Shown here: positions 1 to 64,000 of the stretch, piece after piece | Position numbering within the stretch: position 1 is the stretch's first letter | How the letters are laid out: every line of letters starts with the position of its first letter | Origin: Euphorbia lathyris | Lineage: Eukaryota; Streptophyta; Magnoliopsida; Malpighiales; Euphorbiaceae | DNA: 64,000 bases | NCBI RefSeq assembly: GCF_963576675.1 | Contig: NC_088917.1 | Span: 14,350,001-14,414,000 of the forward strand | Reading direction: 5' to 3' | The notes under the pieces: model-generated | Databases searched by the model: none | Seen by the model: only the letters and a program-made list of their open reading frames with translations | Told to the model about the DNA's origin: nothing | Program-made: the position numbers and the translations under genes

Positions 1-3000
1 CTTACTCCGGCTCATTAGTCCGGTGTAATTAAGGTTTTCCGGTAGATGTTCGTAAACTTGAACATCTTTGTCATTGTCTTTCCAATGCTTGAATAATATC
101 TTTCTTACAAATCCGTGATTTTGTCCGGCGAAGAAAGCGAGGATTGTGCGATTCGCCGGAGAATTTCTTATGGGTTTAGGGTTTAGTTTTCCACTCGGAA
201 GGTTAATTTCCGGCAGGGTGACGTCTCTTGTCGGAATGAAGCCTTCTGATGTGTTGGCATTGCAAAGTACTCTGATGAAGTGCTTGTAAAATTGAGGTTG
301 TGCTACTGAAACATCCGGTGCCTGAAAACATTTAACACATAAGATTACGGAAACAAAAACGGATACAGAAACTGAAAATCGAAACCGAAAATGAAAATTA
401 GAATTTTGTGAGGAAACGCGTAAATAATAAAAATATAGCTATAAATTTTTAAAACAATTATAATAGTGACATCGATAACTTTTGAAAACATATTACATTC
501 GAGTTTCCAAATTTTAAAAAATGAACCCTATAAATTATGGAAATATGGAGTGAAAAGTTTTGAAACGTGAAACGCTTTAAAATCAAAATTTTTACGCAAC
601 ATAGTTGCTAAATTGTAAACAAGGGCAGAGATAGGACAACAATTGCGGGGGTGCTAAAGGAGATGTCCGGTCTGAAATAGGAGTTTGTATATTAAGCACC
701 TGATTTTCCATGTCACTTTCACATTTGGACACGGGTTTTGTGACCATACTGAATAAATAAAATAGTGGAGCCTCTTATAATATGTGTGGATCCGTATTAC
801 ACATGTCAAAATATGTATAGACGGTCCTCCGAGTGACATGGAGAACCGAATGCTTCTAATAATTCCCTCTGAAATAGTCGGTCTCTCCTTGAGAGATATC
901 CCGATATCCCTAGTGTAGATGACGGGATACAACGTAATGTTGGCAAAAACCCTAAGATTCCCGAAGGAGATATAAGGGTTGAAACAACCGATCTCTCCTT
1001 GAGCGGAATCCCATATGTTGTCGACATGCTAAAAGATCGACATACCCTAAAATTCACTTAGATCCGTTGTAACAATCTGATCCAATATCATATAGGTATT
1101 ATACACTTTGTTCCTAAAATCCAACTTATTAGATATCACGACTATAAAACACGTCTATATGTATCAAAAACGCTCTACTAATATAGCTCAATCACCTTCT
1201 TTCCAATTCCGATGTGAGATCCAGTTCATTCCATCTATGAACTAATTAACACACTGTAAGTGGAAAGTCAGCTCAGATACCAATTATAATACTCTGATCC
1301 AATATGTATAATCCCTGTATGGACCCTAGATATGTATAATCGTATAAAGATAATATGAAAGACGCAGATAAAGGATATTATGACTATATACATATCTTCA
1401 TCTACTATCATAATATCCTTTATCTGCGTCTTTCATATTATCTTTATACAATTATACATATCTAGGGTCCCTACTATGTAGTCTCACACTTTGTCTCACG
1501 GTTTTAAAACGCGTCTATATGATATTGGACCAAATTGTTACATCCGCCCCGGACTACAAGAAAAAGGACAAAAAAAAGATTAGGCTTACCCAATCATGGC
1601 AAGAAACCAAGAAATGATCAGCACCAGAGCTAGTATTCCAAAAGGGGTATTTGGTAGAAATGGTCTGAATATAGTCATAGACAATGGATTGAAATCTGTG
1701 GGCAAAACTTTGATGAATCTGACGGGTATAAATAAATTTGATGATGCTAACAACACTAACTGGAATAAAAAATACAAGAGCTTCTTCTGGATTTGAAGTA
1801 GAAAATGGGTTTTTTCCAGTTTCCATTTCAGAAATAAATTGACCCTCTGTTGAATATATGTTTGTCATTGGTCCATTATGAAATAATGGTATCTCTCCTT
1901 CTTCATATGTCCAAACCCTAAATCTTTTCTCCATTTCAATGTAGCTCCTGTCATTCAAAATTAAAAAACGACGGTTAAAAAGGAATGGAGGGAATAGTAA
2001 ATATGTATGGGAAAGAGCGGTATTTCTTTTCGGGTAAAATACTAGTTTGTAGTAAAGGAGAAAACTAATTATATATTTTAGGGTTTTTAGGTAAGACCGG
2101 GTCCTATAGCATGTGGCGTAAAATCCCATGTTGCGCCATATGATCCAATTCTATCTAAAATTTCAGTGTTTGCAAAACATTTTATAGATTTAGATTGATC
2201 CCAGGGCTTGTTTGGTTCATGAAATGACGAAGTTTCATGAACCAAACAAACCCTAAGATCAATCCAAATCTATTTCATTTTATATTATTCTGTCAAATAT
2301 AGGAATAACTATTAGAGCATCTCTAATGGTTTATATTCACAACCACTCAATTTACATGCCACATGATCAATTTAATAAACATCATTTTATTAAACTATCT
2401 AACTCCAATGGTTAAACTCTATAACCACTCAATCATAATGGATCCACCAATCACAAATGATCTACCAATTAATTAAACCAATCATAATGAATTCATCAAT
2501 TAATTAAACCAATCATATTATTTTAAAAATAAAAAATATATATATAAATAATCAAAAGCTCAATAAACATTGAGTGGTTGATAAAAACTCAATATATTAA
2601 ACTCACTCCAATGACTGAGAGTTTGTTAAAGGAGTATAATGACATTAGAGATGCTCCTACTAAGGAATATATATTCTATTCTTTTATATTCCATTTATCA
2701 GAATAATTATAATTATTTTATTCCATTCGTGAATAGAATGACATTTTAAGGCCCGTTTGTTTTACATATTGTTTGCTGTTTTATAAAAAGCTATTTTTCG
2801 AATGTAAAAGTCAAACAGGAGGTCACTAACCAAACACCTAAAACTCCCACTTTTGAAGTGAAAAGACAAACATTAGCATGAAAATGAGCAACCAAACACC
2901 CCTTAATGTATATATCAATTTCCGCTATTTTAATTAGTGGACATACACTGCAAATTGTTTTATAAACACCCTATATATGTAATTAGTTTTCTCGTTACCA

Positions 3001-3715
3001 CAAATTGATATTTTAGTGTAAGAACTTATTGGAAACTCCGGCTGTTCAGGCGGAATTGCATGATGTGGCGTAAAACGCCACATGGTGCAATCCTAGTGGG
3101 GTTTTGGTGTCAGATGTATACCGATTTTCAAAATAAAGATCCATTGACTGAATCATCAGATTATGTGGCAAATGTCACGCCCATAACATCTGACATCACT
3201 AAAATTCAAAACAGCTGCTTTTTAAAGCAATAGCAACAAACAACAAACAAGATCATGTGAAACAAACAGAACCCTTAGAAATATAAAATAAAAAGAAAAA
3301 TAAATGAAGGGGAAGAAGATATTAACTGATGAAAGGCATAACGGTTAATATAGACATCTCCTTTCGGAATAAACCTCTTCTTCTGGCTGTAACTCGAGTA
3401 ATTCCGAGTTCGACTCGCCTTCCAAATCGCGGATCTCGCTCTAGCTAAACCTTCTTCAATCTCCTCAATCCGAGTCTTCATTTTCACATCTGAAACATTA
3501 TTATTAGCTATAATTTCAGTGTTAGAGTCCGAAATCGGACTTGGAAATGGAGAAATGATGGTGGATTCCTTTACAGAAATATTGGTTCTATTTGAAGAAG
3601 AAGAAGAGAAGTGGGTGAAAAAATGGAAATTATGATTGTTAATGGTAGAGAAAAAAAGAATGAAAAAAAGTGTAGGGTAGAGTAGCAATGGAGGAGAAGA
3701 GCAGCTGATAGCCAT
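1..3715 (-). CDS. Exostosin-family (GT47) glycosyltransferase, 5' three exons, 3' end outside window
   Basis: The model has exon 1 at 3715-3327, exon 2 at 1947-1590 and exon 3 from 321 to beyond base 1. Lengths of 389 and 358 nt give phases 2 and 0, and all borders are GT-AG, so about 356 residues read through. Residues 1-35 contain a hydrophobic stretch after a short N-terminus, as in type II Golgi signal anchors. A Ser-rich stem and the acidic, Arg/Ala-rich [11 protein letters not shown] segment follow, then [14 protein letters not shown], the [14 protein letters not shown] motif, and in exon 3 [20 protein letters not shown]. These motifs and their order are typical of plant exostosin-domain proteins such as the At5g03795 group, which are Golgi glycosyltransferases of cell-wall polymers. 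The donor substrate cannot be deduced. Intron 1 (1948-3326) carries three small transposons. Confidence 0.88.
600..1542 (-). repeat. Degenerate retroelement or inverted-repeat remnant in intron 2 of the GT47 gene
   Basis: On the minus strand, TTGGTATCTGAGC (plus 1271-1283) resembles the initiator-Met tRNA primer-binding site of plant LTR retrotransposons with one mismatch. The minus strand preceding it (1542-1284) begins TGTAACAATTTGG, which would suit an LTR. However, 1068-1094 and 1516-1542 are also inverted copies of each other, which would suit a terminal-inverted-repeat element instead. Diverged direct repeats (CTCAAGGAGAGA-type) lie at about 880-1010. There is no long coding frame. The class is unresolved. 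Confidence 0.35.
1321..1470. repeat. Near-perfect 63-bp-arm hairpin
   Basis: Arm 1321-1383 is the reverse complement of 1408-1470 with a single mismatch, around a 24-nt loop. It lies in intron 2 of the GT47 gene, inside the degenerate retroelement. If transcribed on either strand it would form a long double-stranded stem. Confidence 0.9.
2180..2280. mobile_element. Foldback MITE-like inverted repeat
   Basis: Two arms of about 45 bp (around 2182-2224 and 2233-2277) are near-perfect inverted copies around an 8-nt spacer, each containing GTTTGGTTCATGAAA or its complement. No coding content. It lies in intron 1 of the GT47 gene. The target duplication is unclear. Confidence 0.6.
2315..2656. mobile_element. 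Non-autonomous MITE with GAGCATCTCTAATG termini
   Basis: The sequence opens with GAGCATCTCTAATG and closes with its complement CATTAGAGATGCTC. The interior is AT-rich and non-coding, with subterminal motifs based on CCAATGGTT and AACCACTCA. I cannot fix a target duplication, so the superfamily is open. It lies in intron 1 of the GT47 gene. Confidence 0.6.
2749..2902. mobile_element. PIF/Harbinger (Tourist-like) MITE, copy 1
   Basis: The termini are AGGCCCGTTTGTTT and, inverted, GGGGTGTTTGGTT, flanked on both sides by TTA (2746-2748 and 2903-2905), the target duplication expected of PIF/Harbinger elements. A relative with the same ends and also flanked by TTA is at 52763-53002. Non-coding, 154 bp. 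Confidence 0.7.
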
Positions 3716-4263
3716 GGATATGGGTTTCTGGGGATTTGATTGAATGATTATTTCATTTAATTATGAAATTAATCAATTTAGGGAAGTAGTTGAGAATTAG
3801 AATTTTAGTAAATCGTGGACTCATAATTTAACTAAATAAATATCCGATTAAATAAAAGATAATTGAGAAAATTATAAATAATTATTATTTCCCTTTTAAT
3901 TAATAAAATTGGCCCTTGAAGATCTGGTCAGCGGAAGAGATTCATCCTAATTTTAAGAATCTAGGATCGGAATTTCAAAAATGCTGCTTGTAATTGGAAT
4001 AAAAAATGTTTTAGTTTCATATCCTTGTAAAAAGGAAATAGTGATTGATCGAATTGAGGGAGCAATGGATCTGATATGGGCATAGGAGTAAATTACCGAC
4101 CGTTTGGTTTACATTTTGTTTGATGTTGGAATCTGTTATAGTATTAAATCATTTGAGTTTATGATAAATGAGCCCACTATGATTTAGAAAGTTGAAATGG
4201 ACTTTCTTCAACATAAAGAGGAATTAAGAGTTATATTGACGTGATGTAGGTATGAACCGAAGA

Positions 4264-4803
4264 CAGTGTTCTAAAAATCAGTCAAGATGGGGATTTTTAG
4301 AACATCGTCCCGATTTCCACTTATCGGGCGGCATAAATCGGTTAACTGATTTTTAGGCTCTTAAACGGTTTCAGGCGGTCCTAGGCAGTCCTTGGCGGCT
4401 CCTAGACGGTCCCAGCCGACTTTTTTGAAAAAATTTGTCTTTAAATTTTATGCCAATTTTTTTTAATTTTAAAAAATATTAAATAACAAAAAAAACCTTA
4501 AACTATTAAATTTATTTTTAAGAATTTTTATTTTATTTTATTTTGACACATTTTATTATAAATGTTATTTTATTGATCCATTTGTTATTTTTTAATGATA
4601 TTAATGTAAATAATATTAAAATGCGTATGTTTTTCTATCCTAAATATTTTATATTATTATTTTTACATAGTATAATTTATATATTAATTGTATTTATATA
4701 ATAAAAAAATACAAAAATACAAAAAATACAAATCTGATTAATCTCCGATTAATTAGTAAGGGTCTGTCCGCCCGACTAACACCTAGCGTCTTTTACAACC
4801 TTG
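4264..4803. mobile_element. hAT-like non-autonomous element, copy 1
   Basis: The ends are CAGTGTTCTAAAA and, inverted, CAAGGTTGTAAAA. They are flanked by ACCGAAGA (4256-4263) and ACCGAAGG (4804-4811), an 8-bp target duplication with one change, as hAT elements make. The interior is AT-rich with GC-richer ends holding repeated GGCGGTCC/CTAGGCG-type motifs. A truncated inverted relative lies at 28099-28555. Confidence 0.7.
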
Positions 4804-4849
4804 ACCGAAGGCAATCGTTCAGTCATCTTCATGTTGCCAAACGCAACTC

Positions 4850-5215
4850 CTTAAAATGTATCCTGGAAGACACGTGGACCAATCAAAACACTGGATTCTA
4901 AATACACGCTCCTCATTCTCATAACACATAGTGACACGCAAAGCTAGGGTCCACTAACCTATCGTAAGCTGCCACGTGTCCGAGATATCACTTTAATTAT
5001 CTATAAATAGCTGAGGCGCTCCCAGAATTGAGGTAACTCATTTCTAATCACAAAAAAAAAAAAAATACTTTCTTCTTAGTCTTTGATATCCCCAAGTTTA
5101 TCAACTGACTTAATCATCGGAGAAGATTCGCCGGTCTCCGGCCCCTTTTCTGACGGTTGTTGTGTTATCTGGTGATCAACGTTCTAATCAAGAATTCAAC
5201 ATGTAGAAATACGAT
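4850..5215 (+). repeat. Probable LTR fragment of a Ty3/gypsy element
   Basis: The segment has a CACGTG core at about 4973, a TATA-like CTATAAATA at about 5000, then GAGGTAACTCATTTC, an A-run, and CTGACTTAATCATCGGAG followed by a CCGG-rich stretch. This order resembles the R/U5 part of some plant gypsy LTRs as I remember them. Related but diverged sequence is at 6390-6580 and perhaps 62640-62945. No partner LTR or coding region is visible. Confidence 0.4.
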
Positions 5216-6389
5216 AATAGAATTCTTGTAAAAAAATACTTCTTATAGCTCCTATCCAAATACTGAAAACTCTCAATTTTAATATGAAAAAAGCAATGGA
5301 GTAAATAAATACTTGCTGCATATCTAATGTACATTATTTTACATGTTGGTGTATAACATTCGTTTTTATACGTAAATATATCTCAACTTATTGATGACCT
5401 CCCAATATGATGTATATGAATGCGTTATATCATCATTTTTTTATCTCTTTGAAACTCAAAAATTCATCTCATCTAACATAAAAAAAAAAATATGTTTTTA
5501 ATTTCAAAAGTTTTAATATCCACTTCCTAACCCTCTTTATATCTCTTACTTTTTCTTATCATTCCCTTCTCTTTAAGCTCTCCCGCATTGTTCATATCTT
5601 TCTCGTTTATATCATTCTCTCTCTAAAAACTAAATATCGATGTTTGAATCTAAAGGAAAATATACATTAAAGTAACATGATTTTAAATTGGAAACTCAAA
5701 TAAATACCTTTAGTTTGACTTCTTTAAAAAAAAAAGCACAAACTATATATTACATTGGTTTATGTCTTTTTCTATTTTTCACAACTACCTAACCGTCTTT
5801 TGCCATTTAATACTATAGATTACGAACTTTGATAGGAGATTTCTTAGGGTTTTTCGAAGTGGAAGAAGTAGAGGTTTCTTAGAGGTGTTTGTTCGTGACT
5901 TTAGAGCCATGGAGTAAAAGTTAAGAAAACAGAACGAGTAAAAATGAATGAAAGGATCAGAAAACTTACAGAGTGAAAGTTAAGAAAAAGGAATGAGTGA
6001 AAATGGAGGAAAGGATCAGAAAACTTACAGAAGGAACATCGAAGCAGAAAGTAAATGAAGAAGTTTCACTTCTTCGTAAATATAGAAGAAGAATGCCAAG
6101 AGTTTGTAATATTCCTAAAAGTCTTTTCGATTCTCTCAAACATTAGGGCAATAATTACAGATTATGAAGCGAAATAAGATGAGTGAGCTAAGAGAAACGC
6201 CAGGTTGAAAATTCAGTCTAAAAGGTGGAACCATTTTCTTAAAAAGGAAAAGCATGAGCAATCCAAACCTCAAATATACACTCTTATTCCTAAGAACATG
6301 TTGTATATTACAGAATAGTGAGAATGGATAGGAGCCGAAGCCGGAGCCAATCAAAGGCTTACACATGGAAAGGTACTCGCCTTAGGTAT
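5216..6389. other. Stretch without recognised genes
   Basis: AT-rich sequence with long A- and T-runs. At 5930-6040 there is a short local direct repeat (GGAAAGGATCAGAAAACTTACAGA-like, seen twice about 70 bp apart). The only longer open frame is short and has no recognisable domain. Confidence 0.6.
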
Positions 6390-6580
6390 GTGAACAAATC
6401 TCTATAAATATCCTCAAGTCAAACATCATAAGGTATATTATTCATTCTCTCGGTTACATACTATTATCACTTTCCTCAAAATACACTATTAACTTAAGCA
6501 TTGGAGAGGGGACGCCGGACCCCGGCTCCTTCCTAGTCGTTTGTTATATATTCAGATCTTCTTAAGACTGGTCGTGAATA
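6390..6580 (+). repeat. Second LTR-like fragment
   Basis: It contains CTCTATAAATATCC, then a CATTCTCTCGGTTAC segment, then ACTTAAGCATTGGAGAGG and a GCCGGACCCCGGC tract. This is the same TATA, leader and GC-tract order as 4850-5215. It lies immediately left of the large duplicated block. Confidence 0.35.
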
Positions 6581-7685
6581 TTATTCGTATTTGAAGAAAT
6601 CAATTTCCATTTGGATTAATTAGAAAATTATAATTAGCAAGCTGAGTGGGTGATCAATAACAAAAGTGGTTTTTTCTTCTTTTGCATATGTAAACATATA
6701 TGTGCTAAAAAATTATTCATGATTAAAAAAGAAAAGCAATCAACAAGGTTAGAAATAAAAAAAATGATGTGTATCAATTATTTTCCACTTGGTTGCTTTT
6801 AAGATTGTGGGTTAAAGTAATATTTAGCCATCACCTATTAAAAAAAATGTTTCTATTTTTCTTCGAATCTATTATTTTGTTACATTAAACTATAAATCCA
6901 TTAAAAGTATTTGTGTTTACTTAGATTTTGATCTATTGTTTTATGATATTAAAGAATACTAATCAATCACATTTGATTGAATTTAGATGAAAATCAACGC
7001 ATATATAAGACCATTAAATGTTTGTGTTACAACTATTACAATATTTTACCAATTTACTTAATTGCATCAATTTTTATATAATATTTTACACCAAAAACAA
7101 CTTGTTTATTCACTTTTACAAGAGTTCTTTTCCACTTGAAAACCACTTATTTCTTTTTATGAATGTGCTAATTACCATCTAAATTACCCAAAAATGTGAT
7201 ATTATACGACCGACATCAAATGTGATTGATTGATATACATTATAATATTAATATCAAAAATATTTAAAATTGAAAAAAATTAATATATATATATATATAT
7301 ATTCGGTAAGAGTTGGATCAATAAATCCAAATAATTATCGAATTGAAAATATTAATCTCTAATTTTCTTATGAAAATTTAATAACCTAAATTTTTTTACA
7401 AATAACTAATAATATGCAATTGATATAGAATATGCGAATAAAATATTTGTATTTTTTTTTAATAATATTTGATATTGATCCAACTTGTCAATGTTAGAGT
7501 GAAATTGATCCTGATTGCCAACTCCAGAGATGGAACTGCACCATTTAAAATGTTAGATATAAAATTGTCCTTAATTGTCAATGTTAGGAATAATTTTTAG
7601 CTTATCCTTTATTTTAATGTATCATAACATTCCGTGAACTTATTATTTTGTACAAACTGACATAATTATAGGCAGATGAATGGAG

Positions 7686-8220
7686 TAGGGATGACAGCGG
7701 GTATGATATCCGCGGGTAATGTCAATCCCAAACCCTTACCCTTTTATTTTTTAATTATCCGTACCCGTCCTATTACCCTAACGGGTATACTTTTTGCATC
7801 TCATACACATCCCATTTAATTCGCGGATACCCTTACCCATTAATAATCAATAAATAAAACAAAAAATATTACAAATTTAACAAAGTATAAATTTAATAAA
7901 TCATATATCTAAAAATTGAATAAATTGAACCTTAATGAATAAAAATAAATTAGCTTAGTAGTATCACTCAATAGTTGAAAAACAAAAGGTTGTGGTTCAA
8001 ATATCACGTCTTACATCTAAAAAACAATGATATTTATTAATATATAAAAAATTTATGACGGGATATATCCTGGGAGTATTCCCATACCCGTCCCACTACC
8101 TTAACGGGTAATGATTTTGATCTCATACCCGTCCCATACTTTTTATACAGAGTACAGATAGTCCCATTAGAATTGGATAGTACCAGGTACCCGTGGGTAC
8201 AGTACCCGTTGCCATATCTA
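7686..8220. mobile_element. hAT-like non-autonomous element (GGGTA-rich termini)
   Basis: It opens with TAGGGATGACAGCGGGTA and closes with the inverse of TAGATATGGCAACGGGTA. The flanks GAATGGAG and TAACGGAG agree at 6 of 8 positions, compatible with an aged hAT duplication. The subterminal regions hold many ACCCGT/ACGGGT motifs in both orientations. It is absent from the corresponding place in the right duplicate, which supports independent insertion. Confidence 0.6.
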
Positions 8221-8269
8221 TAACGGAGGAGGGAATAAGTAGTTAATTAAAAGAAAAAGTTAGAAACTC

Positions 8270-8520
8270 TATTAATAATCTGTTGAAGTGGTATCCAGCA
8301 AGTTTAATATTCTGTTAGGTGAAAAGTCACCTCATAGAATCATAAATAGAAAGCACTTTAACATGTGCATTTCCTTCTTTCTTATCAGAAATCAGCAATG
8401 GCACTTCGTTCACAATGCCTTCTTCTTGATTCACTTCTTCTTTTTAAACCATGTTCAATGATTCTTGTGTTGCCTATATATGAGGCTTTTCACAATGGCT
8501 TCTTCATTCACTCATTTTTT
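8270..8520 (+). promoter_or_regulatory. Former subtilase promoter and 5' leader, copy A
   Basis: The segment includes GGTGAAAAGTCACCTCATAGAATCATAAATAGAAA (TATA-like CATAAATAG at about 8341), followed by a leader and candidate ATGs. The same segment recurs at 26095-26350 (plus) and, inverted and diverged, at about 28999-29190. Each time it precedes or adjoins subtilase pseudogene sequence, so I read it as the promoter of the parent gene. That reading is inference. Confidence 0.45.
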
Positions 8521-8650
8521 TTCGTTACAGAAGAGGGCAGAAGCCCGGCAGCAAGAAAAAGATCAAAGACAGACAATTCTACTAAGAGCAGAGCCGCATC
8601 GGTCTTCATGAAGGATGTCTAGGAGGTCTGCAAGAGGCGCACCACTGTTC

Positions 8651-9752
8651 TAGATTACAAAGTCATCACTAATAATACCCGTTAACCTTAGCCACCAAAT
8701 TCAAATATCCTTGGCCAAAAGATCCATTTGCACGCTCTAGCTTGATTAAATGTTACTGAGTAGATAGCTTTCTGGTCACCATTAGCCCACTTGGCAATGT
8801 ATAAAGTTTCTAGCAGAATAAGCAAGGCTTCTGGTAGTGACATATTGGCTCCCATATGTATGTTGCAGTCAAAGACGGTGTTGATGTGCTTTCACTTTCT
8901 CTTGAAATAGAACGTGGTCGAATTAGGCGCGTATGCAACTATTAGAAAGTGAATTTTTCGAGTTGTTCAACCAGAAATTCCGGGCCTTATAGTAGCCTCT
9001 TATCAAATGAGGCGTCATGGATTCTAACCGTTGGAGCAAGTACTATTGATAGAGCTATAACAACAACAATATTACTTGGAACATGTACGTGATTATTTTA
9101 GATAATTTAATATAGAATTAGAGTGAAATCGTAGTTGTTCTGCCTTAAAACTCAATGAAAACATTTTTTGTGCAGGTTGTTCTCCAAAGCGGTCAGACTA
9201 TACTCAAACTGCATAGGACGCAAAGTCAAAGGATCCCGAAGTGGAGCCTGGAGGTGCGAAGTAATATTGTTGCTCTTATAGCTCTACCAATAGTACTTGC
9301 TCCAACAATTAGAATCCATGGCGCTTCATTTCATAAGGAGCTACTATAAGGCCTATAATTTCCAGCTGAACAACTCGAAAAGATTCACTTTATAATAGTT
9401 GCATATGCACATATTCGTAGAACGATTGAGAGCCAATTCCAAGAGAAAGCGAAAGTATATCGACACCATCTTCTATTGCATTGCAGCATCCATGGCAGCC
9501 AATATCTCACTATCACATGACTTGCATATTCTGTCAAAAAATTTATACATTGCCAAGTGGGCTAATGGTGTCACACCAATTGTCGTGTCATTGGCCTGGT
9601 AGACTTAGATCGGTAGGGTGGACCAGATGGCTACATACTTAGTAACATTTAGCAAGTAAGAGGGTACAAATTGATGTTTTGGTCAAGGATATTTGAATTG
9701 GATGGCTAAGGTTAATGGGTATTATTAGTGATGGTTTTTGTAATCTACGGTA
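8651..9752. pseudogene. Subtilase (S8) pseudogene in an inverted repeat, copy A
   Basis: The plus arm (about 8651-9085) and the minus arm (about 9752-9167) carry the same subtilase segment facing each other. Conceptual reading through frameshifts shows LAHLAMYKV, then SDILAAMDAA, DGVDILSLSLG, and further on [13 protein letters not shown] and an [13 protein letters not shown] segment. These are the region between the catalytic Asp/His domain and the PA domain of plant subtilisin-like proteases. Frameshifts and stops interrupt both arms, and the catalytic triad segments are not present, so it cannot encode a protease. The same arrangement is repeated at 26425-27590. Transcription across it would give a long imperfect hairpin. 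Confidence 0.75.
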
Positions 9753-9975
9753 GTTTCGTTTTTTTGTTAGTTTGCTCGTACTAGGGTTGTTGTTTTGACT
9801 CTATTATTATTTTTATTTCTTTTTAATAAAATTCGAACCATGTTAATTTAAGGTTTGATGAATGTGTCAACCTAATTAGGATGTGTAAACTTTAAGTTCT
9901 CAAGTTTCTAGCTTTGGCTCTACAAGAGACCTATATCTACACATACAAGAATAACATATTATTGGAAAATATCAT

Positions 9976-10380
9976 GTACATCATTCAATACGATCACAAG
10001 ACTAGATAATCATGTTAATTTATTAAGATAATAAATACGGAGGCATATTTGAATCCATATCGTCAGGGGTGGAGCCATCTCAGATTGGTTTCACCTTTGA
10101 GTAATAATGGTTCCGCCCCGTGTAGCACCCTAATATTGGTTTATAATTACACTTTATAGTATTAATTATTTCAATATTTCAAAGTGGTTGAGTTGGTTTA
10201 AAATGCATAATAGTTATAATAGTTGAGATGAATGTTATGTGTATACTAAACTAGGGGAATTGGGTTTAGAAACTCAACTAAGACAACAAGGAAAAGAAAC
10301 TTTTAATAATAAGAAATTTAAGAATAGTCATAAAATACATAATCAATTAGTTAGAAAAAAAAAGTGGTATAATTTTATAA
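9976..10380. other. Stretch without recognised genes
   Basis: AT-rich sequence between the duplicated block and a Mutator-like end; no coding or repeat signature identified. Confidence 0.5.
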
Positions 10381-10382
10381 GA

Positions 10383-10565
10383 TGGGTAAATTACATGTAT
10401 GGTGTACAATATTTGATATTTTTCACATTTTGTTGTACAGCTTTCAATTTTGCACACAAAATTATATATTTTTTTTTTTGAAACCAACTGTATAATCTTT
10501 TAGTTACCGCACACTAAAGTGTATAAATGGTAATTATGACCGGTCAATCCGAAGTTAATGTGGCA
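10383..10565. repeat. Mutator-like terminal repeat fragment
   Basis: It contains GGGTAAATTACATGTATGG, GTGTACAATATTTG, CAATTTTGCACACAAAA and GACCGGTCAATCCGAAGT. These are the same words in the same order as the terminal repeat at 34963-35150. An internal T-run interrupts it. No opposite end was found. The serine-rich frame at 10694-10896 that follows has no family I recognise. Confidence 0.5.
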
Positions 10566-11728
10566 TTTTTCATTCTACACTTTTAAAAAAGTGAGATCCA
10601 TTCGTTATGTAATTACTAAAATACTCTTATCCTTGATACCGTTACTAAAATACTCGTATTTGGATCGGACTTGGAAGAAAACGTCAATAACTATGCTTCC
10701 TTTCTCAGACTCATCTTCTTCTTCTCCACCGTCGTCTTCTTCCTCACTCCACAAACCTAATCTTATCTCTTTATCTCAAATCTACGATAATCATCAGATG
10801 GATTCTTGGTTAGGCACAAAGTATGACCCACAACACCACCAAGACATCAATCCCGACTCACCCAAGCTTGAGTTTATGGATATTATCTATCTATGATGAA
10901 GAAGAAGAACGCGTCAAAAACAAGCTGCTACTCCAATTACGATACAGAAGGAACATATGTTTGATATATTAGTGACCCCAAGTGATGCAGGAAAGCTAAA
11001 TCGACTTGTGATTCTGTTAAATTTCGAGGACATAACTGCTAAACTTTGGAGATTTCGGTACTCTTACTAGAGATTCGTTACTCTTACTAGAGTTATGGAG
11101 TCAATGGTTTATGAATCAAACATTATTTTCCTTTTGCAAGAAGGTTTCAAACCTATATCTTAGGGATTAACTCCTACTAGTTACGCTAGTGACGAACTTC
11201 TTTTGTTGATTTAAGATCAAAATCAAATCTATTGTGATGAATCAGTATAACTTGGTATCTGAGCCAATCATTTTCCTAACCCAAGACTTTTATAGAAATC
11301 GTTCAACCGAGGCTACCGCAAGAATCAATGGAATCTATAGAGAAGAGATTTGAAGAGCTTCGAGAGTTCATAATGGAGAAAAGTCGGACTCAAATGGAAG
11401 GACAAAGATGTTTCAAAGAGCATATAAAAGCCTTCATAGAAAGCTTCAAGCTAGAGGTGCGGACTATAACACAACAACCCACTAGAGGCCTAATCGGTGG
11501 ATGAGGAGATTCTGATACCCCAACCACAAAGAGAACTCACACCACCATGCTCACCACCACTAAGGAGGAATATAACACCCCAACAACCACAACAAGTGGG
11601 TCCTAGAGCTCACGAGATAAGGAGACCAAACTATGTTGTTCTTCATAATGAGGATAGCGATAGCAATGATTTTCATGATTTTGGGCATGCTAGAAATGCT
11701 AGGAATGTTGGAAATATTGGGAATGTTG

Positions 11729-12371
11729 TGTTGGAGATTTTGGTAAAATGGCTCTTTAGCCTTTGTTTGTCTTTTGTGACTTTAAGTATCCCACATGGGA
11801 AACTTTTGAGATAGTTGAAGAGTTTATATTGGGTTGGACCAAAAGAGTTATTAAATTGTGTTTAGTAGGTTTTAGAAAATAAACCACACGCGCGCGCTCG
11901 CTCGTTCGTTCGCGCGACGCCCGCCCGTCCCGACCCGACTGGGCCCGATTTTTATTTGGCCCTTAAATATTTTAAACCTTTTTGACTATTTCTCAACAAG
12001 TTAAAATCCTATCTCCACTATCCCTGATTTTACTCAACCATTACGTTTTTCTCTCCTAAAACATTATCCACTACAACGTTCGTTTTACAGAAAATAAAAG
12101 ACAAACTCTACAGAGTTCAGATACACAGAAAACTTTCCGATTACAATTTTCATCTCAATTACGATTTCTTCTCTGGGCAATTATTATTTTGCTGTTCCAA
12201 AGCTTCGCCCTAGAGTGCACTAGTACGACGCTCGCTGTGTAAACCTTGGTTGACGATCGGACTTCCAGATTGCACCAGAGTCTGCCGTAATCGTTTTCAA
12301 CGCAGTGGTTCTGCCCACGACACAGCTTTTAATTCCGACAAGTTATTTCGATTCCCTCTTTTGTACTTACA
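11729..12371 (+). repeat. 5' LTR of the Ty1/copia element
   Basis: 643 bp, starting TGTTGGAG and ending TACTTACA, so it has the canonical TG...CA ends. It matches the 3' LTR over its whole length with 16 substitutions and one 4-bp indel by my count (about 2.5 percent). A GC-rich tract with CGCT/CGTTCG repeats lies at 11888-11945. Confidence 0.95.
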
Positions 12372-12401
12372 ATTTGAAAACGGTTATTTCTGTCCGTCAT
12401 C

Positions 12402-13697
12402 ATGTCTGCTCTAATCTCAAAAAATATTCCCGATCTCTCAAAATTAGAGCCCTTAGACGGTCTGAACTACAAAAGATGGTCTCAGAAAATGCTTATATTT
12501 TTTGAACAATTAGACCTTGATTATGTCGTCCTGTCTGATCCCCCTGTCGACCCAAACGGTTCTGCTATGTCGCTTATCGTTCAACAATACGATAATCAGT
12601 CTGCTAAATATGAAAAAGATAACAAAACTGTTAGAGGACATCTCCTTAATCATATGTCGAACCCACTATTCGATATATTTGTCAACAAAAAGTCTGCGAA
12701 AGAAATCTGGGTTTCTCTAAAAGATAAATATGGGTCTGATGATGCTGGAAAAAGAAAATATGTTGTTGGCAGGTGGTTACATTATCAGATGGTTGATCAG
12801 AAACCAATTATTGATCAAATTCACGAATATGAGAACCTTGTTGCTGAAGTTCTCAGTGAAGGGATGAATATGTGCGATATGCTTCAAGCTAATGTTCTGC
12901 TGGAGAAGTTCCCTCCTTCCTGGAGTGACTTCAGAAACCACCTGAAGCACAAAAAGAAAGATTTCAGCCTGCAGGAGCTTGTTAGTCATATGCGAACTGA
13001 AGAAGCAAACAGAATGAAAGATAAGCAACTTTCCTCTATTTCTGTTTCTATTAATGCTAATGTGGTTGAATCTGCTGTGATTCCAAAAGACAGATCAAAA
13101 GGGCATGCAAACAAGTCCCAAAAAGGTTTCAAACAGAATAAGTCTTTCAAGCATGGAAAAGTTCAAAAGCGAAAGGTTGAATGCTTTGTGTGTGGAAAAC
13201 CCGGGCACAGAGCATTTCAATGTTTCCAAAGGAAGAACCAACAAAATTCAAATCAAAATGCTCACACAAAGCCTACCGGACAATCCAATTTGGTGGAGAA
13301 CGATGAAATCATTGCTGCTGTGGTGGTAGAGTCGAACTTGGTGGAAAACAAAATTGATTGGGTGTTGGATACTGGAGCTACCAGACACTTATGTTCAAAC
13401 AGGGAGCTGTTTCATCATTTTGAGGATGCTGCTGATGGAGAGTGCGTCTACATGGGTAACACTGCAACTGCTGGTGTTGTTGGTAAAGGAACAGTCTTAC
13501 TCAAATTAACTTCTGGAAAAAGTTTATCATTGAATAATGTTCTGTATGTGCCTTCACTTCGTAGGAATCTTATTTCTGGTAGTTTATTAAATAAGGCTGG
13601 TTTAAAAATTACTTTTGAGGCTGATAAGGTGATTCTTACTAAGAATGGGACCTTTGTAGCGAAAGGGTATCTAGGTGATGGGCTTTTTTTATCATGA
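12402..13697 (+). CDS. Copia gag-protease polyprotein (ORF1)
   Basis: 431 residues. The N-terminal two thirds is a copia-type gag (UBN2-like; GLNYKRWSQKM near residue 25, and KEIWVSLKDKYG near residue 105). A basic stretch leads into one zinc knuckle, CFVCGKPGHRAFQC, at about residues 263-276, and an aspartic protease with LDTGATRHLCSN near residue 323 and a flap-side KSLSLNNVLYVP. Gag packages element RNA and protease matures the polyprotein. The ATG is the first one after the LTR. The frame closes with TGA at 13695-13697, overlapping the ATG of the next frame (ATGA). Most copia elements have one continuous gag-pol frame, so the stop here is either a mutation or a recoding site. Confidence 0.93.
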   Translation: MSALISKNIPDLSKLEPLDGLNYKRWSQKMLIFFEQLDLDYVVLSDPPVDPNGSAMSLIVQQYDNQSAKYEKDNKTVRGHLLNHMSNPLFDIFVNKKSAKEIWVSLKDKYGSDDAGKRKYVVGRWLHYQMVDQKPIIDQIHEYENLVAEVLSEGMNMCDMLQANVLLEKFPPSWSDFRNHLKHKKKDFSLQELVSHMRTEEANRMKDKQLSSISVSINANVVESAVIPKDRSKGHANKSQKGFKQNKSFKHGKVQKRKVECFVCGKPGHRAFQCFQRKNQQNSNQNAHTKPTGQSNLVENDEIIAAVVVESNLVENKIDWVLDTGATRHLCSNRELFHHFEDAADGECVYMGNTATAGVVGKGTVLLKLTSGKSLSLNNVLYVPSLRRNLISGSLLNKAGLKITFEADKVILTKNGTFVAKGYLGDGLFLS

Positions 13698-16402
13698 ACA
13701 CTGTTGATGTTAACTCTGTTGGAATTAATGCAAGTTCTTCTGGTTCTGCTTATTTATGTGAGTCTTTGGATGTTTGGCATGGTAGATTAGGACATGTGAA
13801 CTATGCTTCTATTAAAAGGTTGAAAAATATGCATGTTATTGATATTGTCAATTCTGAGCATGAAAGAAAATGTTCTATTTGTGTAGAAGCTAAATTTGCC
13901 AAAAAGCCTTTTCCATCTGTTACTAAGAGAAGTACTGAATTGCTTGAATTAATTCATTCTGATCTAGCTGACTTTAAGAATTCCATTAGTAGGGGTGGTA
14001 AAAGATGGTATATGACCTTTGTTGATGACTTTTCGAGATACACCAAAGTATATCTTTTAAGATCAAAAGATGAGGCTGAAAGTATGTTTCTAAAATATAA
14101 AATGGAAGTAGAAAATCAACTAGATAGAAAAATAAAAAGGCTTAGATCTGATAGAGGTGGAGAATACGGAACTAATTTTCTTAAAACGTTTTGTGAGGAA
14201 AATGGCATTATACATGAAACTAGTGCGCCATATACACCACAACAAAACGGTATAGCGGAAAGGAAAAATAGAACGCTTAAGGAAATGATGAATGCCATGT
14301 TGATTAGTTCTGGTATGCCTGATAATATGTGGGGGGAAGCTGTTTTGTCTGCATGCTACATTTTAAATAGAGTTCCTCATAAAAAATTAGACAAAGCTCC
14401 CTATGAGCTTTGGAAGGGGTATTCGCCTAATTTAAATTTCTTGAGGGTTTGGGGTTGTCTTGCCAAAGTTGCTTTTCCATCTTTTAGAAAACCCAACATA
14501 GGGTCAAAAACCTTTGATTGTGTTTTTATTGGATATGCTTCTAATAGTGCTGCATTTAGATTTATGGCACTAAATGACTATAACATATGTGAATCTAGAG
14601 ATGCAGAATTCTTCGAAAATATTTTTCCTTTAAAGAAAAATATTGTGAGTGATGATGTTGGTCCCTCTAATACTATATCTGTTAGTGATTCTCTTGCTTC
14701 TAGTTCCTTGGAAAAACATGATGAATGTGAACATGAACCTAGAAGAAGTAAAAGAAGGAAAATAGCTAATAGTTTTGGACCCGACTTTGTTTCCTCTTTT
14801 CTGCTAGAAAATTCAGATAGAATAGATGATGCTTTTATGTCTGCCTATCTAATAGAAGAAGATCCTAAGACATATAACGAGGCCATGACCTCTGTAGATG
14901 CTAATTTTTGGAAAGAGGCTATAAAAAATGAATTAGACTCTATTATGGTCAATCACACTTGGGATCTAGTCTCCTTGCCTAAAGGGTCCAAAACTATAAA
15001 ACTTAAATGGATCTTCAAAAGGAAAAGAAGACCTGATGGATCCATTGAAAAGTTCAAAGCTAGATTAGTTGCCGTGGGCTATAGTCAAAAGAAAGGAATT
15101 GATTATTTTGATACTTACTGTCCTGTTACTAAAATTTCTACTATTAGAATCTTAATTGCAATTGCAGCAATACATAATTTGGTGGTACATCAGATGGATG
15201 TAAAAACAGCTTTTCTAAATGGTGATTTAGAAGAAGAAATCTATGTGCAACAGCTTGAGGGAAATGTTGTACCCGGTCAGGAAGATAAGGTATGCAAACT
15301 GAGGAAGTCATTGTACGGCCTGAAACAGGCACCCAAATAATGGTATGAAAAGTTTAACTCCACTTTACTTTCTGATGGGTACGTAGCTAATGGATCAGAT
15401 ACATGCGTTTATTCTAAATCATTTGGATCAAATTATGTGATTGTATGTCTTTATGTGGATGATATGCTTATCTTAGGTACTAATTTAGAAGCAGTAAATA
15501 ACACCAAAGCCTTCTTATCATCACAATTTGACATGAAAGACATGAGAAAAGCTGATGTAATTCTTGGTGTCAAAATTACAAAAACTGAAAATGGCTTTTC
15601 TTTAGGACAATCACATTATGTTGAGAAGTTATTGAAAAAGTTTGATAGCTTTGATGTAGTGCCAGCTAGAACACCCTATGATCCTAGCATATGTCTTACT
15701 AAAAATAAAGGACATAGTGTCTCACAAGAAGAATATGCTAAGATTATTGGGAGTGTTATGTTCTTAATGACTCATACTAGACCTGACATTGCATATGCTG
15801 TAAATAGATTGAGTAGATATACTCACAATCCAAATGATGAACATTGGAATGCACTTCGTCGTTTACTTAAATACTTGAGAGGTACCATGAACTTTAATTT
15901 GCATTTTAATAAATTTCCTGCTGTTTTAGAAGGATATAGTGATGCAAACTGGTCATCCAAAAATGATTTGGTCTGTTCCACTAATGGTTATGTTTTCATT
16001 TTGGGTGGTGGTGCCGTCTCTTGGAGATCATGTAAACAAACCTGTATTGTACGCTCAACCATGGAATCAGAATTTATAGCACTAGAACTAGCTAGTCAAG
16101 AAGCAGATTGGTTGAGAAGTTTATTGGCAGATGTCCCATTGTGGGGGAGATCTAATGCACCTATCTCACTTCATTGTGATTCACAGGCAGCCATGGGTAC
16201 TGCAAAAAACAGTGTCTACAACGGAAAGAAAAGACACATTCGCATTAGACATAGTGCATTAAGACAACTCTTGAAACATGGGGTAATTGCCTTAGATTTT
16301 GTGAGATCAGAGAAGAATCTAGCTGATCCGTTCACCAAAGGGTTACCTAGAAGAATGGTTCTAGAAACGTCGAGGGGAATAGGCCTAAAGCCCACTGATT
16401 AA
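13694..16402 (+). pseudogene. Copia integrase-RT-RNase H (ORF2) with one nonsense codon
   Basis: The frame lies at -1 relative to ORF1. It shows the GAG-pre-integrase motif VWHGRLGHVNYASI, integrase D,D,E residues in HSDLADF, RSDRGGEYG and NGIAERKNR, and RT from about 14880 with QMDVKTAFLNGDL. A TAA at 15338-15340 interrupts RT after YGLKQAPK; since Gln is the common residue here, one CAA-to-TAA change explains it. The same frame resumes with the YVDDM active site (15449-15463) and RNase H residues in [15 protein letters not shown] and HCDSQAAM, ending at 16402. Integrase and RNase H are otherwise clean, which fits a fairly young copy. Confidence 0.9.
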
Positions 16403-16940
16403 AGAAAATATGGTGGATACCATACGTGGTCAAACGAAACCATACTATCTTTTTATACTCTATATTTTACCCATTCCTATGACTAGTGATAGTGTGTGTA
16501 TAATCCATAGCCCGTGGTGTGGTGGTTCATTTATATGAACTTGATGGATGCTCCTTTTGAGGTTGAGTTATGAGAAACTCTTAATGGTCTCTTATAGAGA
16601 TCACCTACATGTGTGTGAAGGTGGGCCGCCTTCTATGAAAGACATTGGGCTGTCTTTCTAGAGCACTCATGAGATCCAAGGTGTGCGCATGGCCATTAAA
16701 AGCGCTATTGTTATTATCGCGGAACAGCAAAATTTCGTTTAAAGGTTTTCTTTACGTGTTGTGAGGGTCTCAGTTAGAGTTGTAGAAGTTCAAGAGCAAT
16801 TCACTTCTAAAACTATAACATGTTGCCTCACATCACTATGTATCAATTCAATCGAAAGATATTGATGCTTAAGTTTTTAAAATCTGTAACTTATTGCCCA
16901 GAAAAGATTTTTCTTAAAACTGTTTTGCTATAAAGCCATT

Positions 16941-16950
16941 TGTGGGGGAT
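16941..16950 (+). promoter_or_regulatory. Polypurine tract of the copia element
   Basis: TGTGGGGGAT lies directly before the TGTTAGAG start of the 3' LTR, the place where plus-strand priming occurs. Confidence 0.8.
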
Positions 16951-17589
16951 TGTTAGAGATTTTGGTAAAATGGCTCTTTAGCCTTTGTTTGTCTTTTGTG
17001 ACTTTAAGTATCCCACATGGGAAACTTTTGAGATAGTTGAAGAGTTTATATTGGGTTGGGCCAAAAGAGTTATTAAATTGTGTTTAGTAGGTTTTACAAA
17101 ATAAACCACACGCGTGCGCTCGCTCGTTCGCGCGACGCCCGCCCGTCCCGACTGGACTGGACCCGATTTTTATTTGGCCCTTAAATATTTTAAACCTTTT
17201 TGACTATTTCTCAACAAGTTAAAATCCTATCTCCACTATCCCTGATTTTACTCAACCATTACGTTTTTCTCTCCTAAAACGTTGTCCACTACAACGTTCG
17301 TTTTACAGAAAATAAAAGACGAACTCTACAGAGTTCATATACACAGAAAACTTTCCGATTACAATTTTCATCTCAATTACGATTTCTTCTCTGGGCAATT
17401 ATTATTTTGCTGTTCCAAAGCTTCGCCCTAGAGTGCACTAGTGCGACGCTCGTTGTGTAAACCTTGGTTGACTATCGGACTTCCAGATTGCATCAGAGTC
17501 TGCCGTAATCGTTTTCAACGCAGTGGTTCTGCCCACGACACAGCTTTTAATTCCGATAAGTTATTTCGATTCCCTCTTTTGTACTTACA
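16951..17589 (+). repeat. 3' LTR of the Ty1/copia element
   Basis: 639 bp, TGTTAGAG to TACTTACA. It differs from the 5' LTR by 16 substitutions and lacks one CGTT unit in the GC-rich tract. It is followed by the TGTTG target duplicate. Confidence 0.95.
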
Positions 17590-17760
17590 TGTTGGTCTAG
17601 TTGGTAATAGAATGTGGATATAGTTGGGGGAAACCCATATTTTGATGATGATCATGCCAGGGGAGGATGTCGGAAACTTCGATCAGGATGATGCCTTCAA
17701 GCTTAAAATTAACTTGTCTTCGTTCGGGGTGAGTTAGATATAGAGGGGTTCCTAGATAAT

Positions 17761-18648
17761 ATGGTGACTCCCACTGGCCAGAGGCTGTTTTCTGTTTCTT
17801 CAAGACAGATCCATTTTCTGTTTCTTCGGAGCAAGTTGATAGTTTTTTCATGTCATGTTCAGCTTGATGTGGGGAGTGTAAATAAAGTAATAATAAGAAT
17901 CATTATCTGCATATCATCTATTGTCTAAATATATAAGATTCCTATTTGAGTAATATTTTCCTATTTATGTCATTTTTAGTTAAGTATGAATATCAATTTA
18001 TATGGTTGATTATTGAATATAAAAGAATGAAAGACTCTTAAAGTTGAGCATACTAAGATGCCTGATAAAGATGAACATTCAGTATATGGAATTAGACTTT
18101 GTTCTTTATTAATTAATTTCAGTATCAATCAGTGCAGTTTAGTTCAGTAATTTATCATTACTTATTATAATTATAATTATTTATTATAATTATTTTTTTC
18201 ATTATTATTATTATTATCATTATTATTAGAACCATTATTATTTTTATCAAATTTTTATTTTAATTATTGCTATTCTCAAAAGAGCATATTATTATTTTAT
18301 TTTCAGTAGAATTCAGTACAGTTCAGTTCAGTTTTTTTCAGTCATAAAAAGCAGAGCATTAATGTTGCATAGAGTAGTGGATGGTTGTAAAACCTCTTAA
18401 TTTACGTGTTATTCCATTATAATGACGTTGAAATTAATAAGGGCTGATTAGAAAACGAACGAATTCTGGATTTTGAGGGAGGGTTTGAGCATCCACTGGT
18501 TGTTGAAAAATGCCGAAAATTCTATGAAAACCGTAAATGATGCTTTATTTTTAAATGTAGAAACATTAAAAAAATATCAATTTAATACTCATAAGCATTT
18601 CCTCTCAATAAATCATGAATCCGTCACTGTTTCGAACTACTAATTAAT
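17761..18648. other. Stretch without recognised genes, with a CAGTTCAG-flanked AT-rich segment
   Basis: At 18130-18340 an AT-rich core with ATT/TTA runs is bounded by CAGTGCAGTTTAGTTCAG and CAGTACAGTTCAGTTCAG. This may be a small non-autonomous element with subterminal repeats, but its ends are not resolvable. The remainder has no signature. Confidence 0.4.
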
Positions 18649-19676
18649 TTCCATTTGGATTAATTAGAAAATTATAATTAGCAAGTTGAGTGAGTGATTA
18701 ATAACAAAAGTGAATTTTTCTTCTTTTGCATATGTAAACATATATGTGCTTAAAAATTATTCAGGATTAAAAAGAAAAGCAAACAACAAGGTTACAAATA
18801 GAAAAATGATGTGTATCAATTATTTTCCACTTGGTTGCTTTTAAGATTGTGGGTTAAAAGTAATATTTAGCCATCATCTATAAAAGAAATGTTTCCATTT
18901 TTCTTCTAATCTATAATGGTGTTACATTAACTCCAAATCTATTAAAAATGTTTGTGTTTACTTAGATTTTGACCCATTATTTTATAATATTAAAGAATAC
19001 TAATCAATTCTTACCAAAAAAAAAATATTAATCAATCAATCACATTTGATTAAACTTAGATGGAAATCAAAGCATATATAAGAGCCATTAAATGTTTGTA
19101 TTTTTTTTTTTTTTGAGGAAAACCATTAAATGTTTGTATTAATGATTGTTAATCACACCACAACTATTACAATATTTTACCAATTTACTTAGTTGTGTCA
19201 ATTTTTATATAACATTTTATACTGAAAAACCATTTGTTTCTTCATTTTTACAAGAGTTCGAAATTCACTTGTTTCTGTTTATATACGTGCTAATTGTAAG
19301 GTGGACTATCCTTATAATCATGTTATGTAATGGGGGCGAGTGACTCTAGTGTAGTATTCAAATATTGTAATCACAATAAAAATAATAGGCTTTACCAACA
19401 CTTTTATAGGAACACTTTGAAAAACTGTCTCATGGGCTTAAATTGGATTTAACTTGTGAAAGCTCATTGAAGTCTGGATCAACCCACTTTAACCCATAGC
19501 AAAAAAAAACACATAGAATTCGCTGATTCCATGAAGTTCGCTTTTAACCTAGATCATTTTTTTCTCTCGATCCAAATTCTCCTGCTAAACAATTTTTTTC
19601 TCTAGAACTTCTTCCACTCCGATCTCTATCTCTCTCTCTCAAACAGCAAAGTAATATCTGTGTTTGGATCTTGAAG

Positions 19677-21244
19677 ATGCAGACAGCTGCTGCCTTCAGT
19701 CTCTCTTCATCCCCGTCTTTCCCTCTTCTCAAGCCAAACATGGTTCTTCTTAACCCTAGATTCGATTTTGTTCACGCCTCTTCCAAACGGCAGGATACCA
19801 TCGTTTTTCATCGCCTATGGTCTTCTCCCTCCCTTCGTAGGCAATGGAATCCTCTGCCTCCTCTCTTTCCTCACAAATCTAACAGCATCACCAAGCTTCA
19901 GGTTCGTCCTTACTGGATAATTTTCTCTATTCAGTATTATCTTGCCAATACAAGTTATTGTTTAAGTTAATGATTAATTTGAGCACTACAACTATGATAT
20001 CTTATGTTGTTTGGTTAATGATTATTATGGAGCATATGGATGAATTGTACAATCAATACATGAAGAGAACTGAGATGAATTTTATTGTCTAGTTACAGGA
20101 TTACATAGATTCCCTTCAAAAGCAACATGTCTGTTGTGGTCGAACCCATAAATCGTAATGGTAAGAGACTTTTTCTGTAGTAATTTGAAATAGCCAAAAG
20201 AAGAGTTGGTAGTTCAGGTTGTTTCTTTTACTTAGGTTATATTGGTGAAAGTAGCTTGGTTTTATAATTAGATTTTTGCTATTTGCATTGGTATTAGCTA
20301 ATATGTAATATTTGCTTTTGACTTTCATAGGAAAAGTCCAAGAGGGGTGCTTATAGTGTATTGGAGAGGCTTTTGGGGGTGAGTCTTCTAATGCGTTTTA
20401 TTAAAAGCTCTTCAAATTTGTACTTATTGAAACTTACTTTTTATGTTTCCGTTTGACTGGTGATAATGTTTTTGATTGTACATGTATAATATGGTGGCTG
20501 TTGGTTTTATTGTCCTTATTGTTTCATTGTGTTTCAGGGAAGATTGTGCGCGCTCCTTAGTTTTAAGTACTGATGTAGATTTATTTGAATTCTGTACATT
20601 ATTGGTTCTTTCAAAACGTTTGTAGTGAAGTGTTAAATATTATCAGTTGTTTGTGAGTTCTTGTAGTTCTTGTGCTTGAATTCCTGTGTAAACCCCTTAT
20701 CAAAGTTCTTGTTCTTGTAGTTCTCCTACCGGTTCATTTGGTCACCGGAAACTATCTCTAGATCTAACTTCTGCAGTGTTGATTTATGGATTCTTCGCAG
20801 TGTTTGGTGGTTTCAAACTATGGATTGTTTGGGTTATTTATTCACTCCTCATGGAACCTAGATCAATGTAAGCATGAATCTCTATGTAACTTTTCCTTTT
20901 TCTCTTTTTCAATTACTGTTTCAATTTGGTTTGTTTTCTTCCCTTTCTAGGGTTCTGTTTTTTCTTCTTCTATTGTAGATCGATTTCCCTACTTAACCTT
21001 GACTGATTACTTTTCTTTGGGTTTAAGTTCTAGATTTGAAATTTTCTTTGGGGTTAAGTTCTAGATTTGAAGTGGATTGGTCCAAATTACTATCTTTTGC
21101 TTGTAAACTAAATTAAAAACTGTTAAATGTCAGCTATCTTTTAGTTATTCTTATTGCCTAGTAGTATTTTTTTTTTAATATTTGCAGGTCCAGACAATCA
21201 AAGAATGGGAGACAACACATGGAAACTTAATCTGTGAGTTGGAG
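19677..21244 (+). pseudogene. Fragment of an unidentified multi-exon gene, possibly with a plastid transit peptide
   Basis: The ATG at 19677 opens a 75-codon exon ending at 19901 before GTTCGT. It is rich in Ser, Pro, Phe and Arg and poor in acidic residues, like a chloroplast transit peptide. A possible next exon, 21188-21244, is framed by TTTGCAG and GTAAGT and joins in phase 0 to give VQTIKEWETTHGNLICELE. Other splice-framed pieces follow, at about 20332-20379 (EKSKRGAYSVLERLLG), 22141-22277 (ENPVANSWFELLSVVHMRS...) and 22660-22786 (DSPLATSSNASSELSVNNS...), but no continuous frame joins them all. I do not recognise the family. It is likely a decayed or partially transposed gene. Confidence 0.35.
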
Positions 21245-21562
21245 GTAAGTGAAAAATTCTCTTGTATTTCAACTCAGGACATGGGAACTTAATATGTGAG
21301 TTGAAATAAGAAAATAAAATTTGTTTTGCATTTCCAGCACTATGCTATCTGTAGTTTGGTATTAAGTCCACTTCAAGAATCCTCATTCAAACTACGCCCC
21401 ATTAAAATTAATTATAATGTGCATATACACCTTTATTTTGTTTGAAAGGTGCATATATACCTTTATTATTATTATTATTATTATTTCAACATTATTCAAT
21501 CAGACAAGTTACCTATATAAAGGGCTTACATTGAGTTATAGTCCAAACATCAAATTGAGGAT

Positions 21563-21755
21563 ATGGCGAGTTGCAGAGTACTAGTAGTGTTATTGTTGTT
21601 CTCTACTCTATTTTTTAGGAGAAGTTCTGTCGCTAGCACTTGATAAGGCTTCTGGCTCAGGCTTCCGGTCTAAGTACGTGTATCTCTTTGCCTGAGTTGA
21701 TATGGAAGTCAAGCTTGTTCGTGGCAATTCTGCAGGAACTGTTACTGCTTTCTAT
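21563..21755 (+). pseudogene. Xyloglucan endotransglucosylase/hydrolase (XTH) pseudogene, first-exon fragment
   Basis: An ATG at 21563 starts MASCRVLVVLLLFSTLFF, a signal-peptide-like leader. In the next frame, LALDKASGSGFRSK, then DMEVKLVRGNSAGTVTAFY up to a GTAAGT donor, is the conserved N-terminal part of XTH (GH16) proteins, which cut and rejoin xyloglucan in the wall. The part between leader and LDKASGSGF is missing, there is a frameshift, and a TGA replaces the residue before VDM. The catalytic DEIDFEFLG exon is not recognisable downstream. It lies within the sequence that splits the right duplicate. Confidence 0.75.
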
Positions 21756-22789
21756 GTAAGTAGTTATGGATAACGGTTGAAAGGTGTTCTCAACGTGCCT
21801 TAGCTTTTTTTTTTAATGTCAGCAACGAAAGTGGATACGGTGGACTATTCTCATGAAGCGAAGGTGAGACACTGAAATTGAAATGTAATGTCTGAATTTC
21901 AACGGTGTTTTACTTATATTTAAAATTGAAAGGGTTCATTTTTCAGTTTTCAAATTTCAATTTAGAAAAGAGGGGCAGATATATCCTCAGAATTGAAAGG
22001 AAGGTTGCCATTATATTATGGTTACTCAAACAGATTGCCTTACTTTCATGTGTAATAGATGTTAAGTTGTTGGATTGCCTTACTTATTTCTTCAAATACT
22101 GCTATTTTGTTTGGTGACAAGAATTTAACTCTCATGATCAGGAAAACCCTGTGGCGAATTCATGGTTTGAATTATTATCCGTTGTTCATATGAGGTCGAT
22201 TCTAACTTTGTCCGATGCTAACTCATTGATGATTCCCAATGATCATTCTGGTTCAGGCATAAGACTGTTATCTTCAGGTTCATATTCTTACATCCTTGAT
22301 GCTAACTAACTCATTTATAATATCTCGTCAATCATCTTTTATCGTTTCTGTTTGGTCGACAGGTTTTAGGATTCCCTTTAAGTGATTGGAAGAGGAGGCA
22401 AAGGTTCTGATCCCTTTTTCAATTCCTCCAGGTCTGCTCCATAGCTATCATATTTCATGTTAAACAAGTACTTATAGGAACTTATAGTATGTTGAAACAT
22501 TTACACATAAATTGCTTTTATATGAACTACTAATGGTTCAAGTTTATCTCCTGAGCAGGACATAAGACGAAGCGTTTCAGGTAAGCTAAGGCCACTTACC
22601 AGCATACCAGAGGAGGCAAGTGGATAGTGCGAGGTCAGGAGGATCTACAAAAAAAAAAAAAGCTAGTCAAATAGTGCTTTGGATTCTCCTCTTGCAACAA
22701 GCAGCAATGCTAGCTCTGAGCTAAGTGTGAATAACTCCCATTTTTTTGATGGGATTGAAACAGAAGTTAATGACTATATGAGTCAGGTA

Positions 22790-24410
22790 AGTGAAGTATG
22801 AGACCAATAGCCTTCAAAATTCTTCCTATTTTATTATACTATTGTATACTTGGACTCCCAATTTGTGACATGTTTATGATCGTTGTTCCTTGTTGGAAGT
22901 GATTCTTCGATAGGCAGTTCATTTGAAAGAATATTGGTTCTATTAATATATAACTGGAACCACTCAGCTGCTCCTAATTATTTGATGGGCTATATTCTTT
23001 GTGGATCATCTTTTGATTCTGTTGAGGAAAGTGGAACTTTTGTAATGCAAACTGTTTTGAACATCTTAAAGTTTATATGTGACTAACATGCCTTATACCC
23101 ATTTTAAAGTTATAGTGCATATTATGAATTAATTCATATTCCAAGTTATTCAAATCATATTGAAATGAGTCTGTTTCTTAAACATCATTTTCAAGCTATT
23201 AGACTGATTTGTTTATGTAGTACATATTTGCCAAACATTAGAAATTTTCTCATGTTCTAAGAATTGGTTCTATCTAATAACATCTCTGTTATTTTGATTG
23301 AGTTTTTAGTAAATTTTCTTCAAAATAGGTTCAATTTCCTGTTATATCTCTTTAAATCAGTTTATTATCTGTACTTTCTTTTGCAGCAAACTTGGCACTA
23401 AGGATAAAAAGCAAGCCCAATTAAATTGTTTATGGTGACATGGTAAACTTATATATTATAAGCCCAATTTGAAATTTGACTGTCAAACAATTTTTATTTG
23501 GTTCAGCCTATCTGACTTGATATATTTGTTGCAGGAGGATGTTAAACTTATATATTTAGTTCAGCCTATTTGGTGTAACTAATAATGGTTGTTATTTTAT
23601 CTCATAAATGTCTTGATAGAGCCTAAAGATATTGTTAAAAGTGTCTGCTGATTCTATTCATGAAATGAGTAATAAATCCATGGTTCATATTTGATTTTTC
23701 TGCTTTATCAAACATTTAATTTGTCTATTTTATTTACTAATATATGCTTGTTTAAGTGTTTGATCCAGTTGGTGAATTCTCATACATGTCTTGAGAGAGT
23801 CTAAAGTTATTGTTAAAAGTGTCTGCAGTACTTCCACAAATGGACCGGGGATAGGTTGGTTCATGCTCAACTGTACTCAATTGCATTTTGAACTATACCA
23901 TATTATTGACGAAATCATATGGCACAAGGACGTTGAAGTCTCTCAAGTAATTTCTTCTCAATTTTCTTTTTTCTTCTTTCAATTTTGATCCATAATTGGG
24001 TTTAGTCTAATAATGGTTTTTTTCCCGGTTAAAACAGAGAAGGCCTCTATATGCGATGAAAAATTCTCTAGACAATGCTCCGGAGCAGTCCACTCTCTTA
24101 AACAAACAAACTATGGTTGTTTTCTAATAGCATTTTTTAACATGTATTTTTTTTTTTTTTTTGGTAGAATTTTAACATGTGTTTCTGATTAGTCATGTGT
24201 GGTTCTTACTTTTAGTTCTAAATTTTAACAATATTAATGTCAAGACGAGTGCATAATTGTTGATTGTACTTGAATTGATTGTTGAATGACAATATATGGT
24301 TATGTTTGCTACTAGTGGCAATGTATTGAAATATATTCTCGAAAATCATATTTTTTTTTTTATTGTTGATCAGAAATTTATTTTTGTCCATAAAAAATGT
24401 ACAGCAGCAA
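22790..24410. other. Stretch without recognised genes
   Basis: Intron-like AT-rich sequence with T-runs. No open frame has a recognisable domain and no terminal repeats are evident. Confidence 0.5.
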
Positions 24411-24434
24411 ATCATTCATAAAAATAATCACAGA

Positions 24435-24745
24435 AATCTTCCGTCGGTAAAATTAGCAAGTTTTGAATTACGGACGAATTACCGACAAATATTCCGTCAG
24501 TAATCTATTTCTGTTAATGTTCGAAAATCACTTGTAGCGGCGGTTTAAATCGCATTTAGAAAAGTGTCGCTACAAAAAAACCTTACCCCGACGCATGTGA
24601 AAAACCGTCGGTAATGTAGCAACAGTGGCAATTACAATACTTTTGCGACACTTAAAAAACCGTCGGTAAACAATATAGCGACGGTTTAAACCGTCGGTAC
24701 AGGGCAAAAAAACCGTCGCTAAAAACCTTTTTTTTTTTGTAGTAT
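24435..24745. mobile_element. CACTA-type terminal fragment
   Basis: The region is packed with CCGTCGGTAA, GCGACGGTTT and CCGTCGCTA repeats in both orientations and ends TTTTAGCGACGG-complement followed by a T-run and GTAGTA. This is the subterminal architecture of plant CACTA elements with CACTACAAAA ends. The terminal CACTA is not perfect and the opposite end was not found. Confidence 0.5.
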
Positions 24746-25192
24746 GGTCATTGACCGAACACTTAGACTTGGTATAAGAAACATTATAGGGGAAATGACC
24801 TGTCACATTAGATTTGTAAGCCGACATTCTACCATCTCTAGTAGTTGCCCCCTACTACTACGGGATGTGACCTCTTGGATGTAACATTGTTGCTTATGTA
24901 TGAATAACATCATCCATGTATTGTTCATTCTTGTGTGTCGTATATGTTATCCATGCGTGTGTATTAATGTGATGGTTGTCTATATAATGGTATTGTATGT
25001 ATGCTACTATGTTTTCTATATATATGGATCATATGTAACCTCTATGTGTGATTATTGCAGATAGAGTGATCTAATCCTTTTGGCTTGCTTACTTTGGGGA
25101 AGACAAGTAAGCGCCACACGGGTCTCTACGATTGGCCCAGTGACACTAATAAGGGGAGTAGGAGAAAGGTGTACAAAGAGTTCTTTTGCACA

Positions 25193-25401
25193 GGGCCCAA
25201 TTTTTTTTATATAATATTTGACTAATTTTTATTATTATTATTTAGCATGTTCAAAATGAAGTAAATGTTAACTTATCCAAGAAATATCCAGAGTCTAACA
25301 GTTTAAGAGATTTAAGAGGTCCAATTTTTTTTCCCTAATTCAGGGTCCAATTTTTTCATTTAAGTATGGCTCCAAAAATGTTTAAGACGGCCTTGATCCT
25401 G
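25193..25401. mobile_element. hAT-like terminal fragment
   Basis: It starts CAGGGCCCAATTTTT and ends CGGCCTTGATCCTG, so the inverted right end reads CAGGATCAAGGCCG. Imperfect CAGGG-type ends and internal GGTCCAATTTTT repeats suggest a decayed hAT element. Its right end coincides with the right junction of the insertion in the duplicated block. Confidence 0.4.
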
Positions 25402-26094
25402 ATTACAATCTAAATTACCCACAAGATGTGATATTATACGGCAGCCATCAAATGTGGTTGATTGACATACATTATAGGATCAATATTAAAAATATTTAAA
25501 TTGAAAAACACTAAAAAAAAATTATATTGTGTTCCATATGAGTTGATAAAAAAAATTCAAATATTTTATCGAATTTAAAAATATTGATCTCTAATTCTAT
25601 TATAAAATTTTAATAACATAATTTTTTTACATCCGACTATTTATGTTTTTTTATTTTATTTTTTGAGAAGGTTTATGTTTGAAATTTTTTTACATCCGAC
25701 TATTTTTATTTTTTATTAATGTTTGAAATTTACTCAACTTGTCAACGTTAGGAGAAAATTGCTCCTAATTGCCAACTTTAGGGATAAAATTGTATCATTT
25801 TAGATATTAAGATAAAATTGCTCTCGACTGTCAAATGTATTTCTGCACCTTATCTCTTATTTTAATATTTCATAGTTTTCGATAAACTTATTATTTTGGG
25901 ATAAATATCAAATTCAACCCTAACGTTTTAAGCGAAATGCAGATTTAACCATAGCATATGAAATTGTGCAAATTTAATCCTAACATTTTCAAACATACGC
26001 GCTATCAAAAATTTGAAAAGAATGAAAAAGAGACTAAGTAGTTAATAATAATAATAATAAAGTTAGAAAATAATAATAATAATAAAAAAAAAAA

Positions 26095-26350
26095 GTTAGA
26101 AACTCCATAATATTCTGGTGAAGTGGTATATCCAGCAAGTCTAATATTGTGAGGTGAAAAGTCACCTCATAGAATCATAAATAGAAACATCTTTAAAATG
26201 TGCCTTTCTTTCATTCTTATCAGAAACTAGCAATGGCACTTCGTTGAGCTCTCCACAATGGCTTCTTCTTCATCATCATTTTATGTTTTCCAGCTCATAC
26301 AACACACATTTTCAGTGTATATATATGAGGCGCTTCGCAATGACTTCTTC
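26095..26350 (+). promoter_or_regulatory. Former subtilase promoter and 5' leader, copy B
   Basis: Closely matches 8270-8520, including AGGTGAAAAGTCACCTCATAG, the CATAAATAG TATA-like site and the leader with CTTATCAGAAA and ATGGCACTTCGTT. Confidence 0.45.
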
Positions 26351-26424
26351 ATTCACGGATTTTCAGCTTTCACCGAAAGGTGAAAGCTGAAACTCCGAGG
26401 CAAATTAACAAAAAAGAAACTGCC

Positions 26425-27590
26425 CTAGATTACAAAAATCATTACTAATAACACCCGTTAATCTTAGCCACCAAATTCAAATAACCTTGACCAAAAGATC
26501 CATTTGCACCCTCTCGCTTGCTTAAATGTTACCGAGTATGTAGCCTTCTCGTTCATCTACTGAAACCGAGTTTATCAAGCCAATGGCACAACAATTGGCA
26601 TGACCCGTTAGTCCACTTGGCAATGTATAAAGTTTCTAGCACAATAAGCAAGGCTTCTCGTAGTGAGATATTGGCTCTCATATGTATGTTGCAGTTACGA
26701 ACGGTGTTGATGTGCTTTCACTTTCTCTTTCTCTTGGAATCAGCTCTCAATCGTTCTATGAAAATGTGAATGTGACTCCATTGGGTGCATATGCAGCTAT
26801 TAGAAAGTGAATCATTTCGAGTTGTTCAGCCGGAAATTCTAGGCCTTATAGTAGCTTCTTATTAAATGAGGTGCCATATATTCTAACTGTTGGAGCAAGT
26901 ACTATTGATCGGGCTATAACAACAACAATATTACTTAGAATATGTGCGTGATTATTTTAGGTAATTTAATATAGAATCGTAGTTGTTCTACCTTAAAACT
27001 CATTCAAAACATTTTTTATGCAGGTTTGTTCTCCAAAGCGGTCAGACTGTTCTTAAACTGCCTAGGACGCAAAGTCAAAGGATCTTGAAGTGGGGCCGAG
27101 AGGTTCCAAGTAATATTGTTATTCTTATGGCTCTATCAACAGTACTTGCTCCAACCGTTAGAATCCATGGTGCTTCATTTAGTAAGGAGCTATAAAGCTC
27201 GGAATTTTCAGCTGAACAACACGAAAAGTTTCACTTTCTAATAGTTGCATATGCACCTAATGTGATCACATCTTCGTAGAACGCTTAGGAGCTAATTCCA
27301 AGAGAAAGCGAAAGTATATCAACACCATTCTCAATTGCAGTATCCATGTCAGCCAATATCTCACTATCACATACCTTGCATATTCTGTCTGATATTTTGT
27401 ACATTGCTAAGTGGACTAATCGTGTCACGCCAATTGTCATGTCATTGGCCTTAGGATCGGTAGGGTGGACCAGATGGCTACATACTTAGTAACATTTAGC
27501 AAGCAAGAGGGTGCAAATTGATCTTTTAGTCAAGGATATTTAAATTGGGTGGCTAGATTGATGATTTTTTGTAATTTAGGGCAGTTTCGG
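26425..27590. pseudogene. Subtilase (S8) pseudogene in an inverted repeat, copy B
   Basis: Same structure as 8651-9752. The plus arm (about 26425-26950) reads LAMYKVSSTISKASRSEILA and, after frameshifts, [20 protein letters not shown]. The minus arm (about 27590-27010) reads [21 protein letters not shown]. Stops and frameshifts are present in both arms, and copies A and B have diverged, so the inverted arrangement predates the segmental duplication. Confidence 0.75.
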
Positions 27591-28098
27591 TCTTGTTAAT
27601 TTGCTCGTACTAAAGTTGTTATTTTGACTCTATTATTATTTTTCTTTCTTTTTAATAAAATTCGATCCGGTTGGTTTAAGAGTTCTGTGAATGTGTCAAC
27701 CTAGTTAAAATGTTTAGACTGTTTCGGCTCTCTAGCTTACAACTTTCATTCCAAAACACATGCAAAAATAACATATTGAAAACTAAATGTTGGGGTCAGT
27801 GTCATTTAGTTGATGTAATAATTTATATATTCCTCTCTCCATAGGATTTTTTTTTTTTACTTTTACTGAACTAAATTTTTTATTCACATGGGTGACATTT
27901 AATCCATTTTGAATAAAAAAGTCTAACTGTTTTATTAAATGTTTTACCAAATGATACAATTTTTTATGTGTGATACGTAAATTTAACAATTTTTTGAATG
28001 GAATTAATATGTGGATAAATAAATAAAAATTAATTTCTTATTTATCCATATATTAAATCTATATGGAAAAAAATCAAATGAATTGCTACGTGTATATG

Positions 28099-28555
28099 CA
28101 AGGTTGTAAAAAACACTATGCGCTAGGCGCTAGTCGGGCAGACATCTCCCTTAGAAATTAATCTCGGATTAGTCGGAATTAATCGGAGATTAATCGTATT
28201 TGTATTTTTGTATTTTTTATTTGTTAATTAACAAATTATTATATAAATTCAATTAAAATATGTATTATACTATTTAAAATAATAATATAAAATTATTTAA
28301 TATGAAAAAATATGTATATTTGTAACATATCTTTAAAAATATGCGAACTTCGACATTTCAACAACAATATCATTGAAACAACTTAAAATTGAATTATAAT
28401 AAACCAAAACAATAAGTTCACAATAAAAAAAAAATGCTTTTGTTCATTGTCGCTTAGGTGGTACTAGACGGTGTCGAGGCGGTCTACGCGAAGGCAAGAC
28501 GGCTAAAAAATCACCTAGGAGTCAATAAAACGCCTGGAGGGATAAATGACTTATA
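28099..28555. mobile_element. hAT-like non-autonomous element, truncated copy 2
   Basis: CAAGGTTGTAAAAAACAC at 28099, then CGCTAGGCGCTAGTCGGGCAG and a GATTAATCGGAGATTAATCG segment, match the inverted right end of 4264-4803. The GC-rich left end of that element is represented only by CTAGACGGTG/GGCGGTC-like motifs at 28450-28550, and the CAGTGTTC terminus is missing. Confidence 0.6.
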
Positions 28556-28639
28556 TTTTTATCCAATTACATTTAATATATAACCTCATATTTTTCAATA
28601 GAATTTATTGGATGTAAAAAATGGGAGACACATTCCGCC

Positions 28640-28787
28640 ATGTATCAAAAATAAAATATCAAATAGATAATAGTTTCTCTTGAAAGCTCCCATAGTTATT
28701 GGAATATGAAGTTATGTATCAAAAATAAAATATCAAATAGATAATAGTTTCTCTTGAAAGCTCCCATAGTTATTGGAATATGAAGTT
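28640..28787. repeat. Perfect 74-bp tandem duplication
   Basis: 28640-28713 is repeated without change at 28714-28787. It lies in a segment (about 28540-28995) that has a diverged relative with only one such unit at 56515-56930. Confidence 0.9.
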
Positions 28788-28998
28788 ATTGAATGAAATT
28801 GCACAAAAATAACGGATTATTGAAAACAACAGAACAAGAATAGGGAGTTAAAGAATAGGGAGTTATTGAATGTAATTATACCAGAGTAAGGTCATTTGTA
28901 ATTGAAGTTTTGAGTATTAAAAGCCTTAAGATTAACTAAACAGAAATAATAGTAAAAAAAAAACTAAACAGAACTAAAATGACATTAATTGAACCTGG

Positions 28999-29190
28999 TT
29001 TCAAAAGAAGAAGAGGCCATTGTGATTGTGAAGTCATTGCTAGTTTATGATAAGAAAGGAGGAAACTCAACTGTTATTCCAAAACTAAAGAGGTTTCTAC
29101 TTATAATTATGAGGTGACTTTTTCACCTCAAGTGAATATTAGCTTTGCTAGATTGCACTTCAAGAGAATATAGCAAGATGTTACTGTGGT
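28999..29190 (-). repeat. Diverged inverted third copy of the subtilase promoter/leader segment
   Basis: On the minus strand it resembles 26095-26290: CACCTCAT, ACAATGGC-like and GCTAGTTTCTGATAAG words occur in the corresponding order. No subtilase coding sequence adjoins it. Confidence 0.4.
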
Positions 29191-29253
29191 ATCAATTGTA
29201 TCGAGTTAGTGTAATTTGAGTTAATTCTAACCGATGTATTAAAAAAAAAAAAA

Positions 29254-30757
29254 GGGAAAAATACAAAAATAAACCTTATGGTTACACCAGTTTTCGAACA
29301 ACACTCTGTGGTTTAAAAGTTTGCAAAATAGTATATTGAGGTTCATTCCGTTAGCAAATACATATAAAATTGACTAACGGTGTTAAAAATCAAAGGAAAA
29401 AGAGTTAATTTGGTCCTTATATTTATTTATTTTATAAATTAACCTCATTTATTATCGAATTATCACAAACAAACCTCAAAATAAAAAATAAAAATCAATT
29501 ATACCATCTTTTCCATCTCTTTAATTTCTTTTTTTTTTTTTCTACTATCTCCTTTTTTTCTCTCTTAATTTTTATCTCTCAAAAATCAATTAAATCATCA
29601 AACAAACATCTAATTATTACACCTCATCATTCCAACAGCTGCTTGTAGTGATCACTGACCGACTTGGTAAGCCATCGCTAATGCCAGACTACCGGACTCC
29701 GCCGCTGTGAGACTGTATTCCTTGATTATATACGCCATTGTCATAGCTTCAGCAGTAATCGATGCGCTGAAATTGTTGAGAAGTTGAAATTTATTCGCCG
29801 CAACAGCGAAATACGACGTGTTTGGATTCAAAGAGCTATAAGTGCTAGGATAAAAATGCAATCGGACCCATAGCCATCATGTACGGTACGGTCGACGGCA
29901 AAGAAGGATCTTGACTATCTGCTGTAGCAGTAATTGAATTACCGTAAGAACTTACAAATTTCAAATCAGGTTCCCATTTCTGTCCATCTCCGTCAAGTAC
30001 ATAAGATGTTGAATCCGCCGCGGAAATTTTATTGAATTCGAAGAGGCAAAGATAAATGAAAGGAACATTTGGGCATTTCAGCTCATATCTATGAAAAAAC
30101 AGAGGAAATTGAAAACAGAGTGCAGGAAACAGATGAGAAATAAGATTGAATATAAAAAGTTGTCTTCCTCCACAATGAATCTCTTCTGATTCCAGAAAAA
30201 AGATGAACAAATTAAGTGATTAAAGTTTGAATTTCATTGAATCTGATTTAGGTTTTCGTGTTTACTAGGAGGAGCAGAGAAAATAGAGGAAGGAGAAAGA
30301 GTTTCTTCCCATACTCGGCTAGTTTTCTTTCCTTCATTTTATTCAATATTATTCCAACAGCTATTCAAGACAATGGAACAAATGAGGTGGAATAATTGGG
30401 TGTTTGTTTGATGGTTTAATTGATTTCAGAGAGATAAAAATCAAGATAGAAAAGAGAGAAATTAAAAGAAAAAACAAATAAAAAATTAAGGAGATGGAGA
30501 AGATGGTATAATTGATTTTTATTTTTTATTTTGGGGTTTGTTTGTGATAATTAGATAATAAGGGGGTTAATTTATAAAATAAATAAAATATAAGGACCAA
30601 ATTAACTCTTTTTCCTTTGACTTTTAACACCGTTAGTCAATTTTGCCTGTATTTGCTAACAGAATGAACCTCAATGTACCATTTTGCAAACTTTTAAACC
30701 ACATAGGAGCTGTTCGAAAACCGGTGTAACCACAAGGGTTATTTTTGTACTTTTCCC
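29254..30757. mobile_element. Mutator-like element with long TIRs and a captured gene (Pack-MULE)
   Basis: The ends GGGAAAAATACAAAAATAA and GTACTTTTCCC are parts of terminal inverted repeats about 385 bp long (29254-29640 and 30370-30757), with only modest divergence. The left flank is an A-run and the right flank TTCAAAAAA, so a 9-bp duplication cannot be confirmed. There is no transposase. The unique middle carries a receptor-kinase ectodomain fragment on the minus strand. Confidence 0.75.
29676..30030 (-). pseudogene. Captured fragment of a FERONIA/CrRLK1L-type malectin-like ectodomain
   Basis: Read on the minus strand, [18 protein letters not shown], then [15 protein letters not shown], and in another frame [20 protein letters not shown] followed by [20 protein letters not shown] and [16 protein letters not shown], follow the N-terminal malectin-like domain of plant CrRLK1L receptor kinases, which sense cell-wall state. 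About 25 residues between VPYM and LHFYP are missing and the frame changes there. No transmembrane or kinase part is present. The fragment lies between the long inverted repeats of a Mutator-like element, so capture is the likely origin. Confidence 0.75.
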
Positions 30758-30978
30758 TTCAAAAAATTAGTGTCGTAATCGTGTCAATCTAATCGAGTTA
30801 GTTTTGATTTAGTATCATATTTTCGAATCACATATAATTTTATTATGTACCTATGTAATAAGGTTGTGTAAATTAGGAAGATTAGGTAATTTGGAAATCA
30901 CTTTGACTTATTATTTAGGAAGTTGAGGTAATTTAGGATTTTAAGTTCTTAATTTCCTCGACTTGAACACTAATCTTA

Positions 30979-32132
30979 GGCCATGTTTGTTTGGGGGAAA
31001 ATATTCTGCAGGAAAATATTTTTCCAATTTTCCAGTGTTTTTTTGGGTAGAAAAATAAGTCAAAGGAAAATAAGTGGTAAATCAATGGAAAATGAAGAAA
31101 GAAATAAGGGAAAATGTTTTACCCTTTCCCCAAAACATACGCATTTAGAGAAAAATGGAGAAATCGTTAAAAAATGTAAAACACGAAAAACATGAATAAC
31201 GTGAAAACGTTACAAAACACGAGAATATGAAAAAAAAACCCGCAAAAAACATGAAAATGTGAACAAATGCAAAAAATACAAAAACGCAAAAAAAAAAACA
31301 AACACTTGAAAAAGCATAAAACATGAACAACGCGAAAAAGTGACAAAACACGAAATATACAAAAACGTGTAAAATACCAAAAACACGAAAACGTGAAAAA
31401 ATCGAAAAAAACGCGAAAAATGCTAAAACACAAAAACGTGATAATACGTGAAAAACATGAAAAGACGAAAAATGCAAACAAAACATGAAAAATACGAAAA
31501 ACATGAAAAAATGTTAATAACACGAAAATGTAACAAAATGCGAAAAATAAAAACGCGAAAAAAAAAGAAAAAGGGAAAAATCGATAAACTAAACGTGAAA
31601 ACACGAAAAAATGAAGAAAAAATGCAAAAAAAAAAAACACAATAACGTTAATAACACGATAAAACTTACAATTTATAGTAATAGATTTGAGAGTAATGTT
31701 GTCTTTTAAATGAAAAATTATATATTTTAGTCTATCTTATTCCACCAACCAGACATATGAATAGTTATTCCTAAGGAATTTCTATTCCATTCTTTGCTAT
31801 TCTATTCCTTTAGAATAGCAATTCTATTCCATTCAATTTCATTCCGCGAACCAAACGACACCTTATAGTTTATATGTGTTTTTGGTGCTTAATTTGTGCT
31901 TAATACTACATGTGAATCTTTTTTTGTGTTTTATATATACAATTGAAAATAATAAAAAATACATAAAATCTATATTTAGTAGTTGGAAAATATTTTTCAG
32001 TGTTGTAGCTAAACACCGGAAAATATTTTTCAGTGTTGTTGCCAAACACAGGAAAATATTTTATTTTTCTGCACAATATTTTCCTTGCATAAAATTTTCC
32101 AGAACATAATATTTTCTCCCAAACAAACAGGG
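30979..32132. mobile_element. PIF/Harbinger-like non-autonomous element with nested repeats
   Basis: The ends GGCCATGTTTGTTTGGGGG and, inverted, AACCCTGTTTGTTTGGG-like are both flanked by TTA (30976-30978 and 32133-32135). GGAAAATATTTTTC motifs recur near both ends in opposite orientation. The middle contains a repeat array (31145-31665) and, at about 31735-31862, a TATTCCATTC-rich piece that may be a further small insertion. Confidence 0.6.
31145..31665. repeat. Degenerate short-unit array based on AAAACACGAAAA/AAAACATGAAAA
   Basis: About 520 bp in which units of 8-12 nt such as ACACGAAAA, ACATGAAAA, ACGTGAAAA and ACGCGAAAA follow each other without fixed register. Open frames on both strands here are by-products of the composition. 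Confidence 0.85.
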
Positions 32133-32168
32133 TTAGAGGGATTATATATTCATGTGTAAATATTTTTA

Positions 32169-32649
32169 GATAAAAAACATCATTAGACCCTTGATCTTTC
32201 ATTTTTTGGTTCATTGAGCCCTTCATCTTTTATTTGGATACATTAAGCCTCTGATCATTTATTTTTTGTCTCATTAAACCCTTGATGACCAAATTAGTAA
32301 GTTATAAACATCTAATTCTGTTAAAAACATGTTATTAACTTCATCTCTTTTTGAAATTATTAAAAAATATATATATTTTACATTTTGAATTAAGGTTTTT
32401 ACAGTTTTTCTACAACCACATTACACATCCAAAACTGCTTTCAAACAGTGAAAAAATAAAAATTTTGAATGCAGTTGCAATGAATAACAACCTGTTAACC
32501 GAATTTTATGTTCAAAATTATTTTTTTTGGTCATCAAGGGGTTAATGAGACCAAAAATAAATGATCAGAGGCTTAATGTATCCAAATAAAAGATGAAGGG
32601 CTTAATGAACAAAAAATGAAAGATCAGAGGCCTAATGATGCTTTTTGCC
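32169..32649. mobile_element. Mutator-like MITE with 9-bp target duplication
   Basis: ATATTTTTA flanks it at 32160-32168 and 32650-32658. The ends GATAAAAAACATCATTAG and, inverted, GGCAAAAAGCATCATTAG are parts of TIRs about 120 bp long, with words such as GATCTTTCATTTTTTG and TTCATCTTTTATTTGGATAC. Non-coding. Confidence 0.85.
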
Positions 32650-32703
32650 ATATTTTTATGATCAAGGGGAATGAATGATATTTAATTTTTTGAGGCAAAC
32701 TTG

Positions 32704-33025
32704 TCATGGTATTAAAGCCTTAAGAGAAAACCTAAAGCTTTTCATAAACCACATGAGAGATTTGTGAGCTTACACCGAGAAACTTTATCTTTCCGATGAG
32801 AGACAAGGCTAGAGAAAACTCTAGCAAACCGAAGATGGACATGACGTACCATCTCAGATCAAGCGATGGACCAGGAAACATCATTAAACCAATCCAACTT
32901 CGTGGTGAGAACTACGATGAGTGGGCGAGAGCAATCCGTACCTCATTGAAAGTGAAAACCAAATTTGGCTTTATTGATGGGACGGTCGAGAAGCCAATAG
33001 ATGCTACTCAATTTGAAGATTGAGA
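32704..33025 (+). pseudogene. Copia gag N-terminal fragment of a second element
   Basis: CATGGTATTAAAGCC at about 32705 resembles a decayed tRNA-Met primer-binding site. The ATG at 32796 opens a frame with MTYHLRSSDGPG, then IKPIQLRGENYDEWARAIRT and KFGFIDGTVEKP, the N-terminal gag domain of plant copia elements. A TGA at 33021-33023 ends it and no further element sequence follows. No LTR was identified. Confidence 0.7.
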
Positions 33026-33483
33026 TGCGATCTACTCCATATTGGTTTTCTAGCTCACTAATGAAGGAAAATAGACAAGTCTAGACGCAGCGGAAATATA
33101 GAATTTTATCTATTTTCTTTTTCAAGATCCGTTAATCGTTATTTCATATAAAGAGTGATTAAACAAGTTTACCTTTATTGATGATCTATCTACCATTGCA
33201 AACGAAGTGCCTACTATGACTTGTAATTGATACCTAACAAATTGTTTTGCATAACATAAAGAGTGCACATCCTTAAATAAGTGTCATTGCACATACAAAT
33301 GAACCAAAATATGTGCACCAACAATACCAAAAAAAAAAACCATCAACAGAATGGTGCCTAACAACTGTTTTGTACATTCTTAATAAGCATTCCAAAATAT
33401 ACACATGTTCCTATTAAGCATCCCAAAATTTACACCCAAGATACAAAAAGAACTGGCTATGCACATCTAAAACACAAATGAAA

Positions 33484-33700
33484 TCATCTCCATGGTTGAT
33501 CCCTTCCTATAGTGGCAGAACCCTGCCCTCTTCTACCCAGTCCCCTGGATGTTGTCACTCTTCCTCTTCTAGCAAATTCCCTTCCTCTTGCACCTCTTCC
33601 CCTAGGTTGAGGTCCAGTGAAATAACTATATTCACCGAGATGTCCTAGGTTGAGCTCTAGTGTTATATTTCTTGCCATTGAAATTGTAAGTGTTGTATAC
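33484..33700 (-). other. Unrecognised Arg/Gly-rich frame
   Basis: A minus-strand frame at 33678-33484 ends in an RGRGARGREFARRGR-type tail. Such tails occur at the ends of some transposase and gag proteins, but I cannot assign a family. It is flanked by AT-rich sequence with repeated AAGCATTCCAAAAT/AAGCATCCCAAAAT words. Confidence 0.2.
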
Positions 33701-34962
33701 CCTAGGCCATTCCTTTTGTATATTATACCTTGTGAATTTTATATCCAAATGGCAGTTAATAAAATATGTATTCTTGTGTAATTATTTGTATTGTTTAATT
33801 ACTTAATGAATATATATTAGTCCAAAGATTATTTACAAAGAGATAATATTATCAAGAGTTAATAATAATGAGATATATTTCTTTGGTAAAATAATAATCT
33901 TAAATGTTCATAGTCGGTGGATAATGAATTGGACATTCATCTATCCTTAGATTATCACCTCTGTTTATTTTCTCGATTAGTATGAGATATTATTCGGAAA
34001 CAGAAAATCTCATTCTATTTGATATGATGATATCAAAATAAATATGTGGACATTCAAAGAGGTGAATGGTCGAACTGTGACGTTAGATAATAATTGCACA
34101 AAGGTTTACTCCTAGTCAACATAATTATTATCTAGGTCATAATAGTGCATATAGTCCTTTGACTTGAGGAAACTTAGTTGTTCTTGCGCAGGTAATTATA
34201 GTTTGTTCATGCTTTGTACTGGGATCTTAATTTTGGTAATCCGGCAGTGAATCGCTACAGTTGGTTGTGTAGTGTAACAAGAGTTTGCTAATAGAAGATT
34301 CATTACTCTAAGTAAATAGAGATAAATCCTAAGATAGTTATTGATTGGTTTTTTGATGGAATGAGTTCCTGGCCAGGACAATAAAACTCATCTGATGAGA
34401 TAAGTATCAAGGAATGGTTCCTTGATGAGAGTCTTATTTTATCAAAGACTTGATCAATATTTCTTAGTATCTTGACGATTAGAGCTTGACACTTTGTGGC
34501 TCTAGTCAAGATCGGGATTTTAAATAAAAGGACTTTAGTGCATGGAAATTATGATCGATGGTTCATAATTAGTTTAATTATAAGTTTACTTCAAGTAACT
34601 TTATTCTTTAATTGGGACATCATGACGCAGTGTGTTAGCTGGAGATCATGACCTTTAGAGGACTATAAGTAAATATAAGTTAAGCTTATATAGGATACAC
34701 TTATAGTACAAGGAATTGGATTCCTGACATATTTACTAAGAGTTAGTATTATGCCTCTAATGCCAGTTAAAGATGAACCTAGAAAGTCACACACTTATAA
34801 GTTGTCTGTATCAAGCTTTAGTTAAATTGATTAATTAAAAGTGTTTTAATTAATTAATTGACACAATTGAATGCGTCAATAAGATTGACAAAACATCCTA
34901 ACACTGTTTGATATTCAATTGAAATGAGGAAATTATAATAATTATTTTTGCTCAATCTAAAT
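33701..34962. other. Stretch without recognised genes
   Basis: 1.26 kb of AT-rich, stop-rich sequence that could be LTR or untranslated retroelement DNA by its texture; no terminal repeats or coding motifs could be fixed. Confidence 0.45.
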
Positions 34963-35668
34963 GGGTAAATTACATACGTGGTGTACAACATTTGCCCCAT
35001 TTCACACTTTGGTGTACAACCTTCAATTTTGCACATAAAAGTGTATAACCTTTTGATGACCTCCCACTAAAGTGTACAGCCGGTAATAATAACCGGTCAA
35101 CCCAAAGTCAACACGCCACATCACCATTCTGACTTCTCTAAAAGTCAAAAACTGACCCACCTAATATGAAATTATTTTCGTACCCTTTATCCTTTATATA
35201 ATTACTAAAAAAACCTATCTTCTTCCTCAATTTTTTTGCCATTTCTCTCTCTAAAACTTCCACTCTCTTTACCTTTTTCTCTCTAAAGCTTTCCCTCTCT
35301 TCCCTTTCTCTCTCTAAATCTGTAAAATGTATTATGGTTCATATTTAATTCTTTCCCTCTCTAACTCTCTCTCTCTAATTCAAATTTTGATGGGTTTCTC
35401 TTTCTATATTCGAGTAACTTTCTTCTTGCCATTAAAAAGCTTTTTCAGTTGAAGATTGGTTTTTTTCTTGCAGCAATATAGTTTATTACTAACTTATTTC
35501 CCATACAAATTAACATTAAACATTCCAATAATTAAAATAACAACCTCTCGTTACACAGTCTTACACATTATGAAAATAAATTCCAAAATAAACTACCTAT
35601 CCTCTCCAATTTTTTTTTTTTTAAAAAACCATATCAATAACAATAATTAAGATGATAATTATTATTAA

Positions 35669-35857
35669 TTAACAAGGGCATTTAGGCTCAAAAGCAAAAG
35701 GACCAACAGTGAACAGAACAAAAGGAAGCTTGTTCGAAACATATTTTTTGGCCAGCCTCAAGATGCCGCCGGTGAGTCCACCGTGGAGATCGGTGATCTT
35801 GCTGCAAGCGGGATTGGGAGCAGAAACAAGTGAAATCTTACATTTGTGGGCCTCGTA
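35669..35857 (-). pseudogene. Captured C-terminal fragment of an Ole e 1-like (pistil-extensin/AGP-type) protein
   Basis: A minus-strand frame closing at TAA (35669-35671) reads YEAHKCKISLVSAPNPACSK, then ITDLHGGLTGG, and ends LPFVLFTVGPFAFEPKCPC. The spaced cysteines and the final VGPFAFEPKC resemble the C-terminal half of plant Pollen_Ole_e_1 domain proteins such as cell-wall arabinogalactan/extensin-like proteins. No start, signal peptide or N-terminal half is visible, and the reading upstream is lost. It lies inside a Mutator-like element, so capture is likely. The family call rests on motif memory. Confidence 0.5.
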
Positions 35858-36030
35858 ATTTCACTGCAATTTCACTGTTGCCCTTGCAATAAAAAAAATT
35901 CAAAATCAATACATGAATTTAGAAGTTTTTGCCCCTGAAGATCGGCTTTTTCAGTTGCGAGTCAAGTCTGGTTTTGTAACTAGAGAGAAGGGTTAGGGAG
36001 AGAGAGAAATTTAAGAGAGAAAGAAATAAA

Positions 36031-39000
36031 CACTAATACAGAAATGGCTTATAGCCACGCCTCATTAGCTACGGTTGTTCCAATAACCGAAGCTAAAGGG
36101 CATTAGAGTCGGTTATTAGAAATAACCGACTCTAAAACCCCTGAATTATGAAGGCACGCGTTATTTTAGTCATTAGGATCGGTTTTGGAAGAACTGACGC
36201 TAATGACCCTAAATATTAGGTTCGGTTACAATGTAACCGACTCCAATTATGGGCATTGGCGTCGATTTTGTTCCCAACCGAAGCCATATATGCTTTAGGT
36301 TATTTACCAGATATTAGAGAGGGCATGTTTTCTTTTCTTCTCCTTCGCGAACCACAGAGCAAAATTGTCCTCCCTCCTTTGCGCGAAAACCACATTCCAT
36401 GCTTTGAGTATGAAGTTTTGTTCGTGTTTCAACATAGAAAAATGGTAAGTTTCATTCGTTTTTCATCCTCTCCTTTCTTCTGTTATATGGGTTCCGTTCG
36501 TGTTACAGAGCAAATTTTTCCTTTCTCATTTGCGTGAAAACCACATTTACATGAGTTGAGTTTGAAGTTTCGTCCCTACTGAGTGGCTGTTTCGCTCGTG
36601 TTTCTACACAGAAAATAGGTAAGCTTCGTTCGTGTTTCATTTTTCATTATTATCTCCTTTCTTCTTTTATATGGGTTTCATTCGTGTTCTGTCTTCAAAT
36701 CATATGGGTTTATGATATGGTTTCAATGGTTTATGTTATATATGGTTTCGTGTATGATATGCGCTTGTTCGATTTTTGTGTAAACTGACTGGATAGTTAT
36801 CGGATCGATTGTGCTGAGATTATTGATATGCTCATGGGGTTTGTAGACCATTAGGGTTCTTGTTAGGGCTTCCATTTGCTTTAGTTGCTATTAGTGTTTC
36901 ATTTTTCATTATTCTCTCCTTTCTTTTGTTATATTTTAAGGTCTGGGCTTCTCACCCTCATTTATCACTTCATGTTCGACCTGCCATTGATCTTACTGTT
37001 CGACCTAGGTATGGGTGTTCCTCATAAGTGATGGCCTTGGCTCCTTCTCTCAGACCATTAAAGTTCAGGAACCAAACTATTTGGCCATCTTCTTCTTGTC
37101 ATCTTTTTTTGCAGTATCTCAACTCTCACTCACAGGCCAACTCATCATCTAGAAGAAGACAGACAACAACCCATCTCTCTATGATCTCACCCTCTCTCTC
37201 TCTCTCTCTCCATTGGAACATGATAGTAGGTGCGCTGACAAATCATAGATCTAATTGAGGTTAGTTAAAAAAAATTGTTGTGTTTTTAATTCTAATTTTA
37301 GGGATTTTGTGTTAAGGATTCTGTTTTCTCTTGGCTGCTCACTCATTTTCTATGCAATTTTGAATGTAATGGTTGACCGGTTGAGATTTGAGAATGGGAA
37401 TAGCTTGTTGAATAGTTTTGATAGCATTTTTGGTTGCGAATAGCTTGTTGAATGAAAGAATCGAGTATAGTCTTGTGTTTTTTATGGTCCTGCCTATTAA
37501 TCTCTATTGTTTTTTATGGTTTGTGTTTTTTTAACTTATTATTTTCATAATGTAAGAGTCTGCTTGATTTTCTAACTGTCCACACGAGGAAATTACCTCA
37601 CGAGTACAATAATCAATATGATAGGATGAATTTTGTTCATTTGTGAAAAGAATCTGTCAATGATAATACTGATATTATGTTAAGGCTAAAGTTGTTAATT
37701 ATTGGAGAAGACATAAATGGAAACTTCTGAACTTTAGAGCATGTATGTATGTATAAAATAGCATACCATGAAGTTGGTATCCACATATCTCCTCTATAAG
37801 TGGTCTTTTGGTGTTGTTTCCCTGATGGAAAAAGGGTAGGTTGCTTGGTTAATTTCTTTCCTGAAAATATAATTGCTCTGTTTAAGTTTTTATGTCCATA
37901 TTTCCAGATTCTACTTAGTTTTCATTTGAATGCTAAAGCTCTAGTAGATAGATTAGACATATTATGCTTCTAAAGTGTATTATGGGATGTTGGTGAATTT
38001 GATTTTGGTAATGGAGATTGGCACAGTGAATACTGTTTTGTTTTAACATAATGGAACAATTTGGTCAATATTTGGTTGTGTTTTATTGATTATTATGCTT
38101 GATTGTGACCAGCTTATTTTGCAATTAAATCTATTTTAATTTTCCTTGTTGTTGTTTAATTACTTTTTTTAGGTTGATATTTCACTAGAATATTTTCTCA
38201 GATTTCAAGGTTCCTGATATTGCTCTATCAATTGAAAGGGGAGGCCACACCCATAATTGATCTCTTGCACTGAGGTAAGCTTATTAGGTGCTTAAGGCTT
38301 TTTGGTCAGTATTGCTCATTGAGGTACTTATTTTCGTGCTTGAGTAGAGCCATGCTATTTGTTGTTGTATTTCGTATTGGCTTGAGCTCTATGTTGAGAA
38401 AGCTACAAATAGTTACCTGTATAAAGTAAATGGGAGGTTAAATAATTATTTCAAAAAACAGGGATTGGATAGTTTAATAAGTTAAAACATAGCTAGTAAT
38501 GAATTATTTCCCCAAAATCTAATAAAATGTAAAATGGAGGTTGTGGGTTCATTACCCTCTAATTAAAGGTTGTTGTCATCTCATTCATATTGCAACTTCC
38601 TTTTGAATGTCCCCATTTTCATTTTCAAATTCAATTGCCCACTTTTGTCTTTTCCTTTACACTTGTTTAAAAAACTCCTAAGATGTAGATTTCTGAAACT
38701 GCCACTTTTAATATTTCCAGTTACCTTTTTTCGAGTCGTTTTTGTCTTCTCTTCTCCTTCCACATTCATGTGACCCCTTGTTTCCATTTCCTCGAGTCCC
38801 CAAATGCCACTCCCTCTTATACAGTTCATGTTTCCTCTTCTTATCTGCTTCCATCAATGGGTTTGGGCAAATGCATATCACCAAGAGTTGCAAGCTACTT
38901 GGCCCACTGCAGAAGTTATCCCTTAGAGTTGTATGCATGCAAATGTAATTTCTTTTCAATATATATCAAATCATTCTCTTGTTTCTCTGTTCAAACTGGT

Positions 39001-41077
39001 TAACTGATTTAGACATTTGCACATCATAATCATGCAATACATCCTTATACTCATTACCTATTTTGATTACACAATCATTAATATATTATACAACTGAATA
39101 TCTTGAGTTAGGTTGTCTTACACTAATCTTTTGGTCTGGTCTCTCTTCTTCATGCTGTTCTGCTTTTGGTTTCTTCATTTTGGTCCGGTTTGCCTTGCAC
39201 TGCTTTTGCCCTTCGTAGTGACAATAACACATTGTATGGATTGTTTAGCAGTAAACAATTGGTAAGGGTTTGATATCGAAATTAGTGTGTTAAAATGAGT
39301 TATCGCATCATGATTATATAATTATATATGATATAAATACAATAAAAATGATAATTATATTCCTTAACAGCAAGCTGTTCACGAGCAGCCATAGCCTCTA
39401 CCCTTGCATTCTGTATCTCTTCATGCTTCTCCCTCGAACATATACTTCGTTCTATTGCTAGCTTAACAATGCTTTCCATATTTTGGTGACTAAAAGAGTT
39501 CTCCATTTCTAAGGTTATAATCTTTTCTTGAAGTTGTTTGATCACATGAATTGCCTCGGAATCCCTCAAACTTACATTTTTGTCCACTTGATCAGAATTT
39601 CTATAGCCATGGTTGGTCGAACAACTGATACATTTAGCAGATTTATAATTATTTGTCAGCAAGCTGTCTCGGTAAGCAATCAATTTGCATCTGACTCGTA
39701 GTCCTCTGCATGGAAATAATAATCATAATTAATAATATGAAGAACCACACTGATGGCAGATCAAAGTATGCAGCTAGTTGAAATCCCAAGAAAAGGCAAT
39801 GTCTAAGATGAGGGAGCTAAGCATCCAGGATCAAAGCTTTAAAGGAGGTATGTAAGATTTTGATTTTTTGTCATTACATTAACATTTTCTTTGTGTAATT
39901 TTATTAATTGAATTATTCTTAAAATCAACATAAATTATTATGTGCATATTTCTCCACTTGCTTTGTTTTTAATTTGATGGTGTAAAGTAAATATGAGGCT
40001 AACCTGTAATGTAATGTTGATATGAAGCTGCTCTTGTTGGTCTCAATTTAATTAATTATGGTCCTTAATAAATTCTCCATTGCAACTGTATAATCTATTG
40101 TGTATCAGTGATTATTCTTAACCAAAGTTGCTACGTTCAAAAAATTCAACTGGCATCAAGTTTATATTTATCATTAAAACAAAATTGGATTTGAATCTTA
40201 GGCATTGTTTAACTCATGTTTTGGTATTTGCTGTAGTGAAACTGCTATTAATTAATGCTAGCATGCTTTTAACTGTAATTAGTCTATTTTCAGGGAAATG
40301 ACAGTAGTGATAATGAATATCATTTCAGAATATGTCGAAGGTCGAGACAGCAGGAGAGGAGAAGATGGTAGGATTTCAACACTGCAGTTATGTAAATCTT
40401 GTTGTAAAGAGTATGATAGAGTAGTAATGAGTATAAGTCAGTTTTTTTTTTTTTTTGTGTTCGCACTTAATTTCAGTAATATACGGATCGTTAAATACTT
40501 GAAAATACTATGAATATTGAATCAAAGCTTGTATTTATATAGCATGTTAATTAATTATCCTATATTTGTATACATTTTTATTGATTTTGCATTTAATTTC
40601 AGTAATACATCATGATCAATTTCGATTACGGTAAATAGCTGAGGATAACAAATATTGTTTTATCGTTAATTACAGTAATACAAAAAATAGAGCAGGTTCA
40701 ATTTGAACCTGCTGATGTAAAATTGTTGAAAATAATAATATTAGGGTCGGTTGTTTGTAACAACCGACTCTAATATTATTGACATTAGCCACAGTTGTAG
40801 AGTAACCGACTCCAATGATCTTATCATTAGCCACAGTTGTTCTACAACCGACTCTAATTATCAGAGCATTAGCCACGGTTGTTTAACAACCGTGGCCAAA
40901 ACATAGGGCATTAGAGTTGGTTATACGTAAATACCCGACTCTAATGCCCTTTTGGCCACGGTCAACCAACCGTGGCTAAAGACGGTAAGCATTTGCCACG
41001 CCTCCTTTGGTCATGGTCGTACAACCGTGGCTAATGACAGTAAATGACCGTGGTCGTAGGTCATTTCTGTACTAGTG
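36031..41077. mobile_element. CACTA (En/Spm-type) element, non-autonomous, about 5.05 kb
   Basis: It starts CACTAATACAGAAATGGC and ends GTCATTTCTGTACTAGTG, whose inverse is CACTAGTACAGAAATGAC. AAA flanks both ends (36028-36030 and 41078-41080), a 3-bp duplication. Both subterminal regions (36050-36290 and 40740-41060) are dense in AACCGACTCTAAT/ATTAGAGTCGGTT and AACCGTGGC words in both orientations, as transposase-binding repeats in CACTA elements. No transposase domain is recognisable. The interior has intron-like sequence, CT-rich stretches, a duplicated GCGAAAACCACATT...GAGTTTGAAGTTT module (about 36385-36420 and 36530-36570) and a coiled-coil fragment. Confidence 0.85.
39360..39705 (-). 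pseudogene. Coiled-coil gene fragment inside the CACTA element, resembling kinesin-12
   Basis: On the minus strand a TGCAG acceptor at 39706-39710 precedes an open frame reading into DSEAIHVIKQLQEKIITLE, then MENSFSHQNMESIVKLAIE and EEIQNARVEAMAAREQLAVKE. The heptad-like Leu/Ile/Ala spacing with charged residues is a coiled coil. It recalls the tail of plant phragmoplast (KIN-12/POK) kinesins, but that match is from memory. No motor domain is present and the downstream splice donor is unclear. It probably represents an exon captured by the transposon. Confidence 0.45.
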
Positions 41078-41305
41078 AAATTTGAAGAGGGAAGAAGATG
41101 AAGAGAGTGAGTGATAGGGGTAAAAGAGAAAATGTATCAAATTAATTTTTTTTAATGATTTATGGGTCCCACTTTTTAAAATGGGTAGGATGAAAATGGT
41201 GATGTGGCGTGTTGACTTTGGGTTGACCGGTCATAATTACCGGTTGTACACTTTCGTGGGAGGTCATCAAAAAGTTATACACTTTTATGTGCAAAATTAA
41301 AGGTT

Positions 41306-42470
41306 TCGGTCATATAACTTGATAATTTGTGTAAGAAATAGACATACGGTTTCGGTTCAGAAATCATATCCAGAATCAGTTTTCGATTTTGAGCAAGATT
41401 AATCAATTTCTTCAACAATCGACTTAGTGGACTGACTAGAGGCTTCACCACTAGAGAAGCTTTAATACCCGATTGGAATCTACAAGAGGTATTTTTCCAA
41501 TCTCGTAGTATAAATATCAATTTGATTATTAAAGTATTTAATGATCTTGGTTAAGGATTTGATGTCAAACATCAGATGTTTGACTGTTTATCAGAGTGAT
41601 TGGATCACACTGATTGTTTGTTTAGGAAATTTTTTTGAAATTCGTTTCCTAAATACCAACATGCTTCCGTTTCAAATCCTTCAGAAATAACCATATTCAC
41701 CAAAATCCCCATAATAATTTATAATAATATCGAAATATCCGTCCTCTGGATCTATACACACATCTATCGACACATATATCAACAATGGAAGCACTAATAA
41801 AAACAGAGTGCCATAGACAATACAAAGTCCATACTTTTATAAAAACAGAGTGTCAATAATATCTTAAAAACAAGGACCCCATAATAGAGAGTTGTATTCA
41901 ATATTGTGCTCCATACTTTCCCAAAACACCAAACTAGACCAATATAAAAACACTTATAAATAATTGGTCCATATAACGACACTTTTACCATTTTAAAACT
42001 AAACACTAAACAACAAACTTTAACTTTACAACCAACATTTTTATAAAGGGGAAAGAGCATGACTCACATTTCATCGTTTGCGAAAAATGGTCTAGAGTCC
42101 AATTGCACGAGAAAAAAATTATTGTTAAATCTTTCTCTAGTTAAATATGCAATTGCAAAATGAAACACAAAAATAATCAATAAAAATGCTCCAACAAAGC
42201 GTGAATACAAAAACTAAGACGACGATCTATGAACAGAGAGTTTATCTTTCGTTTTGTTGAAGCCAGCAGAAGTAGAGACAACATCACTTTTATCTTTCCT
42301 TGGGTTCTCTTTCTTTGGTTTCGTTCTTCACTAATCGCCGCACTAATATCTTCAGTTAGTTTTGCTTAGGGCTTTTAGAAGGTTGACAAGAAGGAGAAAA
42401 TGCAAACTTAGTTTTTATGAAAGTCTTGTGGTAGATGAAGCGTTAAGAGGAAGGGGATGAAACGTGACGT
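41306..42470. other. Stretch without recognised genes
   Basis: AT-rich sequence with a local direct repeat (about 41789-41865, AAAAACAGAGTG...CAATA seen twice). No coding motif. Confidence 0.5.
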
Positions 42471-42474
42471 GAAA

Positions 42475-43134
42475 GGGAGAGAGAAACTTTTTGATTGCTA
42501 TGAGAGGTGGTGAACAGATTCCAACGCTTGGACAGGGTAAAATGAGTATTCGATAATTTAGATGGAAGGAAAAGAGAGAGGTAACTGATGTAAAAAAGAG
42601 TCAACAGAAGAAAAAGTAGGTCAACAGTCATTGTGGCTACGAGTGTAACAAAGTGTAAAGTTGTATGACTTTTATGTGATATTTTGAAGTTGAGTGGCCA
42701 TATCATAAAAATAGTTAAAGTTCTATGGCCATAGGTGTAATTTACCCTTACTTTATATACACCTAAATTCCTATAATTTATTCAATTAGAGATCAGAATG
42801 ACCGAGGAAGAAAAAGTGAAGGACTCATCATCTCTATCAGGTAGCTGCTTCTTCCTTCCTGAATCTAATCTATTTTATAATACGATTGCAAAACTATCTG
42901 TAAGGTTCGTTTACTCTTTTGGCAGGTCGATGTAAGCGAATCAATGTCAGCGGTTTGACAGACGAAGAACTAGAGAATTGTGTAAATGGATTCAGTGAAG
43001 AAAATTTTATGGGAAAATTCCAATTTGGAGAAGTTTATCGCGGAACTTATAATGGAACAGAGGTGGTTGTGAAGATTTGGAAAAAACAGGGTAGATATAG
43101 AGTGCTTCCCGGGGAAAACGAAGGCAGATTGGAA
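42475..43134 (+). repeat. Duplicated 5' region of the pseudokinase gene, left copy
   Basis: The upstream segment and exons 1-2 here match 62943-63596 in direct orientation, including the CAACGCTTGGAC word, the TATA region and identical exon lengths (43 and 209 nt). Exon 2 differs at 7 of 209 positions by my count. The homology continues through intron 2 and exon 3 to the right edge at 64000, broken only by insertions in the left copy. Confidence 0.9.
42753..42759 (+). promoter_or_regulatory. TATA-like box of the pseudokinase gene
   Basis: TTATATA lies about 40 nt before the ATG at 42798. The paralogue has TATATAAA at 63213-63220 in the corresponding place, about 40 nt before its ATG. Confidence 0.45.
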
Positions 43135-46100
43135 GTGAGTTTCTTCGACTAGTTTTCTGAAATTTTTGCATTTTATTTATTTATTTTGTGGTAAGTAAAA
43201 TTGTGCTTCAATTTATTTTAGGCCTAATATACAAATAACCCCCTGAACTTGTCTAAATGTTGCAACTGCCCCCCTCAACTTTCAATTGTAACAACTTACC
43301 CCTTAAACTTATCCAATTGTAAAACATAACCCCAAATTGAGAATTTTTTTATCCCGTATTTGAAGCAACCGTAAAAAAGTTTTCCCGGATTCATATCACG
43401 CCAAAGATCTGATTATCATACTCCACGAGCATTGCATATTTTGTATTTCACGTGTTTCTTCAATTGCAGTCCATGTCAGCAATTTTGGGGTTGTGTTTAT
43501 ACAATTGGACAAGTTTGAGGGGGAAGTTGTTACAATTGAAAGTTGGAGGGGGCAGTTGCAACATTTGAACAAATTCAGGGGGTTATTTGTGTATTAGGCC
43601 TTTATTTTATAGGATGAAAGACGTTTACATAGATATTCCCAAATTTACGAGTTCCATCCAAATGTGGCGAAGCCGTGGGCAATCTGTCATGGCAGAAAAC
43701 ATCTTGCTATTGTTTATCATAGGAATCCAAAGGCAATCGACACACTACATAATCTCATTGAAAAAGGTATAGGTTAATTTCACTGTTGCCGAATCTTACT
43801 TTTGCTATTTCTTTTGGATATGGTGTGCATTGTTATATGGTACGGAGGGTTGGACATTGTTTCACTGTCACATTCATAAGATGTCGGTAGCGGACGAAAA
43901 TCCATTGATGCGCCGCTTAGGAGGACTTAAGAGCAGTAAAGAGATATAATGGCGAAGGGTAGGGGAAGACCTAAGCAAATTTGGAAGAGGGTGAGGAAGA
44001 CCTAAGCAAATTCGGAAGAGGGTGATCGAGAGTGATATGAGTTTATTGGGGATTGAGGAAAATATGGTAGTGCATAGGACGGAATGGAGAGAGAGAACGG
44101 TTTTGTAAGATGGTTCATGTTAGCCGATCCCGAATCATTTCAGGATTAAGGCTTTGTTGTTGTTGTTGCTGCTGCGGATGTTATTCATTTTGATAATCAG
44201 TTTCGTTTTGTTCTTCTAACTGTTAATCTAATTTACTTGTTTTTGCTCAAATCACAAAATCATTATATTTTGATGATATCAAGGTCGTTTTCCTATTTAT
44301 GAGGATTTATCTTAAACCCTTAATTTATTAATGGAACGACTGAACTAGTTGTTTGCATTTTTAGATAGTTTTACATGGGCACAGAGGATCAAGGTTGCTT
44401 TTGGGCTTGCTTCTTTACTGCGGTATATGCATACTCCACATCCTAATTGTCCAAGTAACTTGCCATATCTGATTCGCAACATAGATGCTGCTCATATATT
44501 GGTTGATCAGGTTGGTCTTTTTCTTTTGATTCCACTTTGCTTCTGTTCTTAATGATTGTAATAGGTTGATTCATTCATATTTAATGATGTTAGTATCATT
44601 TTTGCTAGTGGTTCTGCGAATAGTGTTGACCATGCACTTGTAAGGGCATCCTATTCTACGCCAGGACTGATGGAGTCGCATACTAGTCCTCCGGATTTCA
44701 TTGTTCAAGTCTTGTATTCTGATTCTATTTAATGCATGGTCTTTTCTTTTCAAAACAAAAAAGTAAAAAAATTCAGGGTTAAGGTCGTGGTAAGAACCCC
44801 TGACCTGTGCTTGCTGTTATTTGCATACGATCAGACTGCTATTCCTGTGTGTACCAAAATTTATGTATTTTTTCATTTTTATGTATTTCACGTGCTAGGA
44901 TCATGAGCCGCTGTTATTTGATTTTAGTATGATTTCTGGTGGAATTCTTACCGATAAAAGGGACCTTCTCGATCAACATTTACAAGGCTGTTTTGCTCAA
45001 CCAGGTTTTTTTATTCTCTTATCTACCTTTATTATTTGAAGTGTCGTACCTATGTTCTCATTGTGAAAATCCTCGTGTCTAATAGTTTGAATGCACTCAT
45101 CAGCCTGTACTTTTTCCCCTCATCAATAGCTATTGGATGAGGAAAATAGCCTGTCATTTTTCACACAAAAGATACTGATTGGAGTTCATGATATGGGATA
45201 ACCCATCAAAGTTCTTAAAATAACAAATTGGGTACTCACAAATGTGATTGTGGAAATGAACACTCATGGTAAGTGATATCAAAGGCACACCAGGCAACTT
45301 CCTAGTGCAAAGCATTGTTATTAAAAGACTCATATGCGCTCAGGCGAGGCGAGCACTTCAGCGCAGGTGCTGGGCATGAAGAAAGCATGCTTCTACAATT
45401 TTCTGGCTTTTATTTTTTTTGGAAATGTTGGAAGCTATTTTTGAAAGGAAAGTAGAAAACATTAATAATTGGAATGATTTATCAAAGTACATAAGTACTT
45501 TAAGGAAATAGTGTCACATAACTCATAAATATTGATTTGGTTTTAAGACATTAATTCTAGTTTCTGTAACAGATTAAACATACTAAAGGTAAGGAAAGTG
45601 GATGAATAGGAAAATTAAGATTGTTATAATATAGATTTGTTTCTATTGCGTACTTTGGGATTTTTCAGACTTAAAAATGATGACCATGACTTATGTGATT
45701 AATATTTATTTCGTAAAGTTCGATGTTGTTGTTTGTGTTTTTACCCTTTAATATTTCAAGTAGTGTCTCACTTATGTAAGGCGGGCGCCTAACTCCTAGG
45801 GAGGTTCGATCTATTAGATTTAGCCCCTTAAACTTGCTTAAAATGTCTCATTAGTCCACTGAGCCCTCGTGGTAGAACAAGGAAAGATTTGGATAAGTTA
45901 AAATGTGGATCACTTTAAGCAAGTTCAGTGGACTAATAGATCATTGTAACCACTTCAGGGTGTGAATAGGTCATTGTCAGCAAGTTTAGGAGACTAATGA
46001 GACATTTCCAAAGCTCAGGGGGGCAATTAGATAGTCTGAACAAGTACAGGGAGCTCCTATTGTATATTTTGAAGTACAATAAAATTTCTTCATCTCACAA

Positions 46101-49100
46101 AAAATAATTTTTTTTGTGCGACTCTCCCCTATCATGTCAAATTTCTCCAAACGACTTGGAAAATGTTTCTAAGTTATCTTTTATGGAAAATTTAGATGAA
46201 GGGACAACCATTAGGAAAGAGCACTTATGCAAGAAGAAGAAGAAACTATGATGATTGTATGGACAAAAGAACCGAAGAATCTCCTTTTTTTTAAGATAAC
46301 AGTTAAACGTTTGCTTCTGTTTGGGTTTCTTTTCTCTAAGTAATTTGCAATATAGGCTCAAGTTCCTTTTTCTTAAAAACCGTGTGATAGTGATAAGGTC
46401 AGGGAGAAAGGAGGGCCAAAGGTGTTAAGGATGTACACTAGGAGAAAAGGTGGACACGTGTAAGTGTGTTAGTGGTTTGGCTTTTATAGGGTATGTATTA
46501 AATAAGGCCTGGTGTTAGTAAGGCAAGGTATTGAGATGTTTAGTTGTTTTGGGAATCAGTCCTGGTTTGTCAGGGGATTCTTGGAGGGGGCTAGTCCCTG
46601 TGGGTTTATCACCATTAATGCTATTTTGTAATAGAGAGGGACATTTACTGTTCCATTGGTTATCTATATCATCTCGGATTAAACCTCTATTTGGGGTAAA
46701 ATTGGAACTTAATTTCATAGTTGGTCATGGTTGAAAAATAATTTCAACCAAGGGGCTGTTTCTCAACTGTAGTTGAGAAACGTTGCTACAGTAACCATTC
46801 CGGCGCACGTGGCGCCGGAATGGTCATCCATGAAGGGATGGGTGAATTTTGTTTTGTACCCATTCCGGCGTCAGGTACGCCGGAATGGATACAGAACAAA
46901 ATTCACTCATCCCTCCACCTAATATTTTTGCAAAGGAATATTGTACCCATTCCGGCGTACCTGACGCCGGAATGGGTACATCTTTATAATATGTGACCAT
47001 TATGGCGTACCTTTCGCCGTAATGGTACAAACATTAACCACAGTCACAAAAACAGCCCCTTCTGTTGAATAATTTCCTAACCATTACTAATAGTGTAATA
47101 TTATTTATAATTTTGACCCCAAACAGAAGTTTAATCCTATCATCTCTATCTTTCTTCCTCTTCTCTGTTCTTGTTAATTCTTTACATTTTTATACCTTGT
47201 GTTGGTTGATTCTTATCACCGTGCCATTTTAGTCCAAGTATCATCATACTTTATTATCTTTATGAACTGTGTTTGTTTAAATCTAATTTCAATTTTGGAA
47301 CCTCTCACTGGATGAGTGAATTTTGATATGCAGGTCCAGGTAGATGGTCGGATAGATGTGATGTTTTTTCTTATGGTGTTGTTCTACTGTCTTTAATAAG
47401 CAAAAGAATCTACAAAGACGATGGTGACTGCATTAATGTGTCGCTTGTTTATGAATTGGGGAAGAATGAGCACAAACAGCATAACTCAGTTGCTTCTTTT
47501 GGTAAATTGAAGTCTTCCTTGATGCATCCAAGTCTAGAGTTAGAACCAGATTTTCACTTCAATGATGCCATTGAAATTACCAATTTGGCATTGCTGTGTG
47601 TTGAATACGACCCTCAGAAACGACCAACAATGGACCAAGTTGTTAGATATATGCAGAATATGCATATTGTTCAACATAATGCCAATACTTGGGAGTGTTG
47701 CAAGATGCTTGATGGTGTTGATGAGATTCTCCAATTGCTGTACCGTCCTAAGTATCGTCGAGGTACTTATAAATATCTATTCTACCTTTGTAAATTAATC
47801 ATGTACCTTGACAAGTTAACGCACTCTTTGTTATCAGCTTTATCTTTTTCTTGATTTCTGCTTTTCTATTGTGGAATGTTTAAATTCAACTAGTTGAAAT
47901 AACAGGCCAAGGCACTTCTCCTTTTCTTTTCTTCTTTTATCAATTTTTTTCTGGATTAATTTTCTCTTTAACAGATATTAACAATTAACGAAAAAAAACA
48001 GATGCCCTGATAAACCGTCTGTGATCAGTGCACATTTTCTTTATAAGAATTCCAATAATGAACATCTTGAATTTGTGAAGTAACCCCGGATATTGGCATT
48101 AGGATTAGTGGTTTTGCAAACATTTTTCTAGATTCATCTTAGAAAACTTTTACAAGGGAGTCTGAGATGTTTGTATGTTGGTTGGTGGGGGATTTTTTTG
48201 TTATGCTTTCACTATTTTATATTGATGCAAGTTGCTAAGAGTGTTGCATCTTGCAATGAGCTTATGTTGTGCCTCTTAAACCCCAAATACTGCCTTGGGA
48301 ATTAGTTTTTTTTTTGTTTTTTTACTAACGCTGTGCTGCAGAACCTTTCGGAAGACTTTAAGGCTGTCTTCAATTGAAACGGGAAATTAAAGATTGCTAC
48401 AAACAATCAAAGAAATAGAATAATAATGGTTTGGTTTACTTGTAGGTAGAGAAAGCAGCTTTGAGCCTAAACATAATTCCTCCCCTACTACTAAGAACAG
48501 AGCTAAACGTGCAGATAACAATATTCGTCATACCATACGAAAAAGCATAACTAACTTTCTATATATAATCCATACATAGTCCCTGTACTACCCTCCAGCT
48601 CACTTCCCCTAGGACCCAGAGAAGACTTTGGTTGCCTGCTCAGCAGCCGTCACCTCTATTTCTTCTAATATAAACCTTCCAGGCCTGTGCCTATTAGAAT
48701 AATTTGGAATTACTCTTAGATGTTTGTATGTAATTTGCTGTGCGCTTTTCTTACTAACTTTCTTTTGCTTTCAACATTTTACATTTGTGGAAGTTCTTTA
48801 GAGGATTTTCGCACTCCATGCAATGAGCTTCCTTTGTGTGTTTTAAAGTTTACATCTTAAATTGATAATTGCCAAAAATGTTAAAAATCACGTACTATAG
48901 CAATTTTTTCTGTGCTCCTTGTTTTACTTGTGCGTTTTTGTTCTTTTGTTTTTTTTTTCTTTCAAGACATTGGCATGTTTTCTTTTAGAAAATGTGGTAG
49001 TTAAATATATGTGGCTTTTTTGGACAGTGAAGGAATTTTGGCAACCTTCAAAACGGCGTCGGGGCTTAATAGTCAACCGGTTCAAGGGCTTGATGCATGG

Positions 49101-52100
49101 AAATAAAGTCTGTGGTGAAAGTCTAGCAAGTGAGCATCTGTATTTCATGCAAAAACAAATAATTTCTTTTATCTATATCTTTCTAGCATGTCAAAATATG
49201 CCGTACATGGAAGGCGAGGTGTATGTGAGGCAATTTCTGAGTGCTATAGTGATGTTTCATATAATTGAATAAAATCACTAAAATAAGAAACCAAATTCAC
49301 TTTTAGTGATTTTATTCAATTATTTTCCTATTTGAATTAAAAGAATCCTAAAAGTTATGGTTTTTAGTTTAGGAAATAAGTATTACAATTAATTAGTATT
49401 TTAGGAAGTGTAAATCAGTACACTATTGTGAGGTTTCTAAATGTCTAAAATTAGAAATGCTCAAGTATGGAGACACTTGTGTCAAGACTTATTGTTTAGG
49501 AAGGGGACAGCTGAAAGCGTTATTTGCGCCTCAATTCGCCTAGGTCATTTCCTTTTCGTCGCTAAGGCCATACAAGAATCTGTTGCTTTATTTGCGCCTT
49601 GCACATTTTCTGTCATTTATAGGATGACCAAAACACCAAGAAATTTCACCAAAGTTGCGAAATTTGTTTGAGTGTTTTTTCGATAAGTCCTAGGATAATT
49701 TCTCTTGATTCAGCAATTTGGTTCATCAGACTTAGCTTCTTTGACAATTTCTTTGGCTTCTTTAAAATGCAATATACTGTAAAAAGGATTTGGTATATTC
49801 CTATAACCTGAGTCCATTTCTCGACTTAAAAAGGGTTGGCAGCATGTTAGGGGGATTCAACATTTTGTGAAAAAGAAATTATGTTTTTAAAGTTGTACGT
49901 TTTCAATATTGTGCTCATAATCCTTTTTTCTATTCTATGTCCTAGTTATCAAATCTTCAATTGGGGAACATAATGAGATCAAGGTTTTCTCTTATAAAGA
50001 ACTGGTTGATGCCACTAATAGATTTGGCCAGGAAAATCTCATCGGTCAATTTCAATTTGGAAACTTGTTTCGTGGAGAGAGGGAAGGAAAAAAAGTGATT
50101 GTGAAGATATGGGAGATCAATGAAGAGCGTGGAGTTTATAGGCTTCATAATGAAGACCGGTTAAGGGTATGCTGCTGAAATATATTAGATTGTTTAGTGA
50201 ATTCATATTTAATACACAGAAATATATTAGATTGTTTAGTGAATTCATACTTAATACACACATTACTTGCCTCACAATGAATTCATATTTCAGGATGAAA
50301 TTTCTTTACTTCGACATCCTGAGCTGTTCACTCATCCTAACTTGGTAAAGATGATTGGATATTGTCCCGATGAAGAAAAACTCGGTGCTGTTTATGATTT
50401 GGATCCACACGACACTCTACATAATCTTGCACCCAAAGGTACTGCTTTTTTCCTTTTTAATTTATGGTTATAGTTTTGTAATGCAGTCTGCGTTATTACT
50501 TGGGAATTGAGACGTACATCAATTGTTTTCATGTGTTTAAAAGCTATGAAGTACGGAAACTCTTCATGACATGCGTTTCCCCATTTCCAGCAGATGTGGG
50601 AAACGGAAACTCTCGAAATCTGATACGAAACATTTCCGGACACATTTCTGTAATCACCCAAAATATGAAACGCGTTTCTCAATTTTTAAACGGTTTTCCC
50701 TATCTATTTTGATTAAAATTCTGGAAATTCAAACTTTCTATTTTGCAATTCCTATTCAATCTAAGATTAGAAAAATTGAAACTTCCTATTTGAGAGATAA
50801 TTCCTTCCTTGTATACTTCAATTTAAAGAACTTACCCATATTTCTTTCTCCTATAATCTTTGTCTCTTGAATCTTGATTGACCTTGGACTTTCTTCCTCT
50901 TGTTCTTCAATCATGTCCTTTTTAATGTATTATTATATTTTTAATATTTATAAATATGCCCCTATACGAGCCTTGGCACAACGGTAAACGTTGTTGTCGT
51001 GTGACTGAGAGGTCACGGGTTCGAGTCTTAGGAGCGACCTCTTGCCAAAAAAAAAAAATTGGTAGGGGAAGGCTTGCCCCAGTACACCCTTGTGGTAGGA
51101 CCCCTCCCCGGACCCTCGCTTAAGCGGGGATGCGTAGTGCACCGTTCCCCCTTCTGTTTCTGATACTTTATGCTTAACCCTTTGTAGTAACTTTATTGCT
51201 TCGAGTTGTTAGAAACTAATGCAATTACGATAAATGAAACACAAACAAACACACAAGAATTATTTACCCAGTTCGCTACTCAATTTGAATGACTACTTCT
51301 GGTGGCACTACCAAGCCAGGATATTTTACTATAATTTTCGAGATGCGGATTACAAAGAAAGAGGCTATATTACCCAGTTGGATCGCTGAAGTTGGGCCTA
51401 TCTATTAGTCTCCAAAGCCCAACACGAGTAACATACTTGAGCTTAAAATTTAGTGTGCCTATTTCTTATGGTCACTGCTATATTTACTTATTCTTGATCA
51501 TGTCCCGGTGGCCTTTTGTCCACTGGCATGCATGATGCGATCGTTTATTTTGCTTGAGAGATTATTTGCAGAAAGTGATTTGACATTTTCGATTGCTTAT
51601 TGATTAAATTAACTAGTTTTAATAGACGGACATTGTAGCTCATTCCTATTCTTGCTTTATAATGAATGAGTTGGTTATGTTTTATTATATTATCCAATGT
51701 CTTGCCCTGTTATTTTATAATAAATTGTGTTTTCACCTACAGATGAGTTCACTTGGCTTCAGAGAATGAAAGTTATTTATGAATTTGCCAACCTGCTTAA
51801 GTATTTTCATGGTCCTAATCCACCGTATGCGCCCTATAGAGTTGGCAACGTTGAAGCTGCGAGAATAATACTCGATAAGGTATGCTGCATATCTGTCTTG
51901 TTGATTCTATCTTTTATTTTTGTTGTTGTTCTTTTTGCTTCTGTATTGAACTTTGGAACTACATTGATATGTAGGATTACAGGCCAAAACTGTTTGATTT
52001 TGGGATGACTGTTGGTGGAATCATTCTTAGCTTGCGAGAAGAAAGAAACGCGCATATGTGTGGACGACCCCGTGGTTACGGGGATAGGAGCAGAGGTATG

Positions 52101-53535
52101 TAATCCTAATATACCTCAACTTGTAATAGGACCAAAGAATAATGTAGACCTAATACATCACCAACTTGTCCATAATAGTAGTTTGGCTTTCTAAATTTTG
52201 CAAGTGTCTCACCAGCTCCTTAAACTTGATTTTTTTGTATCACCAACTCCCAGGACTTGTCCATAAAAGTAGATTAGCTCCTTGAACTTTATAAGTGTCT
52301 CACCAACTTCCTAAACTTGCTTATTCCGTAATAACTAAATACAAAAATCTATTAAACCTAAATTCTAAAAATACATCTTCATCTATTCGAGAGATAATTT
52401 TTTCTCTTCTCGTACCTTTCAACCTATTATAAGAGTTAGTGTTGCAGGTATGAGAGATCGAATGCATGAGAATTGAGAGTTAGTATTATGGTTTTTGTAT
52501 TTAGTTGTTACCGAATAAGCAAGTTTAGGGAGCTGGTGAGACACTTATAAAGTTCGGAGAGCTAATCTACTTTTATAGACAAGTTTAGGGAGTTGGTGAT
52601 ATGGAATAATCGAGTTCTAGAGGCTGGTGAGACACTTGCAAAATTCAGGAAGTCAATCTACTATTATGGACAAGTTCAGGCAGCTGGTGGTGATGTACAG
52701 GGGCGGAAGAGGGCTCATGCCCCTCTGGCCGCCTGAACCGCCATGGCCTCGAATAAAATTTAGGGCCCGTTTGTTTTATCTGTTGTTTGCTGTTACAGTT
52801 TGTTATTGTTGTTGCTGTTACGGTTTGTTGTTTGCTCTTAGAAAAAACTGCTTTTCCAAAAAGCAGAGATTCTCTGCTTTTGTAAAAGGCAAACAGGAGA
52901 CCACTAACCAAACACCTAATGATGCTTTTCAATTGTAAAAGGCAAACATGTGGTCACTGAACAAACATCTAAAACTCTCCCTTTTGAGCAACAAACACCC
53001 CCTTACACACCACGTGTAAAATCCCCCCCCCCCTACCTATTCGCCACTGGTGATGTATTAGGCAAATAATGTATGTTTTCTAGTAGATGTGGTAAACAAC
53101 AAGTATTGAGCAACCCATACATGTGCAGGTATTTATATTCAAGAAGGAGATGTTTTTGCATATGGTTGGATACTAGTATGCTTGATATCCAAAACAAGTC
53201 CGACACCAGATGATGATGATCCAATTTATGATGCATTGGGGTGGAATGACCTTGAAGAATCGTCTGATGATATTGAGCAATCGCGAATCTCACTTGTGCA
53301 TGAAGACTTTATACAAGAACGTGGTTTCGATGAGAATGATGGAATTGAACTTACCAAGTTGGGGTTGAAGTGTACAAGACTAGTCGGTCGTCCTCCTTCA
53401 ATGAAGGAGGTTGTAAAGCGATTGAGGAATTTACATGTTTTTCGCAGCCATGGCGAAGAGATGGGCATCCAAAATTTGCCTTGCAGGTACAATAATTATA
53501 AATTTAAGTTAGTTCAACAAAAGATGGAGCAGTAA
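42798..53535 (+). CDS. Tandem double-pseudokinase protein, 12 exons
   Basis: The exons are 42798-42840, 42926-43134, 43613-43766, 44365-44510, 44899-45004, 47334-47762, 49028-49129, 49946-50166, 50294-50438, 51743-51879, 51975-52095 and 53129-53535. All borders are GT-AG and phases agree, giving 739 codons. Domain 1 (about 20-360) has a loop-like MGKFQFGEVYRG and Lys64 in VVVKIW. Its HRD-equivalent is IRN (172-174), the loop Asn is His179, and DFG is DFS (192-194). Domain 2 (about 412-720) has Lys450 in VIVKIW, VGN (552-554) for HRD, Arg559 for the loop Asn, and an intact DFG (572-574). Both keep the SxGV/AYGWILV-type F-helix region and a C-lobe with RPTM/RPPS. A basic linker (KRRRG) joins them. 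There is no signal peptide or membrane span, so a cytosolic scaffold or regulator is likely. The fold resembles the RLCK/receptor-kinase group, and loss of the catalytic Asp in both domains argues against phosphotransfer. A fusion of two transcripts remains possible. Confidence 0.75.
43221..43600. mobile_element. Mutator-like MITE in intron 2 of the pseudokinase gene
   Basis: TTTATTTTA flanks it at 43212-43220 and 43601-43609, a perfect 9-bp duplication. TIRs of about 110 bp start GGCCTAATATACAAATAACC and, inverted, GGCCTAATACACAAATAACC. The paralogue at 63597-63677 lacks it and preserves a single TTTATTTTA, an empty site. The right duplication lies 3 nt before the splice acceptor at 43613. 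Confidence 0.95.
43820..44176 (+). mobile_element. 5'-truncated RTE-type LINE fragment in intron 3
   Basis: It carries a degenerate C-terminal coding tail (RGRPKQIW, then VIESDMSLLGIEENMV, TEWRERT and ADPESF-like words) ending in GATTAAGGCTTTGTTG and a TTG repeat, the usual 3' end of plant RTE LINEs. An internal duplicated GGAAGACCTAAGCAAATT segment is present. The paralogous intron at 63880-63900 goes directly from TTTCTTTTGAATC to GCTGATGTTATTC without it. Confidence 0.75.
45818..46065. mobile_element. Inverted-repeat element in intron 5
   Basis: CTTAAAATGTCTCATTAGTC near the left end and GACTAATGAGACATTTCC near the right end are inverted copies, with AGTTCAGTGGACTAATAG words between. The ends resemble Mutator-like MITEs; no clean target duplication was found. 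Confidence 0.45.
46752..47062. mobile_element. Palindrome-rich MITE in intron 5
   Basis: AAGGGGCTGTTT and AAACAGCCCCTT form its ends. The interior has four hyphenated palindromes built from CCATTCCGGCG...CGCCGGAATGG (about 46794-46825, 46858-46890 and 46948-46982, plus a mutated one at 46999-47026). A larger foldback pairs GGATGGGTGAATTTTGTT with AACAAAATTCACTCATCC. Non-coding. Confidence 0.7.
47763..49027. other. Intron 6 of the pseudokinase gene
   Basis: 1.27 kb of AT-rich sequence with T-runs; no embedded coding or repeat structure recognised. Confidence 0.5.
50965..51158 (+). mobile_element. Au-like tRNA-derived SINE in intron 9
   Basis: An A-box-like CCTTGGCACAACGGTAAA (from 50971) and a B-box-like GGTTCGAGTCT (51018-51028) form the tRNA-derived head. 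The body contains AAGGCTTGCCCCAGTACACC, CCTTGTGGTAGGACCC, CCCCGGACCC, then GCGGGGATGCGTAGTGCACC, the consensus order of the plant Au SINE. An A-run interrupts the body at 51047-51059. Confidence 0.85.
52157..52697. mobile_element. Long inverted-repeat element in intron 11
   Basis: TACATCACCAACTTGTCC at the left and GGTGGTGATGTA at the right mark inverted arms of roughly 200 bp, with shared words such as TTGCAAGTGTCTCACCAG and ATAACTAAATACAAAAA and their complements. No coding content. Target duplication not resolved. Confidence 0.55.
52763..53002. mobile_element. PIF/Harbinger (Tourist-like) MITE, copy 2, in intron 11
   Basis: The ends GGGCCCGTTTGTTTTA and, inverted, GGGGGTGTTTGTTGCTC are flanked by TTA (52760-52762 and 53003-53005). 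Same family as 2749-2902, with an internal GTTGTTGCTGTTACGG expansion. It lies about 125 bp upstream of exon 12. Confidence 0.75.
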
Positions 53536-53962
53536 ATTGGTCCATGAATTTAGCACTTACTTTCATTATGGCCCCTAAACTTTGCATTTTTTTCATAATA
53601 TTATGCTCCCTTGGATACAAATTTCAAAAAGAATAGCAGGCCTTTGTGTTTAGTAAATACATTATGTTGAATTTGTTTGGGTCCAGTCCAAGTAAGTACC
53701 CATACATATGGGTTTATTGCATTTTGTAACAAACGAGAGAAATCCATGGGATACCATGTAGATTAAAAGTATACGAGGTTCTCCTTTAATGAATGAGACA
53801 AACTGACCCTACCAGCAGCCCTACAGCAATCTTAGGTATGTTATTTATTAAATTACATTGACTTATGCTCCAACACATTCATTTTTTATTCTTTTATGCT
53901 ATTAATAGTATTTTACTTTTACATATATATAATTATAAAATTCTTTTATGCTATTAATAGTA

Positions 53963-54525
53963 GGGTTAAGATGCAAAAATACCTCTAACGTCTAAAATGG
54001 TGCAATTTTTTCCCTAACGTTAGAAGTTAAGAGCAATTTTACCCCTAACGTTAATAAATTGGGTCAATTTGAGAAATAATTCATCAAACTGTCTTCTCGG
54101 TCATGAATCTTGTCATCTACACTTTATACGTGTGTTATTTTATCAGTAACAAATCATAAACATAGGTTGGGATGTGAAAAAAAATAAAAAAATAAAAAAA
54201 TATACTATTTTTTTTTTTTGTACGAATTAGATAAAATAAATTAAAAAAATTCACCTTATTTATAAATATTAATCTCAAATTCTATTATTAAATTATAAAA
54301 AACATGAAATATTTTTTCAGAACGAATTGTTATGCAATTGGTGCTGAATAATGAACAAAAATATATGTGTTTTATAATAGTATCTGAAATTGACCCAATT
54401 TATTAACATTAGGGGTAAAATTGCTCTTGACTTCCAACGTTAGGGGCAAAATTGCACCATTTTAGACGTTAGGGGTAAAATTGCTCCTGACCCAAAACGT
54501 TGGGGGTATTTTTGTACCTTAACCC
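53963..54525. mobile_element. Mutator-like MITE with 9-bp target duplication
   Basis: TTAATAGTA (53954-53962) and TTTATAGTA (54526-54534) flank it, one difference. TIRs of about 110 bp start GGGTTAAGATGCAAAAATACC and, inverted, GGGTTAAGGTACAAAAATACC, with CTAACGTTAG-type words. Related TIR-like words are also seen at about 7490-7600 and 25740-25850. Confidence 0.85.
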
Positions 54526-54964
54526 TTTATAGTATTTTACATATATATAATTATAAAATGAATCACGTCACGTGTTTGAATCACTAGTTGAATATGTATG
54601 TTTTAAATTGATTAATAGGTTTAACATGTCAAATTAAAATATTGTAAATTCAAACATCTTGTGATGTTTTTTCTTAATAATAATAAAAAGACATGCAACG
54701 AATGAGCAAATGCTTTTTTTGAGCTTATTATAAGATGGAAATTTGAAGCTTTTTCCTTGAGAAGAATTGACACTTGATAAAAAATTTAATTGAAAGGTTG
54801 GTTACTGAGATTGAAAGGTTGGTTACTGAGGAGAGAAGCGAGAGCAGCTAATCCCAATTAGGTTGGCACCAGCAGGCAAACGCAAACAATCCCGAACCAA
54901 ATATATTAAAATAAGAAGAAAAAAGAGTTTACAAACAGAACAACCAAAATCGAAAAGGAATTAA

Positions 54965-55330
54965 AGTTTTACAGATTCTAAAGTATTCAGTTTTGTTGGC
55001 ATCCTTATAGACAAAAGATGCACAAAAGTCCGGGAAAGAGGTCCACCAATGTGGTTCTGAAAGTGATAGCGCATGTTTAGAAAGACAGTCAACAACCATG
55101 TTTGTCTCCCTGTAAACATGAGAAATTCGTATGATTTGTTGATGGCAAAGCTGTAAACAATAAAGTCAATCCTTTCTAATTTCCCAATGCACATTAGTGG
55201 ATCGCGAAGCAAAAAGATTCACAACATAGACCGAATCGCATTCCATCCAAAGAAGAAACCAATTACAAATTGCTGTTTTTTAATTGCAAAAATCACTCCC
55301 TTCAATTCTGAAAACTGTTTTCGAGAAATT
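54965..55330 (-). pseudogene. LINE RNase H C-terminal fragment
   Basis: On the minus strand, through frame changes, ELKGVIFAIK, then MECDSVYVVNLFASRSTNV and VYRETNMVVDCLSKHALSL follow the RNase H-like domain at the end of plant L1-like LINE ORF2 (Glu, Asp and VAD-type motif; here VVD). RT is absent. A distinct, older copy from the element at 57602-62600. Confidence 0.6.
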
Positions 55331-56190
55331 GTTGATCCAAATCATAGTACTTTTGGTCATTGGTGAGATGAGCTTCATTATGCATACTTAAAAAGTAACT
55401 CATTTAGAAAATTGCTAAGAAAATGGAGATCAAGTCCAGAAGCTTTGCATAGAGCATTTAGCTTTCTGCACCTAATTCTAAGAATGATGAAACAGTATAA
55501 TACTCCCTTTGTTTTTTTTATTATACGAGGTTTTAGTTTTTTTAATTTGTTCTTTTTTATATGTCGTTTTGTATTATTAATGTACGTTCAGAAATATTTT
55601 CTCAATTTTGCGCTTATTTACGGTAAAAGAGAGAAATTTAGAATTAATGCGAATAATCATAATTAAGCCATAAAAATAAATAAGAGAGAATTTACGCATA
55701 GAAAGTTGAAATTTAGGAGACAAAACGGAAAAAAAAAACCCTAAATAGAGCCTGTAAGAAAATAAGTTAATAAGTGTTTTAGTGGTTAAATACTCATTTC
55801 TTCCTCAAAGGTCCTATATACAACTCTACATGAAAGCAAATTTTTTTTTAAGTATAAGATGCAATCAGACTAGCTCAGTTTAACCGATTGGATTAGACGG
55901 TTCTAATTGGACAAAACCCTCGAGAAATAATAGTAATAACAATAATGATAATGATAATATTAATAACACCAAAAAATAGCGGAGATTTTGGGTTTTCGAA
56001 CCGTCGACTGAGACTATAACTAAAATAATGTCATCGAAGTTAGAAAAATTTGTGCTCACATATGCGTTTTAACTTTTTCAATTTCCATTTCTTCGTAAAA
56101 ATATTTCAACTATTTCTTTAATTCATACTGATTATAATTTAATGCGAGAAAAAGACATAAGAATTTAGAATCCAACGGGATGACAAAACG
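55331..56190. other. Stretch without recognised genes
   Basis: AT-rich sequence, no coding motif or terminal repeats recognised. Confidence 0.5.
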
Positions 56191-56194
56191 AATT

Positions 56195-56256
<62 letters not shown>
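56191..56256. repeat. Microsatellite (ATT)n-(AT)n
   Basis: About 20 bp of ATT units runs directly into about 46 bp of uninterrupted TA dinucleotides. A shorter AT run is at 7281-7301. Confidence 0.95.
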
Positions 56257-56257
<1 letters not shown>

Positions 56258-56414
56258 CCGTGTTACATGATCTATTTTTTCTGCATGATTATATATAATA
56301 TAATCAATATAAAAACAAAAATGGTAATCGAGTCAAATGAGTATTGTCAAACAGTTAACAGAGAACGTAAATGCCTTTGTAGTTACAACTAATTTTAGTT
56401 AGAAAAAAGTTCAA

Positions 56415-56930
56415 TTATATTAAACTAAGGGTTATGATTAAGCCTAATACACATGTTGTCTTTGTACTTGGCTTAAAACTTCGAGTGCCTTTCTGAACTT
56501 TTAAAAGTTCCAAATGACTTATATTCTTATCTAATATTTCATATATAACCTCATATTTTTCAATAAAATTTGTTGAATGTAGAAAATGGGAGACACGCTC
56601 CGCCTCGTATAAAAGTTCTCGTCACGTGTCAAAATGAAAATGTCAAATAAGAAATAACTAGGAACCTTTGAAACTTGAAGGGACAGTTGAAGTTTGAGGT
56701 TATTGAATACAATTTGATAAAAATATGCGGTTATTGCATCAAATTGTATAACAATAACGGATTATTGACTGCAAATGGATAAGAATAGGAGGTGAGGTGA
56801 TAAATATAATTACGCCGGAATATGGATCATTTGGAACTTTGTAAAGTTTAAGGGAGAAATCGAAGTTTTGAGTATTTAGCCATAAGACTAACTAAACAGA
56901 ACTAAAATAACATCAATTGACAAAGCAGTA
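56415..56930. repeat. Diverged repeat also present at about 28540-28995
   Basis: Shared words include ATATAACCTCATATTTTTCAAT, AATGGGAGACAC, TGAAGTTATTGAAT-like and ACTAAACAGAACTAAAATRACAT at the right end. Only one unit of the 74-bp tandem duplication is represented here. The class is unknown. Confidence 0.5.
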
Positions 56931-57173
56931 AAAAAAAAAAAATTAGAGTTCAATTTCCGAGTCGGCCCTATCGATGATCTGTAAATTCTAAGGATCCAAA
57001 ACCCGGCCGCCATGTCGGAAAGATGAAGTAAATCTAGAGAAATCAGTTTTCCCAATGAGGCGTCATGGTAATGATTAAAATCAGAGTGATGATCGCCGCC
57101 GTAACAGCAAGGTTCAACCACCACAAAAACAAGTTGAAGGCCAGGACCGGCTCCAGTATTTTAGAGACCTAGG

Positions 57174-57418
57174 CAGGGCCGATCCTGATTTTTTTATGGG
57201 CCTAGATGAAAAAAGAGATAAAGAAGTCCTTGATAAAAAAAATAAAAAAAAATTGTACTTAAATGTTAAAATAGAAATTTGGACATATTTTAGATTTAAA
57301 ATATCATATTATTTAGTGATTTAAAAAAATTACTATATATACAGGAAAAAATAATTTGAGACCATTTTGGCTTAAGTCCTAGGCGATCGCACTCATGGCC
57401 TATATTCAAGGTCGGTCC
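57174..57418. mobile_element. hAT-like non-autonomous element
   Basis: It starts CAGGGCCGATCCTGATTTTT and ends GCCTATATTCAAGGTCGGTCC; inverted ends share the GGNCCGAYC core. A related CAGGACCGGCTCC fragment lies just left at about 57142. Target duplication not clear. Confidence 0.4.
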
Positions 57419-57604
57419 ATAAACATTTGAGCATTTTTATGATTTATTGTCCTACTAGATTATAATTTTCATTTTGAATTTGTAAAAATATTCGGCGTAA
57501 AAAATTTGATCAGTACATGTTGTTATATAATTAACTCAATGTATTATATTACAAAGAAAATTATTTATTTATTAAATCACGTCATAAAACTCGAATACCG
57601 ATTC

Positions 57605-58456
57605 ATGGTACAATTGACACATACAAACTTTTGGATACAGATTCATGGTCTTACACAGAATTTGTTTACTGAGACAGTGGCACAGGCATTGGGAAATTTC
57701 ATTGGGTCTTATGTATCTATGGACTCAAAAGCGAAATGGATAAATGAGCAAAGTTATCTCCGTGTGCGAGTTAGCGTGGATATCAGACAACCATTACAAA
57801 ATGGAAAAAAAGTAAGAAGGGCAGGAGGTGATTGGTTGAACTGTGTCTTTAAATATGAAAAATTACCAATTATATGTTTTATATGTGGTCTAATTGGACA
57901 TTTGGATAGACATTGTGAGATCTTTTTTCGTAGCAAGGAAGAAGACTTAGTGAGGGGGTGGGATGCTTCTATAAAGGCTCCCTTACGACGTGCTAGTGTT
58001 ATGGGAGGAGAAAGATGGCTGAAGGAAGAGGCTAGACCCGATGGAAATATGGTATATGGCTCAAACAGAAATGCTGGTAGTAGTACAACGGGACAGCGGA
58101 AGGAACCAACCCATAGACATAATCTACGACATCTATCAAAGAATTTTGGTGTAAGCTTTTATGCTCAGGAGGATGTGGAAATCCCTCCAGTTAATCTCTT
58201 GCAATCAGAAATTGGATTAGAAGTAGGAGAGGAAAGGAAAAGACGAAGAGGCGAACTTGTTGCATTTCAACCAAAACCAATTGAGAATATACAAGAGGTA
58301 ACCATTCAAACCATGGAAGTTGATGATCTATCCCCAAACCAGGAAAATGATAATGATAATAAAGCTTGCGAGCAAGAACAGAGAAACGCGAAGTTTCAAA
58401 ACAAAGCTAAGCAGCAAACAGGAAAGGAAGGCCAAATGGTCTGCCCAGAGCAATGA
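57605..58456 (+). pseudogene. LINE ORF1 protein, N-terminally truncated
   Basis: About 283 residues of element sequence. FWIQIHGLTQNLFTETVAQA is the middle of the DUF4283 RNA-binding domain, followed by a zinc knuckle, CFICGLIGHLDRHC, near residue 95, then a hydrophilic tail rich in Glu, Lys and Asn. The open frame upstream of 57602 is flanking DNA read by chance. The stop codon TGA at 58454-58456 overlaps the ATG of ORF2 (58453-58455). Confidence 0.85.
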
Positions 58457-61400
58457 AAATCTTTAGTTGGAACTGCGAAGGTCTGGGCAACACTAGGGCA
58501 GTTCCCATTCTGTGTGAGCTCATCAAAGCTCATAGGCCTGATGTTATTTTCTTGTATGAAACTCTGGTTTGTCAATCTCGCATTGAAGCTATCAGGGTAC
58601 GCATTGGTTTTGAAGGATGTTTTGTTGTTGATAGGATTGGGAGAAGTGGAGGAATAGGTGCTTTTGGAGAAAGTCCAGTATGTGCTCCTTAAGATCATTT
58701 TCATCAAATTACATTGATTTGACTGTAAATGATCCTAGGGAAGGAGACTGGCGTCTTACTGGTTTTTATGGGTATCAAAGAGAGCTAGACGAAGGACTTC
58801 TTGGGATTTACTAAGGAGCCTTGCTGCCGCCTCTCCTCTCCCATAGTCTATTTTATGAGATTTTAATGATCTACTTGTTCATAGTGATAAAAAAAAGGGA
58901 TGAATGAGCATCCTGAGTGGTGTTATAAGGGATTTAGAGATACACTTACTGATTGTGGCCTTACTAATATTCCGTTACAAGGATATCCATATACATGGGT
59001 ACGACACAGAGGTAAACCAAATGAAGTTCAAGAGAAGCTTGATCGAAGCCTTTGTACAGAAGCGTGGGGGAGGCGTTTTCCTGGTAATTTTTGTGTTAAT
59101 TCTATTGCTGCCACTTCAGATCACTCCCCAATAATCTTACATACATCAACCGATTTAACTATTCTAAAGCAAAAACAGTTCAGATTCGAGCAACGATGGC
59201 TAAGGGATGAGGAGATTTGGAATGTGATTAAGGAGGCATGGGGATCAGATAGGCGAACGGTACTGAGTTCGCGGTTAGCGCATGTGGCAGAGGTGTTTAT
59301 GAGATGGAGCAGAAGTAGTGATGTCAACTTTCGTCAGAAAACTGAACAATTAAAAGAAAAGTTAATACAACTACGTGATCTAGGAGGTCCAAATAATAGT
59401 GATGAGTATGAGTCGACCCGAGCTGAGTATGTGAGAATTATGGTTCAAGAGGAAGACCACTAGAAACAAAGAGCAAAAGTCTTATGGCTTCAAGAGGGAG
59501 ATTTGAATACTCGTTTTTATCATTCTTTTGCTAATGGAAGGCGGAAGCAGAACAATTTAACAGGGCTTAAGAATCAAGCAGGAGACTGGATTGATGATAA
59601 GGATGGGATGGGGCAGATTGTAATATAGTATTTTGAATCGGTTTTCTCTGATAGTAACAGTGAATGGAGTGAAGTGGTGGATTTGATGCAGCCACGCATC
59701 ACTGATTGAGACAATGAGCAATTACTACGACCACTTACAAAACAGGAATTCAAGAGAGCTTTATTCGATATGCATCCTGATAAGACTCTAGGACCTGATG
59801 GATTTAATCCAGGATTTTATCAAAAATTTTAGGACATAATTGGAGATGATATCTTCACAGCTGGGTCAACATGGTTTCATCAAGGTATGTTCCCCTCTAA
59901 GCTTAATAATACTATCATTACTCTCATTCCAAAGTGTGAGAATCCTGTTATTATGACTTAACTTCGTCCAATAGCACTGTGTAATGTTATACTCAGAATT
60001 TTCTCCAAAGTCTTAGCAAATAGATTAAAAATTCTTTTGCCTGGGATTATCTTTGAAAATCAATCTGCTTTTATTAAAGGGAGGTCTATTCATGACAACG
60101 TTTTGATTGCATTTGAACTTATCCATAGCATTAACAATAACGTTGCTAAAAAAAAGTAGGTAATGTGGCACTAAAGGTTGATATGAGTAAAACATATGAC
60201 AGGGTGGATTGGAATTATCTAAGAGAATTGATGCTAAAGTTGGGGTTTGCACATAAATGGGTGAATTTGATAATGCATTGTGTATCTTCTGTGCAATATA
60301 TGGTTAGAATAAATGATCAGTTGGTTGGTCCTGTTTGTCCAAAAAGAGGGCTCCGCCAAGGTGATCCACTATTACCGTATTTATTTCTGCTGTGTGTTGA
60401 AGGGTTGACATCATTATTGGTGGCAGCTGAGAATAGGGGGTTATTGCATGGGTGCCGAGTTAAGCGAGGGGCGCCGGCGATTTCACATTTGCTCTTTGCT
60501 GATGATGCATTCTTATTTTGCCAAGCTACCATATCTGAAGCTAGAGTGTTAAAAAAATTACTCAGATTATATGAATTAGCTTCGGGGCAGGCTATAAATT
60601 GTCAAAAATCCGGAATCATGTTTAGTAGAAATGTGGTAAATGACCTGGCTATGGGAATTTCTAGCATTTTGGGTATTACTAGTCCGTTGAATACGGGAAG
60701 GTATCTAGGTCTTCCATCGTTGGTGGGCAAAACGAAACGAGCAATCTTTGCACACTTCAGAGATAGATTATGGAAGCGGCTACAACGCTGGAGAGGGAAA
60801 GGAATATCAAAAGCTGGTAAGGCTACACTTATTCGAGCAGCAGGGCAAGCCATCCCAATCTATTTCATGAGTGTATTCTTGCTCCCTATATCGACGGCTG
60901 AGGAATTACAACGAATGCTGAATTCGTTTTGGTGGGGTAATAAAAAAGTCAGGTGAGAGAGGACTGAATTGGATGGCATGGGACAGATTATGTGCTCCAA
61001 AATTAATGGGAGGACTGAGTTTCTGAAATTTCACAGCCTTTAATCTTGCTATGTTGGGAAAACATGGATGACGGTTATTTACCAATCCATCTTCGCTTGT
61101 TAGTAAAGTTTTCAAAGCTAAATATTATTCAAGAGAGGATTTTATGGGGGCCTCATTGGGGCATTCACCAAGTTTTATATGGCGAAGTATCTGGAGTTCT
61201 CAACTAATCATTAGAGAATGAATTAGATGGAAAATTGGAAACGGTCAATCAATAAATGTGTGGAGTGAGAGATTGTTACATAATGAGGATGATGGCTATA
61301 TACGAACCCCTATGGTGGAAGGTTTGGAATATTTGAAAGTTAATGATTTGTTTATCCATAATTCTAGGGATTGGGATGAAGAGTTGTTGGAGGAAATTTT

Positions 61401-62577
61401 CGAGCATAGAGATATTACAGAAATTCATAAATTGGCTGTTGGTACGTTGAGTAGTGAGGATCGGTTAATATGGAAATTCCATTCTTCGGGAGGCTACACG
61501 GTGAAAAGTGCTTACCGGTTGGCTACAACGATGGAAGCAGGTGAAAGATTTCATGTTCAGGGAGCCTGGAAAAAATTATGGTATGCTGAAATTCCACAAA
61601 AGGTCCGGCATTTTGGTTGGCAATTAGCACGCAATTGTCTCCCAACGCGTGTGAATCTTCAATTTCGTGGGTTACAGGTATGTAGTAATTGTGTGATATG
61701 TAATGAACCTTGGGAGGATGGATGGCATCTTTTTATTGAATGTGCAGGAGCTATAAGAGTATGGCAGAAGGCGGGACTTCTGGAACGAATTAATGCGGAG
61801 GCGACATTGGCTGAGAACCTGACAACATGGTTTCATAATATAATTAGAGCAGCACCGGAACAAATTGTAAAAACATTTTTGATGCACCTCTGGAGTTTAT
61901 GGCAGGCTAGAAATACCCGTCTTTGGCAATATGAGATTCACACAACAGATCAAATAGTGGCTCAAGCTTGCACAGTACTTAATGATTGGTCAGAAGCAAA
62001 TGCCTTGAGGAATCGGACTAGTACAGGAGAACAATGGATCGGAAATACAGTAGCAAGAAATATTTCATCTGCTGGTTGCACGGCTTGGCATCCGCCATCA
62101 GAAGGATTTCTCTCGTGTTGTGTTGATGCCGCATGCTTTAACGCTGATGGTCGTGCAGGGATGAGAACAGCAGTACGAGATGCAAATGGACAGTTTGTAA
62201 TGGGGAGATGTGCGGGTTTGTTATGTTGTCCGACAACACGAGAATGTGAGGCCGAAGCTCTATTACATGCTATGCAATGGCTAGAAGCTGATGGAATAAG
62301 GAATGTGGTTTTCGAATCTGATGCTAAACAAGTGATTGATGCAATAAATTCTAGTTCTATTGATGATTCTGAATTTGGGGATAGAATTACTCAAATACGA
62401 TCGATCCTAACATCAAATGACTCTTACTCAGTCAAATGGATACGGCGGCAAGCGAATGGGATGACACATGTGTTAGCACAGTCTTCTCATTTATCCACTT
62501 GCCCTTCTTTTTTTAATTTATTACCGAGTTATGTTTCTGTTTCATTGTTACAATTTTGCCATGATTTGGCTCATTAA
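58453..62577 (+). pseudogene. LINE ORF2: AP-type endonuclease, RT and RNase H, multiply broken
   Basis: The endonuclease begins SWNCEGLGNT and has VIFLYET for the usual SET Glu motif, then a frame break near 58650-58860 and SIAATSDHSPIIL with the SDH motif. TAG at 59461, further stops near 59626, 59707, 59830 and 59959, and a frame change in an A-run at about 60155 precede the RT core: ALKVDMSKTYDRVDW, RQGDPLLPYLF and the LLFADDAF active site (FADD). Another frame change follows at about 60950. 61258-62577 is open and holds a zinc-binding-RT segment and an RNase H domain with VDAACFNADGR, ECEAEALLHAM and VFESDAKQVIDA. It cannot mobilise itself. Confidence 0.9.
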
Positions 62578-62639
62578 TCCATTGTTTTTTTTATTAAAAA
62601 AAAACTCGAATACCGAGCTCATTCTATATAAGCCTCATG

Positions 62640-62945
62640 AAAGATCCGCCGTCAGGTATTGATATGCCCACCAGATGACTGTGCCGCCTTTCCATGAGAA
62701 AACCGACATCATTAAAGGCAAGTAATAGCCCATTAATGAGCTAACGACAATATTTGAATGAACTCAGTAACCACCATTAATGAGGCATTAATGGAGATTT
62801 TCTGGTTACCAAATCGATGGTTACGACTAACCTAGTATAAATAAACATGCATCCCAAACTATTGAGGTACACTTTTCAATACCATTTTTCGTGCTTTTGC
62901 TTTATTATTTTCAATACTTTGCTTTATTGAGGTGACGAGTAAGGG
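62640..62945 (+). repeat. LTR-like fragment upstream of the second pseudokinase copy
   Basis: It contains AACCTAGTATAAATAAACATG, then ACTATTGAGGTACACTTTTC and a T-rich leader, recalling the order seen at 4850-5215. It directly abuts the left limit of the duplicated pseudokinase 5' region. The assignment is tentative. Confidence 0.3.
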
Positions 62946-63212
62946 AGAGAGAAACTTTTTTAGAGGTAGTGAATAGATTCCAACGCTTGGACGAGGTAAA
63001 ATGAGTATTAGATAATTTAGACGGAGAGAAAAGAGAGAGGTAACTGGTGTAAAAACGGACTCAACGGAGGAAAATACATGTCAACAGGAACTGTGGTTAT
63101 GAGTGTAATAAAATGTAAAGTTACCTAGCTTTTATGTAATATTTTGAAGTTCATTGACCATACCATCAAAATAATCAAAGTTCAGTGGCCATGGGTGTAA
63201 TTTACCTTTCCT

Positions 63213-63220
63213 TATATAAA
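63213..63220 (+). promoter_or_regulatory. TATA-like box of the second pseudokinase copy
   Basis: TATATAAA about 40 nt before the ATG at 63260, in the position of TTATATA before the first copy. Confidence 0.45.
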
Positions 63221-63259
63221 GCTTAAACAATCGTCTAATTTATTCCATTAGAGATCAGA

Positions 63260-64000
63260 ATGACTGAGGAAGAAAAAGTGAAGGACTCATCATCTCTCTC
63301 AGGTTCGCTGCTTCTTCCTGAATCTCCCTGTTTATTTTATAATACGATTGCAAAACTATCTGTAAGGTCGTTTACTCGTTTTGGCAGGTCGATGTAAGCG
63401 AATCAATGACAGAGGTTTGACAGACGAAGAACTAGAGAATTGTGTAAATGGATTCAGTGAAGAAAATTTTATGGGAAAATTCCAATTTGGAGAAGTTTAT
63501 CGCGGAACTTATGATGGAACAGAGGTGGTTGTGAAGATTTGGAAAAAACAGGCTAGATATAGAGTGCTCCCCGGGGAGAATGAAGGCAGATTGGAAGTGA
63601 GTTTCTTCGACTAGGTTTCTGATTTTGTTGCATTTTATTTTGTGGTAAGTAAAATTGTGCTTCAATTTATTTTATAGGATGAAAGACGGTTACATAACTA
63701 TTTCCAAATGTATGAGTTCCATCCGAATGTGGCCAAGCCATGGGCAATCTGTCATGGCAGAAAACATCTTGCTATTGTTTATCATACGAATCCAAAGGCA
63801 ATCGACACACTACATAATCTCATTGAGAAAGGTATAGGTTAATTTGACTGTTGCGGAATCTTACTTTCGCTATTTCTTTTGAATCGCTGATGTTATTCAT
63901 TTTGATAATCAGTTTCGTTTTGTTCTTTTAACTGTTAATCTAATTTACTTGTTTTTGCTGAAATCATAAAATCATTATATTTTGATGATATAAAGGTCGT
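63260..64000 (+). CDS. Second copy of the pseudokinase gene, exons 1-3, runs off the right edge
   Basis: Exons 63260-63302, 63388-63596 and 63678-63831 have the same lengths (43, 209 and 154 nt), phases and splice sites as the first copy and stay open. Protein changes in exon 2 include Val-to-Asp and Ser-to-Arg near INVSG/INDRG, Asn-to-Asp and Gly-to-Ala; the loop-like MGKFQFGEVYRG and the Lys in VVVKIW are unchanged. The intron 2 Mutator MITE and intron 3 RTE fragment of the first copy are absent. The HRD and DFG regions lie beyond the window, so whether this copy also lacks catalysis is unseen. Confidence 0.8.

Follow-up and report, generated by a model that had tools for sequence, protein, structure and literature searches.

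Whether a plant gene can join two kinase-like domains that have both lost their catalytic residues, and what such a protein might do, is the question raised by a locus of Euphorbia lathyris (NC_088917.1, assembly GCF_963576675.1), which lies at 42798..53535 on the + strand of the 64,000-nt stretch of DNA analysed here, hereafter the window. The initial annotation had joined twelve exons in phase into 739 codons, and its coordinates, exon number, phase and codon count proved correct, with GT/AG at all internal junctions and the TAA stop at 53533-53535. The 739-residue product is identical end to end to P0001, an uncharacterized E. lathyris protein (NCBI/UniRef), which supports the single fused gene model, and a Pfam scan (E up to 0.001) finds in it two protein-kinase stretches only. 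The exons of the gene model are as follows.

42798..42840, + strand: exon 1, with the start codon (agrees with P0001)
42926..43134, + strand: exon 2, domain 1 N-lobe, with the GKFQFG loop and Lys64
43613..43766, + strand: exon 3, domain 1 alpha-C region and hinge
44365..44510, + strand: exon 4, domain 1 degenerate catalytic loop IRNIDAAH (also residue alignment)
44899..45004, + strand: exon 5, domain 1 DFS and activation segment (also residue alignment)
47334..47762, + strand: exon 6, domain 1 C-lobe
49028..49129, + strand: exon 7, basic linker, within the low-confidence residues 355-405 (also predicted structure)
49946..50166, + strand: exon 8, domain 2 N-lobe, with the GQFQFG loop and Lys450
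50294..50438, + strand: exon 9, domain 2 alpha-C region and hinge
51743..51879, + strand: exon 10, domain 2 degenerate catalytic loop VGNVEAAR (also residue alignment)
51975..52095, + strand: exon 11, domain 2 DFG and activation segment (also residue alignment)
53129..53535, + strand: exon 12, domain 2 C-lobe, with the TAA stop

That 42798..53535 instead holds two neighbouring single-domain genes mis-fused by prediction, or yields chiefly domain-1 transcripts, is quite improbable, although the exon 6 frame reads through to a stop ending at 47854. Early-ending transcripts, which the initial annotation had named as a sign of two genes, have a partial counterpart in the E. lathyris models P0053, P0016 and P0054, which end after domain 1 or just inside domain 2; these are 95-99% identical across the shared stretches to P0006, a model with both domains, and the four could represent either a single locus with several isoforms or separate loci of nearly the same sequence. 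Against an artefact of fusion, two-domain models also occur in the records of Euphorbia peplus, Mercurialis, Turnera, Rubroshorea and Rhodiola, exon 7 is in frame with both neighbouring exons, and four 'lgn' proteins of 680-721 residues carry both domains on contigs of 2,255-2,518 bases, which presumably are spliced transcripts.

The residues reported earlier for the two domains were confirmed. Domain 1 keeps beta-3 Lys64 and alpha-C Glu86, and has I172-R173-N174 at the HRD motif, His179 at the loop Asn and D192-F193-S194 at the DFG motif, while domain 2 keeps Lys450 and Glu472, and has V552-G553-N554, Arg559 and D572-F573-G574 at the corresponding places. An additional lesion, absent from the initial annotation, is the replacement of the second Gly of the glycine-rich loop by Phe in both domains (GKFQFG and GQFQFG). 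With the HRD Asp, the loop Asn and the second loop Gly missing from both domains, the protein does not have the kinase-pseudokinase architecture that PMC6170490 describes for the plant tandem kinases (TKPs) it discusses, and neither domain has the intact RD-type catalytic loop of the RLCK-VII/PBL kinases. By sequence, then, the view that both domains are dead is supported, and the 739-residue protein is probably without catalytic activity.

The same lesions run through the relatives of the gene. The family set comprises 232 domain pieces from 155 retrieved proteins, among them the product of the window's gene as well as isoforms, fragments and fused models; the profile search, whose seeds all lack the HRD Asp, matched 928 proteins at E up to 1e-10, of which the best 120 were examined, and 16 weak matches, many with receptor domains, were set aside as unrelated (P0038-P0052 and P0170). 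The HRD Asp is absent from 191 of the 192 domains of the 155 retrieved proteins that cover the position (Asn in 177; Ser, Lys, Phe or Gly in 14), a count that describes the close family and not its border, because the seeds lack the Asp, the best 120 of 928 matches are listed, and the set-aside proteins possess it; since all 16 of the latter have the HRD Asp, their exclusion and the count are not independent. P0165 of Ziziphus jujuba (VLD), the sole counted family member with the Asp, could be a reversal, a retained state or an alignment quirk. At the catalytic-loop Asn position, His occurs in 171 and Asn in 11 of 193 family domains, and the second loop Gly is found in 0/186 family domains, against 18/18 informative domains of the 16 set-aside proteins. 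The beta-3 Lys (187/188), the alpha-C Glu (179/182) and the DFG-Asp (173/193) are kept in the family domains; the retention of Lys and Glu beside the lost catalytic residues argues for a kept fold, and together the three residues would still allow nucleotide binding or an unusual kind of catalysis.

The same lesions occur in single-domain relatives among several asterids and rosids. The lesions are therefore neither chance nor local events, and a local mutation of a normal kinase is rejected. Orthologues with an intact HRD, which had been held out as the evidence for such a mutation, were looked for and not met among the best 120 of the 928 profile matches. The tandem double pseudokinase had also been called unusual in plants, a statement that needs a limit, in that at least 36 of the retrieved protein models carry two or more family domains that span the HRD position, in every case without the Asp. 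P0170 of Erigeron canadensis, a distant relative at 28% identity, has two kinase domains, both with an HRD-type Asp.

Structure prediction, which had been suggested as a check, gives two kinase folds in the AlphaFold model of the whole protein (mean pLDDT 76.4, pTM 0.79; input alignment of 27 proteins, query included), with a linker at residues 355-405 where pLDDT falls below 50, and Foldseek matches the model to plant receptor and cytoplasmic kinases and IRAK4 in the PDB. Gene model, Pfam and AlphaFold thus agree on two kinase-like domains in one protein, as in TKPs. When the family profile was scored against PDB sequences, BIK1 reached 178 bits, PBL2 175, RIPK 163-165, CERK1 144 and RKS1 99, and the top five were BIK1, PBL2 and three RIPK-type entries, solved structures alone being compared. 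Single-sequence searches against solved structures put PBL2 and BAK1 best for domain 1, and CERK1 first, then PBL2, for domain 2. Among solved structures, the family therefore ranks closest by profile to BIK1/PBL2, the single-domain searches being less clear, and many relatives bear automatic PBL names. The proposal of a role as a receptor is unsupported, as Pfam finds kinase domains only and the profile favours cytoplasmic RLCK-VII; receptor kinase identity is rejected on the Pfam result, and the protein is probably cytoplasmic.

Internal duplication, which the initial annotation had read from the matching exon architectures of the two halves, is supported: the intron phases match, and for three of the four introns the two halves share one alignment column, the fourth lying 22 columns apart. 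In a tree of 106 of 251 domain pieces, hand-picked for taxon spread, at least 165 residues long and rooted on the P0170 domains, the first domains of Euphorbia, Mercurialis, Turnera, Rubroshorea, Rhodiola and Kalanchoe form one group (97/99), and the second domains of tandem proteins form a separate group with a support of only 81/91. Forcing the Malpighiales-type first and second domains together is rejected by the AU test (p = 0.0095), and a duplication within Euphorbia or Malpighiales alone is rejected by this test and the domain tree. Intron positions, domain tree and AU test thus indicate an origin through kinase-domain duplication or fusion, as for TKPs. Because the lesions are present in single-domain relatives, some of which (e.g. 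Cornus, Malus, Morus and Camellia) branch outside the clade with both tandem halves, the loss of the HRD Asp looks older than the doubling. The three domains of P0026 (Cinchona calisaya) and the two of P0036 (Corchorus olitorius), one of the latter under half complete, group by species; the dead domain was apparently multiplied independently in these plants, and doubling or tripling in the family probably arose more than once.

The window holds part of a second copy of the gene.

63260..63831, + strand: second tandem copy, exons 1-3, the rest lying past the window end

These exons are open, have the same lengths as those of the first copy, and share 94% protein identity with it over 135 residues; the upstream likeness of the two copies extends over a 767-base alignment (87%) spanning the 5' flank, exons 1-2 and the start of intron 2. 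No exact protein match for the second copy (63260-64000) was present among those retrieved, the best being 94%, and further E. lathyris proteins (P0003, P0005/P0009 and P0006/P0016/P0053/P0054) are on a contig whose length, 88 Mb, equals that of the contig with the present gene. Intron 2 of the first copy contains a 382-base stretch (43220-43601) with 105-base inverted arms, 90% complementary, which looks like a small inverted-repeat element, and intron 2 of the second copy has 81 bases only (63597-63677). Pieces of a non-LTR retroelement (zinc knuckle, reverse transcriptase and RNase H-like) occupy 57443-62577 between the two kinase-like genes. Elsewhere in the window are a Copia-type LTR element of three nearly abutting ORFs (12378-16402), with gag, integrase and reverse transcriptase domains in the first two ORFs, the two that were scanned, and a partial exostosin-type GT47 glycosyltransferase gene (1554-2150, - strand).

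Two family members come from parasitic plants and resemble those of spurges. P0008 of Orobanche gracilis shares 64% identity with P0006 of E. lathyris (627 residues), versus 35% with P0084 of Phtheirospermum, which like Orobanche belongs to Orobanchaceae; P0055 of Cuscuta europaea shares 57% with P0012 of Mercurialis (334 residues), versus 35% with P0158 of Solanum, and against five asterid relatives the two proteins show 34-39% identity. Both group with Malpighiales and not with the asterid relatives, and Orobanche falls inside Euphorbia in the full-length tree, which was built from 28 hand-picked proteins with Jatropha flagged as a long branch. In constraint tests whose p-values are weakened by the transfer groups having been named after tree inspection, forcing Orobanche with six Lamiales rows changed the fit by -207 log-likelihood units for domain 1 (p = 1.5e-124) and -191 for domain 2 (p = 4.8e-05), and the full-length tree rejected Orobanche outside Euphorbia (p = 0.0038) and outside Euphorbiaceae plus Cuscuta (p = 0.00027). 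In the domain tree, under the same caution, a placement of Orobanche outside Euphorbia was rejected for domain 2 (p = 0.0099) and not for domain 1 alone (p = 0.378). For Cuscuta, again with groups so named, grouping with Solanum (p = 6.7e-05) and, in the domain test, a position outside the Malpighiales first domains (p = 0.0055) were rejected, while a position outside Euphorbiaceae was not, in the full-length tree (p = 0.153) or in a second test (p = 0.115). The sequences therefore make both copies candidates for horizontal transfer from spurge relatives, supported for Orobanche and in part for Cuscuta. Contamination placed by scaffolding is a possible alternative, although the contigs that carry the two copies are long (51 Mb in Orobanche and 17.9 Mb in Cuscuta). 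If the transfers are true, two lineages of parasites that are unrelated to each other have retained genes from spurge relatives, and such retention would suggest that the genes serve a function where host and parasite meet.

Based on these analyses, we tentatively favour, with slightly less than even confidence, a paired adaptor or decoy, PBL-like in kind, that acts in immune signalling without catalysis. In the proposed course of events, the HRD Asp would have become Asn, the loop Asn His, and the second loop Gly mostly Phe or Thr in a single-domain ancestor, and the dead domain would then have been doubled within the gene, giving a pair of RLCK-type pseudokinase domains with a flexible basic linker between them. 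One or both domains may bind an active RLCK, or an effector with which a pathogen targets such a kinase, and the resulting change of shape might be passed on to a partner, perhaps an NLR. This reading is preferred because a dead PBL-like copy fits a decoy, ZED1 offers a precedent, and some cereal TKPs work with a helper NLR. According to the excerpts of the sources available, Asn (N173) replaces the HRD Asp in ZED1 (PMC6634424), ZRK pseudokinases bind PBL kinases and ZAR1 (PMC6634424, PMC9539561), and some cereal tandem kinases depend on a helper NLR (PMC12830362). The immune role and the partners of the tandem pseudokinase are thus proposed from likeness to these systems, and local tandem copies would fit an immune family.

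A non-catalytic protein that scaffolds active receptor or cytoplasmic kinases or regulates them allosterically, serving growth, symbiosis or reproduction with no immune decoy role, is a possible if rather less probable explanation: the predicted kinase fold and the Lys/Glu pair are kept, and pseudokinases with such roles are described in the available parts of PMC8141879 and, for EFR with BAK1, of PMC11259431, but the tandem copies and the presence of several members per genome in some plants give an immune-like impression. An atypical yet active kinase, as reported for Arabidopsis ILK1, would accord with the Lys, Glu and DFG-Asp kept in most counted family domains; it is nevertheless improbable, given that HRD Asp, loop Asn and second loop Gly are all altered, and in both domains. 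Still less credible is a gene family in decay, with constraint weak or absent, despite the loss of the catalytic residues, as exons 1-3 of the two tandem copies give dN 0.028, dS 0.146 and a ratio of ~0.19 (one pair, 135 codons) and open two-domain frames persist across distant genera. The adaptor or decoy reading can be carried further, to a speculation that we regard as unlikely, in which a eudicot clade of long-dead, doubled RLCKs acts as a two-headed decoy/adaptor immune receptor and was transferred at least twice from the spurge family (to Orobanche and Cuscuta), the parasite copies maybe blunting kinase signalling at the host-parasite interface.

Among known systems, the TKPs (RPG1, WTK1/Yr15, WTK3/Pm24 and Sr62) resemble the spurge gene in having two RLK/RLCK-type kinase domains per protein; however, several cereal ones are proven resistance genes, whereas for the spurge gene an immune role is proposed. 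In the available excerpts, one survey ascribes 52/92 TKPs to duplication (PMC6170490), and cereal TKPs are kinase-pseudokinase, pseudokinase-kinase or kinase-kinase (PMC6170490, PMC8956640, PMC6997164). The TKPs described there keep at least one active-type domain, in contrast to the spurge protein, which has it in neither half and whose loss looks older than the duplication. Janus kinases likewise have two tandem kinase-like domains, but are animal kinase-pseudokinase proteins with one active domain, which the excerpt of PMC6170490 compares with TKPs, and the homology claimed here is that of the kinase fold only. RLCK-VII/PBL proteins (BIK1, PBL2 and RIPK) are the highest-scoring solved structures for the spurge family profile, although BIK1 and PBL2 have an RD-type catalytic loop in alignments and the spurge family does not. 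The ZED1-related kinases (RLCK XII-2: ZED1, RKS1 and ZRK3) have a single kinase domain. RKS1, the one compared here in place of ZED1, scores 99 bits against 178 for BIK1 in what is a score ranking and not a tree, and, as it lies below many active kinases, the likeness to ZRKs appears to be one of lesion and not of close kinship. In the passages available, they are pseudokinases of a gene cluster with, as in the spurge family, Asn at the HRD Asp of ZED1, but ZED1, unlike the spurge gene, lacks the alpha-C Glu and has Trp at the DFG Gly (PMC6634424). No plant double pseudokinase was recognised among the literature matches listed or in the portions available of PMC6170490, PMC12830362, PMC8956640, PMC11153570, PMC8141879 and PMC6997164, and a tandem pair without an active-type domain appears to be new relative to the TKPs described in them, an earlier mention being possible.

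Tandem kinases form an expanding class of plant immune receptors, of which those described, as far as the excerpts extend, include one or more domains of active type. A conserved class without such a domain would part binding and switching from catalysis, and would offer a natural test of the signalling capacity of the kinase fold by itself.
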